Shown one piece after another: positions 1-64,000 of a stretch of 64,000 bases of DNA. The stretch lies in contig SXUP01000042.1 of the NCBI GenBank assembly GCA_005790505.1, positions 1-64,000 on the forward strand, read 5' to 3'. Both the position numbers and the translations under genes were made by a program. The notes under the pieces were generated by a model that made no database searches, was not told the origin of the DNA, and was given only the letters and a program-made list of their open reading frames with translations. Position 1 is the first letter of the stretch, and every line of letters starts with the position of its first letter. Source of the stretch: Actinomycetota bacterium (GTDB taxonomy: Bacteria; Actinomycetota; Acidimicrobiia; Acidimicrobiales; Ilumatobacteraceae).

Positions 1-1041
1 ACGGTGACGTTGGCGGCGTCTGCTGCGACTTCAACGTCGGGCACGATCACTTTCACGGTGACTGGTAACGAGGCAATCACGTGTTCAACGTTGTCAACAA
101 CTTCGGGCACCGACTTTACTTTGACCAATATTTCTGCTCTGACCGGGATTGTCCAGACTTCGTCGACTGTGTGCACGATTACTGCTACCTCGTCAGCCAC
201 TGCTGGTGGCGGGTCAACTGTGTCGACGTTGGCTGCAGCTGGATCGTTTTCAATGACTGACACTGTCGTCAACGCACAAACAACACTCACTTCGTCACCA
301 CAATCAACAACAGTCACGATTGCAGATGTGACTACGACCACGACGGTTACACCAACGACTACGACCACGACGGTTACACCAACGACTACGACCACGACAA
401 TTACACCAACGACTACCACCACGACAATAGGTCAGGCTTCGTATTCCGCATGGTCGATAACTGCCGTGCCAAGTCCAATTCAGGCTGGAAAGTCGTTTGT
501 CCTAACTACCACGATTTTGTGCAGTCGACAGATGAGCACTTCAGCTTCTCCCTACTATCCGTCGATGTATTACAAGGTGAAATTTCCCCAACGACTCAAT
601 GGCAGTTACGCAAAGCCGTTGCTTTCGAGTGATGGTCGAACTGCCACTTATAGCGTGACACTCACTGCGCCTGCAACTACGGGCAGTTTTTCGATGCAAG
701 CCTATGGCCGAGATAACACAGCCGGTGACACATGTACGGGAGATTCATCTAAATTTTCATATTCTGCAACATCAAAACTAATTATTGCTGCGGCAACTCC
801 TGCGGCAACTCCTGCGGTGGTTCCCAAAACGCTGAGGCGTGGGAAATCGGTGTCGTTATCATCTCTCATTAAGCCTGTTGGGACAGGCAAACAAACGTGG
901 AGCGCCACGGGCGGTTGCGTAGTGAAGACTAAGACTTTGGTCGCACCAAGGAAAAAGACGACTTGTGCTGTGACCCTAAAGCAAGCCAAATCAGGGAAAA
1001 CAAGGGCCTCGACGCGTAGCATCACGGTGAAGGTGCCCTAG
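1..1041 (+). CDS. Secreted Thr-rich surface protein, 5' truncated
   Basis: The frame is open to the left edge of the window, so the real start lies upstream and the GTG at 4 is only nominal. The visible part starts with about 105 residues rich in Thr, Ser, Val and Ala that read as a beta-sandwich, Ig-like surface repeat. A Thr-Pro linker coded by a 27-bp repeat follows (near residues 111-143), then a second beta-rich region with several Cys, and a basic C-terminal module with two Cys ending in SITVKVP. No catalytic motif is visible. Thr-rich linkers between extracellular domains are common in Acidimicrobiia. An extracellular or wall-associated role is inferred; the function is unknown. Confidence 0.6.
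   Translation, partial: TVTLAASAATSTSGTITFTVTGNEAITCSTLSTTSGTDFTLTNISALTGIVQTSSTVCTITATSSATAGGGSTVSTLAAAGSFSMTDTVVNAQTTLTSSPQSTTVTIADVTTTTTVTPTTTTTTVTPTTTTTTITPTTTTTTIGQASYSAWSITAVPSPIQAGKSFVLTTTILCSRQMSTSASPYYPSMYYKVKFPQRLNGSYAKPLLSSDGRTATYSVTLTAPATTGSFSMQAYGRDNTAGDTCTGDSSKFSYSATSKLIIAAATPAATPAVVPKTLRRGKSVSLSSLIKPVGTGKQTWSATGGCVVKTKTLVAPRKKTTCAVTLKQAKSGKTRASTRSITVKVP
331..429 (+). repeat. 27-bp in-frame tandem repeat
   Basis: About 3.7 copies of a 27-bp unit start at 331, 358, 385 and 412. The first two are identical and the last two carry substitutions. Each copy encodes a nine-residue TTTTTVTPT-type unit, forming the Thr-Pro linker of the surrounding protein. Being in frame and a multiple of three, copy number could change without breaking the gene. 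Confidence 0.85.
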
Positions 1042-1058
1042 CCCGTCAGGAGTTCAAG

Positions 1059-1397
1059 GTGTATGACCTGCAAACGGTTATTCTTGGCAGAATAAATCTA
1101 GCTGATGCTGAAGAAGAAATCGTCGTATCGTCAGGTGTTAAAACTATTGTAATTCCAGCCTCAGCGATTCAGGCACTGTTGGACAAAACTTTGCGTAAAG
1201 ACATCGATACAACAATTGCGAGAATGCGTGTCGATGACGGGGAGTGGAAATCTATTCCGGCGAGTGGATTAAGTGACCAAGCCATTTCCATAATAGGCGA
1301 ATCACGAGGAATTGAGCTTCAATTAGTATCCGAAGAAAATAAACCAGTTGAGTACAGCATCCCTATTCAAAAGACGAGTTCGTCAAAGTTTGACTAG
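1059..1397 (+). CDS. Hypothetical protein, 112 aa
   Basis: I do not recognise a family. The GTG start at 1059 has a CAGGAG ribosome-binding site at 1047-1052. The product is small, acidic and without signal peptide or membrane segment. It alternates short beta-like stretches (VILGRINL, TIVIPASAIQ, ELQLVS) with charged loops, as a small cytosolic beta-rich protein might. It lies 17 bp after the surface-protein gene and just before the TetR gene, on the same strand. The proper start codon, SD and full-length frame make it a likely real gene. Any function would be a guess. Confidence 0.55.
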   Translation: MYDLQTVILGRINLADAEEEIVVSSGVKTIVIPASAIQALLDKTLRKDIDTTIARMRVDDGEWKSIPASGLSDQAISIIGESRGIELQLVSEENKPVEYSIPIQKTSSSKFD

Positions 1398-1418
1398 TTC
1401 AAAATAAGACAGATGGGC

Positions 1419-1424
1419 TAGCAT
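1419..1424 (+). promoter_or_regulatory. -10 box TAGCAT of TetR gene (leaderless)
   Basis: TAGCAT lies 7 nt before the ATG at 1432, the spacing seen at many starts in this window. It favours ATG 1432 over the in-frame TTG at 1429. Confidence 0.4.
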
Positions 1425-1431
1425 AAAGTTG

Positions 1432-2025
1432 ATGAAACAAAAACCGCCATCAATGAGTCGAATTGTTGAGGCAGCCCGTGAAGAAATCTTTACCTCTGGT
1501 GTCATTGGTTTACGCATGTCCGTAGTTGCTGCCGCAGCCGGAACTTCAATTCCCTTGATTTATAAATATTTTGGTGACAGAGATGGACTCGTGTGCGAAG
1601 TGTTTGAAAATATTTATTCAGAATACATGCGAGAAGACATTTTAAATGCGAAAAAATGGCTCGAAATAAATGGGGGAAAAGATCTAATCGGACCCGAAAT
1701 GTTGGCTCTATTTCCGAATCCTTTTAGTGAGCATTTGAGAGAACGAAGAATTTGGATTGCTCGGATTATTGCGGCGACATTCGAATTGCCAGATTTGCGT
1801 CTAAAAGTCGAGAAGATACAGGAGGAGGCTGACCAAGAATTTGATGAAATAGTTGCTACAGTTCACTCCCTGATAAAAAATCGCGATCATTTTCCTGCCT
1901 CGGTCATTCGAAGCATGTTCCGTGGTTTATCATTTGGCCATATTTTTACTGAACTCAATTATGGACATAAACCAAAAGATGATGACTGGAAGGATTTAAT
2001 TAATTTCCTTCTACTCACGACGTAG
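1432..2025 (+). CDS. TetR/AcrR-family transcriptional regulator
   Basis: A 197-aa one-component regulator. The N-terminal 55 residues carry the TetR helix-turn-helix, ending in the typical IPLIYKYFGDRDGLVCEVF stretch (recognition helix plus helix 4). The rest is an all-helical ligand-binding and dimerisation domain without specific signature. Both TTG 1429 and ATG 1432 are in frame; the latter fits the leaderless -10 box at 1419. The next gene is convergent, so no obvious target operon is adjacent. The product may act on itself or at a distance. Family assignment is firm, but ligand and targets are unknown. Confidence 0.85.
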   Translation: MKQKPPSMSRIVEAAREEIFTSGVIGLRMSVVAAAAGTSIPLIYKYFGDRDGLVCEVFENIYSEYMREDILNAKKWLEINGGKDLIGPEMLALFPNPFSEHLRERRIWIARIIAATFELPDLRLKVEKIQEEADQEFDEIVATVHSLIKNRDHFPASVIRSMFRGLSFGHIFTELNYGHKPKDDDWKDLINFLLLTT

Positions 2026-2140
2026 GGCTGTTGCCGTATAATTCATTAGGGCGGTGGGAACACGACTACGACAACGTTCTCAAATTCTCAAACAAAAACT
2101 GCAGAAAAAGGACACAACAGAGTTGGTAGTAGGGATCATT

Positions 2141-3238
2141 TCAATTGTTGACAATTTTTTGTTGTTGGGTGATTTGACGAAATAATTCAATCTCATCCGC
2201 GTCATAAGGGGCACCATCCTGATGAAGCAATTCGTGGAACCAGGGTTCGTCATCGTCAACTTGTTCGGTCCATGACCGCCAGGGAAATCGTGTTTGTGTC
2301 CTTCCATCAACTAGCCCCCAATTAATTGCACCAACTCCACAGTCAGCAAAGACCTGAAGTAGGTCAACAGTCGATCCGGCTGACCTAGCTAGCCATTCTG
2401 TGCAGAGGAGAGGTCGGTCATGCGCCAACAGGGCGCCAATGATTAGGGACAATTTGTTGTGTGGTTCGTAACAGTGAAATGAGATAATGTCACTGCGCCC
2501 GAGAATTAATTTGTTTAGTGCATTATTGACTGGTCGGCAATCCTCGCTGTATTCCCAAATGCCAACAGTTAGTGGTTGACTTGCTTCAATCTCACGGGCC
2601 CAATCAAAGATTGTCTCGACAAGTTCTGCTGCGGTGATGCTCTTTTCATTCCTTGATCCGACTTTTAAAGTGACTAGATCAACTTGATCGGGCTCATTAA
2701 AAATATCCCAGGCGATTATTCGGGGGTCGTTTTGGAAACGTGATATGACCCCGTGCACATAGTTGCGCAACTCTGGCCAGCGGGAACGGTCATAGAAGAT
2801 TTCGGAACCTGGGCTTTGCACCCACATTGAATTGTGCAGATATGGGGTTGGTTCAGGCTGCGCGCCAAGTCGTGGTTTGGGGTGCCAGACTCCATCGAAA
2901 AGAACAGGGATTACCCCGATGCCGTGAGAGTGTGAGACGGCCGTGACCTCCTCGAGTCGATCCAGAAAAGCCGCGGGAGAATCCTTGAACAACAAGTCAT
3001 GCAGATAGAGACGGATTGTATTCATTCCGATTTCAGCCGCCCAGCCAAGTTCACGATTAATCGTGGCCAGATCAAAGGTTTCTTCTTGCCACATCTCAAG
3101 TTGATTTCCCGCAGTTGAGGGAGTGAAATTGCATCCAACTCTCCAACCAACTGTTGATTGCCACTCAAGGGCTCGTTCGCGCGACCATCTATCTAGCTTC
3201 ATGAATGGGCTGAATCTTTCGTGTTTGACAGGGGTCAT
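2141..3238 (-). CDS. GH5-like glycoside hydrolase (cellulase/mannanase superfamily)
   Basis: A 365-aa TIM-barrel retaining glycosidase of clan GH-A. Visible landmarks are GMNTIRLYLH (early barrel strand), the acid/base Glu in WDIFNEP (E182) and the nucleophile Glu in LCTEWLAR (E281), with FHCYEPH between them. There is no signal peptide, so it probably acts in the cytosol on imported oligosaccharides rather than on polymers. Starts at ATG 3238. It is divergent from the monooxygenase gene and convergent with TetR. The exact substrate cannot be read from sequence; GH5 or a nearby GH-A family are the options. Confidence 0.75.
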   Translation of the reverse strand: MTPVKHERFSPFMKLDRWSRERALEWQSTVGWRVGCNFTPSTAGNQLEMWQEETFDLATINRELGWAAEIGMNTIRLYLHDLLFKDSPAAFLDRLEEVTAVSHSHGIGVIPVLFDGVWHPKPRLGAQPEPTPYLHNSMWVQSPGSEIFYDRSRWPELRNYVHGVISRFQNDPRIIAWDIFNEPDQVDLVTLKVGSRNEKSITAAELVETIFDWAREIEASQPLTVGIWEYSEDCRPVNNALNKLILGRSDIISFHCYEPHNKLSLIIGALLAHDRPLLCTEWLARSAGSTVDLLQVFADCGVGAINWGLVDGRTQTRFPWRSWTEQVDDDEPWFHELLHQDGAPYDADEIELFRQITQQQKIVNN

Positions 3239-3341
3239 TTATGTGCCTGGTTACGGCACTTGGCTATGACAAATCTAGGGTAAAACTGTGATAATAGGAA
3301 GGCATAATGAATCAATAACTCGGGATTAGGGGAAATGAGCA

Positions 3342-5906
3342 ATGTCAAATTCGGATGTCGATGTAGTTGTAGTTGGTGCTGGTTTTGCAGGAATGTACCT
3401 GCTGCATGAGTTGCGCAAAATGGGGTTTAGCACCCGCTTGTTAGAGGCAGGTGACGATGTGGGCGGCACTTGGTACTGGAACAGATATCCAGGTGCTCGT
3501 TGCGATATCGCCACAACTGATTATCAGTACACATGGGACCCTGAGTTGTATACGCAATGGACATGGTCTGAAAAGCATGCTGCTCAACCAGAAATTCTTC
3601 GATACGCCCAATTTGTCGCAAAAAAACATGATCTGTATTCCGGAATTGAATTTAATGTTCGTGCCGATGACGCAACATGGGATGAAAAAGCAAAGAAGTG
3701 GAATATCGGCACGTCAAAGGGCGAAACTATTGTCTGTCGGCACTATGTGATGGCGACTGGTTGTCTTTCTGTTCCAAAAGATCCCGACATCGTCGGAACA
3801 GAGCGTTTTGCTGGAAATGTTTATGTCACGGGACGGTGGCCCCACGAGGGTGTTGATTTCACTGGAAAACGGGTTGCAGTTATCGGAACTGGTTCGTCAG
3901 GCATCCAGTCGATTCCGATTATTGCCGAGCAAGCAAAAGAAGTCGTCATATTTCAACGAACTCCGAACTTCTCGATGCCCGCCCACAACGGTCCGCCACC
4001 GCAGTATCGGGTTGATCGTCTGAAGGCTGACCGCGAAGCATATGTTCAAGAAGCGCGACTATCCGGAACAGGTGTTCCACTTGAGATGGCGACGGTGTCG
4101 GCATTGTCGGTTTCTCAAGAGACTGCCTTTGAAATGCTTGAAGAATCACGGCAAAAGGGTGAGTTATTGGCGATTGGGAATACTTTTATGGATTCAGGAA
4201 TAAATCGTCAAGCAAATGAAGTGGTTGCCGAGTTCATGCGCACCAAAGTGCGCTCGGTTGTAAAAGATCCCGAAGTCGCAGAATTATTGAGTCCTTACAA
4301 GCACGGATACGGCACAAAGCGTCCATGTATGGACACTGGTTATTTTGAAACCTTCAATCAGCCACATGTGCGTTTAGTTGATTTGGGTGTTAATCCAATT
4401 GAGACCATTACCGAGACTGGTATCAACTTTGGCAATGAATCACTGGAGTTTGATGCCATTGTCTATGCCACGGGTTTCGATGCAATGACTGGTGCGATTG
4501 TAGGAGTTGACATCAAAGGTAAAAATGGAATGACACTGAAGAAAAAGTGGGAATTTGGTCCATTGACTTATCTTGGACTCACATCTGTGGGCTTCCCCAA
4601 TCTTTTCATGATCACTGGTCCAGGTAGCCCCTCGGTGTTATCCAACATGATGGTGTCAATTGAGCAACATGTGGAATGGATCCGCGACACGCTCGTGGCA
4701 ATGCGCGAACAAGGTTTTGACACAATTGAGCCAACCCCGCTCGCCGAAAATGGATGGCGTGTGCACTGTACCGATTGTGCCGACATCACGATTTTTCAAG
4801 ATGCTAATTCCTGGTACATGGGCGCAAATGTGCCCGGCAAACCCAGGGTGATGCTTCCCTATATCGGTGGCGTGGGTCGCTATCGCATGGCCTGCGATGA
4901 GGCGGTTCGTCGTGGGTATCTTGGTTTTGAACTCACGGGTGTTGGCAAAACCCAGTGCAACGACGGGCTTATTCGGCAAGTGCAACCCGATGTTGACATG
5001 GTGCTTGAAATGATGGGGACATTGAACTTGCCGGCAATCGAATCAATGACTCCCACAGGAGCGCGAGAGTTTTCAGAAGCGTCTTCAGCGGCTCGTCCTC
5101 CCGGACCTGAAGTGGGTGAAATGCTTGATGCGACATTGGCTGGAGCCGCTGGTGATCTGGCATATCGTCTCTATCGTCCAGCGACTGCTGGACCGCATCC
5201 TGTGATGGTGTATTTCCACGGTGGTGGTTGGGTGTTTGGAAGTCATTTGTCTGATGATCCGTTGTGTCGCGAACTTTGTGTGCAATCCAACACGCTAATC
5301 ATTTCGGTGAATTATCGACATGCTCCAGAGGCGCGCTTTCCAGCAGCAGCACAAGATGGTTTTGCTGCGCTCAAGTGGGTGCACGAAAATGCTTCATCAC
5401 TTGGTGGATTGCCCGGAAAACTCGCAGTGGGTGGCTGGAGTGCAGGTGGCAATGTGGCCGCAGTGGTGGCGCAGATGGCTCGCGACAATGATGGGCCTGC
5501 TCTTAGTGGGCAATTGCTGTTGTGTCCGGTGACGGATGGTTCGCGTCAACATCAATCTCATCTCGACAATGCTGATGGATACATTTTGACAAGGTCACTG
5601 ATGGAGTGGTTCTGGAATCACTATGCAGACACAGATGACCGAAATAACCCTCATGCATCACCGCTCCTGGCGCATGATCTCAGTGGTTTGCCACCTGCAA
5701 TGGTGGTTACTTGTCAGTTTGATCCTCTTCGTGATGAGGGTGATGCTTATGCGCAGGCGCTCAGTGCCGCAGGTGTTGCCGTCAATCATGTGCAAGCCCG
5801 CGGACACATCCACACTTCAATCACAATGGTCGACATGTTGCCATCTGGTGCGCCATACCGACGTCAAATGGCCGAGGGGATTCGTACTTTTTTTGCACAC
5901 GGCTAA
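3342..5906 (+). CDS. Baeyer-Villiger-type flavin monooxygenase fused to HSL-family esterase
   Basis: An 854-aa fusion. Residues 1 to about 530 are a class B flavin monooxygenase: FAD motif GAGFAG at 12-17, [15 protein letters not shown] as in cyclohexanone monooxygenases, a second Rossmann motif GTGSSG, and [11 protein letters not shown] with the conserved Arg (R327). The family fingerprint FxGxxxHxxxWP reads [12 protein letters not shown] at 156-167, with Val162 where His is usual. Residues about 560-854 are an alpha/beta hydrolase of the hormone-sensitive lipase group: HGGGW at 626, GWSAGG with nucleophile S700, D794 and H824. The expected chemistry is ketone to ester, then ester hydrolysis, in one polypeptide. 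ATG 3342 has an AGGGGA SD site. No frameshift joins the halves. The substrate is unknown. Confidence 0.88.
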
Positions 5907-5926
5907 TTTCATCGAATTTTAGGCCT

Positions 5927-5932
5927 TAGCCT
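5927..5932 (+). promoter_or_regulatory. -10 box TAGCCT (leaderless FKBP gene)
   Basis: TAGCCT is followed by exactly 6 nt and the ATG at 5939; no SD sequence is present. This matches the recurrent leaderless layout of the window. Confidence 0.5.
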
Positions 5933-5938
5933 TACAGT

Positions 5939-6844
5939 ATGAGTTTTAACGCACGCCTGAAAACATCTGCACTGTCCTCAGTAATTTTGTTTGCGACGAT
6001 AGGGCTCGTTGCCTGCGGGGGGAGTGGGTCTTCGTCCGACTCAAAGTCTGAACTTACGGAACTCGTGGATTCATCAGCAGCCACCCAACCAGCAGGAGCA
6101 TCCGAGCCAAAAGTGGTGCTGCCAAAAGAAACACCGACAAAACTAGTAATCACAGATATCTCCCCAGGAACTGGCGATGGAGCGGCATCGGGAGACACTT
6201 TGGCGATGTTTTACGTTGGAGTTTTAAGCGCAGATGGCACGAGATTTGATGGCAATTTTGGTGCTGAACCATTTATTTTTACCTTGGGGCAAGGCAATGT
6301 AATTGAAGGCTGGGACAAGGGATTGATTGGCATCAAAGTGGGCGGCCGTCGTCAATTAGATATTCCGTCCGACCTCGCCTACGGAGAACAAGGCGCAGGC
6401 GATGTCATAAAACCCAATTCTGCGTTGTCGTTTATTGTCGAGGCAAGCTCGATTATCCCTGCATCAAAACCAGAAGACGCACCAAAGGTCACAGTCGTCG
6501 GCGCGAGCGCCAGGTCCGATTTGAAGATTGACGATCTGAGAAAAGGTTCGGGCGATGAAGTTAAAAAGGGTGCAAAAATAGCAGTTCAGATTGTTTCTTT
6601 TCGTGCAGACACTGGCGCCGAGTTGACTAACTCATGGACGACCCTGACCCCCATCACTTTGGCTTTGATTGATGAGCAAAATATTCCTGGCCTTATCAAA
6701 GGACTTCCTGGGATGAAAGTGGGCGGGCGACGGAAACTGACAATACCGTTTATGGATGTCTTTGGCGGCGCTGCTAACGATGATTTAGGGCTTCCCGCAA
6801 ACACTGACTTGGTAGTCATCGTGGATGTAATCGCAATTTTATAA
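5939..6844 (+). CDS. Lipoprotein with two FKBP-type peptidyl-prolyl isomerase domains
   Basis: A 301-aa exported lipoprotein: a hydrophobic signal ending in the lipobox LVAC at about 24-27, then a Ser-rich spacer. Domain 1 (about 64-158) has the FKBP core signals FYVG, FDGNFG, VIEGWDKGLIGIKVGGRRQLDIPSDLAYG. Domain 2 (about 190-301) keeps GLIKGLPGMKVGGRRKLTIP and a VFGGA turn but has diverged in the active-site strand, so it may be non-catalytic. It probably assists folding of exported proteins at the cell surface. It is transcribed alone and convergent with the aldehyde dehydrogenase gene. Confidence 0.88.
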   Translation: MSFNARLKTSALSSVILFATIGLVACGGSGSSSDSKSELTELVDSSAATQPAGASEPKVVLPKETPTKLVITDISPGTGDGAASGDTLAMFYVGVLSADGTRFDGNFGAEPFIFTLGQGNVIEGWDKGLIGIKVGGRRQLDIPSDLAYGEQGAGDVIKPNSALSFIVEASSIIPASKPEDAPKVTVVGASARSDLKIDDLRKGSGDEVKKGAKIAVQIVSFRADTGAELTNSWTTLTPITLALIDEQNIPGLIKGLPGMKVGGRRKLTIPFMDVFGGAANDDLGLPANTDLVVIVDVIAIL

Positions 6845-6859
6845 TTTATAGCCAGCCAT

Positions 6860-6877
6860 CGCCAGCACGCCGTGGCG
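6860..6877. terminator. Possible hairpin between convergent genes
   Basis: CGCCA and TGGCG arms flank an 8-nt loop in the 38-bp gap between the FKBP and aldehyde dehydrogenase stop codons. There is no T tract, so a terminator role is only a suggestion from position. Confidence 0.25.
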
Positions 6878-6882
6878 GTAAT

Positions 6883-8310
6883 TTAGAATTGCATTGATTT
6901 GACTTCGCAGAATTCTTCAAGTCCAAAGACACCTGCTTCTCGACCAATTCCACTTTGCTTGTATCCACCAAATGGTGCCTGAATATTAAAAGATCCACCG
7001 TTGACTTCTACTTGGCCAGCCTGAAGTTTACGACCGACAGCCTTGGCATGCTCAACATCTGCTCCCCACACTCCAGCAGCAAGTCCATAAACAGTGTCGT
7101 TGGCAATTCGGATGGCGTCTTCTTCTGTGTCATAAGGCATGATTGACAATACGGGTCCAAAAATTTCTTCACGGGCAATTGTCATCTCTGGTGTGACCCC
7201 CGAAAAAACTGTTGGCTGGACGTAGAAACCAACCTCAAGGCCCGCTGGTGCAGCGGTGCCACCCACAACGAGAGTTGCACCTTCGTCGATTCCCATTTGG
7301 ATAAATCCGCGCACACGATCACGTTGAACGGCCGACACGAGCGGTCCGAGGCGATTAGCAGCATCAAATGGATCACCGGTTGAGTGCTTTGCCGCGGCTG
7401 CACCCGCAATTTGCTCTGCTTCGGCCAAACGCGCACGCGGAACAAGCATGCGAGTTAGAGCACTACAGGTTTGGCCTGAATTAGAAAAGCATTTGCCAAC
7501 ACCCGCCGCAACTGCTTTGGCAAAACCCTCTTCATCTAGGTCATCGAGGATCACATTGGGGCTTTTGCCGCCAAGTTCGAGGGATACTTTCTTGACATTC
7601 TCTGCAGCAACCACTGCCACTCGTTTTCCGGCTCGCGTTGAGCCAGTGAAACTCACCATGTCAACGCCTGGGTGAGCAGCAATCGCTTCTCCGACAACTG
7701 GACCGATGCCGGTGACCAAATTGAAAACACCGGCTGGCAGACCAACCTCATGAATAATCTCGGCAAGTATGAACGCATTTATCGGCGCGACTTCTGAAGG
7801 CTTGACAACGACGGTGTTGCCGGCGGCTAAGGCAGGTGCAACCTTGAGGGCGATTTGATGCAGGGGATAGTTCCAAGGGGTGATGCAACCCACAACTCCA
7901 AGTGGTTCGCGCACCACAGTTGAGTTACCTATTTGCTGTTCAAACTCATAGGTTGAAAGGAGACCGGCAGTGATTGCGAAGTTTCCTTTTGGGAGCCCAA
8001 CTTGAATCATTGCGGAAAGAGCCACTGGCATACCAACTTCGCGGGCGATGGCTTCGGCGATTTCTTGTGTTCTGGCCTCAAGCCCTGCATGAATTTTCAT
8101 CAGGTAGCCAGCACGAACCTCTTTAGACAAGTTGCTCCATCCCGCAAACGCCTCGCGTGCCGCAGCAACAGCTTTGTCAACATCACTAGATGTTCCATCT
8201 GGGATAGTCGCGATAATTTCTTCCGTAGCCGAGTTGGTGACTTGTAAGACACCTTTTCCTTCAGAAGGAACCCAAGCACCATTGATATATACCTTGTCAT
8301 ATGTGATCAT
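6883..8310 (-). CDS. NAD(P)-dependent aldehyde dehydrogenase
   Basis: A 475-aa ALDH-superfamily enzyme oxidising an aldehyde to the acid. Numbered from ATG 8310, it shows the oxyanion Asn in PWNYP (N147), the Rossmann glycine motif [11 protein letters not shown], the general base Glu in LELGGKSPN (E245) and the nucleophile Cys in GQTCSA (C282), with EEIFGPVLS and [14 protein letters not shown] near the C-terminus. A longer TTG start at 8337 exists, but ATG 8310 lies 6 nt after a TACTAT box and fits the family's usual N-terminus. It is a single-gene unit; the substrate cannot be fixed from sequence. Confidence 0.9.
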
Positions 8311-8316
8311 GTCCAA

Positions 8317-8322
8317 ATAGTA
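8317..8322 (-). promoter_or_regulatory. -10 box TACTAT of aldehyde dehydrogenase gene
   Basis: On the minus strand TACTAT is followed by 6 nt and the ATG at 8310, which argues for a leaderless transcript and for that start codon. Confidence 0.5.
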
Positions 8323-8397
8323 GACCAATCCAGCCAAGGTTCTCGCAGTGGGGTTTAGGTGAATGCAGGCAAGGAAGTGACGTCATTCATCATTGAC

Positions 8398-8403
8398 TAG
8401 TCT
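8398..8403 (+). promoter_or_regulatory. -10 box TAGTCT (leaderless VOC gene)
   Basis: TAGTCT followed by 6 nt and ATG 8410, with no SD. The same hexamer and spacing precede ilvD. Confidence 0.5.
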
Positions 8404-8409
8404 TTACTT

Positions 8410-8814
8410 ATGACTGCAGCACGCGTGACAAAAGATTCAATTGACTTGGGCATTGTGGTGGGAGATGTGCAAAAATCCCTGGCTTTTTATCGAGACCTCC
8501 TGGGTTTTGAATTCAAGGGTGAAATGCAGATGCCGGGTGGTGGAACTATGCAACGCCTGTTGTGCGGAACAACATTGCTCAAACTTGTGAGTGCTCCAAC
8601 GACTCCTGAGCCTGCAACGGGAGGTGGAATAACTGGTGCACGCGGATACCGATATTTCACGATAAGTGTCAGCAATCTTGTCGAAATTACCGAGGCTGTC
8701 GCGGCGGCCGGGTATAAGGTGACGGTCTCTCCCAGAGAACTTCGCCCCGGTGTGAGTATTTCAATTGTTGAAGATCCAGACGCCAATTTGGTTGAGTTCT
8801 TACAACTCACCTGA
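8410..8814 (+). CDS. VOC-family (glyoxalase/dioxygenase fold) protein
   Basis: A 134-aa protein of the vicinal oxygen chelate superfamily. Two beta-alpha-beta-beta-beta modules are visible: the first begins IDLGIVVGDVQKSLAFYRDLLGFEF, and the second ends with VEDPDANLVEFLQL, where the final Glu is a usual metal ligand. Members include glyoxalase I, extradiol dioxygenases and methylmalonyl-CoA epimerase; nothing here selects among these. It has its own leaderless promoter and is followed after 67 bp by the aminotransferase gene. Confidence 0.8.
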   Translation: MTAARVTKDSIDLGIVVGDVQKSLAFYRDLLGFEFKGEMQMPGGGTMQRLLCGTTLLKLVSAPTTPEPATGGGITGARGYRYFTISVSNLVEITEAVAAAGYKVTVSPRELRPGVSISIVEDPDANLVEFLQLT

Positions 8815-8867
8815 CACATGGCACGCGGTTGCCGATAAATAGGCGGCTCAGATTGGCTTGTTGGGCC

Positions 8868-8873
8868 TAGTCT
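8868..8873 (+). promoter_or_regulatory. -10 box TAGTCT of aminotransferase gene
   Basis: TAGTCT stands 8 nt before ATG 8882. It supports the downstream ATG over the in-frame TTG at 8858, which would place the box inside the gene. Confidence 0.45.
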
Positions 8874-8881
8874 TATTACCT

Positions 8882-10108
8882 ATGGAGATTTTGCAATCAC
8901 GCAAACTATCAAATGTCTTGTACGACATACGCGGTCCCGTGCTTGACGAGGCCAAGCGACTCGAAGCCCAGGGCCATCGTATTATCAAACTCAACATTGG
9001 CAATCCTGCCCCGTTTGGATTTGAAACACCTCCAGAAATTTTAGTGGAGGTCGTTCGTAATTTACCCAATTCACAGGGGTACTCCGATTCACAAGGCATT
9101 CTGTCGGCGCGTACGGCGATTGTTCAGCACTATCAAGAGCGTGGCATTGATATCACAGATGTCGATGATGTGTGGCTAGGCAACGGTGTCAGTGAACTAA
9201 TTCAACTTGCGCTGAATGCCTTGTTGGATGAAGGTGATGAAGTCCTGATTCCTGCCCCTGATTATCCGCTTTGGACGGCAGCAACGAGTTTGTCTGGTGG
9301 TACTCCGATTCATTATTTGTGTGATGAATCAAATGGCTGGATGCCCGACATTGAGGATCTTCGCAGCAAAATCACAGACCGCACACGGGCAATAGTCGTT
9401 ATCAATCCGAACAATCCGACAGGTGCCGTTTATAGTCCCGAAGTCTTGCGTCAAATTGCAGACATCGCTGTAGAGCGTGGACTGATCGTCATGGCCGACG
9501 AGATATACGACAAGGTTTTGTTTGACGATTCCGTGCACACAACATTCGCGGTCATTGCGCCAGATGTCCTCACCTTGACATTCAATGGATTATCAAAGGC
9601 ATATCGTTTGTCAGGTTTTCGGTCGGGCTGGATGGTCATCACGGGCCCTCGCCAACATGCGAGTAGTTATATCGAAGGTATCAACATGTTGACCAACATG
9701 CGGTTGTGTGCCAATGTTCCAGCGCAACATGCGATTCAAACGGCACTTGGTGGCAGACAGAGTATTCGTGAACTGGTTTTGCCTCATGGTCGTCTTCTCG
9801 AACAGCGTGATGCCGCGATGAATGCTCTTGAAAAAATTCCTGGGGTGACATGTGTAAAGCCAAAAGGTGCGCTGTATGTGTTTCCCCGTCTTGATCCAGA
9901 GATGTATGAGATCGCTGATGATCGGCAATTCGTTTTGGATTTCTTGCGCGCCGAACATGTACTTGTCGTGCAGGGGACTGGGTTCAATTGGCCTGCACCT
10001 GATCACTTGCGAATCGTCACCTTGCCGTGGGCCGTTGATCTCACCGAGGCAATAGGTCGTCTTGGTAACTTCTTGTCTTCTTACAAACCGCCGGTGACTA
10101 CAGCTTAA
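8882..10108 (+). CDS. Alanine-type aminotransferase (AlaA/AlaT-like), PLP fold type I
   Basis: A 408-aa class I/II aminotransferase. Seen: LNIGNPAPFGF and GYSDSQG at the substrate entrance, PDYPLWTA, NPNNPTGAVYS, DEIYDKVLFD, and the PLP Lys in NGLSKAYRLSGFRSGW (K239). The RKLSNVLYDIRGPVLDEAKRLE start is typical of the AlaA group, which makes alanine from pyruvate and glutamate. ATG 8882 fits that N-terminus and the -10 box. Its last 11 bp overlap the end of convergent thrH. Substrate specificity is inferred from subgroup resemblance. Confidence 0.87.
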   Translation: MEILQSRKLSNVLYDIRGPVLDEAKRLEAQGHRIIKLNIGNPAPFGFETPPEILVEVVRNLPNSQGYSDSQGILSARTAIVQHYQERGIDITDVDDVWLGNGVSELIQLALNALLDEGDEVLIPAPDYPLWTAATSLSGGTPIHYLCDESNGWMPDIEDLRSKITDRTRAIVVINPNNPTGAVYSPEVLRQIADIAVERGLIVMADEIYDKVLFDDSVHTTFAVIAPDVLTLTFNGLSKAYRLSGFRSGWMVITGPRQHASSYIEGINMLTNMRLCANVPAQHAIQTALGGRQSIRELVLPHGRLLEQRDAAMNALEKIPGVTCVKPKGALYVFPRLDPEMYEIADDRQFVLDFLRAEHVLVVQGTGFNWPAPDHLRIVTLPWAVDLTEAIGRLGNFLSSYKPPVTTA

Positions 10109-10724
10109 GTGCGCGGCTGAGGTGCTCTAGTAGGTCGTCATAAGATTCAAGTGCTTTGAACTGATTGAATTCTCTTTTGACATTGTCGGGGGCACGAAAC
10201 AAAAAGCCTTCGTCAGCAGCCAACAACATAGCGACGTCGTTATAGGAGTCGCCCGCGGCAGCAACTCGGAAGTTGAGACTTCTGAGAGCGTTTACGGCGT
10301 GGCGTTTTTGATCAACTTGACGAAGTTCATAGTCAACGATTCGATCGTCTTGAACAATTAGTCGGTGACATAAAAGTGTCGGCCAATTTAACAGGCCCAT
10401 GAAAGGTCGTCCGAATTGCTCAAAAGTATCTGAGAGAATTATCACCTGTGTGCGTTCTCTGAGCGTGTCAAGAAATTCAAGCGCTCCTGGTAGGGGTTCG
10501 AGTCCGGCGATGATTGCGGAGATTCGGCTCATTGTTAAACCATGTTGATTTAGTAATTGAATTCGACCACGCATCAAGATGTCGTAGTCAGGCTCGTCGC
10601 GAGTCGTACGGCGTAGGGCTTCGATTCCCGTGCTGTCAGCCACTGCGATCCATATTTCAGGCACCAAGACACCTTCAAGGTCGAGGGCGACGATTCCCTG
10701 TTGGGGAGTGTTTGCAACTGCCAT
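10098..10724 (-). CDS. thrH: ThrH-type phosphoserine phosphatase/homoserine phosphotransferase
   Basis: A 208-aa HAD-superfamily protein that closely follows ThrH along its whole length: the nucleophile motif LDLEGVLVPEIW (D15), TTRDEPDYDILM, VIILSDTFEQF, GFPTLLCH-like WPTLLCHRL, LRQVDQKRHAV and AAGDSYNDVAML. ThrH releases phosphate from phosphoserine and can transfer it to homoserine, so it may provide the last step of serine synthesis alongside serC elsewhere in the window. It overlaps the convergent aminotransferase gene by 11 bp. ATG 10724 has no clear SD; a weak GAGAAT box lies 6 nt upstream. Confidence 0.9.
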   Translation of the reverse strand: MAVANTPQQGIVALDLEGVLVPEIWIAVADSTGIEALRRTTRDEPDYDILMRGRIQLLNQHGLTMSRISAIIAGLEPLPGALEFLDTLRERTQVIILSDTFEQFGRPFMGLLNWPTLLCHRLIVQDDRIVDYELRQVDQKRHAVNALRSLNFRVAAAGDSYNDVAMLLAADEGFLFRAPDNVKREFNQFKALESYDDLLEHLSRALKL

Positions 10725-10810
10725 GGTTCCATTCTCGCTGACTAGGAAACGAGCATAGTTGGATAGGGTTATTTTGTCATATTTATTTGGAGTAGAGGAT
10801 CAGGGAACTT

Positions 10811-11782
10811 ATGTCAAACAGATTTGAAAATGGCTTCGCGGGTCGTGTGGCGGTTGTGACTGGCGGAGGTACTGGAATGGGCCGCGAGTTGGTGCGCCAA
10901 CTTGCCGCTGACGGGTGTGATGTTGCGACGTGTGATGTGATCGCGGAAAATCTCGCCGAAACTGTCGAGTTGTGCGCCGCTGACGGAAGCCGGGGACTGG
11001 TCTTGACCGCAATTGCCGATGTTTCTGATGAGCAACAGGTTCTCAAGTTTCGCGATGAGGTGGCCGCCTGGCGTCCACATGTAAATCTGCTTTTCAATAA
11101 CGCCGGAATCGGTGGTGGTGGAAGCATCATTGACAATAATCGCGCCGAATGGGATAAAACTTTTGCAGTTTGTTGGTTCGGGGTTTATTACAACACGTTG
11201 GCGTTTTTGCCGTTGCTAATAAAGTCCGATGTTGGGCATGTCGTAAATACAAGTTCCGTGAATGGTTTCTGGGCTTCGCTGGGACCAGATATCCCCCACA
11301 CCGCATACAGTTCTGCAAAATTTGCCGTCAAAGGGTTCACAGAGGCATTGATAACCGACTTCGCGTCGAACGCACCACACCTGCACGCATCTGTTGTGAT
11401 GCCCGGACACATCGGTACGTCGATTGTCATTAACTCAGGGAAAATTCTTGGTCGAGATCCCAAAGAAATGACAGAGGAACAACTCGGCCAAATCCGCGAG
11501 CGCATTGGTCGCCGTGGTCTTGATATGAGTGCCGTCAGTGACGAAGATCTTCGGGTCGGCATGCAAGCACAGGCCGAGGCGTTCAGAGATGTGGCGCCAG
11601 TATCGGCAGCCGAGGCGGCAACAATCATTTTGAATGCCGTCAAGCAAGATGAGTGGCGCATTCTTGTAGGGGCAGATGCGGTTGTGCTGGACACCATGAT
11701 TCGTACGGAGCCAGAAAATGCCTATACCCCAGACTTTTTTACAAGATTGCGGGCTGATGGAATATTTGGTTTTACCGGCTGA
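10811..11782 (+). CDS. Short-chain dehydrogenase/reductase
   Basis: A 323-aa classical SDR, longer than the usual 250 because of a C-terminal extension. The cofactor motif TGGGTGMG is at 17-24, NNAG at 96-99, the catalytic Ser at about 149 (NTSSVNG), and YSSAK gives Y166 and K170. The extension (about 210-323) includes an acidic helical part seen in SDRs that act on bulky or lipid-like substrates. ATG 10811 follows an AGGGA SD, so unlike many neighbours this gene has a leader. The tail-to-tail neighbour is a second SDR. Substrate unknown. Confidence 0.85.
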   Translation: MSNRFENGFAGRVAVVTGGGTGMGRELVRQLAADGCDVATCDVIAENLAETVELCAADGSRGLVLTAIADVSDEQQVLKFRDEVAAWRPHVNLLFNNAGIGGGGSIIDNNRAEWDKTFAVCWFGVYYNTLAFLPLLIKSDVGHVVNTSSVNGFWASLGPDIPHTAYSSAKFAVKGFTEALITDFASNAPHLHASVVMPGHIGTSIVINSGKILGRDPKEMTEEQLGQIRERIGRRGLDMSAVSDEDLRVGMQAQAEAFRDVAPVSAAEAATIILNAVKQDEWRILVGADAVVLDTMIRTEPENAYTPDFFTRLRADGIFGFTG

Positions 11783-11800
11783 AACACCTGAGAGGACTTC

Positions 11801-12601
11801 TTAAGAAACCAGTGATCCACCATCACAGGAAATAACTTCGCCAACGGTAAAAGCGCCCGCACGCGAACTCAAAAAAATGGCCAGACCCGCGATGTCTTCG
11901 GGAGTACCGACGCGGCGGCGTGGATTAGTGCGGGCGACTGCTTCCCAGTCAGTGTTGTCAATGTCTCCGCCGCCGCCAACACCGGTGCTCAGCATCCATG
12001 TTGGGAAAGGTCCAGGGGCAATTGCATTGACGAGAATTTTACGTTTCACCAATGTGGCCGCCATTTGACGGGTTAGCGAATGAACTGCTGCTTTGGATGG
12101 ACCATAAGAGTGCGTACTAAAGACTGGTGTCTGGATTCCGTCAATAGAGCCAATATTTATTACTCGAGACGGATCTTGGGCAGTCGCATTTTTTTCGAGT
12201 AACCCGAGCAGTCGTTGCGTTGTGAAGAAAACACCTTTGACATTGGTGTCAAACACCTTGTCCCATCCTGCTTCAGGATAATCCTCAAGAGGAGCACCCC
12301 ACGAAACACCTGCATTATTGACCAAAATATCAAGGTGGTCTTCATAGTTGCTGAGTTGGGCAACCAACTGTTCAATACCTGAAATGTCTGCACAGTCAGC
12401 CGGAATAGAAATGCACTCGGCGCCATATTGGGCCGATAAACGCTGGGCAGTCGCGTCGCAGGCTGCTTTTTTGCGCGAACTGATGTACACCTTGGCACCG
12501 TTTGCCAAGAAGCCAGCTGCGATCATCTCCCCAATTCCGCGAGAACCACCAGTGATGAGGGCAACTTTTCCTTTAATTGAAAATAACGATTCAATGTTCA
12601 T
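11801..12601 (-). CDS. Short-chain dehydrogenase/reductase (glucose/gluconate dehydrogenase-like)
   Basis: A 266-aa classical SDR: ITGGSRGIG cofactor motif, NNAGVSWGAPL, catalytic S152 (INIGSIDG), Y166 and K170 in SYGPSK, and a C-terminus ending GEVISCDGG as in 3-oxoacyl-ACP reductase and gluconate 5-dehydrogenase-like enzymes. ATG 12610 is also in frame, but ATG 12601 sits at better distance from the AAGGAA SD. It is the last gene of a leftward group with the amidohydrolase and the TIM-barrel isomerase-like gene, and probably shares their pathway. The substrate is not evident. Confidence 0.86.
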   Translation of the reverse strand: MNIESLFSIKGKVALITGGSRGIGEMIAAGFLANGAKVYISSRKKAACDATAQRLSAQYGAECISIPADCADISGIEQLVAQLSNYEDHLDILVNNAGVSWGAPLEDYPEAGWDKVFDTNVKGVFFTTQRLLGLLEKNATAQDPSRVINIGSIDGIQTPVFSTHSYGPSKAAVHSLTRQMAATLVKRKILVNAIAPGPFPTWMLSTGVGGGGDIDNTDWEAVARTNPRRRVGTPEDIAGLAIFLSSRAGAFTVGEVISCDGGSLVS

Positions 12602-12652
12602 AAGAGGCATTTCCTTAATTGATGGAGAGGACGTATTGCTGGAAAGACAGGT

Positions 12653-14335
12653 TCAGTTGCGCGCAAATTTACGAAGAACGCGACCGGGTCGTTCGCCCGT
12701 GTGAGTCCCTTGTTCGGTGACGACTTTGCCGTTGACGATGGTTGCGGCATAACCACGAGCCTTGATGATGAATCGACCCTTGCCGTTGGGGAAGTCGTTG
12801 ACATAAGTGGGGTATTCGGTCTGTAGCGCTTGGGGATTGAAGATATTGATGTCAGCAAAATTTCCAACGCTCAAGGTGCCACGCTCGATGAGTCCGAGCA
12901 CTGCGGCGGGTTTGGCGGTGAGTTGATGCACGGCCTTTTCAAGGGAGACTCGTTTGCGATCACGATGCCAGTGGGATAAATAGTGCGTAGGAGCATCAGC
13001 ATCACATATTTGACCGGCATGTGCACCCGCATCACCAAGACCAGGACAAACGTTTTCAAGTTGCAAAAATTCGTTCATTGACTCTGTATTGCGATTGAAG
13101 AACCACGTGTTGTACAACTCACGACCTTCACTCTCGAGGAGTCGATCGACGATTAGTTCTACGGGTGTTTTGCCAGCACGGGTAGCCAGTGCGGCAAGCG
13201 AAACTGGATTTACTTCGTTGTAGTCAGGTAGATCACCGAGTCCGAGCGGATGAATAAAGGCAGGGTCGTACCAGGTTCCTTTTTCGTTACCTTCTTCCAG
13301 TAACTCTGCCCGTCGCGCATTGTCACGCAAGACGGCGACACGTTCTTCGACTGTTGGAAGAGCCATCATCTTGGACCATGCCCTGCCTGCTACTGGTGGC
13401 GTTTGGGCGAGACCCGTCAACGTTCCACCTGGACGGGTCATCGTAACTGTCGTGATGGGCCCGATGTTTTGACTTGTATGAGTAAGAAATTGGTTCCAGC
13501 GCGACACACTCTCTAGGTCTCCGTCCCCGGCGCCACCAGAGAACAAAACACCAGAGCCCTTCTGGGCCATTGTGCGAAGCAGTTCAAATTCATATTTTGG
13601 TTTGGTGGGGAAATCGTTGACAGATTGAAATAATCCACCACCGGCACGATTCATTCCTTCAGCAATGGCGATGTATTCCTCGACCAGTGAATATGTCCCC
13701 GGAACACAACGACCATCTGGCACCTTGTGCAGCAAGAGACGCGAAGTTGAGTATCCAACGGCACCACCAGCAACAGACTCCTGAGCGATTTCTGCCATAC
13801 GAGCAAGTTCTTCTGGAGTCGGAATCTCATCCGTCAAAGAACGTTCACCCATTACTTGGTAGCGCACAGCACAGTGTCCAACTAGTCCAACGATATTTAA
13901 TGCGGGACGCATTTTTTCAACCGAATCCAAATACTCAGGGTATGTTTCCCAATCCCATGGCAATCCTTCAAGAATTGCCTGGCGGGGAATATCTTCGACG
14001 CTCTCCATCATCTCGGCAAGGTAAGCACGATCTTTTTCAATCACTGGTGCAAATGTGACTCCGCAGTTACCCATCAAAACTGTGGTGACTCCGTGCCACG
14101 AACTTGATGTCATAAATGGATCCCAGCTGATTTGGGCATCGAGATGGGTGTGCAAATCTACGAAGCCCGGTGAAACTGTCATTGCAGTTGCGTCTATCTC
14201 TCTGATGGCTGTGCAGTCGGACAAGTTGCCAATTGCTGCGATGCGATCTCCCGTAATTGCCACGTCTGCTTTGATAGACGCATGTCCGGTGCCATCAACA
14301 ACTGTGCCATTGCGGATAATGATGTCGTAGTTCAT
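12653..14335 (-). CDS. N-acyl-D-amino-acid deacylase-like amidohydrolase
   Basis: A 560-aa metal-dependent amidohydrolase of the D-aminoacylase/dihydroorotase group. It opens with the composite beta domain (YDIIIRNGTVVDGTG) and the metal motif DLHTHLD (H62, H64). Further landmarks are HGVTTVLMGNCGV, GHCAVR, GDAGAHAGQICDAD near the end of the barrel, and a terminal beta-domain with RGTLSVGNFADINIFN. Such enzymes cleave amide bonds of N-acyl D-amino acids, but the family also contains other hydrolases. ATG 14335 is preferred because the frame upstream runs into the previous gene and a TAACCT box lies 7 nt before it. Confidence 0.83.
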   Translation of the reverse strand: MNYDIIIRNGTVVDGTGHASIKADVAITGDRIAAIGNLSDCTAIREIDATAMTVSPGFVDLHTHLDAQISWDPFMTSSSWHGVTTVLMGNCGVTFAPVIEKDRAYLAEMMESVEDIPRQAILEGLPWDWETYPEYLDSVEKMRPALNIVGLVGHCAVRYQVMGERSLTDEIPTPEELARMAEIAQESVAGGAVGYSTSRLLLHKVPDGRCVPGTYSLVEEYIAIAEGMNRAGGGLFQSVNDFPTKPKYEFELLRTMAQKGSGVLFSGGAGDGDLESVSRWNQFLTHTSQNIGPITTVTMTRPGGTLTGLAQTPPVAGRAWSKMMALPTVEERVAVLRDNARRAELLEEGNEKGTWYDPAFIHPLGLGDLPDYNEVNPVSLAALATRAGKTPVELIVDRLLESEGRELYNTWFFNRNTESMNEFLQLENVCPGLGDAGAHAGQICDADAPTHYLSHWHRDRKRVSLEKAVHQLTAKPAAVLGLIERGTLSVGNFADINIFNPQALQTEYPTYVNDFPNGKGRFIIKARGYAATIVNGKVVTEQGTHTGERPGRVLRKFARN

Positions 14336-14342
14336 ATTTTCT

Positions 14343-14348
14343 AGGTTA
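14343..14348 (-). promoter_or_regulatory. Possible -10 box TAACCT overlapping a stop codon
   Basis: On the minus strand the stop codon TAA of the TIM-barrel gene (14348-14346) is the first half of TAACCT, which lies 7 nt before ATG 14335. It may give the amidohydrolase an extra leaderless promoter inside the operon. Confidence 0.3.
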
Positions 14349-15191
14349 TCGCCTTGCCAAGACGTGTTGCAGGGACGATGCCTGAAGTTGAGCACGCTCA
14401 AATGCAGGAATCAGATCAAGGTCGTCGTCAATGATTTCGACGCTGATCGGGGCGTCAGGTGGTGTGTGTTTGAAGAACTGCTGGAGGTCAAATTCTCCGT
14501 TCCCGAGCAGTTCACGATTATGAATGCAGTCTTGAATGTAGTCGTCCATACCCGGTTTCATAGTGCCATCGTCTACTTGAACGTTCTTGACGAGGGAGTA
14601 GTCGAGGTCGGCGAGCGACGATATGCCCGCACCACGAAAGACATGCCAAGTGTCGACGCAGATACCCACATTTTGGTGTTTTGCATTACGAACAAATTTT
14701 TGGGCGGTTGCGATATCTGGAATATTTGTTGGTGGCAAGAACTCAAGTGCATAGTGAATGCCTGCGTCAGCAGTTCGTTGGGCAAGTGAACCAAGCCAAC
14801 TCGCCGCGGCATTCAGGTCAATATCCTTGTGGTCACCGAATGGCGCAATGACTTGGATGCGTTCGGCGCTAAATGTTCTGGCGACATGTTCAAAATCAAC
14901 AGCAGATTTATCGTCAAGTAGTCGCAGCGCTTCAAGTTCAAGAATACGAATGTCATGTTTGGCGAGCGTTTTTTTCAACTCTTCGTCACTGGTTCCGTTG
15001 GCGCGCAATCGCAGGTATTCGGTGACCCCAAATCCGATGCCATCGAAACCAGCGGCCGACGCAGCGGCAACTCGTTGTGCGAAATCAACATGACGCATGC
15101 TGAAGTACGCCAAAATTGTCTGACGCGAGCCAACACCGGGAATGCCTCCCGCTCCAGTTCCGTAGGCCTGTTGTGGCATCTTTACCCCCAT
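14346..15191 (-). CDS. Sugar phosphate isomerase/epimerase-like TIM-barrel protein
   Basis: A 281-aa member of the AP endonuclease 2/xylose isomerase-like superfamily. The barrel is marked by FDGIGFGVTEYLRLR, IRILELEALRL, a metal-binding-type ALEFLPP strand, VGICVDTWHVFRGAG and VQVDDG, and by a final strand ISVEIIDDDLD that supplies a Glu. Proteins of this type include hydroxypyruvate isomerase, inosose dehydratase and tagatose epimerases. It is the first gene of the leftward group with the amidohydrolase and SDR, divergent from the Rieske oxygenase. ATG 15191 and the ATG at 15179, preceded by GGGGG, are both possible starts. Confidence 0.78.
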   Translation of the reverse strand: MGVKMPQQAYGTGAGGIPGVGSRQTILAYFSMRHVDFAQRVAAASAAGFDGIGFGVTEYLRLRANGTSDEELKKTLAKHDIRILELEALRLLDDKSAVDFEHVARTFSAERIQVIAPFGDHKDIDLNAAASWLGSLAQRTADAGIHYALEFLPPTNIPDIATAQKFVRNAKHQNVGICVDTWHVFRGAGISSLADLDYSLVKNVQVDDGTMKPGMDDYIQDCIHNRELLGNGEFDLQQFFKHTPPDAPISVEIIDDDLDLIPAFERAQLQASSLQHVLARR

Positions 15192-15214
15192 TGCGACTTA
15201 ATTTTTAAACTCTA

Positions 15215-16636
15215 GTGCCATGCGAGATACTCTTGAATGTGGCATCAGCGGAGAATCAATCAGAAACACCATTGGGTCAAGAGCGGTGCCCAGGCCCGAG
15301 TTATCGGGAGATTGTCCTAAAAGACATCGGCGGGGTTCCGCCACAAATGCTTGAAACCGAGTATCGCTTCCGCGGAGACGAACCCATTGGCTTTGAGCGA
15401 TATACATCGACAGATTTTTTGAGACTTGAATTTGAGAGATTATGGTCCCGAACTTGGCAGTGGGCATGTCGTGAAGAGCAGATTCCAAACGAGGGAGACT
15501 TCCATGTGTATGACATTGGTGATCGATCAATTCTGATTGTCCGCTCGCCAGACAAAAAAATTCGTGCTTTTAATAATTTTTGTCTGCATCGGGGTACGCA
15601 ACTCAAGCCATCAAATTCAAGTGGTAATGCAAACAGATTTACTTGCTCATTTCATGGCTGGGCCTGGTCAACATCGGGAAAACTGGCATCGATTCCGTGT
15701 CGCTGGGATTTTCCGCATGTCAAGGACGAAGATTTTGAGTTACCCGAGATTCAGGTCGATACATGGGGTGGCTTTGTTTTCGTGAATTTTGATTTGAAAG
15801 CAAAACCGCTACACGAGTATCTCGGGGTAATGACGACGCACTTCACTGGAACTTGGGATCTCTCGCAGCGATATACGGAAATTCATGTTCGTAAGCGACT
15901 GCCAGCAAACTGGAAAGCAGCGATGGAGGCCTTTCTTGAGGCGTATCACGTGTTCAAGACCCACTCAGAAGCACTTCGTGCGACTGGCGATGCGAACGCA
16001 CAGTACGACGTATTTGGAGATCATGTTTCGCGTTTTATGCACACCTCTGGTTCGCAGAGCCCACATATTGCAGTGCAACAGACAGAACAAGAAATACTGA
16101 ACTTTATGATTGGTCGCAAGTTCTCTAGCGGTGTCGATATCCCTCAGGTTCCCGATGGTCAGACTGCACGTGATGTGTACTCAAGATTCGTACAACAGCA
16201 ATTGAAGGAAAAATATGGCCATGATTTTTCTGATTTCAAAGTGAGTGAAACGATTGATTCAATTGAGTATTTTGTTTTCCCCAACGGATTCTTTTTCCCT
16301 GGTGCGCACAAGCCGATGGTTTATCGATTTCTTCCGCATCCAACGAATCCAGATGAGTGCACTTTTGATTTGTTGTTCTTGCGGTTTGCTCCGGACGGCC
16401 AAGCGACTCCGCCACCTGCTCAACCCCATGACGTGGACATTCACGAGAGCTATATGTCAGCGCCAGGCATTGATCAGGGTTTGGGATACGTCTACGACCA
16501 AGACACCGACAACATGGCAGCCCAGACTCGCGGGTTTAAGGGCAGTTTGAGGACCGAGCAGGTCTCGGGCAACTACCAAGAGATTCGTTCTCGACATTTG
16601 CAGCAAACCGTGGACGCGTACCTCGCCAAGCCGTAA
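15215..16636 (+). CDS. Rieske non-heme iron oxygenase, alpha subunit
   Basis: A 473-aa aromatic-ring-hydroxylating oxygenase large subunit. The Rieske [2Fe-2S] ligands are visible as CLH (C123, H125) and CSFH (C144, H147). The catalytic domain shows the iron-binding AYHVFKTH stretch (H245, H250) after NWKAAMEAFLE. It would activate O2 for hydroxylation or demethylation and needs a reductase and ferredoxin that are not adjacent; the ferredoxin gene at 25800 is distant. The start is uncertain: GTG 15215, or GTG 15239 with a TACTCT box 5 nt upstream. It is followed after 16 bp by an acyl-CoA dehydrogenase on the same strand. Substrate unknown. Confidence 0.85.
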   Translation: MPCEILLNVASAENQSETPLGQERCPGPSYREIVLKDIGGVPPQMLETEYRFRGDEPIGFERYTSTDFLRLEFERLWSRTWQWACREEQIPNEGDFHVYDIGDRSILIVRSPDKKIRAFNNFCLHRGTQLKPSNSSGNANRFTCSFHGWAWSTSGKLASIPCRWDFPHVKDEDFELPEIQVDTWGGFVFVNFDLKAKPLHEYLGVMTTHFTGTWDLSQRYTEIHVRKRLPANWKAAMEAFLEAYHVFKTHSEALRATGDANAQYDVFGDHVSRFMHTSGSQSPHIAVQQTEQEILNFMIGRKFSSGVDIPQVPDGQTARDVYSRFVQQQLKEKYGHDFSDFKVSETIDSIEYFVFPNGFFFPGAHKPMVYRFLPHPTNPDECTFDLLFLRFAPDGQATPPPAQPHDVDIHESYMSAPGIDQGLGYVYDQDTDNMAAQTRGFKGSLRTEQVSGNYQEIRSRHLQQTVDAYLAKP

Positions 16637-16652
16637 CTAGTTCAAATAGAAC

Positions 16653-18020
16653 ATGGACTTGGCTGGTATGCCTAGCCTGATTCGCAACTATCCTTTGGGC
16701 ATGCCTAAAACTGGAATGCACTCTGGAATAACAACTGACGACGCGATGAACTTGGCGATGTCCGAACACGCGGTACCGCTCTATGAAGCCGTGAAGGCGT
16801 TCATCAAGAATGAGATTGATCCGATTACGGAAGAATATTTCCGTTTAGGGGAAAATCGTGCCGACCACTGGGGCTATGGCGTAGGTCAACAAGAATTGAT
16901 GGATTCCGTGAAGGCCAAAGCGAAAGCAAATGGTCTCTGGAATTTCTTTTTGCCAAATGCCGAGACTGGAGAAGGTCTCTCAAATCTTGACTACGCATAT
17001 ATTGCCAACGAGTTGGGTCGCAACCCGATTGCTTCGGAGTGTTTCAATTGCAGTGCGCCAGATACTGGCAACATGGAAGTTCTTGAGCGCGTCGGGACGC
17101 CAGAACAAAAAAAGCAATGGCTTGAGCCGCTGCTGGCCGGCGAGATTCGCTCGGCATACGCAATGACAGAACCAGATGTTGCATCGTCGGATGCAAAGAA
17201 CATTGCCTGTCGCGCCGTTCTTGATGGCGATGAGTGGCTAATTAACGGAGAAAAGTTTTACATTTCTGGAGCCGGAGATCCACGCTGCAAAATCATGATT
17301 TGTATGTTGCAAACAAGTCCTGACGGGCCACCTCATCGGCGTCACTCACAGATTTTGGTGCCAATGAATACCCCTGGTGTGGAAGTCCTCGGAGCAATGC
17401 ATGTCTTTGGCGAAGATGACGCGCCACATGGACACATGCACTTGAGATTCACCGACGTGCGAGTTCCAAAGGCCAACATGTTGCTTGGTGAAGGTCGTGG
17501 TTTTGAGATCTCTCAGGTGCGACTCGGACCTGGACGTATTCACCATTGCATGCGCTCAATCGGATCAGCTGAGCGGGCGCTTGAACTCATGGTGCGTCGT
17601 GGTCTTAGTCGGGAAGCATTTGGAAAGCCAATAGCGCGACTTGGAAAAAACACGGAGGTTATCGCCAAAGCCAGAATTGAAATTGAGGCCATGCGTCTGA
17701 TGGTTCTCCGTGCCGCCAAAGCAATGGACACGCTTGGCAATGCCGAGGCGCGAGTGTGGGTGAGTGCGGTCAAGGCAATGGTTCCTGAGCGTGTCTGTCA
17801 AATCATTGATGAAGCAATCCAGATGCACGGAGCAACCGGAGTTTCACAGTGGACACCGCTGTCGCGGATGTATGCAGGTCAACGGACATTGCGTTTGGCT
17901 GATGGTCCAGACGAAGTCCACTGGCATGTTGTAGGTCGGGCTGAGATTGCGCGATACGAAGGCGAAAACGATCCATTGACTGAAAGCAATCGTGGGGGAG
18001 CATTTTCGGGTCCTTCCTGA
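16653..18020 (+). CDS. Acyl-CoA dehydrogenase
   Basis: A 455-aa flavoprotein of the acyl-CoA dehydrogenase family, oxidising an acyl-CoA to the enoyl-CoA. Landmarks are AYAMTEPDVASSDA (FAD/substrate loop), GDEWLINGEKFYISGAGDPRC, the middle beta domain, HCMRSIGSAERALELMVRR, and DEAIQMHGATGVSQWTPLSRMYAGQRTLRLADGPDEVH at the C-terminus, where the last segment places the active site as in ACAD10/11-like members. It is likely cotranscribed with the Rieske oxygenase. ATG 16653 is the long start. ATG 16701 lies 6 nt after TATCCT and may be the true leaderless start, removing 16 residues. Confidence 0.9.
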   Translation: MDLAGMPSLIRNYPLGMPKTGMHSGITTDDAMNLAMSEHAVPLYEAVKAFIKNEIDPITEEYFRLGENRADHWGYGVGQQELMDSVKAKAKANGLWNFFLPNAETGEGLSNLDYAYIANELGRNPIASECFNCSAPDTGNMEVLERVGTPEQKKQWLEPLLAGEIRSAYAMTEPDVASSDAKNIACRAVLDGDEWLINGEKFYISGAGDPRCKIMICMLQTSPDGPPHRRHSQILVPMNTPGVEVLGAMHVFGEDDAPHGHMHLRFTDVRVPKANMLLGEGRGFEISQVRLGPGRIHHCMRSIGSAERALELMVRRGLSREAFGKPIARLGKNTEVIAKARIEIEAMRLMVLRAAKAMDTLGNAEARVWVSAVKAMVPERVCQIIDEAIQMHGATGVSQWTPLSRMYAGQRTLRLADGPDEVHWHVVGRAEIARYEGENDPLTESNRGGAFSGPS

Positions 18021-18061
18021 ACGATGTTGATTGGTGGCTGAATCTCGGCATTTTTGTGCCG

Positions 18062-18067
18062 TAGCCT
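18062..18067 (+). promoter_or_regulatory. -10 box TAGCCT of engB
   Basis: TAGCCT lies 7 nt before GTG 18075 and supports that start. Confidence 0.45.
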
Positions 18068-18074
18068 GAACGGC

Positions 18075-18689
18075 GTGACAAAGCCACTGCAGATTTCTTT
18101 TGTTCAGTCGGCCAAGGATGTGTCTGATTTGCCATCGTCACCAGTAGAGGTTGCTTTTGTCGGAAGATCAAATGTTGGCAAGTCAGCCTTGATTAATGCC
18201 TTGGCTCATCGCAAGCAACTGGCCAGAGTTTCAAATACCCCTGGGCGTACACAACTCATCAACTTGTTTGAAACGCCGACCAAAGCAACACTCGTTGACC
18301 TACCGGGTTATGGATATGCGGCGGTTCCGGGTCGCATCAAACAAGGCTGGGAAAAAATGATTGTCGGTTATTTGCTGGGACGCAAAGAACTAGCGATGGT
18401 CTATGTGCTCATTGACGGTGAAATCGGTCCCACGAAGCTAGACGTCCAGATGTTGGATCACTTGCGTGCAAATCTGGTCGCCCATACTGTTGTTGCCACA
18501 AAACAAGACAAGGTGAAATCACTCAAACGCGACGCCCGAAAGAAAGAACTTTCTGCTGGCTGTCAACTAGATGTAAACGATGTGGTGTGGGTGAGCGCCA
18601 CAACTGGCGTCGGAATCGATGAATTGCGAACAATTGTCAACACACATCTCAAAATAATTTCAAAAAAGCACGCAACTACTAACGAGTAG
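18075..18689 (+). CDS. engB: EngB/YsxC ribosome-biogenesis GTPase
   Basis: A 204-aa small GTPase needed for assembly of the large ribosomal subunit. G1 is GRSNVGKSALIN, followed by VSNTPGRTQLINLFE (G2), DLPGYGYAAVPG (G3), TKQDK (G4) and a VSATTGVGIDEL G5 region. Starting at GTG 18075 leaves 28 residues before the G1 Gly, as in known YsxC proteins; the longer in-frame start at 18054 adds seven unsupported residues and would contain the -10 box. It is followed closely by the SRPBCC gene. Confidence 0.92.
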   Translation: MTKPLQISFVQSAKDVSDLPSSPVEVAFVGRSNVGKSALINALAHRKQLARVSNTPGRTQLINLFETPTKATLVDLPGYGYAAVPGRIKQGWEKMIVGYLLGRKELAMVYVLIDGEIGPTKLDVQMLDHLRANLVAHTVVATKQDKVKSLKRDARKKELSAGCQLDVNDVVWVSATTGVGIDELRTIVNTHLKIISKKHATTNE

Positions 18690-18705
18690 TTGATAGGAAT
18701 GAAGC

Positions 18706-19191
18706 ATGAAAAATCCACGAGCAGCCAAAGAGACAGTCTCTGTTTCGCGCGATATTGCCGCAACACCAGAGCGCATCTGGGCGTTAGTGACAGATCTTAC
18801 GCGGATGGGTGAATGGTCACCGGAAAACAAAGGTGGGGAATGGTCTGAGGGGGCAACGGGACCAGCACTTGGTGCGTGTTTTAAGGGGGCGAACAGCAAC
18901 AAGAACCGCAACTGGAAAACAACAGTTGTTGTAGTTGCTTTTGATGCCCCGACGAAATTTGCCTTTGCATTGCGAGTCGGCAAAGCGCACTGGTGTGACT
19001 GGGTGTTTGAGATAGAGCCAATAGCGAATGGTTCGCACGTGACGCATTCATGGATAGACCGTCGCAGTAAATTAACCAACTGGGTGGGTGGCATCGTCAG
19101 TAAAGTTGAAAACCGTGCGGAGCACAATAGCAAGAACATGGCAGCCACACTTGAGGCTTTGGCGAAGACAGCAGTTTCAGAATCTCACTGA
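18706..19191 (+). CDS. SRPBCC-family (START/polyketide cyclase-like) protein
   Basis: A 161-aa helix-grip fold protein. The opening VSVSRDIAATPERIWALVTDLTRMGEWSPENKGGEW is the standard start of the SRPBCC family, with a Trp-Ser-Pro lid. Later WDWVFEIEPIANGSHVTHSW corresponds to the central strands, and a long C-terminal helix closes the cavity (ENRAEHNSKNMAATLEALA). It likely binds a small hydrophobic ligand. The AGGA SD lies 8 nt before ATG 18706. It lies 16 bp after engB and is convergent with galM. Confidence 0.8.
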   Translation: MKNPRAAKETVSVSRDIAATPERIWALVTDLTRMGEWSPENKGGEWSEGATGPALGACFKGANSNKNRNWKTTVVVVAFDAPTKFAFALRVGKAHWCDWVFEIEPIANGSHVTHSWIDRRSKLTNWVGGIVSKVENRAEHNSKNMAATLEALAKTAVSESH

Positions 19192-19204
19192 TGAAGCAAG
19201 TTTT

Positions 19205-20008
19205 TTAACCTGAGTTGGTGGTGTTTAAGAGTCGCAGCGTGCGCCGAAGCGGATTACTCGGTGACACGAGGTTCTGGTCTGGATGTGTGTCGTCAAGGGA
19301 ATTAGGCGGACCAGACATGGGTTCCACACAAAAAGCATGCACTGGCTCGGTGTAGAGCATCCAATGCGAGCAGTCACTCTGCAGGGTGACTTGAATACCT
19401 GCATTACTAATAGTTGGAGCCGATGAAGCGTGCATAAAACAGTCATCCCAAGGTTGTGAGGTTGGTGATGTTGCGATCGTGCTGACGATGTTGTCGGAGT
19501 CCCGGCGCAACATCACTTCAAAGTCTGTCTCTAGTTGCCATGTTTTTAAGAACCACGGATGCCAACCAAGCATTGCGGGCCACTCACCAAGGCCGCTATG
19601 AACAGAGAGCACGCAGGTTATTTCGTGTTGATCAACACTGATGGTGTGTTCGGTCCAGCCCTTAAATGGCCAAGTCGATTCGAAGTCGTAGCGCATTGTT
19701 ATTGACGCAGTGGAATGCTCGACAACAGACCACGAATTGTCAAAAGCGAGACCATGAATTGCATGTGGTGAATCGTTGGCCACTACATCATGGGTGATGT
19801 CATTGTGGCGAAAAGTTGCATTACGTAGTCGACCAGCCCATGGCGCCATCACGAAGTTGCCCCATGCAGTGGGCGGGTCCGACTCACGAGATTGGCTCTG
19901 CGTGAGTAGCGGAACTCCGTTTATTTCAGCGCGTGTCATGCGGCCACCATGTTGGGGTGATACCCAGACTGAAAAAGTGGGAGAAGAAATGCAGAGGTCA
20001 GGTGACAC
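19205..20008 (-). CDS. galM: Aldose 1-epimerase family protein
   Basis: A 267-aa galactose mutarotase-fold protein. Seen: HGGRMTRAEINGVPLLT, GNFVMAPWAGRLRNATF (substrate Arg), HAIHGLAFDNSW (catalytic His region), GWHPWFLKTW and, near the end, VEPMSGPPNSLDD, which supplies the catalytic Glu. It interconverts sugar anomers, consistent with galT and the alpha-galactosidase elsewhere in the window. It is the last gene of the leftward hem-lnt block and overlaps the lnt end by 11 bp. The mutarotase activity is inferred; related hexose-6-phosphate epimerases look similar. Confidence 0.8.
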   Translation of the reverse strand: MSPDLCISSPTFSVWVSPQHGGRMTRAEINGVPLLTQSQSRESDPPTAWGNFVMAPWAGRLRNATFRHNDITHDVVANDSPHAIHGLAFDNSWSVVEHSTASITMRYDFESTWPFKGWTEHTISVDQHEITCVLSVHSGLGEWPAMLGWHPWFLKTWQLETDFEVMLRRDSDNIVSTIATSPTSQPWDDCFMHASSAPTISNAGIQVTLQSDCSHWMLYTEPVHAFCVEPMSGPPNSLDDTHPDQNLVSPSNPLRRTLRLLNTTNSG

Positions 20009-21437
20009 GGGATGATTTTTTATTGGTCGTTCGTTGCCAGACCCATGCCAGCATCAATACAAGAATCAGGATAAAAGGCAAATTGCCAAGTTGAGAGTAC
20101 AAGGTCCGTCCCTGACGTAGGTCAATGCTCTGAAAAATTACTTTTTGTTCGGTTATTTTCGTGCGTTGCAATACTTGTCCAGCAGGCGAAATAAAAGCGG
20201 TAAAGCCCGTTGGAGAGACTTGCGCCAACCACCGGTCTTGCTCGCGTGCGCGCAATTGCGAAGATGCGACCTGCTGCGTTTGAAGAACTGTCCAGGTGTA
20301 GCTTGATCCATTTGTCGGATTCATAATGAACGATGCATTGCGTGCGACACCTTCATTGGCACGACCCCCAAAGAACACCTCCCATGAAATGACTACTCCG
20401 GCACGCGTCATTCCGAGATCAAGAATTGCTGGGTTTTTTCCGGCGATCGCATCGCGCGGAACGAGATCAGTCGGTGCACCGAGGGTTTCAAGTAATGACC
20501 GCATTGGCATGAATTCACCGAAAGGAACTCGACGTTTTTTGTCGTACCTGCTGGTAATTGAGCCATCTGGCATCACTACGACTTGGGCGTTGGTGAAGGA
20601 TTGCGCGCCGGCGTCTTCGGTTATTCCAACAGAGATGGGGACCGCGAGACGTCTGGCTTGCTCAGTCACGAGCGAAAGTTCTTGACTGTTGGTAAATATC
20701 GGCACATTGATGACGTTTTCAGGCCAGATGACGAGTTGAACTTTGTCGTCGACCGAAATAGTTTTGGTGGCGGCAAGGTGTTTATCAAAGACTTCTCGTG
20801 GGTCTGAGTCAATGGCATGAGTGCCCTGTTTGCCTCCGCCTTGCACAAGAGCGACATTGAGTTTGATGCCAGTCGATGAGACGGGCGAATAAGTGGAGCC
20901 AACAGCAATAAGCACTGCAATGAGGCCTGCAATGCGGAGTCGGTTTCGCCCAAAACCCAGGCGAAATGTACAAAATGTGATCAGGATTACCCCGCCAAGT
21001 GATGCGAGATGAACCAATGGACTCGATGCCTGTGAAATACCCAGTGAAGCAAGCGGAACACCACCGAACGGAAATGAAAATCGTAAGATTTCTGCCAGAG
21101 TGTGCGTGCATGATAATGCCAATGCGCGATGAGAAGACGAATTTTTGCCGATGACTCCACCTGCCAGTGCGGCGAGTCCGTGAAGTGCCGCAAAGATTAC
21201 AACGGCAATCGGATAACCGGGTGCCGTAAGAAACCACATCCACACCCACCCAAGTGACAGCCAACCAAAACCAAAAATCCATCCAGTAACAAATCGATCA
21301 CGCACCGACATCGTGTCATGGATAAGCATTGGCGCATAAAGGGCAAGTCCAACAAATGCGAGTGGCCACCAGCCCCACGGGGGCATCGATAGTGCAACAA
21401 GAAGTCCGCCAATGAGGGGTCTTAGGCGTTCTTTCAT
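19998..21437 (-). CDS. lnt: Apolipoprotein N-acyltransferase Lnt, Cys-to-Ser at active site
   Basis: A 479-aa membrane protein with six or more N-terminal hydrophobic segments, a nitrilase-like CN-hydrolase domain (about 190-440) and a C-terminal membrane helix. It would add the third acyl chain to lipoproteins. The triad Glu is in VIWPEN (E240) and the Lys in YDKKRRVPFGE (K300). The position of the nucleophilic Cys (CYE in E. coli) reads ISWEVFF, that is S351 coded by TCA. Either this copy uses Ser or it is inactive or altered in activity. It overlaps hemY by 4 bp, and lgt lies 5.5 kb away. Confidence 0.85.
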   Translation of the reverse strand: MKERLRPLIGGLLVALSMPPWGWWPLAFVGLALYAPMLIHDTMSVRDRFVTGWIFGFGWLSLGWVWMWFLTAPGYPIAVVIFAALHGLAALAGGVIGKNSSSHRALALSCTHTLAEILRFSFPFGGVPLASLGISQASSPLVHLASLGGVILITFCTFRLGFGRNRLRIAGLIAVLIAVGSTYSPVSSTGIKLNVALVQGGGKQGTHAIDSDPREVFDKHLAATKTISVDDKVQLVIWPENVINVPIFTNSQELSLVTEQARRLAVPISVGITEDAGAQSFTNAQVVVMPDGSITSRYDKKRRVPFGEFMPMRSLLETLGAPTDLVPRDAIAGKNPAILDLGMTRAGVVISWEVFFGGRANEGVARNASFIMNPTNGSSYTWTVLQTQQVASSQLRAREQDRWLAQVSPTGFTAFISPAGQVLQRTKITEQKVIFQSIDLRQGRTLYSQLGNLPFILILVLMLAWVWQRTTNKKSSRVT

Positions 21438-22810
21438 GATTCAAGGATGACTTGTGCGGTTGCGTGAGCTTGTTGAATACATGCTGGAATGCCGATGCCT
21501 CGATAACTCGCGCCGGCAAGATGCACATTCGGAGCAGCGACGGTTAGTGATGCTTCGATTCCGGCAAGACGCGAAAAATGATGTGGTCGATATTGGGGAA
21601 AAGAATCTGGCCACCGAGTGATACGTATTTCTTGGGGTTCGACATCGATATCAAGATGATGCTTCAGGTCGGCAAGTGTCAGATTGACGAGGGTGTCATC
21701 GGTGAGAGAATGCGTGTCAATCCCGTCACGGCCTACAGATGCACGAACGATCATGGAATCATCCGGCGTTCTCCAGTGTGCCCACTTATTGGAGCCAAAC
21801 GAAACAGCAGTGACCCATCGTTGATCTGGTTTGGGGACAAGGTAGCCAGCACTTGTGAGTGAATGTTTCCATTGCGACCTGGGAACCGCGAGGGTGAGCA
21901 TCACAACAGATGCATGAGACCACAGTGACAACTGCTGCGCCGCAGACGGGTCAAGTTGGGCAATTAACGGTGCAGTGTGCTTTGCTGGCGCTGCTAAAAC
22001 AATTGCATCACCTGTGTGTGCATTTTCTGCACAGCGCACGACATAAGAGTTGTCGGCGGATTTTTCAATGTGAGTGACAGCAGAGTCAAGAAAAATACGT
22101 CCACCGAGTTGATGTATTCGTGCGGTTATAGCATCCGTGAGTGCTTGCATGCCACTGGTTGGAGATTCAAAGATGGGTCCTGATTGTTTGATTTTTGAAC
22201 GGGTAGCGCGAGCCGCGAGCATCATGCTGCGTTGATTCATCAACTCGGCTATTTGTGGTACTGATTCAAGGCTGAAGTTGTCGGTGTCTGCCGCATAAAT
22301 ACTGCCGACAAGTGGATCCACGAGCAATTCGTGCACCTCTCGCCCAAATCTTTTGCGAATGACATGGCCGATGCAGTCTTGAGTGTCAGTTGTGCGAGGA
22401 AGTGTTGGCTCGATGGCGGCACGAATTTTTCCCCGAAGTGTGAACAAATTGCCAGAAGCAAAAGATTTCAGGTTGGCCGGCACTCCGAGCATGAGATCGC
22501 TGGGAATCAAGTGCAAACCGTTGTGCCAAACATGGGCGCCGATGGCGCGCGGAGACGTGAGCGTGGTTCCAAGTCCAACGTCGTGAGCAAGTTCGCTGGC
22601 CCATGGAACACGCGAAAGGAAAGCGTCTGCTCCCTCATCAATCGCATCAAGTCCCGCAAACGGTGAAGTGCGGATAAGTCCACCAACACGAGAGCTGGAC
22701 TCAAGGACAACGACATCTAACGGTCGGTCCGTATTTTTCAATAAACTGTAGGCAGTCGTAAGTCCAGTGATGCCGCCACCCACAACGACGACTCGCTGTG
22801 GTTTTGTCAT
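21434..22810 (-). CDS. hemY: Protoporphyrinogen/coproporphyrinogen III oxidase (HemY/CgoX)
   Basis: A 458-aa FAD-dependent oxidase. The N-terminal dinucleotide motif is VVVGGGITGLTTAYSL, followed by LESSSRVGGLIRTSPF. The C-terminus VHLAGASYRGIGIPACIQQAHATA is the second FAD motif of the HemY group. In actinobacteria this family usually oxidises coproporphyrinogen III to coproporphyrin III (CgoX) rather than protoporphyrinogen. That fits the neighbouring ferrochelatase, though ChdC is not in the window. It sits between hemH and lnt with 4-bp overlaps on both sides. Confidence 0.9.
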   Translation of the reverse strand: MTKPQRVVVVGGGITGLTTAYSLLKNTDRPLDVVVLESSSRVGGLIRTSPFAGLDAIDEGADAFLSRVPWASELAHDVGLGTTLTSPRAIGAHVWHNGLHLIPSDLMLGVPANLKSFASGNLFTLRGKIRAAIEPTLPRTTDTQDCIGHVIRKRFGREVHELLVDPLVGSIYAADTDNFSLESVPQIAELMNQRSMMLAARATRSKIKQSGPIFESPTSGMQALTDAITARIHQLGGRIFLDSAVTHIEKSADNSYVVRCAENAHTGDAIVLAAPAKHTAPLIAQLDPSAAQQLSLWSHASVVMLTLAVPRSQWKHSLTSAGYLVPKPDQRWVTAVSFGSNKWAHWRTPDDSMIVRASVGRDGIDTHSLTDDTLVNLTLADLKHHLDIDVEPQEIRITRWPDSFPQYRPHHFSRLAGIEASLTVAAPNVHLAGASYRGIGIPACIQQAHATAQVILES

Positions 22811-23739
22811 GCTTTGATTACTCGTTCGGCAAGCGCAGACATCACGAATGCATCATCATTGACGCATTTCGTGCGGGCGAAGGCAAGATTGAGGGACTGG
22901 GCCTGGTGTTCTGCTTCGATATCTAAGTCGTAGAGGACTTCTAGATGGTCCGCGACAAAACCGCAGGCACACACAAGCACGCCATCAACTGGTTCGTCTT
23001 TTGAGCGGGATGCCCCTAGATCTTGAATAACGGTCAAAATATCAGGGCCAATCCACGGCTCTGGTGTGCGCCCTGCAGATTGCCACGCAATGGACCACTG
23101 AGACCATTGCGATAAACCGACGGCGGTTGCAACAGCCTGGGCGGTGGAACGCAATTCATCTGGGTAGGGGTCTCCCGCATCAATGATTCGTTGTGGCAAT
23201 GAGTGGGCGGTGAAAAGGACTTTGGTTTGCTGGGGCATGGTAGACAATTTATTTTTCATGTCGGAAGCCAGAAAATTTATGAAGGCTGGTTCCGTCGCCC
23301 ATGATGTGACTGCAGTGACGGTGATTGCGTGCTTGCTGGCTGCCTCCTCTGCTCTGCCAACGTATTGTCCGATTGAGTAAGACGAAAAATGGGGAGCAAG
23401 GACCAAGGCAACGATTTTGGTGAATCCCTGTGCCGCGATGGTTTCAACAGCCTCCTCAATAAATGGTGTGGCATGTTTTAGACCAAGAAACACGGTGTAT
23501 TCATCGGGGCATTTTTGGTCAAGGGCGCTTTGCAGTGCAGATTGTTGTGCTTCCGTAAGTTGTTTGAGAGGAGACAGTCCTCCGATTGCCTCGTAGCGAT
23601 TGGAGAGATCTCTCAGTTGGTCGTCGGTTGGCGCGCGACCCCGCCGAATGTCGGTGTAATACGGCAGGATCTCTTCTTTGCTGCGAGGAGTTCCGTAGGC
23701 CATCAATAAGACGGCAATTTTTTGAGGGGGTGTTGTCAT
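22807..23739 (-). CDS. hemH: Ferrochelatase (coproporphyrin-type, HemH/CpfC)
   Basis: A 310-aa ferrochelatase inserting iron into a porphyrin. Visible: VLLMAYGTP start, DIRRGRAPTDDQL, YEAIGGLSPL, VLAPHFSSYSIGQY, the metal-binding His in FTAHSLPQRI, GPDILTVIQDLG, and CGFVADHLEVLYDLDIEA near the end. Actinobacterial ferrochelatases act on coproporphyrin III and many carry a [2Fe-2S] cluster. Cys residues in VCACGF and in TKCVNDD might serve as ligands, but this is not certain. It overlaps hemE and hemY by 4 bp each, so is part of one operon. Confidence 0.92.
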   Translation of the reverse strand: MTTPPQKIAVLLMAYGTPRSKEEILPYYTDIRRGRAPTDDQLRDLSNRYEAIGGLSPLKQLTEAQQSALQSALDQKCPDEYTVFLGLKHATPFIEEAVETIAAQGFTKIVALVLAPHFSSYSIGQYVGRAEEAASKHAITVTAVTSWATEPAFINFLASDMKNKLSTMPQQTKVLFTAHSLPQRIIDAGDPYPDELRSTAQAVATAVGLSQWSQWSIAWQSAGRTPEPWIGPDILTVIQDLGASRSKDEPVDGVLVCACGFVADHLEVLYDLDIEAEHQAQSLNLAFARTKCVNDDAFVMSALAERVIKA

Positions 23740-24773
23740 TGAGTTGTTCTTTCGTGTACGTGCTGGACAACCGCCTGAAGAATACTGGGATCTGTATTTG
23801 GCTGTACACCGTGCCCCAAATTAAAAATGTGCCCTAGGGCACCTGCATTGTCTGCCAATACATCGTCAACTCCGGCAATCGCAATGTCCGATGTTGCAAG
23901 CACCAATGCTGGGTCGAGGTTGCCTTGAATAATTGTGTTTGCGCCGAGTCTCGTGCGGGCCAAAGAGATGCTGGTGCGCCAATCAAGTCCGATGATTGAG
24001 TTACCGACACTGTTCATTGACTCAAGTAGGTGGTCGCATCCGATTCCAAAATGGATTCCAGGTGTGTTGGGATGGCGCAGGGCTAATTGTGAGAACACTT
24101 CAGTGGTGTGCGGGCGAACATAGGTGTCATAGTCAGAGCGCGATAGTGCGCCCGCCCATGAGTCAAACAACTGAAATGCTTCTGCACCTGCAGACACCTG
24201 AGCAGAAATGAATGTAATTGAGTGTTGCGTTAGGCGTTCCATTAGTTCATGCCACAAAATCGTGTCGGTGCGCATTAAGGCTTTTGTGTGTTCGTATGTG
24301 CGACTTGGTTTGCCTTCAATGAGATAGCTCGCAACCGTGAAAGGAGCCCCCGCGAAAGCCAAAAGTGGAACATGGAGTTCCTCGACAAGTGCCAGCACCG
24401 TGTCGGTGACATAGGAGATGTCGTCAAAGGTGAGCGCTCGTAGTCTTGCAAGATCAGCAGAACTGCGAAGTGGCCGTTGTGCGACTGGTCCGGTGCCGGG
24501 CGCAACATCAATCCCAAAACCAACAGCATGCGCCGGCACGATGATGTCACTAAACAAAACGGCGGCGTCAACGCCGTAGCGCTGTACGGGCTGCAGTGTA
24601 ATTTGTGCTGCTAATTCGGGATTTTTGATCGCTTCCAAGATGCTTCCGTTGCCGCGGATGGCTCGATATTCGGGCAAACTGCGGCCTGCTTGACGCATAA
24701 ACCAAACAGGGGTGTGGTGGGGCTGAGTACCACGGGCGGCGCAAAGGAATGGATCGTTAATGCGACTTGTCAC
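23736..24773 (-). CDS. hemE: Uroporphyrinogen decarboxylase
   Basis: A 345-aa enzyme converting uroporphyrinogen III to coproporphyrinogen III. The family signatures are clear: PVWFMRQAGRSLPEYRAIRG (substrate-binding Arg residues), LFSDIIVPAHAVGF, FAGAPFTVASYLIEG, LFDSWAGALSRSDY, and GNLDPALVLA. It is the first gene of the leftward operon hemE-hemH-hemY-lnt-galM. GTG 24773 is the start. A TTTAGATA element lies just upstream and could belong to the promoter, but spacing differs from the common pattern in this window. Confidence 0.94.
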   Translation of the reverse strand: MTSRINDPFLCAARGTQPHHTPVWFMRQAGRSLPEYRAIRGNGSILEAIKNPELAAQITLQPVQRYGVDAAVLFSDIIVPAHAVGFGIDVAPGTGPVAQRPLRSSADLARLRALTFDDISYVTDTVLALVEELHVPLLAFAGAPFTVASYLIEGKPSRTYEHTKALMRTDTILWHELMERLTQHSITFISAQVSAGAEAFQLFDSWAGALSRSDYDTYVRPHTTEVFSQLALRHPNTPGIHFGIGCDHLLESMNSVGNSIIGLDWRTSISLARTRLGANTIIQGNLDPALVLATSDIAIAGVDDVLADNAGALGHIFNLGHGVQPNTDPSILQAVVQHVHERTTQ

Positions 24774-24800
24774 AGGTATCTAAACGCTATCGGACACCTT

Positions 24801-25757
24801 TCAAACTTGACGGTGCGGGCGAGAAGTCTGTTGGCGAATTAGGGCATCAATACGTGCGATGCGGGTGCGTGCTGGCGGATGTGATGAAACTATGCGATCA
24901 CGCCAATTACTTGGTCGCTCGCCACCGCCCTGTTCGATGACCTTGCGTAATGCCGATGATAATTGACGACCAAAACCCATATTGACAGCGTGTGCATCAG
25001 CTACAAATTCGGCGCCTTTACCGACGTAATTGCCGACCAACTGTGCTAGCCGCAAATCGGCGATAAATAGCCATGAGATTATTGTGATAAGGCCAGTAGA
25101 AATGCGACCAAGAAGATTTAGAAGTGATGAATGTGGTGTCATTGATTCGGTTGCAGCTTGTGCAACGTTTTGAAAAAAGAATCCGATCTGGGCAAGAACG
25201 ATGATTGGAATACTTAACCACTGACCAATTGTCAACGCAATCGTATGAGACCCGATATGGTGTCGCACTTCATGGGCAATAACTCCGGTGAGTTCGTCAT
25301 GAGTGAGCTCGGTAATCGCAAAACTAGAGACAATTACAAGATGGCCACCACTGGCAAATGCGTTGAGATCATCGGAATCAATTACTGCGAGGACAAATTT
25401 GCGGGGAGATATGTGATGTGCTTGGGCAACGACAAGCCAAGCACGTTGCAGGTCATCTCTTTCTTGACGAGTCGGTTTTCGGGCACCAAGAAGTTGTCGC
25501 AAAAATAATAATTGTGTTGGTTTCCAAAACAGAACAACGACAAAGATCAACCAGATACCGGCAAACATCAAATACGAGAACTGATGAAACAATGAGGTCG
25601 CCCACCAAAAAACTCCAACTGCAATCGCCCAGGCGGGCAAAAGTGCAACAACGGGGATAATCGCAGTGATGGCAACCTTGTCGATGGTGCGTGTCGAAGG
25701 CGACTGCGACACTCGGGGCATGGTGTCAAGTAGAGCAGTACGGGACCTGTGGGTCAA
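24801..25757 (-). CDS. M48-family membrane metalloprotease (HtpX-like)
   Basis: A 318-aa zinc protease with two N-terminal hydrophobic segments (about 30-75) and further hydrophobic stretches in the middle. The zinc motif HEVRH is in VIAHEVRHHIGSH, and the downstream third-ligand Glu is in AEFVADAHAVNMGF. HtpX-like proteases degrade misfolded membrane proteins. TTG 25757 gives the long form; ATG 25721 would remove 12 unremarkable residues and is a plausible start. Divergent from the ferredoxin gene and separated by 27 bp from hemE downstream. Confidence 0.85.
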   Translation of the reverse strand: MTHRSRTALLDTMPRVSQSPSTRTIDKVAITAIIPVVALLPAWAIAVGVFWWATSLFHQFSYLMFAGIWLIFVVVLFWKPTQLLFLRQLLGARKPTRQERDDLQRAWLVVAQAHHISPRKFVLAVIDSDDLNAFASGGHLVIVSSFAITELTHDELTGVIAHEVRHHIGSHTIALTIGQWLSIPIIVLAQIGFFFQNVAQAATESMTPHSSLLNLLGRISTGLITIISWLFIADLRLAQLVGNYVGKGAEFVADAHAVNMGFGRQLSSALRKVIEQGGGERPSNWRDRIVSSHPPARTRIARIDALIRQQTSRPHRQV

Positions 25758-25787
25758 TCACCGTATGGAATAATTATGGGGGTGTTC

Positions 25788-25793
25788 TACACT
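25788..25793 (+). promoter_or_regulatory. -10 box TACACT (leaderless ferredoxin gene)
   Basis: TACACT followed by 6 nt and ATG 25800, no SD. Confidence 0.5.
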
Positions 25794-25799
25794 TGAGTC

Positions 25800-26111
25800 A
25801 TGGGTGCAACTCGAGCAGAACGCATTGAAATGCGACAGCGCAACCCCAAGTGGAAGAACCCGCCCCTGTTTATTGATATGTCGATTTGCATCAATTGTGA
25901 TGCGTGTTTGAGGCATTGCCCGGAGCAGTTGGGCGCAATTTTCAACCACGGCATTGACGTGGTGATAGTTCCAGAACTCTGCAGTGGCTGCGACAAGTGC
26001 CTACCTGTGTGCCCCGTGGATTGTATTCACCCTTTTGCGGACTGGGAAACGACTGGGTATCCCATTGAATGGTGGGAAGAACCTGGCAGTAGTAATGACC
26101 CCTATCAATAG
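25800..26111 (+). CDS. Ferredoxin with two 4Fe-4S clusters
   Basis: A 103-aa electron carrier. Two CxxCxxCxxxCP motifs, CINCDACLRHCP (about 31-42) and CSGCDKCLPVCP (about 61-72), are the classical ligands for two [4Fe-4S] clusters. An N-terminal basic stretch and a Trp-rich acidic tail flank the clusters. It is transcribed with a serine esterase and lgt, which gives no clue to partners; it may serve oxidoreductases elsewhere. Leaderless start. Confidence 0.9.
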   Translation: MGATRAERIEMRQRNPKWKNPPLFIDMSICINCDACLRHCPEQLGAIFNHGIDVVIVPELCSGCDKCLPVCPVDCIHPFADWETTGYPIEWWEEPGSSNDPYQ

Positions 26112-26150
26112 GAATAAAGTCAAGGGCACGCAATAAGAGAGGGGTCCGAC

Positions 26151-26909
26151 GTGACAGCACCAACAATTCCAGGAACAGAGCCGATGTCGCATGTGGGTGT
26201 TGGCGAAGTAGGCGTGCTCGTGGTGCACGGATTCACCGGCAACCCCGGAAGCATGCGTGGTTTGGCAAACGAATTTGTGTTGGCAGGTTTTCATGTGGAA
26301 ATGCCTCAACTTGCAGGTCATGGCACAGCAGTTGAAGACATGGTGCCAACGCGATGGGCTGACTGGACACGCGATGCAAATGCGGCGTATGCACGGCTGG
26401 CACAACGCGCGAGCAAGATCGTCGTGGCAGGTTTGTCAATGGGTGGCTCCATTACATTGTGGCTCGCAACACAACATCCTGAATTGTGCGGAATCATCTG
26501 CGTCAACCCTGCAACAATGCCCCTGCCGACGGCACTTGTAGACGCGGTGCAGGGCATGCTTGATGCTGGAGAAGTACAAATAGAAGCGATCGGTAGCGAC
26601 ATTGCCGACCCTGATGTAGTGGAGAAGGCGTATCAAGCAACACCGTTAGCACCATTGATGTCATTTCAAAAAGATGGACTCGTGCCCTTGTCACAACGCT
26701 ATGGAGATATTGCGATGTCGTTATTGTTATTCACATCAACGCAGGACCACGTTGTGTCGCCATCTGATAGTGATGCGCTCGCTGCAACATATGGCGGGGC
26801 AGTGGAGCGTGTCATCCTTGAGCGTAGTTACCACGTGGCTACCCAAGATTACGACCGCGAAATTATTTTTGAGAAGTCTGTTGACTTTGTCCGCAAGATG
26901 ACGGCATAA
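26151..26909 (+). CDS. Alpha/beta hydrolase, Est30/monoglyceride lipase-like carboxylesterase
   Basis: A 252-aa serine esterase. VGVLVVHGFTGNPGSMRGLA holds the oxyanion region, AGLSMGGS the nucleophile Ser, TSTQDHVVSPSDSD the acidic residue, and ERSYHVATQDYDRE the catalytic His. This order matches the Est30 carboxylesterase and monoacylglycerol lipase group, including the small lid. GTG 26151 follows a strong AGAGGGG SD. The stop is 4 bp before lgt, suggesting cotranscription with lipoprotein maturation, possibly by chance. Substrate: short or medium acyl esters, inferred. Confidence 0.85.
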   Translation: MTAPTIPGTEPMSHVGVGEVGVLVVHGFTGNPGSMRGLANEFVLAGFHVEMPQLAGHGTAVEDMVPTRWADWTRDANAAYARLAQRASKIVVAGLSMGGSITLWLATQHPELCGIICVNPATMPLPTALVDAVQGMLDAGEVQIEAIGSDIADPDVVEKAYQATPLAPLMSFQKDGLVPLSQRYGDIAMSLLLFTSTQDHVVSPSDSDALAATYGGAVERVILERSYHVATQDYDREIIFEKSVDFVRKMTA

Positions 26910-26913
26910 GTAG

Positions 26914-27771
26914 TTGCTGAGTTCTCTCGTCGCTTCACTTCCGAGTCCGTCATCTGGCGTACTTGAAATTGGACCTCTGCGTCTAAATGCATATGGGCTG
27001 ATGATTGCGCTTGGCGTAGTTGCGGCAGTGTCACTGGCCGGAAGACGTCTGGAAAAAAATGGTGTTGGAACCCGTGACGATATGTCAACTATTGCAATCT
27101 GGGCCGTACCCGCAGGTGTGATTGGCTCGCGTTTGTATCACGTCATTACCGACTGGGGTCGTTTTGACGGTGATGTTCTGGAGATGGTCAAGATCTGGAA
27201 AGGCGGACTCGGTATTTGGGGTGGCATTGCTCTTGGTGTGCCGGTGGGTTTATATGTGGCGCATCGTCGGGGTCTGGAAATCGGATCAGCATTGACATGT
27301 GTCGCACCGGCACTGCCTTTGGCGCAAGCGATTGGTCGCTGGGGGAACTGGTGGAATCAGGAACTATTTGGTCGGGCGACAACAATGCCGTGGGGTCTTG
27401 AAATATCGGCGGACAAAACTATTGCCGTCGGTTATCCGGTTGGCACCGTTTTTCATCCGACATTTCTTTACGAGTCAATTCTTTGTGTTCTGCTTTGTGT
27501 CGGACTCATTTATCTTGACCGACGGCTACCGATGCGATCGGGAGGCCTGTTTTTTGTGTACACCGCTAGTTATACGGCATTTAGATTTTTCATTGAGGGA
27601 ATTCGTATTGACCCCGCCCAATCTGTTGGTGGACTACGCATCAATCAATGGGTGTCACTGGCGGTATTTGTTGTCTCAGTTCTGATTTTGCTCAGTTATT
27701 TTCGGCGTGGACGGGTTGTACGACTAGTAATTCAAGATGATGCAGGCGCTACGGTGAATCCCTATGAGTGA
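26914..27771 (+). CDS. lgt: Prolipoprotein diacylglyceryl transferase Lgt
   Basis: A 285-aa membrane enzyme that attaches diacylglycerol to the lipobox Cys of prolipoproteins. It opens with SLVASLPSPSSGVLEIGPLRLNAYGLMIALG, has seven hydrophobic segments, and carries the signature GRWGNWWNQELFG (about 139-151) and FHPTFLYES. TTG 26914 is the best start, leaving the usual N-terminus. Its products act on the many lipobox proteins in this window (FKBP, RCC1, BtuF and ThiB proteins). It overlaps the next gene by 8 bp. Confidence 0.93.
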   Translation: MLSSLVASLPSPSSGVLEIGPLRLNAYGLMIALGVVAAVSLAGRRLEKNGVGTRDDMSTIAIWAVPAGVIGSRLYHVITDWGRFDGDVLEMVKIWKGGLGIWGGIALGVPVGLYVAHRRGLEIGSALTCVAPALPLAQAIGRWGNWWNQELFGRATTMPWGLEISADKTIAVGYPVGTVFHPTFLYESILCVLLCVGLIYLDRRLPMRSGGLFFVYTASYTAFRFFIEGIRIDPAQSVGGLRINQWVSLAVFVVSVLILLSYFRRGRVVRLVIQDDAGATVNPYE

Positions 27772-28567
27772 GCCAGTTTTGTATGAATTTCATGAACCAG
27801 GTGTTGGTGTCATTACTTTTAATCGCCCTGACCGAATGAACGCATGGACCCCAGAAATGGGTGACATGTATTTTGGCTACATCGATCAATGCGTTGCTGA
27901 TCCAAAAGTGCGCGTCATCGTTGTGACGGGTGCGGGTCGTGGCTATTGCGCTGGGGCAGATATGGATTCGTTGCAACAAATCGAATCATCATCGGGTGCC
28001 GACCGCGATCCAAGTCGGGCGGCTGGTAGTCGCGTGCAACTAGAGATCACCGCAATTCCAAAACCAGTGATTGCGGCGGTCAACGGTGCGTGCGCTGGGC
28101 TCGGACTTGTACAGGCGTTGATGTGCGACATTCGTTTCGCTGCATCTGGAGCCAAGTTCACGACCGCATTTGCCAAGCGTGGACTGATTGCTGAATACGG
28201 TGTGTCATGGATTTTGCCCCGACTCGTCGGACCTGCAAGGGCAATGGACTTGCTGTTCTCAAGCAGAATCGTGTTGGCAGAAGAAGCTCAAGAAATGGGC
28301 ATGGTAAACATGGTTCTGCCAGCAGATGAACTAATGGAATACACAATGACATATGCCCGAGATATGGCTCGCGATGTGTCCCCGACATCAATTTCAATCA
28401 TGAAGCGACAGGTCTATGGCGATTACAACCAAGATCTTAATACCGCCGGAAAAACCGCAGTGGAACTGATGATCAAATCATTTGGTCGACCAGACTTTGC
28501 CGAAGGTGTTTCAAGTTTTGTGCAGAAGCGCCAGGCAGAGTTTCCGCCCGTCAATCAAAGCGCATAA
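27764..28567 (+). CDS. Enoyl-CoA hydratase/isomerase family protein
   Basis: A 267-aa crotonase-superfamily protein. Visible: GVITFNRPDRMNAWTPEM, VTGAGRGYCAGADMDSL (oxyanion hole), and ACAGLGLVQALMCDIRFAA. At the positions of the two catalytic Glu residues of the hydratase, the sequence reads AKRGLIAEYGVSWILPRLVG, where the E in AEYG is conserved. A C-terminal trimerisation helix follows. It likely acts in fatty or branched-chain acyl-CoA degradation with the acyl-CoA dehydrogenases. Its start overlaps lgt and its end overlaps convergent galT by 17 bp. Confidence 0.87.
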   Translation: MSEPVLYEFHEPGVGVITFNRPDRMNAWTPEMGDMYFGYIDQCVADPKVRVIVVTGAGRGYCAGADMDSLQQIESSSGADRDPSRAAGSRVQLEITAIPKPVIAAVNGACAGLGLVQALMCDIRFAASGAKFTTAFAKRGLIAEYGVSWILPRLVGPARAMDLLFSSRIVLAEEAQEMGMVNMVLPADELMEYTMTYARDMARDVSPTSISIMKRQVYGDYNQDLNTAGKTAVELMIKSFGRPDFAEGVSSFVQKRQAEFPPVNQSA

Positions 28568-29399
28568 ATAGATCTCGTAAAGTAGCGGCAAGTTCTTCTG
28601 GAACAACCGGATTAAAAAACTCGCCTGTTGAAACTTCTGCTGCCGCGATATAGCGCATCAAGCCAGTAGCCCGCCAAGGTGAAACGATCTCGATGTTCAT
28701 ATGCACAGTCATATCGGTATTACTGAAATCACGTTGATTAATCCACATCATGTAGGGCAGTGGTTGTTGATACATCGCATCAAGGGCACTCATCGTGCGT
28801 CGTAAGACTCGTGCGAGGTCTTCAAGTTGTTCTGTTGACGATGACGGCAGGTCACCAACGGCTGTTGTTGGCCAGATCTCAAGTGCGACTGGATATTCAG
28901 AGGCAAACGCAACAGCAGTGCTCCACTCACTGCTGTGGTCCACAAGGAGTTCAGGCTGTGTCGGTGGTTCCCATCGCAGACGTTGTCTCGAGCGTTGTGG
29001 TACGTGGTCAAAGGCGTATAACTGCCCATGAGGATGACTGATGGTGGCTCCGACATCAGCACCGCGATTTTCAAAAATCAAAATAGTAGAGACGTCGCTT
29101 CTGGCAGCGTGGTGCCGTGTCCGTTCGACCCATAAATCAATCAGTCTTCGGATCGCATCAGTGGGCAGTGTCGCAAGGGATGCATCGTGTTGTGCTGAAT
29201 ACAACAACACCTCACAACGGTCTTCAGGCAATGCAGGCCAGCGATTGGAAAACCACCTGACGTCATAGGGTTCGGGGCTTTCAAGTCCACCCACACAAAA
29301 AGGGCACGCCTGGGCGACATCAGTTGCGGCGTTGGGGCGAGTTTGGCGTGACTGCACTACATGGACGCGTGTGTGGTGGGTGGGATCGACGCGGTCCAT
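28551..29399 (-). CDS. galT: Galactose-1-phosphate uridylyltransferase
   Basis: A 282-aa GalT-like HIT-superfamily protein, shorter than the roughly 350 of E. coli GalT. Landmarks are CPFCVGG (zinc-binding pair), VRWFSNRWPAL, ENRGADVGATISHPHGQLYAF (active-site HPH) and VHMNIEIVSPWR at the end. It exchanges UMP between UDP-glucose and galactose 1-phosphate in the Leloir pathway. The frame extends to 29564, but ATG 29399 fits a normal N-terminus and avoids covering the alpha-galactosidase start. It is divergent from galA and convergent with enoyl-CoA hydratase. Confidence 0.87.
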   Translation of the reverse strand: MDRVDPTHHTRVHVVQSRQTRPNAATDVAQACPFCVGGLESPEPYDVRWFSNRWPALPEDRCEVLLYSAQHDASLATLPTDAIRRLIDLWVERTRHHAARSDVSTILIFENRGADVGATISHPHGQLYAFDHVPQRSRQRLRWEPPTQPELLVDHSSEWSTAVAFASEYPVALEIWPTTAVGDLPSSSTEQLEDLARVLRRTMSALDAMYQQPLPYMMWINQRDFSNTDMTVHMNIEIVSPWRATGLMRYIAAAEVSTGEFFNPVVPEELAATLRDLFMRFD

Positions 29400-29432
29400 G
29401 GGTTGCACGATGACTAGTCTGACACTTCCGAG

Positions 29433-29438
29433 TACCGT
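29433..29438 (+). promoter_or_regulatory. -10 box TACCGT of alpha-galactosidase gene
   Basis: TACCGT is followed by 7 nt and in-frame GTG 29446, supporting this start over ATG 29410. Confidence 0.35.
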
Positions 29439-29445
29439 ATCGGCG

Positions 29446-31560
29446 GTGACACAACGAGTACACATTCCGAGTCCGAATTGTTCGGTCGTGATCGAGGTCG
29501 GAGACGCCATGCCCTTTGTCGCGTATTGGGGTGCGCCCATTGTCGACGCCGATGACGATGCCACGATGTCTTTGGCCCTTGATGAACTGATGCCGCGTGG
29601 CTCACTGCCAGGTGGTCTTGATCAAGAGTGTGCGATTGGTCTTGTTCCAATGCATGGTGACGGATGGGTGGGAAGACCTGGTCTGCAAGGTCATCGACGC
29701 GGAGGCACTTCATGGGCGCCACGCTTCAAAAACGCACAAGTGATTCCACTCGGGGGTGGAGGCATCGGTTGCGTAGTCACTGTTCAAGATGATGTTGCCG
29801 AATTAGAACTCGCCTTGAGGGTTGAATTGTGCGTGAGCGGAGCCTTGAGCATTCAAGCAACTATCCGCAATGTTGGATTGCAACGTTATTCGCTTGATGC
29901 ATTGACGATCACTCTTCCGATGCCGAGGCGAGCAACGCGTCTGACAACATTTCATGGTCGCTGGTGCAAAGAGATGCGGCGCGACACGAGCGACTGGAAA
30001 GTTGGTGCTTGGACGGCAGAGAACCGTCGCGGTCGCACCAGTCATGAATATCCGCCGCTGGTATTTGCCCAGACCGATACGGCCTCTGCGGTCAGTGGTG
30101 AAGTGTGGGCCTTGCACACGGCATGGAGTGGCAATCACGTGACTTTGGCTGAGCGCCTTGCTGATGGTCGTCGATATATACAAATGGGGGAGTTGTTGCA
30201 CAGCGGCGAGATTTGTTTAGAAGCAGGAGAGACCTACACGACTCCGCGAATTGTCGGTGCCTATTCCTCAATGGGTGATTCTGGAGTTGCTCAGGTGATG
30301 CAGGCGGAGGTGCGGTCAATGCGTGATCCGCTGTCATCGCGTCCTGTCACGCTCAATACGTGGGAAGCGGTGTATTTCAATCATGAACCCGACACTCTGC
30401 ACCAACTTGCCCATGTTGCAGCCGATGTTGGGGTGGAGCGTTTTGTCCTGGATGACGGTTGGTTTTTAGGCCGCCGAAATGATTCTGCTGGTTTGGGTGA
30501 TTGGTACGTTGACCCTGTCGTTTATCCGCACGGACTCGCACCATTAATTGACACGGTGAAATCCCGCGGAATGCAGTTTGGGTTGTGGCTTGAACCAGAG
30601 ATGTTGAATCCTGACAGCGATCTGTATCGTGCGCATCCTGATTGGGTACTCGAACATGCTGGTTATCCGCATGTCTTGGGGCGTCACCAACTTGTGCTGA
30701 ATCTAACTATTCCCGAAGCATATGAGTACATCTTGCGGCGCATTGATGCACTACTGACCGAGCACGATATTTCCTATCTGAAATGGGATATGAACAGACC
30801 TCACGTTGCTGCTGCGAACCCTCGTGGAACGGCAGCAACACATGCCCAAACAAAAGTGCTGTATATGTTGCTTGATGAGATTAGATTTTTACATCCAGGT
30901 GTTGAGATTGAGTCTTGCTCGTCAGGCGGTGGTCGCATTGATCACGAAATTTTGCGAAGAACTGAGCGAGTGTGGACAAGTGACACTAATGATCCGATAT
31001 TGCGTCAGGCAATCCAACATCACACCTCACTTTTAGTTCCACCAGAAATGATGGGATGCCATATCGGAGCACCAACTGCCCACACCACGAACAAAACATC
31101 GACACTCACTTTTAGAGCGATTACTGCCATGTTTGGTCATCTTGGTATTGAATGGAATCTCTTGCACGCCACTCCGACTGAACTTGAAGAACTTCGTGCC
31201 GTTGTCGCACTGCACAAAGAACTACGTCATCTCCTGCATTCAGGACAGGTCATTTTCACCACCATGTTTGCTGATTCAGACGGAGAATATTTGGCCCACG
31301 GCGTGGCCTCAACAGATTTGAGTCGTGCCGTGATGGCTGTCTCTCGCTTGCTTGACATCAAAGCTGATGCCCCACCCAATTTGCGTATTGTCGGCCTAGA
31401 TCATCGGCGTCAATACAAGGTGTCCTGTTTGCTCGGGCAACCCCTCGGTGGTGACTATGTCGTCAGTCACCACTCCGGATACGACATTGAGCACAATGGG
31501 CTTGAGATTTTGTCGATGCCGCCTGAATCGGCTGTGCTACTAATGCTTGAATCCTCGTAG
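29446..31560 (+). CDS. galA: Alpha-galactosidase, glycoside hydrolase family 36
   Basis: A 704-aa retaining glycosidase: N-terminal beta-sandwich, central TIM barrel, C-terminal beta domain. Family 36 landmarks are TWEAVYFNH, FVLDDGWFLGRR, LWLEPEMLNPDSDLYR, the nucleophile Asp in LKWDMNR (D448), ESCSSGGGRID, and the acid/base Asp in WTSDTNDP (D513). It removes alpha-1,6-linked galactose from raffinose-type sugars in the cytosol (no signal peptide). Released galactose could feed galT next door and galM. GTG 29446 is chosen because of the upstream -10 box; ATG 29410 is an alternative, 12 codons longer. Confidence 0.92.
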   Translation: MTQRVHIPSPNCSVVIEVGDAMPFVAYWGAPIVDADDDATMSLALDELMPRGSLPGGLDQECAIGLVPMHGDGWVGRPGLQGHRRGGTSWAPRFKNAQVIPLGGGGIGCVVTVQDDVAELELALRVELCVSGALSIQATIRNVGLQRYSLDALTITLPMPRRATRLTTFHGRWCKEMRRDTSDWKVGAWTAENRRGRTSHEYPPLVFAQTDTASAVSGEVWALHTAWSGNHVTLAERLADGRRYIQMGELLHSGEICLEAGETYTTPRIVGAYSSMGDSGVAQVMQAEVRSMRDPLSSRPVTLNTWEAVYFNHEPDTLHQLAHVAADVGVERFVLDDGWFLGRRNDSAGLGDWYVDPVVYPHGLAPLIDTVKSRGMQFGLWLEPEMLNPDSDLYRAHPDWVLEHAGYPHVLGRHQLVLNLTIPEAYEYILRRIDALLTEHDISYLKWDMNRPHVAAANPRGTAATHAQTKVLYMLLDEIRFLHPGVEIESCSSGGGRIDHEILRRTERVWTSDTNDPILRQAIQHHTSLLVPPEMMGCHIGAPTAHTTNKTSTLTFRAITAMFGHLGIEWNLLHATPTELEELRAVVALHKELRHLLHSGQVIFTTMFADSDGEYLAHGVASTDLSRAVMAVSRLLDIKADAPPNLRIVGLDHRRQYKVSCLLGQPLGGDYVVSHHSGYDIEHNGLEILSMPPESAVLLMLESS

Positions 31561-31563
31561 AAT
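31558..31563 (+). promoter_or_regulatory. -10 box TAGAAT of gatC, sharing a stop codon
   Basis: TAGAAT is followed by 6 nt and GTG 31570. Its first three bases are the TAG stop of the alpha-galactosidase gene. Confidence 0.4.
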
Positions 31564-31569
31564 TAGGGC

Positions 31570-31884
31570 GTGACATCCTCTCCATCTAATTCTTCAATTA
31601 CTTCGGCTGAGGTCATCAAGGTTGCCCGATTAGCGCGACTTGACATTGACGCGGCTCAAGTTGAACACTTCACCGAACAACTTGCCAAAGTTCTTGGGCA
31701 CTTCACCGATGTAGACGCCCTTGATCTTTCTGACGTTCAGCCAATGACTCAGGCATACCCCTTAGCCAATATTTTGCGCCAAGATGTTGAGCAGCCGTGT
31801 CTTGACCGCGATGAAGTTTTGGCTGCGGCACCACAAGCCCAAGATGGTCGTTTTCGTGTTCCAACAATTAACGGTGAGGCATAG
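31570..31884 (+). CDS. gatC: Asp/Glu-tRNA amidotransferase subunit C
   Basis: A 104-aa GatC subunit, the belt that holds GatA and GatB together in the enzyme converting Glu-tRNA(Gln) and Asp-tRNA(Asn) to Gln-tRNA and Asn-tRNA. The helix [30 protein letters not shown] and the [19 protein letters not shown] segment are typical. GTG 31570 follows a TAGAAT box by 6 nt, so it may be leaderless. Only 2 bp separate it from gatA. Confidence 0.92.
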
Positions 31885-31886
31885 CA

Positions 31887-33326
31887 GTGGCATCTCTCCC
31901 TACGACGGCTTCTGACATTGCTGCAGCCGTCGCTTCTGGTTCAGTCACCGCTTCTCTAGTCCTAGAACATCATCTTGCGGCAATTACGGCACGCGAAAGT
32001 GATGTGCACGCATTTAATTTGATCACAATAGAGAATGCGCGCCAACACGCTGCCCGAATTGATGCCGATGTCGCAGCCGGCAAATCAGTTGGTGCGCTCG
32101 CTGGAGTACCGCTGGCACTCAAAGACAACATGTGCACGCGTGGAATTGAGACAACTTGTTCGTCTCGCATACTGCAGGGCTGGAAGCCTCCCTATGATGC
32201 CACGGTTGTGCAACGACTTCGTGATGCTGGCGCAATCACGGTTGGTAAAACCAACCTGGACGAGTTTGCGATGGGATCGAGTACGGAAAACAGTGCATTT
32301 GGGCCGACCAAAAATCCTCTCGATCTTTCACGCGTTCCTGGCGGCAGTAGTGGCGGTAGTGCAGCAGCCGTAGCAGCCGGATTCAGTGCTGTGAGTTTAG
32401 GAAGTGACACTGGTGGCAGTATTCGTCAGCCCGCAGCACTGTGCGGTGTTGTTGGTGTCAAACCCACGTACGGACTCGTCAGTCGCTACGGACTCGTCGC
32501 TTTTGCGAGCAGTCTTGACCAAATTGGTCCGTTTGCAAACACGGTGTATGACGCCGCACTTGTCACAGAGGTGATTGCCGGACATGACCCAAAGGACTCC
32601 ACCTCAATACCCCAACCCGTACCTGATTTGCGCTCCGCCGTTGGCAAGGGTGTGGCTGGTATGCGCATCGGTCGCATCACAGACTTGCCAGTCGGAGCAG
32701 AACCAGAAGTTTTGCAACGTCTCGATGATGCTTTTCAAGCTCTCGCTGCTGCTGGCGCTGAAATAGTTGACGTGACATTGCCCTCAATTGAATATGCGCT
32801 AACGGCTTACTACCTGATTGCGCCTGCCGAAGCCAGCAGTAACTTGGCTCGTTACGACGGCGTTCGATACGGTCTGCGCGCCGAAGCCTCAGAAGTAAAC
32901 GCGATGTATGGTGCCACTCGTTCGGCTGGGTTCGGTGACGAAGTAAAGCGCCGCATCATGCTTGGAACTTATGCGTTGTCTGCCGGATACTTTGACGCGT
33001 ACTACGGGAAAGCACTCAAAGTGCGGCGATTGATTGCCGATGACTTTGATCGTGCATATACCCAGGTTGACGCAATACTCACGCCAACATCACCAATGGT
33101 CGCATTTGAGTTTGGTGACAAAGTTGAAGACCCAATGGCAATGTATCTGTGTGACATCTACACCATCCCGAGCAATTTGGCAGGACATCCAGCCATGAGT
33201 TTGCCTTTTGGCCGTGGTGCACACGAGTTGCCCGTCGGTATTCAAGTCATGGCACCAGCCCTTGGCGAGGTTCCTATGTTTCGGGTTGCAGGCGCACTTG
33301 AAAATGCAGCAAGAGGTCTGGCATGA
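31887..33326 (+). CDS. gatA: Asp/Glu-tRNA amidotransferase subunit A
   Basis: A 479-aa amidase-signature enzyme releasing ammonia from glutamine for the GatCAB complex. The Ser-cisSer-Lys triad is visible: K79 in LALKDNM, S154 in PGGSSGGS and S178 in [11 protein letters not shown] (the nucleophile). GTG 31887 has GAGG upstream. The stop overlaps the gatB start by 4 bp (ATGA), so translation is likely coupled. Confidence 0.96.
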
Positions 33327-34762
33327 CGGACATGTTGATACACAACGGTTGGGAACTTGTAGTTGGACTCGAGGTTCATGTTGAACTGGCAACCAAAACA
33401 AAGTTGTTCAGTGGATCACCCAATCGCTTTGGAGATGAGCCCAATACCAACATCGATCCAGTCACTCTTGGACTTCCTGGTGCGCTACCCGTGCTCAATC
33501 AGTATGCGGTCGAACTTGCAATGCGCATTGGAATAGCGCTCAACTGCACGGTGCAGGCATCGACTTTTCATCGCAAAAACTATTTTTATCCAGACATGCC
33601 CAAGGCGTATCAAATCAGCCAATATGACCAACCACTGAATGTTGATGGTTTTTTGATGTTGCCAGGCAAAGTCAGAATCGGAGTAGAGCGCGCGCATCTC
33701 GAAGAAGACACGGGCAAGAGCACGCATATCGGCGGAGCAACAGGTCGCATTCACGGCAGCGAGTATTCCCTCATTGACTTCAATCGCGCAGGTGTACCAC
33801 TTGTTGAAATTGTTTCGCGTCCAGATATTCGAAGTAGTGAGCAGGCTCGTCAGTATGTTTCCGAATTGAGAGCAATTCTGTTGGCAGTAGGCGCATCCGA
33901 TGCAAAGATGGAGGAAGGCTCAATGCGCGTTGACGCCAATGTGTCCGTCCGTAGGCCTGGTGCCGAACTCGGGACACGCTGTGAGATAAAAAATGTCAAC
34001 TCGGTAAAGGCGATTGGTCGAGCAATTGACTATGAAGCACGTCGTCAGATTGACCTGATTGAAAATGGCGACAGGGTTCGTCAGGAAACTCGCCACTGGG
34101 ACGATGGCGAAGGTCGTACACATACATTGCGCGTTAAAGAAGATGCTGACGATTACAGATATTTCTTGGAGCCTGACCTGGTTCCGCTTGCACCGAGCCT
34201 TGAGTGGATACAAACAGTGAAAGACAATATGCCACCATTGCCTGGTGCTCGTCGGGAGCGTTTATCCGAAATCACAGGTGTATCCCAGGAATCTGAAGCA
34301 GTAATCGTTGTTGTCGAACGTGGTCAAGACGACTACATTCACGAAGTCGTTGCCGCTGGTGGGGATGCAGGGAAAGCTCTGGTGTTTGTACAGCAGGCTT
34401 TCGCTGATGAGAGTGCAAAGCCACGAGTGCCGGCCAAAGATATTGCCTTGCTCACTGTGCTGGAGCGAGATGGAAAGATTACGTCCACTCAGAGCAAAAC
34501 ACTGCTCGGAGAAATTGTTTCCAATGGTGGTGGGGACGCAGTGGCACTCGCTTCGGCCAAGGGTTTTGAAGCAATGGATACATCGGCTAGTGAGGCAATG
34601 GTAGATGAGGCGATTGCCGCTAATCCAGACGCATGGGCTAAATATTGCGCTGGCGAAGAAAAAGCAATGGGTGCTCTTGTCGGAGCAATCATGAAGTTGT
34701 CACAAGGCAAAGCAGACGGCAAGGTCGTCACGGCGATTCTGCAGGCCCGTCGTACCAAATAA
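33323..34762 (+). CDS. gatB: Asp/Glu-tRNA amidotransferase subunit B
   Basis: A 479-aa kinase-like subunit that activates the misacylated tRNA. N-terminal signature [52 protein letters not shown] (metal/ATP site), [11 protein letters not shown], and the helical tail domain near residues 300-479 that binds tRNA. It completes gatCAB; its presence suggests the organism makes Gln-tRNA and/or Asn-tRNA by the indirect route. Confidence 0.96.
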
Positions 34763-34803
34763 ATGTAGGTTCTTCACTTGCACGGAGCGCGTCGTGATTG
34801 GCG

Positions 34804-34809
34804 TACAGT
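34804..34809 (+). promoter_or_regulatory. -10 box TACAGT (leaderless acyl-CoA dehydrogenase gene)
   Basis: TACAGT followed by 6 nt and ATG 34816. It supports this start over the in-frame TTG at 34798. Confidence 0.5.
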
Positions 34810-34815
34810 TCAATC

Positions 34816-36075
34816 ATGGACTTTTTGATTCCAGAAGATATTCAAGCCACACTCCTTGAGATTGATGCCTTCATCGAGGCAGAAATAAAACCGCTTGAAC
34901 AACAAGACGACAACATTCGGTTCTTTGATCATCGTCGTGAGTGGGCCAGGACAGATTTTGAAAACGGCGGAGTTCCGCGCGCTGATTGGGAAGAACTCTT
35001 GCGCGAGATGCGTCGTCGAGCAGACAAAGCAGGTTGGTTGCGGCTGGCGTTGCCAACAGAATTTGGCGGTCAGGGAGCATCAAATCTCAAGATGGCCATT
35101 ATTCGCGAACATATGGCGTCAAGAGGTTTGGGTCTGCACAATGATCTGCAAAACGAGTCAAGCATCGTTGGTAATTTTCCGACAGTGCTGATGATGCGTG
35201 ACTTTGGGACACCAGAGCAAATAAAAACATGGATGCCTGGTTTCTTGGATGGCACAAAGCGACTTGCCTTTGGTCTGACAGAACCAAATCATGGTTCTGA
35301 CGCCACGTATCTAGAAACAACGGCGTTCCAAGATGGTGATGAGTGGGTCATTAGTGGAATGAAACGCTGGAACAGTGGGCTACACCACGCCACTCACGAC
35401 ATTATCTTTGCTCGCACAAGTGGTAATCCCGGAGACCCCAAAGGAATTTCGGCGTTTCTGGTGCCCACTGATGCACCAGGCTTCAAGGTGGAGTTTTTTT
35501 GGTGGACATTCAACATGCCAACCGATCATGCCGAGGTCAGCATGAAAGATGTACGCGTTGGCGCCGATGCACTTTTTGGTCGCCTTGATCATGGTCTTGA
35601 ACTAGCGCAACACTTCGTCCATGAAAACCGCATTCGCCAAGCCGCATCTTCGCTTGGTGCGGCGCAGTTTTGTGTAGATGAAGCGGTGAAGTATTCAAAT
35701 ACTCGTGTCACATGGGGTAAAAAATTAAGTGTCAATCAGGGAATACAGTTTCCACTAGTTGAACTACACACCGAAGCCGCAATGCTGCGTCAGCTTGTGC
35801 GCTATACCGCTTGGATGCTTGACCACAAACACCATATGGAGGTCACTCATCTTGTGGCGATGTGCAACTACCGAGCGAACCGTTTGGCATGTGACGCGGC
35901 TGACCGAGCGATGCAAACGTGTGGTGGCATGGGGTATAGCCGGCATATGCCGTTTGAGCATATTTATCGGCATCATCGTAGGTATCGCATTACAGAAGGA
36001 AGTGAAGAGATCCAGATGCGCAAGGTGGCTAGCAACCTTTTTGGATTTGGTCGCCAACCGAAAGGACAAAAGTGA
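34816..36075 (+). CDS. Acyl-CoA dehydrogenase
   Basis: A 419-aa acyl-CoA dehydrogenase. The N-terminal helical domain carries FGGQGASNLKM, the FAD loop reads LAFGLTEPNHGSDATYLETTA, then DEWVISGMKRWNSGLHHA. The helical C-domain contains RIRQAASSLGAAQFCVDEAVKYSNTRVTWGKKLS, MQTCGGMGYSRHMPFEHIYRHHRRYRITEGSEEIQMRKVA. In the last stretch the Glu in TEGSEEI sits where the catalytic base lies in several subfamilies. It is first of a two-gene operon with the lipoprotein at 36072 (ATGA-type 4-bp overlap). Substrate unknown. Confidence 0.9.
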   Translation: MDFLIPEDIQATLLEIDAFIEAEIKPLEQQDDNIRFFDHRREWARTDFENGGVPRADWEELLREMRRRADKAGWLRLALPTEFGGQGASNLKMAIIREHMASRGLGLHNDLQNESSIVGNFPTVLMMRDFGTPEQIKTWMPGFLDGTKRLAFGLTEPNHGSDATYLETTAFQDGDEWVISGMKRWNSGLHHATHDIIFARTSGNPGDPKGISAFLVPTDAPGFKVEFFWWTFNMPTDHAEVSMKDVRVGADALFGRLDHGLELAQHFVHENRIRQAASSLGAAQFCVDEAVKYSNTRVTWGKKLSVNQGIQFPLVELHTEAAMLRQLVRYTAWMLDHKHHMEVTHLVAMCNYRANRLACDAADRAMQTCGGMGYSRHMPFEHIYRHHRRYRITEGSEEIQMRKVASNLFGFGRQPKGQK

Positions 36076-37907
36076 AAAAAATCCTCATCTGCATGGTGTT
36101 CAGTATCGGAGCAGTGGCCTGCAGTTCGGGTGACTCCGTAGAAAAGGTCGACGAACTTACTTGCTCAACGCCTTCAATTGAATGTCTGTTGCCGTGGCCC
36201 AATGATGCGCTGACGGTTTTTGAAAAATCAGCCGACAAAAACGGGCGAAAACTAAATCTGCAAGAGGCATGGATGCCAACCAACGCAACAGAGAAACCTA
36301 TTGATGTGACGGATATGAACAGGGCAAATGGCTTTAGTCCCGGATCAGCAATTTTATTACTTGTTCCCGGTGTCAATTTGGAGGCAAGCAAACTTCCTAC
36401 CTCGGACCATATCGAGGACTCTCTCAACAAAGATGCCGGAATTATTATTACTGATAAGGCGACAAAAGAAAAGATTCCATATTGGGCCGAATTAGATTCT
36501 CGCGCCACCAGCGACTCAACACGTTTGCTGATAGTGCATCCTGCCGTGTCACTGAAAGAAGGTCACACGCATGAGGTGCGAGTGCAAAGCCTGAAAGATA
36601 TTGATGGCAAAATTCTTGAGGCTCCAGAAAAATGGTCATTTACAATTGCAGATACAGAGTCATTGTCACAACGGCTACTGCATATCCGCGCTGAGGCCTA
36701 CACGGAACTCGCCGATCAGGCTCCGAAATTTTCTGTGACGAGCTCGCAAGTAGAGCAAGTTTCCGGGGCTGATGTGCGCACTGTCATGGGAACATTTGAT
36801 GTTCCACTTTTTCTGTCAAAGGCCGAACCTGGCGGTACTTTCAATCTTGATGCCAACGGCCTCCCACAACGCGGGGTCGGAATGTATCCCTCCCGATTTA
36901 TTTGTGTGATGCCAAACACCGTGGCGTCAACTTCCTCGCTACCGATCGTTTATGGACACGGTTTGCTCGGCGGTGCCGAGGAGGCTCTCAGCTTTAAGGG
37001 TGTAGCAGTCGAGCAGAACGCGACAGTTTGTGCCACTGATTGGATCGGAATGGCAAACTCAGATCTCTTGAATGTCGGCACACTCTTGCTTGATTTGTCA
37101 AATTTTTCTTCTCTTGCAGATCGTCTACAGCAGGGAATAGTGAACTTTCAGTTCTTGGGGCGCCTCTTAAATCACAAGGATGGGTTTGCATCGTCTGATG
37201 ACTTCCAGTTCCAAGGTAAGCCTATTTTTGAATTAGGTGGCACACAGTTTTTGGGAAGTAGTCAAGGGGGCATCTTGGGCGGAGCGGCAAGTGCGGTGTC
37301 AACTGAATGGAGTCGCGTTGCTCTAGGGGTGCCCGGAATTAATTATTCTTTGTTATTGACTCGCTCAATCGACTGGGATCAATTTGCCCAAATTTTTGAA
37401 AAAGCATATGTAGATGACATTGAGCGGGTGATGGCAATTCAACTAGTGCAACTGTTATGGGATCGCGGAGAAAATAACGGCTATGCGCAACATCTAACAG
37501 CAAATACATACGACTCTTTTTCCCCGAAGGATGTCTTGTTGATTGAAGCCTTTGGTGACCATCAAGTAGCAAATATTTCAACTGAAATTTTGGCGCGCAC
37601 CATTGGAGCGCGCGTTCACACGCCAGTGTTCGGGACAAAGAGGTCATCAGCTGCCATCCCGATGTGGGGTATAGAACCTTTGTCTGATGGGCGAACCAGT
37701 CCCGCATTGGTGCTGTGGGATTTTGCAAATCCAGCTCCCCCTGCAGACAATCAAGCGCCACGCTCACCCGAATATGGTGAGGACCCGCATGGGGCTGGAT
37801 CGGGCGAGCCTCGCGTCGCAACACAGGTGTTCACTTTCTTGAAAACCGGCGAGATTCTTGATGTGTGTGATGGTGCTGCGTGCACCAGCGATGTTTTAAC
37901 GCGCTGA
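36072..37907 (+). CDS. Large exported lipoprotein with esterase-like alpha/beta-hydrolase motif
   Basis: A 611-aa protein that I cannot assign to a named family with certainty. Its signal ends in the lipobox GAVAC (Cys about 17). Residues about 60-200 are beta-rich and look Ig-like, ending RVQSLKDIDGKILEAPEKWSFTI as in bacterial Ig-like (Big_5) modules. The C-terminal half reads as an alpha/beta hydrolase: PIVYGHGLLGGAEEAL for the oxyanion region and FLGSSQGGILGGAAS with a nucleophile-like S397. It is translationally coupled to the acyl-CoA dehydrogenase gene. It could be a surface esterase that supplies acyl groups, but this is inference. Confidence 0.65.
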   Translation: MKKILICMVFSIGAVACSSGDSVEKVDELTCSTPSIECLLPWPNDALTVFEKSADKNGRKLNLQEAWMPTNATEKPIDVTDMNRANGFSPGSAILLLVPGVNLEASKLPTSDHIEDSLNKDAGIIITDKATKEKIPYWAELDSRATSDSTRLLIVHPAVSLKEGHTHEVRVQSLKDIDGKILEAPEKWSFTIADTESLSQRLLHIRAEAYTELADQAPKFSVTSSQVEQVSGADVRTVMGTFDVPLFLSKAEPGGTFNLDANGLPQRGVGMYPSRFICVMPNTVASTSSLPIVYGHGLLGGAEEALSFKGVAVEQNATVCATDWIGMANSDLLNVGTLLLDLSNFSSLADRLQQGIVNFQFLGRLLNHKDGFASSDDFQFQGKPIFELGGTQFLGSSQGGILGGAASAVSTEWSRVALGVPGINYSLLLTRSIDWDQFAQIFEKAYVDDIERVMAIQLVQLLWDRGENNGYAQHLTANTYDSFSPKDVLLIEAFGDHQVANISTEILARTIGARVHTPVFGTKRSSAAIPMWGIEPLSDGRTSPALVLWDFANPAPPADNQAPRSPEYGEDPHGAGSGEPRVATQVFTFLKTGEILDVCDGAACTSDVLTR

Positions 37908-37934
37908 GGACGGCGCAATAAGCACTGCCACGAT

Positions 37935-37940
37935 TAGTCT
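37935..37940 (+). promoter_or_regulatory. -10 box TAGTCT (leaderless ilvD)
   Basis: TAGTCT followed by 6 nt and ATG 37947, no SD; same hexamer and spacing as at 8398. Confidence 0.5.
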
Positions 37941-37946
37941 TGAACC

Positions 37947-39659
37947 ATGTCAACAGACTCGCATGGCACTCCAATTGACATAAAGCCACGTAGTCGTGAT
38001 GTCACAGACGGTGTACAAAAAGCAGCATCAAGGGCGATGTTGCGGGCAGTTGGTCTGACTGATGACGACTGGCAAAAGCCCCAAGTAGGCATTGCTTCAA
38101 GTTGGAACGAGGTGACGCCGTGCAATATGTCATTGCGTCGACTTGCTGCGGCCGCCAAAAAAGGTGTGCAGGACGCGGGTGGTATCGCCCTTGAGTTCGG
38201 CACTATCACGGTGAGCGACGGCATCTCAATGGGACACGAAGGAATGCGGGCGTCACTAGTGAGTCGAGAAGTGATTACTGACAGCGTGGAGACTGTAATT
38301 CACGCTGAGCGATTTGATGCATTTGTCGGACTTGCTGGATGTGACAAGAGCATTCCTGGAATGCTGATGGCTGCTGCTCGTCTCAATCTGCCGTCAGTGT
38401 TTGTTTATAACGGCTCTACTGTGCCTGGTGTGCACGCGGGGAAAAATATCGACATCACTACCGTGTTCGAAGCCATTGGTGCTGTGGGGGCTGGAACAAT
38501 GTCTGAAGCAGAACTCGGCGATATTGAACGTGCAGCGTGCCCTGGCGAGGGCGCATGTGGCGGAATGTTCACGGCAAACACGATGTCATCAATTGCTGAA
38601 GCACTTGGGATGAGTTTGCTTGGTAGTGCGTCAGCACCTGCAATAGATCCGAGTCGCGAAACAGACGCAGCCCTTGCAGGTGCTGCAGTCATGAATCAGT
38701 TACGTCTGGGAATTAGACCACGAGACATCATGACAAAAAAAGCATTTGAGAACGCAATTGCGGTGGTAAATGCGCTCGGTGGGAGCACAAATGCCGTGTT
38801 GCACCTGTTGGCAATTGCAAATGAGGCCCAAGTTGCACTCGGACTTGACGACTTCAACCGTATTGCTGCGCGCGTTCCTCATATTGCCGACACAAAACCT
38901 GGTGGTAAGTATCACATGACAGATGTTCATCGCATTGGTGGAGTGCCTGTCGTTCTAAAACATCTGCTTGATGCCGGGCTCCTACACGGCGATGTTCTCA
39001 CATGCAATGGCAAGACAATGTCTCAAAACTTGGCTGATATCAATCCGCCAACCCCAGACGGTGAGGTTGTTCATTCATTAAGTAATCCAATTCATGCCGA
39101 GGGTGGCATCAACGTGTTGACTGGATCTCTTGCACCTCATGGGTCAGTTGTCAAGGTGGCTGGTCTATCCAAAGATCAAATGGTCTTTGAGGGTCCGGCG
39201 CGCGTTTTTGATGGTGAAGATGGCGCAATGGCTGCAGTGATGGACGGGAGTATCGCTCCTGGAACTGTGATTGTGATTCGCTACGAGGGTCCAAAGGGCG
39301 GACCAGGGATGCGCGAGATGTTGGCGATTACCGGAGCGCTGAAGGGCGCTGGTCGGGGAGCTGATTGTGCGCTAATTACAGATGGTCGCTTTAGTGGTGG
39401 CACCTGGGGATTTTGTATTGGTCACGTGGCTCCCGAGGCAGTTGATGGGGGACCAATTGCTTTTGTGCGAGATGGCGACATCGTGCGGGTTGATGTGCCC
39501 CAAAAACAGCTCAACTTGTTGGTTTCAGACAATGAACTGGGGCTCCGCCGACAAGGCTGGATCCCCAATGCCCCCCGCTATACAAGCGGGGTCTTGGCAA
39601 AATATGCCAAATTGGTGCAGGGTGCCGAAACTGGCGCGATAACCAATATCATCCTCTGA
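37947..39659 (+). CDS. ilvD: Dihydroxy-acid dehydratase
   Basis: A 570-aa IlvD/Edd dehydratase making 2-keto-isovalerate and 2-keto-3-methylvalerate. Fe-S cluster and metal-site landmarks are [64 protein letters not shown], and [21 protein letters not shown]. IlvD size and [16 protein letters not shown] start match the branched-chain enzyme rather than Edd. It is separate from ilvBNC by about 4.5 kb and has its own leaderless promoter without a visible attenuator. Confidence 0.95.
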
Positions 39660-39821
39660 CCCGTTTTTGAGAGATGCCCCCTGGGGTGGGGAGGTTCAGA
39701 ACACTGCGACACCCCTTTGTCACACTACGCAGGCTTTGATTTCCTGCCATAGGACTCGTCGGTTTATAAAGATATAAAGCACAACCATTACCGTTTTGTC
39801 AACCCCAAAAGGAGCCACTAC

Positions 39822-40145
39822 ATGACCCATTCCACCTCTGACTCAATCAAGTCCAACATTGCCCAAGATCTTGATATTCAGATCACGAGTCTTTTGGGTG
39901 AATGTCCTCTGAGCGAGAATGGTAAGTGGGTTACCTATATCGAATCTGATCAGTTCCCCGAGGGGGCAATTGTGTTTCCAGTTCTAACAATTAGCGGTGC
40001 GAAGCAGTTGGCGTCGGAGCTTGCTGAAAAAACAGAAGAACTTGAATCGTGTCAGGTAACGACCTCGGCATACGAGCCATCTGACGCTGCAAACTCATTA
40101 CCTCCAGAGGTTGCGGTCTACAAGTACCACCTCAAGGCTGACTAG
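39822..40145 (+). CDS. Hypothetical protein, 107 aa, first gene of an unknown pair
   Basis: I do not recognise a family. The product is acidic and Ser/Glu-rich, with no signal peptide or membrane segment. The middle (GKWVTYIESDQFPEGAIVFPVLTISGAKQLASELAEK) suggests two beta strands and a helix. A strong AAAAGGAG SD precedes ATG 39822, and the AT-rich TTTATAAAGATATAAAG tract at about 39770 may hold the promoter. The 162-bp gap after ilvD contains no other gene. Its stop overlaps the start of the next gene by one base. Confidence 0.6.
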   Translation: MTHSTSDSIKSNIAQDLDIQITSLLGECPLSENGKWVTYIESDQFPEGAIVFPVLTISGAKQLASELAEKTEELESCQVTTSAYEPSDAANSLPPEVAVYKYHLKAD

Positions 40146-41320
40146 TGGGCTTAGTCCAGACCATACTGCCACCCGAGGACTGGAGCATCACACTCACAAA
40201 AGACGATGTTGAGTGCTTCTCATTTGTAGCCCAGGTAACACGGCGTATAGAGAGTGCGAATGAAGTGGTGTGGTTGAGCATCAAAGACGGGAAACGCAAG
40301 TGGTGCGCAAGCGAGCGCAATACCACGGTGTGGGGCAACGCCGTCTATGACGGCAGCCCATTTGATTTAATGATCCCCTTCGGCCCGACCTTTCTCCGTC
40401 ATGTGGCAGGGCTCGTGAGCGAATCAGATACCTGTTTTCTGACTGTATCGCCAGATAAAAAAGTGTGCATCGTCAGTTCTGGAAAAGAAGAAGTTCATGG
40501 CGATATCCCCTCTAAATGGGAACCTTCAACCATTGATTTAAATATTGAAGGAGACATCAACGTCACCCTGAGCAAGATACAGGCACGGCGACTCGGCGCA
40601 TTAATCAATGAATGGCCTGGGCCGGTCGATAAAGATGAGTTTCCAAATTTTCTTGCACCATTTGTCATTATCGAAGTGGGTGATAAAAAAATGACATGCA
40701 CAATGGATTGGTCACGCTATGGAGGTCGTGCCAACACCACTGTGTTTGCAATCAATTCGACACCCTATTGCAAATTTGAGTGCGATGCTTATGTTTTGGG
40801 TCATGGACTCACCGAAAATTTCTCTGAAGAAGAATGGAAAATGACAGTGTCTTCAACTAATCCAACTTCTCTCGGAGTTTATAACTCAGAGATTGGCTTT
40901 TTTGTCGCACTTGAGCGCGAGTGTGTTGAGCTTGTTCGCAAGCAGATTGAGTCTGAACTTAATTTGCTTGATGTCGACATGCTGGTGTGGGACACAAAGG
41001 CTGTGCATCCAGTAGTGCATTTTACGTATAATTCAACCCCGATGGATGTTGTTATTATGCCCGACAAAACAGAGCATGACGATTTCATCAGGGTGACGCT
41101 GTGTATTGCCAGCGGTGTGTCAAACAATTTGGCAACGTTTCAAGAAATCAATAATTTCAACGAGGCTCGCCTTGGTCAAAAATATGTCCTGAACGGCGAT
41201 TCGATTTTTCTGGTCACCGATCTGTCAACGAGAAAAATTGACGATTTATTCGCGACCGTAATGACGATGCAACATCAGTATGCTGATTTGTCAGCGCTGT
41301 TCGCCGTGCTGAAAGACTAA
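40145..41320 (+). CDS. Hypothetical protein with YbjN-like C-terminal domain
   Basis: A 391-aa cytosolic protein starting at GTG 40145, translationally coupled to the 107-aa gene. The C-terminal part (about 255-391), with ELNLLDVDMLVWDT...PVVHFTYNST...IRVTLCIASGV...FQEINNFNEARLGQKYVLNGDSIFLVTDL, reads like a YbjN/type III secretion chaperone-like domain. The first about 250 residues show repeated beta-strand-rich segments faintly like a sliding-clamp fold (LMIPFGPTFLRHVAGLV; VTLSKIQARRLGALINEW). Both are pattern-level impressions, not verified homology. The function is unknown. Confidence 0.6.
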   Translation: MGLVQTILPPEDWSITLTKDDVECFSFVAQVTRRIESANEVVWLSIKDGKRKWCASERNTTVWGNAVYDGSPFDLMIPFGPTFLRHVAGLVSESDTCFLTVSPDKKVCIVSSGKEEVHGDIPSKWEPSTIDLNIEGDINVTLSKIQARRLGALINEWPGPVDKDEFPNFLAPFVIIEVGDKKMTCTMDWSRYGGRANTTVFAINSTPYCKFECDAYVLGHGLTENFSEEEWKMTVSSTNPTSLGVYNSEIGFFVALERECVELVRKQIESELNLLDVDMLVWDTKAVHPVVHFTYNSTPMDVVIMPDKTEHDDFIRVTLCIASGVSNNLATFQEINNFNEARLGQKYVLNGDSIFLVTDLSTRKIDDLFATVMTMQHQYADLSALFAVLKD

Positions 41321-41327
41321 ATGCCAC

Positions 41328-41339
41328 GGCCTTAAGGCC
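41328..41339. other. 12-bp perfect palindrome GGCCTTAAGGCC
   Basis: A perfect inverted repeat with no loop lies just after the YbjN-like gene and 31 bp before the Nudix -10 box. It has no T tract, so is not a typical terminator; a binding site for a dimeric regulator, such as the adjacent NrtR-like protein, is possible. Confidence 0.3.
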
Positions 41340-41370
41340 TTGCAAGTTCAGTTAAGCGTACTAATTACCC

Positions 41371-41376
41371 TATAGT
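41371..41376 (+). promoter_or_regulatory. -10 box TATAGT (leaderless Nudix gene)
   Basis: TATAGT followed by 6 nt and GTG 41383, no SD. Confidence 0.5.
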
Positions 41377-41382
41377 CATCGG

Positions 41383-42108
41383 GTGCCCTCGGTAATAGAA
41401 CCATTTTATGTAGCTGTCGATATTGTGGCGATGACGATTCAAGACAATGAACTCAAGACGGTGGTCGTGCATCGTCAGACTGCCAAAACAGGGGTATTGG
41501 CTCTGCCAGGTGGGCTAGTCAGGCCAAACGAGGGTCTCCGTCAAGCAGCCATACGTGAATTACGTGAAGAAACTGGGATAAAAGTCGGGGCTGATCAATT
41601 GCATCAGGGACGAGCATTTGGTGACCCCGATCGTGATCCACGTGGTCGGTATGTGAGCATTGCGTATGTTGCGTTATTGCCAGTAATTGATGTCATCAAG
41701 GCTGGATCTGATGCTTCATCTGCAGAACTTGTACCTGTGCAACGTATTTTGACCGGAAAATTGAAACTTGAATTCGACCATAACAAAATCGTGAGAGCTG
41801 CCTATAAAAAAGCGATAAAGCTGCTCGAAGAGACATCAGCAGCTACATCTTTTTGTGATCGCTCGGGTTTTTCACTCAGCGAATTGCGGCATGTTTACGA
41901 GACAATTCTTGGGTGGAAAATAGATCCGGCGAACTTTCGGCGCAAGGTTGCTGAGACCAAGGGATTAGTTGAGATTGTTGAACTTGGATTGGTTGCACCA
42001 TCGGGCGGAACCCGTGGTCGCCCATCTGATATGTATATTCGTGGAAAAGCGACAGATTTAGATCCGCCGATGCGATTTAGGGGACCAAGCGACAAGAAAT
42101 TGCGCTAG
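41383..42108 (+). CDS. Nudix hydrolase with C-terminal winged helix (NrtR-like)
   Basis: A 241-aa two-domain protein. Residues 1 to about 145 are a Nudix domain with a complete box GLVRPNEGLRQAAIRELREETGI (about 46-69; all GX5EX7REUXEEXGU positions present). Residues about 150-241 fit the NrtR winged-helix domain (FSLSELRHVYETILGWKIDPANFRRKV...GRPSDMY). NrtR represses NAD biosynthesis genes and senses ADP-ribose; in some members the Nudix part is catalytic. No NAD genes lie near, so target and activity are open. It ends in CTAG shared with the convergent DUF3054 gene. Confidence 0.85.
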   Translation: MPSVIEPFYVAVDIVAMTIQDNELKTVVVHRQTAKTGVLALPGGLVRPNEGLRQAAIRELREETGIKVGADQLHQGRAFGDPDRDPRGRYVSIAYVALLPVIDVIKAGSDASSAELVPVQRILTGKLKLEFDHNKIVRAAYKKAIKLLEETSAATSFCDRSGFSLSELRHVYETILGWKIDPANFRRKVAETKGLVEIVELGLVAPSGGTRGRPSDMYIRGKATDLDPPMRFRGPSDKKLR

Positions 42109-42467
42109 CGATTTGCGATGGCGCGCCAGCCCATCATGGTTGCACCCAAAAATATTGTGGCCACCACAATGAAAGCACCAGCTGTTCCGCGATCCCATAC
42201 AAAGTGGCGCAACACCATGCCAAGTGCAACGCTGATGATCCAAATAGCGGCACCAGTAGACATTGCGCGCGGTGTGCGGTGTGCGCGAAGCATGAGCCAT
42301 GCAATCACCACGGCGATCCAAAAGGGGGCAGCAACATCAAGGACCCCACTGACACCTGTGTCTTGGTCGTGATTGCGAGTGCCGATGAAAACCAATGCAA
42401 GTACGCACGCCATGTCATAGAGCAACGGACGCAACCTGGCACGAGACATGCTCACGGAATCTGGCAT
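42105..42467 (-). CDS. DUF3054-family membrane protein
   Basis: A 120-aa protein with four hydrophobic segments and the DUF3054 pattern: RPLLYDMACVLALVFIGTRNHD near the start, SGVLDVAAPFWIAVVIAWL, and LRHFVWDRGTAGAFIVVATIFL. The family is found mostly in actinobacteria and has no known function. ATG 42467 lies 1 bp after the ino1 stop and is preferred; ATG 42491 would overlap ino1 by 23 bp. Likely cotranscribed with ino1. Confidence 0.82.
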   Translation of the reverse strand: MPDSVSMSRARLRPLLYDMACVLALVFIGTRNHDQDTGVSGVLDVAAPFWIAVVIAWLMLRAHRTPRAMSTGAAIWIISVALGMVLRHFVWDRGTAGAFIVVATIFLGATMMGWRAIANR

Positions 42468-42468
42468 G

Positions 42469-43791
42469 TCAGTCTTCGTCGTAATATTCACGTCCCAAAT
42501 GAGTGATTTGGTCTTCTCCCATTATCCAGCGCAAGGTGTTTTTGAGTTTGGTCAACTGAATAAAGAGATCATGTTCTGGGTACAAGCCAGGGGCAACTTG
42601 GGGGCTCTTGTAATAAAAGGACAACCACTCTTGGATGCCTCCAAGACCAGCGCGTTGGGCGAGATCGCTATAGAGCACCAAATCAAGGGCAAGAGGAGCA
42701 GCAAGAATGCTGTCACGACACAAAAAGTCAACTTTGATTTGCATTGGGTAGTTGAGCCATCCAAAAATGTCGATGTTGTCCCAACCTTCTTTGTTGTCAC
42801 CTCGTGGTGGGTAGTAGTTGATGCTGACCTTATGAAATACATTTCCGTAAAGGTCGGGGTTTTTTGATGGCTCAAGGATGTCTTCCAGCACACCGAGTTT
42901 TGATTCTTCTTTTGTCTTGAAATTTTCTGGCGCATCCAATACCTCACCATCGCGGTTGCCCAAGATATTGGTGCTGTACCAGCCAGCCAGACCGAGTTGA
43001 CGAGCTTTGAGCATTGGGGCAAGCACTGTTTTCATCAGCGTCTGACCAGTTTTGAAGTCCTTGCCACTGATTGGAACATTCATGTCAGTCGCCAATTGGC
43101 GTAATGCCGGCGCGTCAACGGCAAGGTTTGGGGCGCCGTTAGCAAATGGGACATTTTCAAGGATTGATGCGTAGGCATAGAGCATTGCAGGAGAAATCAT
43201 CTCGTCATTTGCATCAATTGCGGCATTGAACGACTCAAGGGTCATGTGCTGAGGTCCTGGTTCAATAAAAATCTCAGTACTTGCACACCAGATCATGACA
43301 AGGCGATCAACTTTTTTCTCATCACGAAAACGGTTTATATCGGCGCGGATTGCATTGAGCATGTCGCGCTTGCTGATGTCACCCTTGGTATGTTCGCCAG
43401 TCAAATTGCGAGCGTACTTGCGCTCAAACGCCGCTGTCATGGGACGAATATCACGCAATGCTTCAGAGATTGATTCAAGATGCTTTCCCTGCTCGAGCAC
43501 ACCAGCACGCGAGGCCGCCACATACGCATCATCAGGAAACACATCCCATGCACCCCAGACAATGTCTTCAAGGCGTGCCAAGGGAACAAAATCTTTGATC
43601 AGTGGACTGCGATTGTCCGTGCGCTTGCCTAAACGAATAGTGCCCATTTGAGTCATAGAACCAATCGGTAGACCCTGGCCGCGCTTGGCAAGTTCAACTC
43701 CAGCAATCAGGGTGGTGGCGACAGCGCCAAGCCCAACCGTCAGAACTCCTAGGGCGCCAGTGGCAGGAGCAACAGTGTGAGGTGAGTTCAT
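42469..43791 (-). CDS. ino1: Myo-inositol-1-phosphate synthase
   Basis: A 440-aa NAD-dependent enzyme turning glucose 6-phosphate into inositol 1-phosphate, the precursor of phosphatidylinositol and mycothiol in actinobacteria. Landmarks are LTVGLGAVATTLIAGVELAKRG, MTQMGTIRLGKR, IVWGAWDVFPDDAYVAA, and GKDFKTGQTLMKTVLAPMLKARQLGLAGWYSTNILGNRDG, which includes the catalytic Lys region. KVSINYYPPRGDNKEGWDNIDIFGWL follows. ATG 43791 has no evident SD. It is divergent from the ilvB leader region. Confidence 0.92.
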   Translation of the reverse strand: MNSPHTVAPATGALGVLTVGLGAVATTLIAGVELAKRGQGLPIGSMTQMGTIRLGKRTDNRSPLIKDFVPLARLEDIVWGAWDVFPDDAYVAASRAGVLEQGKHLESISEALRDIRPMTAAFERKYARNLTGEHTKGDISKRDMLNAIRADINRFRDEKKVDRLVMIWCASTEIFIEPGPQHMTLESFNAAIDANDEMISPAMLYAYASILENVPFANGAPNLAVDAPALRQLATDMNVPISGKDFKTGQTLMKTVLAPMLKARQLGLAGWYSTNILGNRDGEVLDAPENFKTKEESKLGVLEDILEPSKNPDLYGNVFHKVSINYYPPRGDNKEGWDNIDIFGWLNYPMQIKVDFLCRDSILAAPLALDLVLYSDLAQRAGLGGIQEWLSFYYKSPQVAPGLYPEHDLFIQLTKLKNTLRWIMGEDQITHLGREYYDED

Positions 43792-43913
43792 GGGTTTTGA
43801 GTCTTTCGGTTGTGTCGACTAGTTCCGCGCTTGTAGCGCTGGCGCAGCCAATGAGGACTCCCTAAGGATAGAGGCAAAGGTTGGTGGCACAGGATTGTTC
43901 CAGATATTGGGGG

Positions 43914-43942
43914 TTGTGGTGAGCCTGTGTTTGTGGCAGACT
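43914..43942 (+). promoter_or_regulatory. Promoter of the ilvBNC leader (TTGTGG-17-CAGACT)
   Basis: A -35-like TTGTGG at 43914-43919 and a -10-like CAGACT at 43937-43942 are separated by 17 bp. Transcription would begin near the GTG at 43950, giving a leaderless leader-peptide message. The remaining gap back to ino1 shows no other gene. Confidence 0.45.
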
Positions 43943-43949
43943 AAGCCTT

Positions 43950-43997
43950 GTGAACCGTTTGTTTCTTGCCACAGAATCTGTAGTAGTAGTCGTGTAG
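43950..43997 (+). CDS. ilvB leader peptide, 15 aa with five Val codons
   Basis: GTG 43950 opens a short frame that reads MNRLFLATESVVVVV and stops at TAG 43995-43997. Five Val codons (GTA GTA GTA GTC GTG) stand directly before the stop, with two Leu earlier. Shortage of charged Val-tRNA would stall the ribosome next to the hairpins at 43995-44023 and 44023-44050. This is the classic layout of branched-chain attenuation, known upstream of ilvB in other actinobacteria. It is too short for routine gene callers. Confidence 0.8.
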   Translation: MNRLFLATESVVVVV

Positions 43998-44023
43998 CGC
44001 GTCGGCCATCGCCGTACGCGCTA
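43995..44023 (+). promoter_or_regulatory. Leader hairpin of ilvB attenuator
   Basis: TAGCGCGT (43995-44002) pairs with ACGCGCTA (44016-44023), extended by CGGC/GCCG around a CATC loop. The 5' arm begins with the leader stop codon, so a ribosome stalled on the Val run would block this stem. Which alternative pairing forms then is not obvious from the sequence. Confidence 0.65.
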
Positions 44024-44050
44024 AAAACCTCCCATTTGGGAGGTTTTTTT
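44023..44050 (+). terminator. Rho-independent attenuator terminator before ilvB
   Basis: AAAAACCTCCC (44023-44033) pairs with GGGAGGTTTTT over a 4-nt loop and runs into seven T. It ends 61 bp before the ilvB start and follows the Val-rich leader peptide. Confidence 0.85.
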
Positions 44051-44111
44051 ATTTCCCAGCCACTTTTTACCAGTTACCACCCCACACTAGATACCCACAA
44101 GGAGACACCAA

Positions 44112-45868
44112 ATGTCACAAAAAGAGACACTGACCGGAGCGGAAGCTCTCATTCGTTCGCTTGAAAAAGAGCAAGTGGGTGTGATGTTTGGTCTGCCAGG
44201 TGGTTGCATCTTGCCGGCCTATGACCCATTGCTCAAATCCAGTATTCGACACATCTTGGTGCGCCACGAACAGGGTGCTGGCCACATGGCAGAAGGATAC
44301 GCCCATGTCACGGGGCGACCAGGCGTTGCCATGGTCACAAGTGGACCAGCAGCAACAAACATGGTGACCCCACTATGCGATGCCTACATGGACTCAATTC
44401 CTTTGGTTGTTATCACGGGTCAGGTTCCAACGACTGCCATCGGCACCGACGCTTTTCAGGAATGCGACACAGTTGGAATCACTCGAAGCGTGACAAAACA
44501 CAACGAACTTGTTATGCGCGCAGAAGATATTCCGATGGCGATTCGTCAGGCCTTTCATGTTGCGACCACAGGTCGTCCTGGACCCGTGTTGATTGACCTT
44601 CCAAAAGATGTCTTGCAGAACTCAATGACATGGAACTGGCCAAGCGACGACGAAGTCGTTGATTCACTACCTGGCTATAAACCAATCACAAAAGGTCATC
44701 CAAGAATGATCAAAGAAGCCGCCAGATTAATTCTTGCCGCAGAACGCCCAATTTTGTACTTGGGTGGTGGTGTTCTCAAAGCTCGCGCAGCAGAAATCGT
44801 TCGTGAACTTGCTGAACTAACTCAAATTCCTGTTGTTACGACGCTGATGGCGCGCGGAGCCTTCCCCGATGATCATCCGTTGTGCTTGGGCATGCCTGGA
44901 ATGCACGGTAACGCAACGGCAGTCACGGCAATGCAAAAGAGTGACCTCCTGATCGCACTAGGTTCCCGCTTTGACGATCGTGTCACTGGCAAAGTCTCGG
45001 GCTTCGCCCAAGAAGCAAAGATTATTCATGTCGATATCGATCCCGCAGAACAAGGCAAAGTTCGTCGCCCTGATGTTCCTATCGTTGGAGACTGTCGTTT
45101 GGTTGTCAAAGAATTGGTCAAAGCAATCAAAGACCTTCTTGAAGGTGGAGACACACAAGCAGATGTTGGTCCGTGGCGCAGTCGGTTGAGTGGTTGGCGC
45201 GAGCAGTTTCCACTGGCCTATGACGCCATGGAGCCAGGTGGTGCGCTCAAACCCCAGTTCTGTCTTGAAAAACTTCGTGACGGTGCACCAGACGGAACGA
45301 TTGTTGCAAGTGGTGTCGGACAACATCAAATGTGGACCAGTCAGTATTGGAACTTTAACGAGCCATATACGTGGGTTAATTCCGGTGGACTCGGAACAAT
45401 GGGTTTTGCTGTTCCAGCAGCGATTGGTGCAAAAGTTGGCCGACCTGACCGAACGGTTTGGGCGGTGGACGGTGATGGTTGTTTTCAGATGACTGCGCAG
45501 GAATTAATCACGGCAACAACTGAGAACATCCCAGTCAAGATCGCAATTCTGAACAATTCTTTCTTGGGTATGGTTCGCCAGTGGCAAGAAATGTTTTACG
45601 GAGAGCGCTATAGCGAGGTCAATCTTGGTGGTGGCGTGCCCGACTACGTGAAGTGGGCCGAGGCAATGGGCTGTGTTGGTATTCGCGTTGAGGCTGAAGA
45701 AGAAGTTGAAAACGCCATTGACAAAGCCAACAGCATCAACGACCGATCAGTGGTTGTTGAGTTCTGCGTCGAACAAATGGAAAAAGTCTTTCCGATGGTT
45801 CCTGCTGGGGCCGGAAACGATGATTTGTTGATCCAGCCAAGCCAAAACAGCCTTCGAGAGTTTTTGCG

Positions 45869-45872
<4 letters not shown>
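44112..45872 (+). CDS. ilvB: Acetolactate synthase, large subunit
   Basis: A 586-aa thiamine diphosphate enzyme catalysing the first common step of Val, Leu and Ile synthesis. Landmarks are [14 protein letters not shown], the catalytic Glu in [14 protein letters not shown] (E53), [29 protein letters not shown], and the cofactor motif [37 protein letters not shown] precedes ATG 44112. It is the first structural gene of ilvBNC, downstream of a Val attenuator; overlaps ilvN by 4 bp. Its need for thiamine diphosphate links it to the thiamine uptake genes at the right end. Confidence 0.96.
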
Positions 45873-47454
<1,582 letters not shown>

Positions 47455-47510
47455 CCAGTATTTAAATTTTTCCCTGTTTAGGGTGACAACAAGAATGCGA
47501 TGGGGGTCGG

Positions 47511-49154
47511 ATGTCTTGGACAAAATCAATGCTTTCACTTGTGCTCGCAGGGTGCTTGTTGTCGGCATGTGGTTCTGTGTCATCACAAACGGACAATGCG
47601 GTACGCAATTCTGCCCGAGTTGCAGGAACGGCCTGTAAAAAACCAGGTCAGGTCACAAATTTGTCGAAACAAAAGGTGGTTTGTGCTGGAACGCGCGCGG
47701 GAAACATCTGGTATGCCGTGGCCAAAACGAAAGCAAAGCCACTGAAATGTAATCGACTTGGTGTAACACGCAAGAAATCAGGGGTGCTGTGGGTTTGTGC
47801 GACAAATCAAACCGCCAAAATATGGGTTGGCACATTGGCAATGTCGCCATCACCAAATGTCCCCACCCTCGTGGGTGTTCCTAGTCCAGTGGATTCAACA
47901 ACGGGGACAGTGCCTATTGACTCTGCGCCTCCTGAGACGCAGACAACAACTCCGCCAACAGACACGATTGTTGACGAATCAACCACCACGACAACGTCAG
48001 CTGCTACAACATCAACTTCTACAACAACAACACTGCCCCCCGTGGCTCCAACGGCTTCAGCTTTACAGGCATCGGCGTTGAGCGCAGGCGGCAATCACTC
48101 TTGTGCACTCGTTAGTGGCGGTGCGATCAATTGCTGGGGGGATAATACGAACGGTCAATTAGGCAATGGCACTTTTGTCACGAGCAATGTGCCTGTTCGG
48201 GTGATTGGCATTGATGGGGTAAATTTGCAGGCAACGGCGTTGAGCGCAGGCGATCAACATTCGTGCGCAATAATCACAGGTGGTGCAGTGCGGTGTTGGG
48301 GTCTCAATGTCGGTGGACAACTAGGCAATGCCACAAACACCAACAGCAATGTGCCAGTTGCGGTATCTGGTCTAGATGGTGTTGGGGCGGTGGCAACGGC
48401 GTTGAGCGCAGGTGCTGGGCACACATGTGCAGTGCTCAATAACGGCGCGATTATGTGTTGGGGCAGCAACGAAACGGCACAACTCGGAGACAACAGCACA
48501 TCCAACAGCAATGTGCCAGTTGCAACAAGTGTGATCAACGGGATCACGTTACGGGCAGTGCAGGTGAGTGCTGGATATTTGCACACCTGTGCGGTGCTGC
48601 AACTGGGTGCGTCGATGTGCTGGGGCGACAACGCATCAGGGCAACTTGGTATTGGCACCTCCACAGCCCAAGCCAATGCACCTGTGTCGGTAGTGAGCAC
48701 TGCAATGTCAACTCCAGTTGCCAGTATTAGTGCCGGATACTTGCACACATGTGCAGTGCTTGTGCTCGGTGCAGTGTGGTGCTGGGGCGAAAACAGAACA
48801 GGTCAATTAGGCATCAATAGTTCTGTCACTAAAAAAACTTCTCCGACAATGGTGGTGGGTCTTGACGGTACAAGTTTGTCGAGCACTGCGGTAACAAGTG
48901 CGACATCGCACACTTGTGGGCGTGTACAAAGTGGTGGTGGATTGCGTTGTTGGGGGTATAACTTTTATGGTGCGCTGGGTTCAGGCAATTATTCTGATGC
49001 ACGGTCGCCTGTTGTCGTGCTTTCTCTGGGTGGTGGTCAAGAATCAGGCGTAGTGATAGCCGCGGGTGGCACACATACCTGTGCCGTTTTAAGCGCTGGC
49101 GGTGTGCGGTGTTGGGGTAATAATGAATTTGGGCAATCGGGTCAAGGTGCTTAA
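47511..49154 (+). CDS. RCC1-repeat lipoprotein
   Basis: A 547-aa exported protein. The signal ends in the lipobox LLSAC (Cys about 20). Residues about 44-110 hold two short Cys-and-Trp modules (CKKPGQ...IWYA; CNRLGV...LWVCA), then a Pro-Thr-Ser linker. From about 185 there are seven RCC1-type repeats, each of the form SAGxxHTCAVLxxGAxxCWGxNxxGQLG and about 53 residues long, the last partial. Seven such blades suit a closed beta-propeller. Each repeat has two Cys, which could form disulfides outside the cell. SD GGGGG precedes ATG 47511. Binding partner unknown. Confidence 0.85.
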   Translation: MSWTKSMLSLVLAGCLLSACGSVSSQTDNAVRNSARVAGTACKKPGQVTNLSKQKVVCAGTRAGNIWYAVAKTKAKPLKCNRLGVTRKKSGVLWVCATNQTAKIWVGTLAMSPSPNVPTLVGVPSPVDSTTGTVPIDSAPPETQTTTPPTDTIVDESTTTTTSAATTSTSTTTTLPPVAPTASALQASALSAGGNHSCALVSGGAINCWGDNTNGQLGNGTFVTSNVPVRVIGIDGVNLQATALSAGDQHSCAIITGGAVRCWGLNVGGQLGNATNTNSNVPVAVSGLDGVGAVATALSAGAGHTCAVLNNGAIMCWGSNETAQLGDNSTSNSNVPVATSVINGITLRAVQVSAGYLHTCAVLQLGASMCWGDNASGQLGIGTSTAQANAPVSVVSTAMSTPVASISAGYLHTCAVLVLGAVWCWGENRTGQLGINSSVTKKTSPTMVVGLDGTSLSSTAVTSATSHTCGRVQSGGGLRCWGYNFYGALGSGNYSDARSPVVVLSLGGGQESGVVIAAGGTHTCAVLSAGGVRCWGNNEFGQSGQGA

Positions 49155-49175
49155 ACCCAGACTGGTATTGGGTTT
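49153..49175 (+). terminator. Possible terminator after the RCC1 gene
   Basis: AAACCCA and TGGGTTT form a 7-bp stem with a 9-nt loop directly after the stop, followed by T then AGAGATTTTT. The T tract is interrupted, so this is weak. Confidence 0.4.
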
Positions 49176-49220
49176 TAGAGATTTTTCTAAATCCGACCTA
49201 ATAAGTCAGGATTATCCCGA

Positions 49221-49226
49221 TAGGTT
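49221..49226 (+). promoter_or_regulatory. -10 box TAGGTT (leaderless metY)
   Basis: TAGGTT followed by 6 nt and ATG 49233, no SD. Confidence 0.5.
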
Positions 49227-49232
49227 GCCCCA

Positions 49233-50546
49233 ATGACAGAAAACAAATGGGGTTTTGAAACCCGCCAAATTCATGCAGGCCAAGAGTCCGATCCCACCAC
49301 GGGCTCTCGAGCACTTCCGATCTATCAGACAACGAGCTATCAGTTCCGCGACGCTACTCACGCTCAGAACTTATTTGCACTTGCCGAAATTGGAAACATT
49401 TACACCCGCATCATGAACCCCACACAGGGAGTTCTTGAAGCTCGCTTGTCATCCCTTGAAGGTGGGACTGCAACTGCAGTTGGTCTCCCTGGTGCGTTGG
49501 TTGTAGCAAGCGGACAGAGTGCCGAGACACTTGCCATTTTGACCTTGGCAGAAGCAGGAAGTCACATCGTTGCATCACCATCTTTGTATGGCGGCACATA
49601 CAACTTGTTGCACTACACACTGCCAAAAATGGGAATTGAAGTGACGTTTGTCAACGATCCACACAATCTTGAAGACTGGAAAAGTGCGGTGCGTCCAAAC
49701 ACAAAGGCTTTCTATGGTGAAGTTTTAGCCAACCCCAAAAATGACATATTTGACATTGAGGGTGTCTCAAAAGTTGCCAAAGCAGTTGGTGTTCCTTTGA
49801 TCATTGACAATACCGTTCCAACTCCTTACGGAATTCGCCCCATTGAATGGGGCGCCGATATTGTCGTGCACTCACTCACCAAGTTCATTGCCGGTCATGG
49901 CACCTCAATCGGTGGAGCAATAATTGATGGTGGCAAGTTTGACTTTGGCGCAAGTGGTCGCTTCCCGAACATGACAGAACCAGATCCTAGTTATCACGGT
50001 CTTGCGTATTGGCCCGCCCTCGGTGCTGGCAGTTACATCATCAAGGCTCGCGTGCAGATGTTGCGAGATCTTGGAATGGCAATAAGTCCATTTAATGCAT
50101 GGCAGATCCTGCAAGGTCTTGAAACATTGTCGCTGCGCATGGATCGCCATTGGAGCAATACCGAAAAAGTTGTTGCCTACTTGCAAAAGCAAAGTGCCGT
50201 TGAAAGTATCAACTACGCGGGGTTGCCAAGCAGCCCTTGGCATGAGCGAGGCAAGAAGTATTTCGCTGGCAAGGGTTTTGGCTCAGTTATCGCTTTTGTT
50301 GTCAAGGGCGGACTCAGCGATGGACAAAAATTCGTTGAAGCACTTAAATTGCACAGCCATGTTGCCAATATCGGCGATGTACGCAGTTTGGTGATCCAGC
50401 CTGCAAGCACAACCCACAGTCAACTCTCCCCCGAAGAACAAGCGTCATCGGGCGTGGTTCCAGGTTTAGTTCGCCTGTCTGTTGGTCTTGAAAATATTGA
50501 AGATATTTTGGCCGACCTAGATTTGGGCTTCAGCGCAATTAACTAG
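49233..50546 (+). CDS. metY: O-acetylhomoserine sulfhydrylase
   Basis: A 437-aa PLP enzyme of the Cys/Met metabolism family, forming homocysteine (or methionine) from O-acetylhomoserine and sulfide or methanethiol. Visible: FETRQIHAGQESDPTTGSRALPIYQTTSYQF, YTRIMNPTQGVLEARLSSLEGG, ASPSLYGGTYNLLHYTL, and the PLP Lys in VVHSLTKFIAGHG (K217). The length, above the 380-400 of cystathionine synthases, and the conserved insertions fit MetY. Its final CTAG is shared with the stop of the convergent PAC2 gene. Confidence 0.93.
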   Translation: MTENKWGFETRQIHAGQESDPTTGSRALPIYQTTSYQFRDATHAQNLFALAEIGNIYTRIMNPTQGVLEARLSSLEGGTATAVGLPGALVVASGQSAETLAILTLAEAGSHIVASPSLYGGTYNLLHYTLPKMGIEVTFVNDPHNLEDWKSAVRPNTKAFYGEVLANPKNDIFDIEGVSKVAKAVGVPLIIDNTVPTPYGIRPIEWGADIVVHSLTKFIAGHGTSIGGAIIDGGKFDFGASGRFPNMTEPDPSYHGLAYWPALGAGSYIIKARVQMLRDLGMAISPFNAWQILQGLETLSLRMDRHWSNTEKVVAYLQKQSAVESINYAGLPSSPWHERGKKYFAGKGFGSVIAFVVKGGLSDGQKFVEALKLHSHVANIGDVRSLVIQPASTTHSQLSPEEQASSGVVPGLVRLSVGLENIEDILADLDLGFSAIN

Positions 50547-51436
50547 TCCACCGAACCAGCGTTGCCAGGGTCTTGGTCGCGCAGGAATTCTTCTAGTTCG
50601 GCAGCCAGGTCTTCGCCAGTAGCGATGGTGTCTTGCAGAATCTGATCGTGGTTTGCCTCAAGCATCGTCACATAATTTGTTGCCTGTGCATCGCCAACGA
50701 CCGCTTCGTTGTGCAGTTCTTGCCAGCGATTGATTTCTTCAATCAAATTTATGTGATCGGTAGGGATTCCCAAAACATGTTGGAGGTGTTGCAATAGTGC
50801 TGCTGCACTTTTGGGATGTTGCGCGGCCATCAAGTAGTGCGGAACTCCCACGCGCAAACTCACGCTTGGAATTTTGGATCTATCTAGTGCTTCAAGCAGT
50901 ACTCCCGCCATCCCTGTAGGTCCTTGATACTGGGGTTTGCTGAGGGCAAGTCGTTGGGCGAGATCACTGTTGGTGGTGCTACCCACAACAAACGGAACAC
51001 GCGTGTGGGGCACTTGTTCGGCCGCGGCACCGAGACTGACAACAAGATTGCAACCCAGTCCTTGACACACGCTTACAATGCATTCTGCAAATGTTGACCA
51101 AGCAAAGTGGGGCTCAGAACCGTTGAGCACGATCAGATCTCGGGCACCTTCTGGATAACGAATAATCAAGAACTCATTTTCTGGCCAGCGAATACAACGT
51201 TCGCCGTCTTCGTCCAGATAAACCTCAGGGCGTTCTTGAGTGAAGTTGAAAAACGGATCAGGATCGATACCTGCAACCGTGATGACATCGCGCTCTTTGA
51301 TCATCCAGTCAAGTGCTGATGTGGCAACGCCCCCAATATCAAATAGTCCCCGCAACGCCACCAACAACACGGGATTGCGCAAAGGGGCAATGTCATCCCA
51401 AAAAGTGTCAAGAACTTCGTCGACATCAAAACTCAT
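50543..51436 (-). CDS. PAC2-family protein
   Basis: A 297-aa protein related to proteasome assembly chaperone 2. Visible: NPVLLVALRGLFDIGGVATSALDWM, the strand-turn LIVLNGSEPHFAWSTFAE, LVVSLGAAAEQVPHTR, GPTGMAGVLLEALDRSKIPSVSLRVGVPHYLMAAQHPKSAAALLQHL, and an acidic tail. PAC2 proteins occur widely in actinobacteria, including those with proteasomes, but their role there is not established. It lies 11 bp after serC on the same strand and may be cotranscribed. No proteasome gene is in the window. Confidence 0.87.
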   Translation of the reverse strand: MSFDVDEVLDTFWDDIAPLRNPVLLVALRGLFDIGGVATSALDWMIKERDVITVAGIDPDPFFNFTQERPEVYLDEDGERCIRWPENEFLIIRYPEGARDLIVLNGSEPHFAWSTFAECIVSVCQGLGCNLVVSLGAAAEQVPHTRVPFVVGSTTNSDLAQRLALSKPQYQGPTGMAGVLLEALDRSKIPSVSLRVGVPHYLMAAQHPKSAAALLQHLQHVLGIPTDHINLIEEINRWQELHNEAVVGDAQATNYVTMLEANHDQILQDTIATGEDLAAELEEFLRDQDPGNAGSVD

Positions 51437-51444
51437 CGTTTGTA

Positions 51445-51450
51445 AGGCTA
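51445..51450 (-). promoter_or_regulatory. Possible -10 box TAGCCT overlapping the serC stop
   Basis: On the minus strand the TAG stop of serC (51450-51448) starts a TAGCCT hexamer 8 nt before the PAC2 ATG at 51436. Confidence 0.3.
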
Positions 51451-52575
51451 CGCAGTGAGATGCTCGACAACTACATCAATGCAACGCGTTAATTGCTCAA
51501 CGTCAGCCGGGTCGACGGCTGGAAACATGCCCACACGCAACTGATTGCGGCCAAGTTTGCGGTAGCTATCAGTGTCAACCACGCCATTACTGCGCAAAAC
51601 AGCGGACACTTGATTGGCGTCAACCCCTTCAAGGTCAATGGTGCCGACAACATTTGAGCGCTGTTCTGGATCGCTGACAAATGGCGTCGCCCACTTGCGA
51701 GATTGGGCCCAGTCGTACAGGATCCCAGCAGACTGGGAACTGCGGCCTGCAGCCCAAGCAAGACCTCCATTATTGAGCATCCATTGCACTTGTTCGTCAA
51801 GCATGATCAGTGTTGCAAGTGCCGGAGTGTTGTAAGTCTGATTGGCGACACTGTTGTCAAGAGCGATGCAGATGTCAAGAGACGCTGGTATCCAGCGATT
51901 TGTCGCTTTGATCTGACGAATACGCTCGATCGCCGCCGGGGAACATGCCGCCAACCACAAGCCACCGTCTGATGAAAAACTTTTTTGCGGCGCAAAATAA
52001 TAAACATCAACCTCTGCAGGACTCCAGAGAAGTCCCCCAGCAGCAGATGTTGCATCAACAACAACAAGACCGTCGGCTCGGGGACGAGTAGGTTTCATTG
52101 CGACACCGGTCGATGTTTCATTGTGTGTGAGCGCATAGACGTCACAACTCTCGTCTGGCACTGCAGTTGGATGAGAGCCAGGCTCAGAAGAAATCACAAC
52201 AGGGTTCTCAAGGTGTGGCGCCGCCAGGGTCGCTTCGGCGAACTTGGATGAAAACTCACCAAAAACCAAATGTTGACTGCGTTGCTTCACGAGTCCAAAC
52301 ATTGCGACATCCCAAAACACCGTCGAGCCACCGTTACCCAACACGATCTGCCAACCGTCAGGAAGAGAGAACAATTGCCCCAGTCCTGCGCGCACTGAGC
52401 CAACGATGCTTTTAATTGGAGCCTGTCGGTGGGAAGTACCCATCACGGTGCGACCGCGCTGCTGAATTGCCTCGATTTGTTCGGGGCGCACCTTGGAGGG
52501 CCCGCATCCAAATCGGCCATCATGGGGAAGAAGTTCAGCGGGAATCTTGAATGTATTGGGAGGTTTTTGGTTCAC
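51448..52575 (-). CDS. serC: Phosphoserine aminotransferase
   Basis: A 375-aa PLP enzyme making phosphoserine from phosphohydroxypyruvate. It begins [36 protein letters not shown], as in the actinobacterial/mycobacterial SerC type, with [50 protein letters not shown] and the PLP Lys in [15 protein letters not shown] 52575 fits this N-terminus; the frame extends to 52611 across the divergent aminotransferase start. With ThrH-type phosphatase at 10098 it covers the last steps of serine synthesis. Confidence 0.92.
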
Positions 52576-52584
52576 TGTGTAAGC

Positions 52585-53799
52585 ATGGCATCTGTGACTA
52601 CTCAAACCCAACGCGTATCAGCACGACTAGCAGCAATTGCCGAATCGGCGACACTGGCAGTAGATGCCAAGGCCAAGGCAATGAAAGCGCAAGGTCTCAA
52701 TGTGATTGGTTTTGGTGCAGGAGAACCTGATTTTCCGACACCTGAGCACATTGTGGAGGCCGCCGCGATGGCGTGTCGTGATGTCAAGTATCACAGGTAC
52801 ACACCAGCCGCAGGTCTGCCAGAATTACGACAAGCAATCGCCGACAAAACCCTGCGGGATAGTTCGTTTTCGTGCTCAGCCGACCAGGTGCTGGTGACAA
52901 ACGGCGGAAAGCACGCCGTGTTTACAGCGTTTGCTGCGTTGTGTGATTCAGGTGACGAAGTCATCTGTCCTGCTCCGTTTTGGACCACATATCCAGAAGC
53001 CATCATCCTGGCGGGTGGTGTTCCGATTATCATTGACACGACAGAAGAAACAGACTTTCGTGTGACCGTCGAACAACTTGAAAAAGCACGGACTCCACGC
53101 ACCAAAGTGCTGTTATTTGTTTCGCCTGACAATCCGAGCGGTGCTGTTTATTCGCCGGCAGAAGTCACCGCCATCGGGGAGTGGGCAGTCAAAAATCGCA
53201 TCTGGGTGATTACGGACGAGATCTATGAGCATCTGACCTATGGACATCATCAATTTACTTCGATGCCGACACTGGTGCCAGAGATTGTTGATCAGTGTGT
53301 CATCGTCAACGGTGTCGCCAAGACATATGCAATGACAGGTTGGCGGGTCGGCTGGATGATTGGTCCAAAAGATGTCATCAAAGCGAGCACAAACTTTCAG
53401 TCACACGCCACATCGAATGTGGGAAATGTGGCACAAGTTGCAGCACTTGCCGCAGTGAGTGGAGATTTGGCAGCAGTCGCCATGATGCGAACAGCATTTG
53501 AGCGCCGTGGCAAATTAATGCATCAAATGCTGAGCGCGATGCCTGGAGTGACATGCATGCAACCCCAAGGGGCGTTTTACTGCTTCCCCAATTTTTCAGG
53601 ATTACTCGGGGTCGACATTGGTGGCCATACATCGCACAACACGATGGAACTGGCAGACTTTTTGCTGACCGAAATTCAGATCGCGTGTGTCCCGGGTGAG
53701 GCTTTTGGGTTGCCAGGGTATGCGAGGTTCTCTTTTGCATTGGGAGATGGCGAACTTGCCGATGGCATGGAGCGACTGTCAAAACTTCTAAATCGTTAG
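52585..53799 (+). CDS. aspC: Aspartate aminotransferase, class I
   Basis: A 404-aa aminotransferase of subgroup I-gamma-like type. Landmarks are [98 protein letters not shown], and PLP Lys in [17 protein letters not shown]. It interconverts aspartate and oxaloacetate with glutamate; related enzymes also use prephenate. The frame extends upstream to 52429, but ATG 52585 gives the family start and lies only 9 bp from the divergent serC start. Confidence 0.88.
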
Positions 53800-53831
53800 C
53801 ACTTCTGCTATCCTGACATTTACCAAGGCAA

Positions 53832-53837
53832 TAGTCT
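53832..53837 (+). promoter_or_regulatory. -10 box TAGTCT of the cobalamin riboswitch transcript
   Basis: TAGTCT would place the transcription start near 53844, at the first stem of the riboswitch. Confidence 0.45.
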
Positions 53838-53841
53838 TGGG

Positions 53842-53948
53842 GCATAAAAAACAGCGAAGTCCGGTTCAACTCCGGCACTGTCCCGCAACGGTGAAGCTCC
53901 TTCGGATTAATTATCCGCAGCAGACAAGTCCGGTCGCCTGATTTATGC
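53842..53948 (+). promoter_or_regulatory. Cobalamin (AdoCbl-type) riboswitch
   Basis: The closing stem GCATAAA (53842-53848) pairs with TTTATGC (53942-53948). Inside are AGTCCGG...CCGGCACTG, the CCCGCAACGG core at 53882-53891, GTGAAGCTCC, and CAGACAAGTCCGGTCGCCTG near the 3' side, the usual conserved parts of the B12 element. It precedes a BtuFCD-type operon. Confidence 0.9.
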
Positions 53949-54016
53949 GCGTTTACCAACCCTCGAAGGAAGGGCGGTCCGCGGTGGAAGGCGTTGCCTT
54001 TTGTCTAGTCCCACTC

Positions 54017-54046
54017 TTCTTTCTCCAAGTTCCCTCGGAGGAAGAA
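54017..54046 (+). promoter_or_regulatory. SD-sequestering hairpin of btuF
   Basis: TTCTTTCTCC (54017-54026) pairs with GGAGGAAGAA (54037-54046) over a 10-nt loop, with one G-U pair. The 3' arm is the ribosome-binding site of the gene starting at 54050. It is a likely expression platform for translational control by the riboswitch. Confidence 0.65.
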
Positions 54047-54049
54047 AAA

Positions 54050-54955
54050 ATGAAAAATCAATTACGTACCTCGGTACGAGTTTGCGCAGCGGCACTTTCG
54101 GTCGCTTTAATATCCCTAATTACGGCGTGCGGATCGTCAAGTTCGTCTGACATCACAGTTGCAACCGAGACGACAGTCGCAGTAGCCGTGCCACAGCGCA
54201 TCGTGAGCCTGTCTGCAACCGCAACAGAAATGCTGTATGCGATTGGTGCGGGCCCACAAGTAGTTGCGGTTGATGAATACAGCAATTATCCAGCAGAGGC
54301 CGCGGAACTCGGCACAAAGCTCAATGCGTTTGAACCCAACGTTGAAGCGATTGCCGCCTACACACCTGATCTGGTGATTATTTCTAACGATATGGCATCA
54401 GTCACGGAAAGGTTGGCGGCTTTGAATATCAAGGTTTGGGTGGGTGCGGCTGCAGCATCGATAGAAGATGCTTATAAGCAAATAACTGAACTTGGAGATG
54501 TCACGGGTCATGTTGATGAGGCGACGCAGGTGGTAAAAACGATGAAAGACGGCATCAGCGCTGCTCTTGATGGAGTCAAAGCACCAACTGGCACATCGTA
54601 TTTTTATGAACTTGACAACACTTATTACACGGTGACATCAAATACATTCGTGGGAGGCTTGATTTCAGGTCTTGGACTCACGAATATTGCCGATGGTGTT
54701 GAAGCTGGAAACGACTACCCACAACTAAATGCCGAGGCGTTGATAAAAGCCAACCCAAGCGTAATTTTCTTGGCTGATACCAAGTGCTGTGCTCAAAGTG
54801 CTGCAACAGTCGCTGCCCGTCCCGGCTGGGCGGCAATTTCGGCAGTCACAAATAATGCTGTTATCGAACTAGATGACGATATTTCCTCGCGATGGGGACC
54901 AAGACTTGTGAATTTGGTCGAACAAATTAGTGCCGCGATAAAAGCACTTAAATAA
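54050..54955 (+). CDS. btuF: ABC transporter substrate-binding lipoprotein, cobalamin/BtuF type
   Basis: A 301-aa lipoprotein: signal ending in the lipobox LITAC, a Ser-rich spacer, and a class III binding-protein fold. Landmarks are QRIVSLSATATEMLYAIGAGPQVVAVDEYSNYP, FEPNVEAIAAYTPDLVIIS, and RPGWAAISAVTNNAVIELDDDISSRWGPRLVNLVEQI. These match the BtuF/FecB family. B12 as ligand is inferred from the upstream cobalamin riboswitch. ATG 54050 follows GGAGGAA; the longer in-frame start inside the riboswitch region is not credible. Confidence 0.87.
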   Translation: MKNQLRTSVRVCAAALSVALISLITACGSSSSSDITVATETTVAVAVPQRIVSLSATATEMLYAIGAGPQVVAVDEYSNYPAEAAELGTKLNAFEPNVEAIAAYTPDLVIISNDMASVTERLAALNIKVWVGAAAASIEDAYKQITELGDVTGHVDEATQVVKTMKDGISAALDGVKAPTGTSYFYELDNTYYTVTSNTFVGGLISGLGLTNIADGVEAGNDYPQLNAEALIKANPSVIFLADTKCCAQSAATVAARPGWAAISAVTNNAVIELDDDISSRWGPRLVNLVEQISAAIKALK

Positions 54956-54960
54956 ATAAA

Positions 54961-56010
54961 ATGGTCCAACCGATACGAGCTCAGATGTCGTCACCGTGGT
55001 GGATTCCCACCGCGGCGGCGGCTCTGTTGCTTGCTTTGTTGGTTGGGGTGATGATCGGTCCTGCTGGTCCAACATGGTGGCGCATTCCGCTAGCGTTGGT
55101 TGACCGTTTGCCGCTCGTAGCAGTAGATAGTGGAGTATCAGAATCAGAGTGGAACATCGTCTGGCTCATCCGAATGCCTCGGGTGGTGTTGGCAGGATTG
55201 GTGGGGGCAACCTTGTCAATTGCTGGTGCTAGCTATCAAGGTGTATTTCGTAATCCACTTGTCGATCCATATCTGCTTGGAGTCGCAGCAGGTGCTGGAC
55301 TTGGAGCAACATTTGTTTTTACAATCAATCGTGCGGGGAGTTCCAACTGGTTGATAGACCCACTGCCACTCGCAGCATTTGGATGCGGTCTGGGTGCTGT
55401 TTTGTTGACATATGTCGTGGGCACGGCATTTGGTGGCGAAAAATCTTCTACGACCTTGGTGCTTGCTGGGGTAGCGGTGACGTCATTGGTGACTGCCGTT
55501 CAGGCATTTTTATTGCAACGTCATTCGGATGTTTTACGCGAAGTGTATACGTGGATACTTGGTCGCCTATCAACTGCGACTTGGAGTGATGTCAGACTCG
55601 TAATCCCATATGTCATTTTGAGCACAACTGTTCTGCTTTTTCATCGGCGGTTGCTTGATGTCTTGCGTGTCGGCGATGACGAGGCGACTGCACTTGGTGC
55701 AAATGTTCGGCGGATCCGACTTGTCGTGGTGTTGTCGGCAACATTAGGAACAGCGGCAGTCGTAGCAGTTAGTGGCTTGATTGGCTTCGTTGGGATCATC
55801 GTCCCCCATGCCGTGAGACTCTTGGCTGGTGCCTCGTACCGTGTCGTATTGCCATTGAGTTTGTTATTTGGTGCGGCTTTTTTGATTGTGGCAGACATAC
55901 CTGGACGTATTTTGAGCAATCCAGCAGAAACTCCAATCGGAGTTGTGACCGCATTTCTTGGCGCACCATTTTTCTTGTTGATTTTGCGTACTCGTCAGGC
56001 GTCACGATGA
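54961..56010 (+). CDS. btuC: ABC transporter permease, BtuC/FecCD family
   Basis: A 349-aa membrane protein with about ten hydrophobic segments. Family signatures are IRMPRVVLAGLVGATLSIAGASYQGVFRNPLVDPYLLGVAAGAGLGA, GEKSSTTLVLAGVAVTSL, YTWILGRLSTATW, DDEATALGANV, SGLIGFVGIIVPHAVRLLAGASYRVVLPLSLLFGAAFLIVADIPGR. ATG 54961 is 5 bp after btuF. It forms the channel of the importer; overlaps the ATPase gene by 4 bp. Confidence 0.9.
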   Translation: MVQPIRAQMSSPWWIPTAAAALLLALLVGVMIGPAGPTWWRIPLALVDRLPLVAVDSGVSESEWNIVWLIRMPRVVLAGLVGATLSIAGASYQGVFRNPLVDPYLLGVAAGAGLGATFVFTINRAGSSNWLIDPLPLAAFGCGLGAVLLTYVVGTAFGGEKSSTTLVLAGVAVTSLVTAVQAFLLQRHSDVLREVYTWILGRLSTATWSDVRLVIPYVILSTTVLLFHRRLLDVLRVGDDEATALGANVRRIRLVVVLSATLGTAAVVAVSGLIGFVGIIVPHAVRLLAGASYRVVLPLSLLFGAAFLIVADIPGRILSNPAETPIGVVTAFLGAPFFLLILRTRQASR

Positions 56011-56789
56011 CCTCCTTGAATTTTGAGAAGGTTTCGGTTCGTTATGGCCAGCGCCATGCTGTGCAGGAGTTCAGTGAAGCCGTGCGACCAGGTGAGTGGT
56101 TATGTCTCATCGGACCAAATGGTGCAGGAAAATCATCCCTACTGCGCGCCATTGTCGGCATAGTCACATTTACGGGAAATATCGTCGTGGATGGAGCCCC
56201 ACTTGGCGACCGCAATTCTCGGCGTCGTGCTCAACTTGTTGCGTATGTACCTCAGATGCCTGTGATGCCATCAGATATGAATGCCTACGAGTATGTATTG
56301 CTGGGGCGCAATCCATATGTATCGCATTTTGGTTTTGAAACGGTACATGACAGTTCCATGGTTGACAGCGTGTTTGAGCGGCTCGACTTGTGTGACTTTG
56401 CGAATCGTCAGCTTGGAACATTGTCTGGTGGTGAGCGCCAGCGTGTGGCGATTGCTCGAGCTGTCGCCCAAGAAGCCCCGATTTTATTATTGGATGAACC
56501 AACGAGTTCGCTTGATATTGGGCATCAACAACAAGCCCTCGAGTTAGTAGACAAACTGCGTCGCGAACATGGGCTGACGGTGGTGTCAGCAATGCACGAC
56601 CTCACTTTGGCCGGAAGCTATGCCGATCGGCTGGTGTTGATGCATGAGGGGCTGCGAGTGGTTGGTGGCACGGCAGAGGAAGTGCTGCGAGCCGAAACTT
56701 TGGCCGAGTTTTATGGTGTTTCAGTGCATGTTCATCATGAGCCTGATGGCACTGTGGCGGTGATTCCACGTCGTACTTTGAAATCTTGA
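56007..56789 (+). CDS. btuD: ABC transporter ATPase, BtuD/FecE family
   Basis: A 260-aa ABC ATPase: Walker A GPNGAGKS at 36-43, Q-loop YVPQMPVMP, signature LSGGERQR, Walker B ILLLDEPTSSLD and the switch His in VSAMHDL. ATGA overlap with the permease gene. It powers the importer that begins with the riboswitch-controlled binding protein. Substrate assignment to cobalamin rests on that riboswitch. Confidence 0.9.
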   Translation: MTSLNFEKVSVRYGQRHAVQEFSEAVRPGEWLCLIGPNGAGKSSLLRAIVGIVTFTGNIVVDGAPLGDRNSRRRAQLVAYVPQMPVMPSDMNAYEYVLLGRNPYVSHFGFETVHDSSMVDSVFERLDLCDFANRQLGTLSGGERQRVAIARAVAQEAPILLLDEPTSSLDIGHQQQALELVDKLRREHGLTVVSAMHDLTLAGSYADRLVLMHEGLRVVGGTAEEVLRAETLAEFYGVSVHVHHEPDGTVAVIPRRTLKS

Positions 56790-56800
56790 AGCCTAAGTCT

Positions 56801-56806
56801 TAGTTT
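56801..56806 (+). promoter_or_regulatory. -10 box TAGTTT of the mycothiol-type gene
   Basis: TAGTTT followed by 6 nt (GGGGGA) and GTG 56813. The G-run is too close to act as a normal SD. Confidence 0.4.
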
Positions 56807-56812
56807 GGGGGA

Positions 56813-57457
56813 GTGGACCTTGACGACCAAGTAGCAGGTTGTGCCGCATCACACCAGTTGTTGTTGACTGCGATTGATGAGTTGACAGAGGCGCAATGTC
56901 GTGAGCCATCGTCGTTGCCTGATTGGTCTCGTGGGCACGTGTTGTCGCACCTAGCGCGCAATGCCTTGAGCCATGTGCACTTGCTTGACTGTGCGCAACG
57001 TGGCGAAATTGGAGAGCAGTATCCCGGTGGACACAAGGCAAGAAATGCTGGCATCAATGAGCATGCAAACGATAGTTGCGACGACTTAGTTGCAGCCGTG
57101 CGGAAAAGCATTTACGCCCTTGAAGGTGCGTGGGCCGGAGCGTCAGCACAGGCATGGGCTGGGGGCGGACAGCAGTCAACTGGAGCATTGATTCCGATGT
57201 CTGACATTGTTTTCCTGCGTTGGCGCGAAGTCGTGATCCATCTCACCGACCTTGATGTGGGATACGACTGCGGGGCATGGCCAGAGTTATACGTGCGGAT
57301 GGAACTTGGCCGCCAGGTACAGGTGTGGGCATCACGCAAGCCAATGGGACTCACTGGTCTGCCACCAGAAGCTTTGGCATTGGACCCAGCATTCCGACTG
57401 GGGTGGCTCGTGGGACGCGCTCATCCAATCGGATTACCTCCAAGCCCAGGCCTCTGA
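56813..57457 (+). CDS. Maleylpyruvate isomerase family mycothiol-dependent enzyme
   Basis: A 214-aa DinB-like four-helix protein of the MDMPI group. Visible: TAIDELTEAQCREPSSLPDWSRGHVLSHLARNALSHVHLL, whose His residues in GHVLSHLARNA are usual metal ligands, and FLRWREVVIHLTDLDVGYD with further His and Asp ligands. Such enzymes use mycothiol as cofactor in isomerase or transferase reactions; many are of unknown substrate. Its stop overlaps the CopC-CopD start (TGATG), suggesting coupled translation. Confidence 0.82.
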   Translation: MDLDDQVAGCAASHQLLLTAIDELTEAQCREPSSLPDWSRGHVLSHLARNALSHVHLLDCAQRGEIGEQYPGGHKARNAGINEHANDSCDDLVAAVRKSIYALEGAWAGASAQAWAGGGQQSTGALIPMSDIVFLRWREVVIHLTDLDVGYDCGAWPELYVRMELGRQVQVWASRKPMGLTGLPPEALALDPAFRLGWLVGRAHPIGLPPSPGL

Positions 57458-59109
57458 TGTTCAAAGTAAAAAGAGCCACAAGGTTAAAAATAATTTTTGT
57501 GTTCGGGCCTGTGTTATTGGCATGCGGTCTTGGCGCAGGATCAGCATCTGCACATGTGGTTCTGGAGAGTACATCACCAGCGGCTTCGTCAATTATTGCA
57601 AAGTCACCAACAGAGATAGTGCTGAACTTTGATGAAGAGGTGGAGACTTCACTCGGACAAATTGATTTATTTGATTCTGACAGCAAGTTGGTTGTGACGG
57701 GGCCTGTTGAACGAGATGACGCAGACAAATCCATCGTGCGGTCTTCTGTATCGACACTTAAAGATGGAGCATATGTTGTGGCGTGGCGAGTAACGAGTGT
57801 CGACGGTCATCCCGTGGAAGGTCTGTTTGCTTTTGAAGTAGGACAGACCGTTAGCGATCTGAACAGTGGCTTGGTTGCCGTCGTGGCAGCAAAGACATCT
57901 CAGTCAACAAATGTTGGCAAAGTGCAGGGGGTATTCAGGTTTCTTTCTTATTTGGGGGTGGCGGTCTTGTTTGGATTGTGTGTGCTTACATCGGCTGGAG
58001 AAATTTTGGGCAGATCACGGGCCCTTATTTTGGCAGCCGCTGCTTTACTATTGCAGTTGCTTGGGTCAGTAGGGCAGTTACTGCTTCAAGGACCCCACGC
58101 AACACGCGGCACATGGGGGCATATTTTTGACTTCTCTTTGCTGAAAGATGTGATGACTACTCGTCTTGGAATATCGGTTGCGATCCGTATCGGATTAATT
58201 GCTTTTGCGGTACTTCTACTGTTGGCGGTAAGGAAGAACTTCTACAGGAATGCAATATGGCAAAATACAGCTGCTCTAGTGGGTGTTGGGCTTGTACTTA
58301 CGTTTAGTGCGAGTGGACACGCCAGTTCACAATCACAACCTGTCTTGGGTGTCGCACTGCATGCAGTCCACTTTGGTTCCGTAAGTATCTGGATGGGTGG
58401 ATTGGTATCTCTCTTGTTGCTTGGTTCGCTGTCATTTGATGAACAAACAAAAGTCGGTGGAATACAAATAGTCCATCGCTACTCACGCCTCGCCACCTGG
58501 ACATTGCCTGTCGCAGTGGCAACAGGAGTGGTGCAATCGTGGCAATTGCTTGGCGGATTTTCAGAAATAACCAATTCTTCTTTTGGTCGATTGTTGCTAG
58601 TCAAAGTATTGGGAGTCGTATTGATTGTCGTGTTGGCAGTATTTGCACGCTCAGTATTGGCTAAAACAGAAGCAGCCTCCATTCGTCGTGGAATACTTGT
58701 GGAGGCACTTGTTGGCATTGGCGTGTTGGCATTGACCGCCGCGCTGGTGGCGAGTTCTCCCGTTGAAATGTCGTCAGGTGCACAACCATCCAGCAGCGTG
58801 ACACTTGTGCAAGACGGACTAATCGCTGATCTCACACTGACGCCAGCTGTTGTCGGAAGAGTGGAGCTTCATGCGCTTTTTACACCCCAAGGCGGCTCAT
58901 TTCAAAGCGTTTTGTCGGTGACTGCCAAGTTGTCTCTGCCGGCGGGCAATGTTCCAGCGATTCCCGTACAGATGATCTCGGTTGGTGCAAATCACTGGAC
59001 AGGTCAAGCGCAAGTAAAATTTTCAGGTGATTGGGCTATGGAAGTCTTGGTGAAACCAACGGCCGATGAGCAGATTGTCTTTACTTCTGAGGTCAAGATC
59101 AAGGATTAG
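57457..59109 (+). CDS. Copper-resistance CopC-CopD fusion
   Basis: A 550-aa membrane protein. A signal/anchor at 10-30 is followed by a CopC-like domain beginning HVVLESTSPAASSIIAKSPTEIVLNFDEEVETSLGQIDLFD, with WRVTSVDGHPVEGLFAFEVG. The first His after the signal and the His in DGHP are likely copper ligands. About eight hydrophobic segments of CopD follow (from about 150 to 440), then an exposed beta-rich tail (about 455-550) that may be a YtkA-like domain. It likely moves or binds copper at the membrane. The start at ATG 57457 overlaps the previous stop. The end overlaps the GNAT gene by 11 bp. Confidence 0.87.
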   Translation: MFKVKRATRLKIIFVFGPVLLACGLGAGSASAHVVLESTSPAASSIIAKSPTEIVLNFDEEVETSLGQIDLFDSDSKLVVTGPVERDDADKSIVRSSVSTLKDGAYVVAWRVTSVDGHPVEGLFAFEVGQTVSDLNSGLVAVVAAKTSQSTNVGKVQGVFRFLSYLGVAVLFGLCVLTSAGEILGRSRALILAAAALLLQLLGSVGQLLLQGPHATRGTWGHIFDFSLLKDVMTTRLGISVAIRIGLIAFAVLLLLAVRKNFYRNAIWQNTAALVGVGLVLTFSASGHASSQSQPVLGVALHAVHFGSVSIWMGGLVSLLLLGSLSFDEQTKVGGIQIVHRYSRLATWTLPVAVATGVVQSWQLLGGFSEITNSSFGRLLLVKVLGVVLIVVLAVFARSVLAKTEAASIRRGILVEALVGIGVLALTAALVASSPVEMSSGAQPSSSVTLVQDGLIADLTLTPAVVGRVELHALFTPQGGSFQSVLSVTAKLSLPAGNVPAIPVQMISVGANHWTGQAQVKFSGDWAMEVLVKPTADEQIVFTSEVKIKD

Positions 59110-59563
59110 CAAGATTTAGTTTGACGTGATGATGGGGCATGCCAGTTGCGTCATCCAAAAACATGCTGCCGACTACGACAAAACCATTGCGCTGATAGAA
59201 CCCGAGTGCCGAGTCCCGCGCCCGTGCCCAGATGAGGCCAGTTGAGTTGGCAATTGCATGCTGGGCACCAGCCTCAAGAATCGTCGCACCTAGACCCTGC
59301 CCCTGCAGGTGACGGGCAACCGCCATCCCCTTGAGTTGGGTCGCTGGCATGTCGGCACTTCCAGACGAATCATCTATTGCTGGGAAAGGTCGTGTGATCC
59401 ATGTTGAGCAGGCAACCACAACACCGTCTTTGCGAATACCCAAATGAACGGTCGACGGGTCGGCATCTTCCGCGTAATGCGCCGTAACTGATGGCGTGTT
59501 GACACGCAAAATCATTAGACGCAGTGGCATGACGTCATCAAGCGACATTTCTTGCACTTGCAT
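59099..59563 (-). CDS. GNAT-family N-acetyltransferase
   Basis: A 154-aa acetyltransferase. The acetyl-CoA motif is LKGMAVARHLQGQGLGATILEAGAQHA (motif A with RxxGxG/A-type turn), then LIWARARDSALGFYQRNGFVVVGSMFLD (motif B), a strong GNAT signature. Acceptor unknown. It lies 6 bp after thiQ and is likely the last gene of the thiamine operon, though a thiamine role is not implied by the sequence. Confidence 0.85.
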   Translation of the reverse strand: MQVQEMSLDDVMPLRLMILRVNTPSVTAHYAEDADPSTVHLGIRKDGVVVACSTWITRPFPAIDDSSGSADMPATQLKGMAVARHLQGQGLGATILEAGAQHAIANSTGLIWARARDSALGFYQRNGFVVVGSMFLDDATGMPHHHVKLNLANP

Positions 59564-59569
59564 GACTAT

Positions 59570-60217
59570 TTACTTTAGTGGATTGCTCGGGGGAGCAATC
59601 GCTACCGTGCGCGTTGCAAGTGCCTCTGCCTCATGTGGATCATGAGTCACGAGCAACACTGTTGTGCGTGTTGCGATCAAAATGTCTCGGACATCGTCAA
59701 TAAGTCGCCAGCGCAATGTTGAATCAAGAGCGCTGAATGGTTCGTCCAGCAGCAGTAGATGTGGTCTAGGCGCAATGGCACGGGCAAGCGCAATACGCCG
59801 CTGTTCTCCCCCCGACAGGTCATTGATGTGGCGGTCACCAAATTTTTCCATGCCGATAAGACGCAACAGTTCTTGCACCCTCTCGGCAATCATTTCGGGC
59901 GAGAGCCGTGGCGACACGAACCTGAGGCCAAATGCAATGTTGCGTGCGACACTAAAATGCGAAAAGAGATCAGAATTCTGAAAGACCATCCCGATTTTAC
60001 GTTGATGGATTGGCTGCTCCGTGATGTCAATGCCGTCATATAAAACTGAGCCAGAGGCCAGCGGTATGACGCCGCAGATGGCCTGCAGAATAGTTGTTTT
60101 TCCGCTACCACTGGGCCCAACGAGAGCTGTTGTGCTTCCTGTCAAAACCTGAATAGAAAAATCTTGGACGATTGAAACACCACCGAGTACGACATTCATA
60201 TTGCAAACTTCAAGCAT
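59570..60217 (-). CDS. thiQ: Thiamine ABC transporter ATPase (ThiQ-like)
   Basis: A 215-aa ABC ATPase, short as ThiQ usually is. Walker A GPSGSGKT at about 34-41, Q-loop VFQNSDLFSHFSVARNIAFGL, signature LSGGEQRRIALARA, Walker B LLLLDEPFSALD and switch TVLLVTHDPHEAEALA. It overlaps the permease gene by 8 bp. Thiamine as substrate is inferred from the operon's TPP riboswitch, thiN and ThiB-like binding protein. Confidence 0.88.
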   Translation of the reverse strand: MLEVCNMNVVLGGVSIVQDFSIQVLTGSTTALVGPSGSGKTTILQAICGVIPLASGSVLYDGIDITEQPIHQRKIGMVFQNSDLFSHFSVARNIAFGLRFVSPRLSPEMIAERVQELLRLIGMEKFGDRHINDLSGGEQRRIALARAIAPRPHLLLLDEPFSALDSTLRWRLIDDVRDILIATRTTVLLVTHDPHEAEALATRTVAIAPPSNPLK

Positions 60218-61772
60218 TAATCATTGCTCCAATCACTAGTAAAACAAATAATGAGGCGAGTGCATAGCCACTAGATTGCACGACGTCCCCCGGGCGACCA
60301 AGCAGGCGAGCAATTGTCGTTGGAATAGTTTCGTTGCCGGTGCGGGTCAAGAATGATGTGGCACCAAACTCGCCGAGCGAAACCGCTGCACTTAGGCCAG
60401 CAGCAACTAAAAGTGGTCGTCGGATGATTGCGATGTCGACATACCACCAAGTCTGCAGTGGTGACGCACCGAGAATTCTGGCGGAGTCGCGCATGGATAG
60501 GGGGATTGACTGCAATGGTGCAGTAAGTGAGCGCAGAGCAAGCGGAAGCGCAATCGTGCAATGCGCGGAGACTAAAAGGAACCAATGTGAACGCCAATCA
60601 ATGGGTGACTGATCAAAGGTAATGATCATGCCTAGACCCAATGCGACTGCAGATGTTGCCAGTGGTGCACTGGCCACAATTGCAATGAGTCGACGTGCAG
60701 TGTGGGTTGTTGAATATGCGCTAATTGAAGCGAGGCAAAGTGCCAACGGAACAGTTATTAAAACAGTGATTGAGGCAAATAAGACCGAGTTGCCAAGAGC
60801 TTTTGAAATATTGACACCCATCGGGCTAAGGGTGCCGTCAAAGAGATGACGCCATGGACTGAGACTCCAGTTGTTGTCAACCCGAAATGAGTTTATGAAC
60901 ATCACGAGAAATGGTGTCCCGACGAACAAGACAGTGGCAAACACTGAGGAGCGCACCAGTTTTTGCTGACGGGGATAATCACTAATCCAAGAGGGTCGAT
61001 ATGTGACTATTTTGAGAGGCGTCAAACTGCGTGGCATCGTGAGGCCCAGGACGAGGCCGACGACTACGAGTTGCAAGACAACGAGAGCAGTGGCGACGCT
61101 GGTATCACCTAACTGGACGGCGCGAATAAAAATTTCTACTTCGATTGTCGAGTAGCGAGGACCACCCAATATTCGGATGATTCCAAAAGAAGTAAAACAA
61201 AAAACAAAAATTATTCCGACGGCATTACCCACAGCGGAGCGAATCATTGGCCATGTTATAAGGCTGAATGTGTTCCAAGCAGTTGCACCCAATGTTCGTG
61301 ATGCGGCGACGGTATTGGGATGTTCTTGTTGCCAACGTGCGCCGACAATACGTAAAACAATCGCGACATTGAAGATGACATGGGCGAACAAGATCCCAAC
61401 TACTCCAGAATTTAAAGATTCAGGCAATACTGCTCGTATAGCCCCGGCGACGATGACTGTCGGGAGCACAAAAGGAACAGTCACCAGGGCGACGATGAAT
61501 CGTTTGCCCGTAAAGTTCCATTGAGAGCAAGCCCACGTAATTGGAAATGCAACAATAAGCGTGAGAGCGGTGCTGAGAGTTGCCTGCCACAATGTGAACC
61601 AGAGAACGCTGCGAACCCCTGAGTTGCCAAGTACATCAATCAATATCGAGGCGTCAAAGGCTCGAATCAGTATTGTGCCCAGTGGCAAGAAATAAAACAA
61701 AAACAACCAAGCAGTTGGCAACACGCCACAAATAATCGCTGCGCGTCGCAGGGAAGCAAGTGTCGTAATCAT
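60210..61772 (-). CDS. thiP: Thiamine ABC transporter permease (ThiP-like)
   Basis: A 520-aa permease with about twelve membrane segments in two homologous halves, as in ThiP and the FbpB iron permeases. Halves carry the EAA-like loops ASRTLGATAWNTFSLITWPMIRSA and SARILGASPLQTWWYVDIAIIRRPLL. ATG 61772 forms an ATGA overlap with the thiB stop and is preferred; ATG 61805 would overlap thiB by 37 bp. Iron transport is the alternative for this family, but the context argues for thiamine. Confidence 0.88.
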   Translation of the reverse strand: MITTLASLRRAAIICGVLPTAWLFLFYFLPLGTILIRAFDASILIDVLGNSGVRSVLWFTLWQATLSTALTLIVAFPITWACSQWNFTGKRFIVALVTVPFVLPTVIVAGAIRAVLPESLNSGVVGILFAHVIFNVAIVLRIVGARWQQEHPNTVAASRTLGATAWNTFSLITWPMIRSAVGNAVGIIFVFCFTSFGIIRILGGPRYSTIEVEIFIRAVQLGDTSVATALVVLQLVVVGLVLGLTMPRSLTPLKIVTYRPSWISDYPRQQKLVRSSVFATVLFVGTPFLVMFINSFRVDNNWSLSPWRHLFDGTLSPMGVNISKALGNSVLFASITVLITVPLALCLASISAYSTTHTARRLIAIVASAPLATSAVALGLGMIITFDQSPIDWRSHWFLLVSAHCTIALPLALRSLTAPLQSIPLSMRDSARILGASPLQTWWYVDIAIIRRPLLVAAGLSAAVSLGEFGATSFLTRTGNETIPTTIARLLGRPGDVVQSSGYALASLFVLLVIGAMINA

Positions 61773-62755
61773 CGCAACATGATGTTTGTCCAAGTATCCA
61801 ACCATGCGGAGCGATTGGAGGCAATGTCAGCAGCCCCTAGGGTTAGTGGATTCTTGGGAATAACTGCAAACTTGGTAAAGACCTCGGGCAAAATAGCGTT
61901 TGGATTGATTGGCAAGACGAACAAAGTCAAAGGCATGGACTCCTGGAATATTTTTCCCGTCAAAAATTCGATCAATTTTTCGGCATTTTTGCTTTCCTTT
62001 GTTCCACGTAAAATTCCGGCATACTCAACTTGCTCAAAACATGTTTGTTCGATCACAGCCGTTGGTGGCTCTGTGACGGGTGGATCGCTATAGACGACTT
62101 CTGCGGGGGGACTGCTGCCGTAACTTACGACGAGGGGGTACTTGCCCTTGCCACTTGAGCCCGAAAACTCAACCGTGTAAGCAGATGTCCAGTCGTCAAC
62201 AATCTTGACGCCGTTCGAGCGGAGATCTCTCCAGTATTGCTCCCAGCCATTAAGGCCAAACTTAGCAATAGTTGCCAACATAAAAGCGAGTCCCGGAGAA
62301 CTTGTGACTGGATTTTGAATCACCAACATGTCCTTATATGTCGACAATGCAAGATCATCAAGTGTCGTGGGGGCACTGATACCAGCATCAGTGAAAAAAC
62401 TTTTGTCATAGTTCACACACACGGCGGCGGTATCTACTTGTTTGTAGGAGTCAAACAACTTTCCCTCAATTGCACGGGAGATAAATGTGTTGTCAACACC
62501 CCACAACACGTCGGCCTCAGGGTTGCCAGCAGTCAGCAGAGCCTTGGAAACGAGGGTGCCTGTGTCTCCGCCAAGGCTGACAACTACGTTGATGCCAGTT
62601 TCTTTCGTGAACGACGAAAAAATTTCTGGTTCAGGGGTGAAGGCGTCGTACGCCAGCAACCTGACCGACTTGGGTGATGATGTCGTATCGCCAGAGGAAC
62701 AAGCGCTCAACCCGAGTGTTGATACGAGAATTAATGCGATTCCACATTTTTTCAT
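61769..62755 (-). CDS. thiB: Thiamine-binding lipoprotein (ThiB/TbpA-like)
   Basis: A 328-aa binding protein. Signal ends in the lipobox GLSAC, then the family start VRLLAYDAFTPEPEIFSSFTKETGINVVVSLGGDTGTLVSKALL, matching the ThiB LTYDSF pattern. Further landmarks are ADVLWGVDNTFISRA, VTSSPGLAFMLATIAKFG, WTSAYTVEFSGSSGKGKYPLVVSYGSSPPAEV and QVEYAGILRGTKESKNAEKLIEFL. It delivers thiamine or its phosphates to ThiPQ. ATGA overlaps connect it to thiN and thiP. Confidence 0.9.
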   Translation of the reverse strand: MKKCGIALILVSTLGLSACSSGDTTSSPKSVRLLAYDAFTPEPEIFSSFTKETGINVVVSLGGDTGTLVSKALLTAGNPEADVLWGVDNTFISRAIEGKLFDSYKQVDTAAVCVNYDKSFFTDAGISAPTTLDDLALSTYKDMLVIQNPVTSSPGLAFMLATIAKFGLNGWEQYWRDLRSNGVKIVDDWTSAYTVEFSGSSGKGKYPLVVSYGSSPPAEVVYSDPPVTEPPTAVIEQTCFEQVEYAGILRGTKESKNAEKLIEFLTGKIFQESMPLTLFVLPINPNAILPEVFTKFAVIPKNPLTLGAADIASNRSAWLDTWTNIMLR

Positions 62756-63426
62756 AGGTCTCCTAGTGCTTGTGGTTGGACAATTAAGAGTGTTCCGTTG
62801 GTGACCGAGGCTTCAACAGGTGATGACGTGACTATGTTGCTTACGCCACGAGATTCATGCTGCGACAATGTGGCGCTATCCAATTGCCACTTGGTGCCGC
62901 GTAGTGAGACGCCAGTGGCTGTGCCACTCAGAGCAAATATGCTCAAGAGAGATTCGACAGGTGCGTCAATATAAACGGGTGATCCAGCCCGAACAACGGT
63001 TAATCGTGATACACCAATGTACGCAGTGACATTGCACAAAGAAAGTGATTCTCGCCCCAATGCCTGAATGACTCCGAGTACATGATCAAGCCTGTCACCC
63101 CCGCCCGAGACCACCACGATGTCAGTGCATCCAATACTTTGGGCGTGTGTGAGTGCGAGTTCAGTATCCGTGGCATCTTTATCGGTTGAGAATTCAAGAA
63201 CGGTTGCACCACTTTGTCGCGCCCGAACAAGGTCGGCGGCCAAAATGCTGTCCATATCGCCAATCAATACAGTTGGAGAGAGACCCAATACTTGAGCATT
63301 TCCCCAACCTGAATCAGCTGCCACTATTACTGCATCGACGGGCAGAAATTCAGCAATCTCAGGTCGCGGCTCAGCACCCCCCAAGATGATGACGGCAAAT
63401 TTTTTAGTTGCTTTGGCTGGCGCCAT
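62752..63426 (-). CDS. thiN: Thiamine diphosphokinase
   Basis: A 224-aa kinase transferring diphosphate from ATP to thiamine. Visible: AVIILGGAEPRPEIAEFLPVDAVIVAADSGWGNAQVLGLSPTVLIGDMDSI (substrate and metal site), STDKDATDTELALTHAQSIGCTDIVVVSGGGDRLDHVLGVIQAL, and the C-terminal beta domain with VSLRGTKWQLDSATLSQHESRGVSNIV. It is first in the TPP-controlled operon; the SD GGAGGGAG lies at the riboswitch's 3' end. Salvage of imported thiamine to TPP needs only this enzyme. Confidence 0.93.
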   Translation of the reverse strand: MAPAKATKKFAVIILGGAEPRPEIAEFLPVDAVIVAADSGWGNAQVLGLSPTVLIGDMDSILAADLVRARQSGATVLEFSTDKDATDTELALTHAQSIGCTDIVVVSGGGDRLDHVLGVIQALGRESLSLCNVTAYIGVSRLTVVRAGSPVYIDAPVESLLSIFALSGTATGVSLRGTKWQLDSATLSQHESRGVSNIVTSSPVEASVTNGTLLIVQPQALGDL

Positions 63427-63431
63427 TTTGT

Positions 63432-63519
63432 GCTCCCTCCGCTGGAATTACCCAGTTCAGGTCTGCGGGTCGGTGGCGGCAACCACCCTCTCAGCCCGCT
63501 GTACCTGCGAGCTCCCCGT
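63432..63519 (-). promoter_or_regulatory. TPP riboswitch
   Basis: Read on the minus strand, the element starts ACGGGGAGC, has GGGCTGAGA (63499-63491), a GGTGG/CCACC stem, CAGACCTGAACTGGGTAATTCCAGCG, and ends GGAGGGAGC just before ATG 63426. The CTGAGA and ACCTGAAC...GGGTAAT...GCGGAGGGA blocks are the THI-box signature. The SD of thiN is its last part, so control is likely at translation. Confidence 0.92.
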
Positions 63520-63531
63520 GCGTACATCTCT

Positions 63532-63537
63532 ATGTTA
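63532..63537 (-). promoter_or_regulatory. -10 box TAACAT of the thiN operon
   Basis: On the minus strand TAACAT stands about 12 nt before the riboswitch, placing the transcript start near 63525. Confidence 0.4.
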
Positions 63538-63666
63538 GTGCGTGCGCGACTTCCAAAGGACATCGACCGATAAATATGTTGGCGCCCAAGTGCCCGATAT
63601 ATGTTCTTACCTTTTCATATCTCTAGGGATAGGTTGTGAGGTGCAAAGCATCAAAAGGGAGTCGTG

Positions 63667-64000
63667 ATGACAGAACTACAAAGCAAGGTGGCCCTAGTCA
63701 CAGGGGGTGGTCGGGGAATAGGAAGAAGCATCTCTTTGTTGTTGGCCCAACATGGCGCCTCAATCGCCGTCAATTATCGTCGCGATAAAGACGCAGCAGA
63801 TGCAACGGTACAAGAAATTCTGGCAGCAGGTGGTGTGGCATCTGCTCATCAGGGCTCTACTGATGACCCAGTGCAAAATACGGCACTTGTTAGTCAGGTG
63901 CTGGATCAATATGGGGGTATTGACATCCTGGTTCTTAATGCGGGCATCGCATCGCGCGGAAAATCAGTCGCTGAAACTGAGGCGGAAGAACTCTGGCGAC
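63667..64000 (+). CDS. SDR-family oxidoreductase, 3' truncated by window end
   Basis: The first 111 codons of a classical SDR. ATG 63667 follows an AAGGGAG SD; TAGGTT at about 63630 may be its -10 box. The protein begins MTELQSKVALVTGGGRGIGRSISLLLAQHGASIAVNYRRDKDAADATV, with the TGGGRGIG cofactor motif, then DILVLNAGIASRGKSVAET (NAG motif). It resembles 3-oxoacyl-ACP reductase FabG. The catalytic Ser, Tyr and Lys lie beyond the window, so the subtype is open. Confidence 0.85.
   Translation, partial: MTELQSKVALVTGGGRGIGRSISLLLAQHGASIAVNYRRDKDAADATVQEILAAGGVASAHQGSTDDPVQNTALVSQVLDQYGGIDILVLNAGIASRGKSVAETEAEELWR

Follow-up and report, generated by a model that had tools for sequence, protein, structure and literature searches.

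A predicted leaderless valine attenuator upstream of ilvBNC in Acidimicrobiia, with isoleucine and leucine counterparts

Described attenuators and the layout of the locus

Attenuation of ilvB through translated leaders rich in branched-chain codons has experimental support in Corynebacterium glutamicum (PMC11857589, PMC10272879) and in Mycobacterium tuberculosis (PMC13236596), and has been proposed across the Actinobacteria (PMC1262725). According to work cited in PMC11857589, replacement of the leader valine residues abolished the valine response of C. glutamicum, and in M. tuberculosis the change of LVVI to AAAA abolished induction (PMC13236596). In Streptomyces coelicolor, codon substitutions in the ilvB leader were without effect, as relayed in PMC1262725, and this result contradicts leader-based attenuation of ilvB.

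The window analysed here, the whole stretch of 64,000 nucleotides, is part of contig C33 in a 2.0-Mb genome (G000), and the nearest named relative of its IlvB belongs to a Lake Baikal Ilumatobacteraceae MAG (98% identity). Upstream of ilvBNC lie a short leader gene with a run of valine codons, a hairpin (H1) and an intrinsic terminator (T; Table 1). The arrangement resembles that of ilvBNC in C. glutamicum and C. diphtheriae (IlvL, ilvB-II motif), the likeness being judged by the published layout (PMC10272879, PMC11857589): these loci also have a leaderless, 15-residue leader rich in branched-chain residues (PMC11857589, PMC10272879, PMC5784534), adjacent hairpins ending in a terminator and a conserved GUA control codon. 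However, the sensing codons in Corynebacterium lie in the middle of the peptide, whereas here the Val run abuts the stop codon and H1 starts at it; and the antiterminator proposed there shares bases with the terminator, whereas here such sharing is not under selection. M. tuberculosis ilvB1NC likewise combines a branched-chain upstream ORF (control codons LVVI), in which codon mutation kills the response, with a terminator, but its leader sequence is 166 nt long and an alternative antiterminator fold has been drawn for it (PMC13236596).

Leaderless leaders (IlvL and LeuL) are also found upstream of ilvBHC and leuA in Streptomyces lividans (PMC8079986), although IlvL (MRTRILVLGKRVG) has branched-chain codons only singly or in pairs, LeuL1 is without a typical terminator, and no isoleucine leader of the cimA type described below is listed for that species. 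Mycobacteria have leaderless polycysteine ORFs (Canestrari 2020, cited through PMC13236596), which are similar in being short and in carrying a homopolymeric sensor run, but they belong to a cysteine operon, and candidate mycobacterial cys leaders are without an obvious intrinsic terminator (PMC1262725). The ilvB element of G000 is the same kind of device as the known actinobacterial ilv/leu attenuators and a variant of them, distinguished by a Val run at the stop codon, a hairpin that begins there, the lack of selected bases shared with the terminator, and membership of a coordinated Val/Ile/Leu set. The open-access literature describes no attenuator for Acidimicrobiia or upstream of citramalate synthase, which is weak evidence of novelty because only open-access papers were covered. 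The locus would extend leaderless branched-chain attenuation to the Acidimicrobiia, and would offer a natural test set of one RNA layout, three sensor residues and three matched pathways in the single 2-Mb genome of a freshwater actinobacterium.

Table 1. Features of the predicted ilvBNC attenuator region (window positions) and of the predicted leuA attenuator.
Feature	Position	Strand	Description
Predicted promoter	43914..43942	+	-35 TTGTGG 43914-43919, 17-nt spacer, -10 CAGACT 43937-43942
Leader peptide gene	43950..43997	+	GTG start at 43950, 15 codons, VNRLFLATESVVVVV, TAG stop 43995-43997 (direct sequence reading); predicted leaderless
Val sensor run	43980..43994	+	codons 11-15, GTA GTA GTA GTC GTG
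Hairpin H1	43995..44023	+	MFE fold; stop codon starts 5' arm
Intrinsic terminator T	44024..44050	+	stem 44024-44033/44038-44047, then U-tract
Shine-Dalgarno of ilvB	44099..44104	+	AAGGAG; direct reading
ilvB	44112..45872	+	acetolactate synthase large subunit
ilvN	45869..46426	+	acetolactate synthase small subunit
ilvC	46426..47454	+	ketol-acid reductoisomerase
leuA attenuator	L169 about 1480-1610 (G000:C46)	minus	VTYKCQNLLLM, then H1 and T

Leader, hairpins and promoter in the window and in relatives

A sequence-only reading of this DNA had placed five successive valine codons in a 15-residue frame ahead of ilvBNC, and both elements of that description were borne out, ilvB, ilvN and ilvC following in that order. 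With both strands counted, the window has a single instance of five GTN codons and a stop, against a mean of 0.0 in 200 shuffles, and the leader aligns with MSSLFIATESVVVVV of near relatives. The frame was also said to end at the base of a hairpin, which stands with the correction that the stop codon itself forms the first three paired bases of H1. The terminator claimed to follow that hairpin was recovered by the MFE fold, by a terminator-like scan match at 44023-44048 and as a perfect 12-nt inverted repeat (44023-44034/44037-44048). Together, H1 and T (to 44047) fold with -40.3 kcal/mol (z -5.1; 0 shuffles as good). T lies directly 3' of H1, and an intrinsic terminator is thus interposed between leader ORF and ilvB; in the MFE fold of the readthrough RNA, there is only weak structure over the ilvB Shine-Dalgarno sequence, and sequestration of that site, with translational attenuation, was set aside on this ground.

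For the comparison with relatives, ilvB orthologues were drawn from 60 related genomes and 80 named loci, and a leader was called where at least three of the last seven residues were branched-chain and a terminator followed. Leader and terminator were present in 109 of 114 distinct Acidimicrobiia ilvB upstream regions; of 570 shuffled regions, none had them. Cultured organisms that carry the element include Ilumatobacter nonamiensis (L114), Desertimonas flava (L105) and strain IMCC26207 (L121). Called leaders were 10-22 residues long, most commonly 15; H1 started no more than about 4 nt from the stop codon in all of them, and the maximal stems of H1 and T ranged from a 4-nt overlap to 4 nt apart. 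Valine dominated in 69 of the 109 leaders, with leucine and valine tied in 24 more, so that the Val run, whose conservation had been proposed as a check, is largely kept among relatives. Five upstream regions are without the leader and these relatives have lost it: L023, L024, L026 and L027 are leaderless in this sense, with no leader peptide upstream of ilvB, and in L029 the terminator is kept right behind a promoter, with neither leader nor H1. Three genomes without the ilvB leader (G003, G012, G015) retain the leaders of cimA and leuA. A covariance model built from the ilvB leader gave matches in 77 of the 296 genomes of a phylum sample, many of them upstream of ilvB. Acidimicrobiia-type ilvB loci were also seen in public MAG records that bear the titles Bifidobacterium breve, Thermoanaerobacterales or Acidimicrobium ferrooxidans (L062, L068, L091, L100, L126; L117; L082), titles that are probably wrong.

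The leader transcript is predicted to be leaderless, with the RNA beginning at or beside the GTG. The -10 hexamer ends 7 nt upstream of this codon, and the start site is therefore predicted at or next to it. Since a generic sigma-70 scan of the window detected no promoter at the leader, the prediction rests on conservation: a TTGNNN-17/18-CA[GC]ACT block stands 5-9 nt upstream of the leader start in most relatives, and, when promoters are called without reference to the start codon, the -10 is followed 5-9 nt later by an in-frame ATG or GTG in 100 of the 109 leaders, compared with 10% when the upstream sequence is shuffled. The suggestion that the sensing peptide begins immediately behind a promoter is supported to this extent, as a prediction. 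Documented examples of leaderless ilvB leaders come from C. glutamicum, with start site and start codon one nucleotide apart (PMC11857589), from C. diphtheriae (PMC5784534) and from S. lividans (PMC8079986).

Codon choice within the run is skewed. Among the valine codons in the final seven positions of the leaders, GTA accounts for 57%, against 2.5% in the ilvB genes (80 named loci), and in 97 of 109 ilvB leaders the first GTA is 3-5 codons upstream of the stop; GUA has likewise been published as control codon for Corynebacterium and Mycobacterium (PMC11857589, PMC13236596). The Ile and Leu runs described below have no comparable bias towards rare codons, ATA being absent and CTA and TTG few. 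The preference for GTA might reflect either tRNA-Val(UAC) as the sensor or a constraint at the RNA level.

Isoleucine and leucine counterparts at cimA and leuA

Searching genomes with the covariance model revealed a second copy in G000 (C46:24785-24861, equivalent to L168 1500-1577; E 1e-8), upstream of a citramalate synthase gene (TIGR00977, cimA). Its leader, MLNNSTTDAPWLGVACFGNAIIIIL, ends in IIIIL, that is, four Ile codons followed by Leu and the stop. A weak match (E 0.06) on the opposite strand of the same contig adjoins leuA, and the leader on the leuA strand reads GTG ACT TAC AAA TGC CAG AAT CTC CTA CTT ATG TAG (Table 1). The cimA and leuA versions of the layout each occur as a single copy in G000. 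Among the leaders of relatives, isoleucine dominates in 28 of 28 at cimA and leucine in 25 of 26 at leuA; the association of residue with pathway is overwhelming by chi-square, the sequences being related and so not independent.

The comparison of leaders for Val, Leu and Ile runs, suggested by the sequence-only reading, therefore shows that in paralogous leaders the residue of the run matches the pathway. Judged from these peptides, the residue that would be sensed tracks the downstream genes (Val-ilvB, Ile-cimA, Leu-leuA), and this is strong indirect evidence for ribosome-mediated attenuation. Run patterns of His and Trp were too common across the genome to inform. Some relatives at order level carry this element, with mixed Val/Ile runs, ahead of a gene resembling 3-isopropylmalate dehydrogenase (L175, L178-L180, L184, L189, L190; the family scan covered L178 only).

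Proposed mechanism and alternatives

Fifty leaders were folded with a ribosome footprint masked at the start of the run, at the first GTA and at the stop codon, a ribosome being assumed to mask about 12 nt downstream of its A-site codon. In all 50, H1 was free (about -9 to -24 kcal/mol) with the ribosome at the first GTA and masked with the ribosome at the stop; thus, in this folding model, H1 is the sole element whose predicted formation depends on ribosome position, and its gating has the sign expected for an antiterminator. The predicted formation probability of T was about 0.9 or more at every ribosome position.

Pairing with the terminator was sought by an arm-swap test, which compared the duplex energy of the leader and H1 with each terminator arm against that of arms swapped between species. 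The positive controls, T arms and H1 arms, were both strongly co-conserved (H1: -18.9 kcal/mol for real and -12.8 for swapped arms); H1 was assessed in this way because the covariance model took in only 4 H1 pairs, MAFFT having misaligned the 3' arm of H1. Complementarity of the leader to the T arms was no greater than in swapped controls for the ilvB leaders, or for the cimA and leuA leaders when the test was repeated, and complementarity to the 5' arm of T was weaker than with swapped terminators (z about +5). H1 borrowed terminator bases in 59/101 cases against 59.4 with swapped terminators, which is no excess over chance, and in G000 the overlap amounts to 1 nt out of an 11-bp stem. Occlusion folding, arm swaps and base borrowing were all negative, so a textbook pairing antiterminator, mutually exclusive with T, was tested for and not found. 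The assertion that the locus contains the full logic of ribosome-mediated attenuation is therefore not supported as worded: the classical trp/his-type pairing of an antiterminator with a terminator arm was not detected by these tests. The broad features of an attenuator are present, namely a short ORF rich in codons for the pathway product, an intrinsic terminator and a predicted ribosome-dependent RNA structure, H1.

We interpret the element as a leaderless ribosome-mediated transcription attenuator reporting valyl-tRNA supply (probability about 0.8), in which leader and terminator very probably switch ilvBNC off when valine is plentiful. RNA polymerase would start at or next to the GTG, and a ribosome would translate the 15-codon leader. 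With charged tRNA-Val sufficient, the ribosome at the stop codon would cover the 5' arm of H1 and allow T to form, ending transcription near 44050; with charged tRNA-Val scarce, it would stall within the Val run, no more than 15 nt upstream of H1, whereupon H1 would form, termination would decrease and ilvBNC would be made. It is highly likely that such stalling occurs and raises readthrough. The role given to H1 is less secure: lying 0-4 nt from the base of the terminator, it may hinder T by contact or kinetics and not by pairing, at somewhat less than even odds, in which case it would act at the exit channel of the polymerase and impede the completion of T. More tentative is the proposal that the Acidimicrobiia have three sister attenuators (Val-ilvB, Ile-cimA, Leu-leuA) in which a stop-codon hairpin blocks T without mutually exclusive pairing, a family that possibly extends more widely in the Actinomycetota. 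If H1 does act without pairing to T, attenuation here would be simpler than the textbook three-way fold, and a non-pairing H1 could explain why Seliverstov et al. (2005) found Actinobacteria to lack attenuator components and the way in which ilvB is regulated there to be unclear.

The negative pairing tests also bear on the strongest alternative, a classical attenuator whose antiterminator escaped detection as a pseudoknot, a boundary switch of a few bases or a protein-stabilised fold. H1 adjoins T as in the C. glutamicum model, where a short boundary switch with a shared GCC trinucleotide has been proposed (PMC11857589), but the arm swaps and an H1/T overlap no greater than with swapped terminators make such an element rather unlikely.

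A pausing function for H1 is less probable again. The first hairpin of trp-type attenuators is known for pausing, and H1, which is strong and conserved, could likewise make RNA polymerase pause and so keep it in step with the leaderless ribosome, switching taking place by another route; pausing has also been proposed for the first hairpin in C. glutamicum (PMC11857589). However, pausing leaves readthrough upon stalling unexplained, and a stalled ribosome is predicted to let H1 form, not to melt it.

A leader that binds a metabolite or protein (riboswitch, T-box or pseudoknotted LEU element), the short ORF being incidental, is very improbable: the leader is structured and LEU elements have been reported upstream of leuA in Actinobacteria (PMC1262725), but the residue run tracks the pathway, there are just two plain hairpins of variable sequence, and among Rfam leader and riboswitch families none matched the leader at the gathering score, sub-threshold matches being weak. 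Short ORFs are common, but a chance ORF beside a constitutive terminator can be dismissed in the face of the conservation, leaderless geometry and residue matching.

Two minor observations concern the Rfam searches. Near-matches of the leader to Phe_leader, Atu_C8 and others were rejected as far below their gathering scores. At the far end of the window, a TPP riboswitch (RF00059, 54.5 bits, just above the gathering score) lies on the minus strand at 63417-63529.
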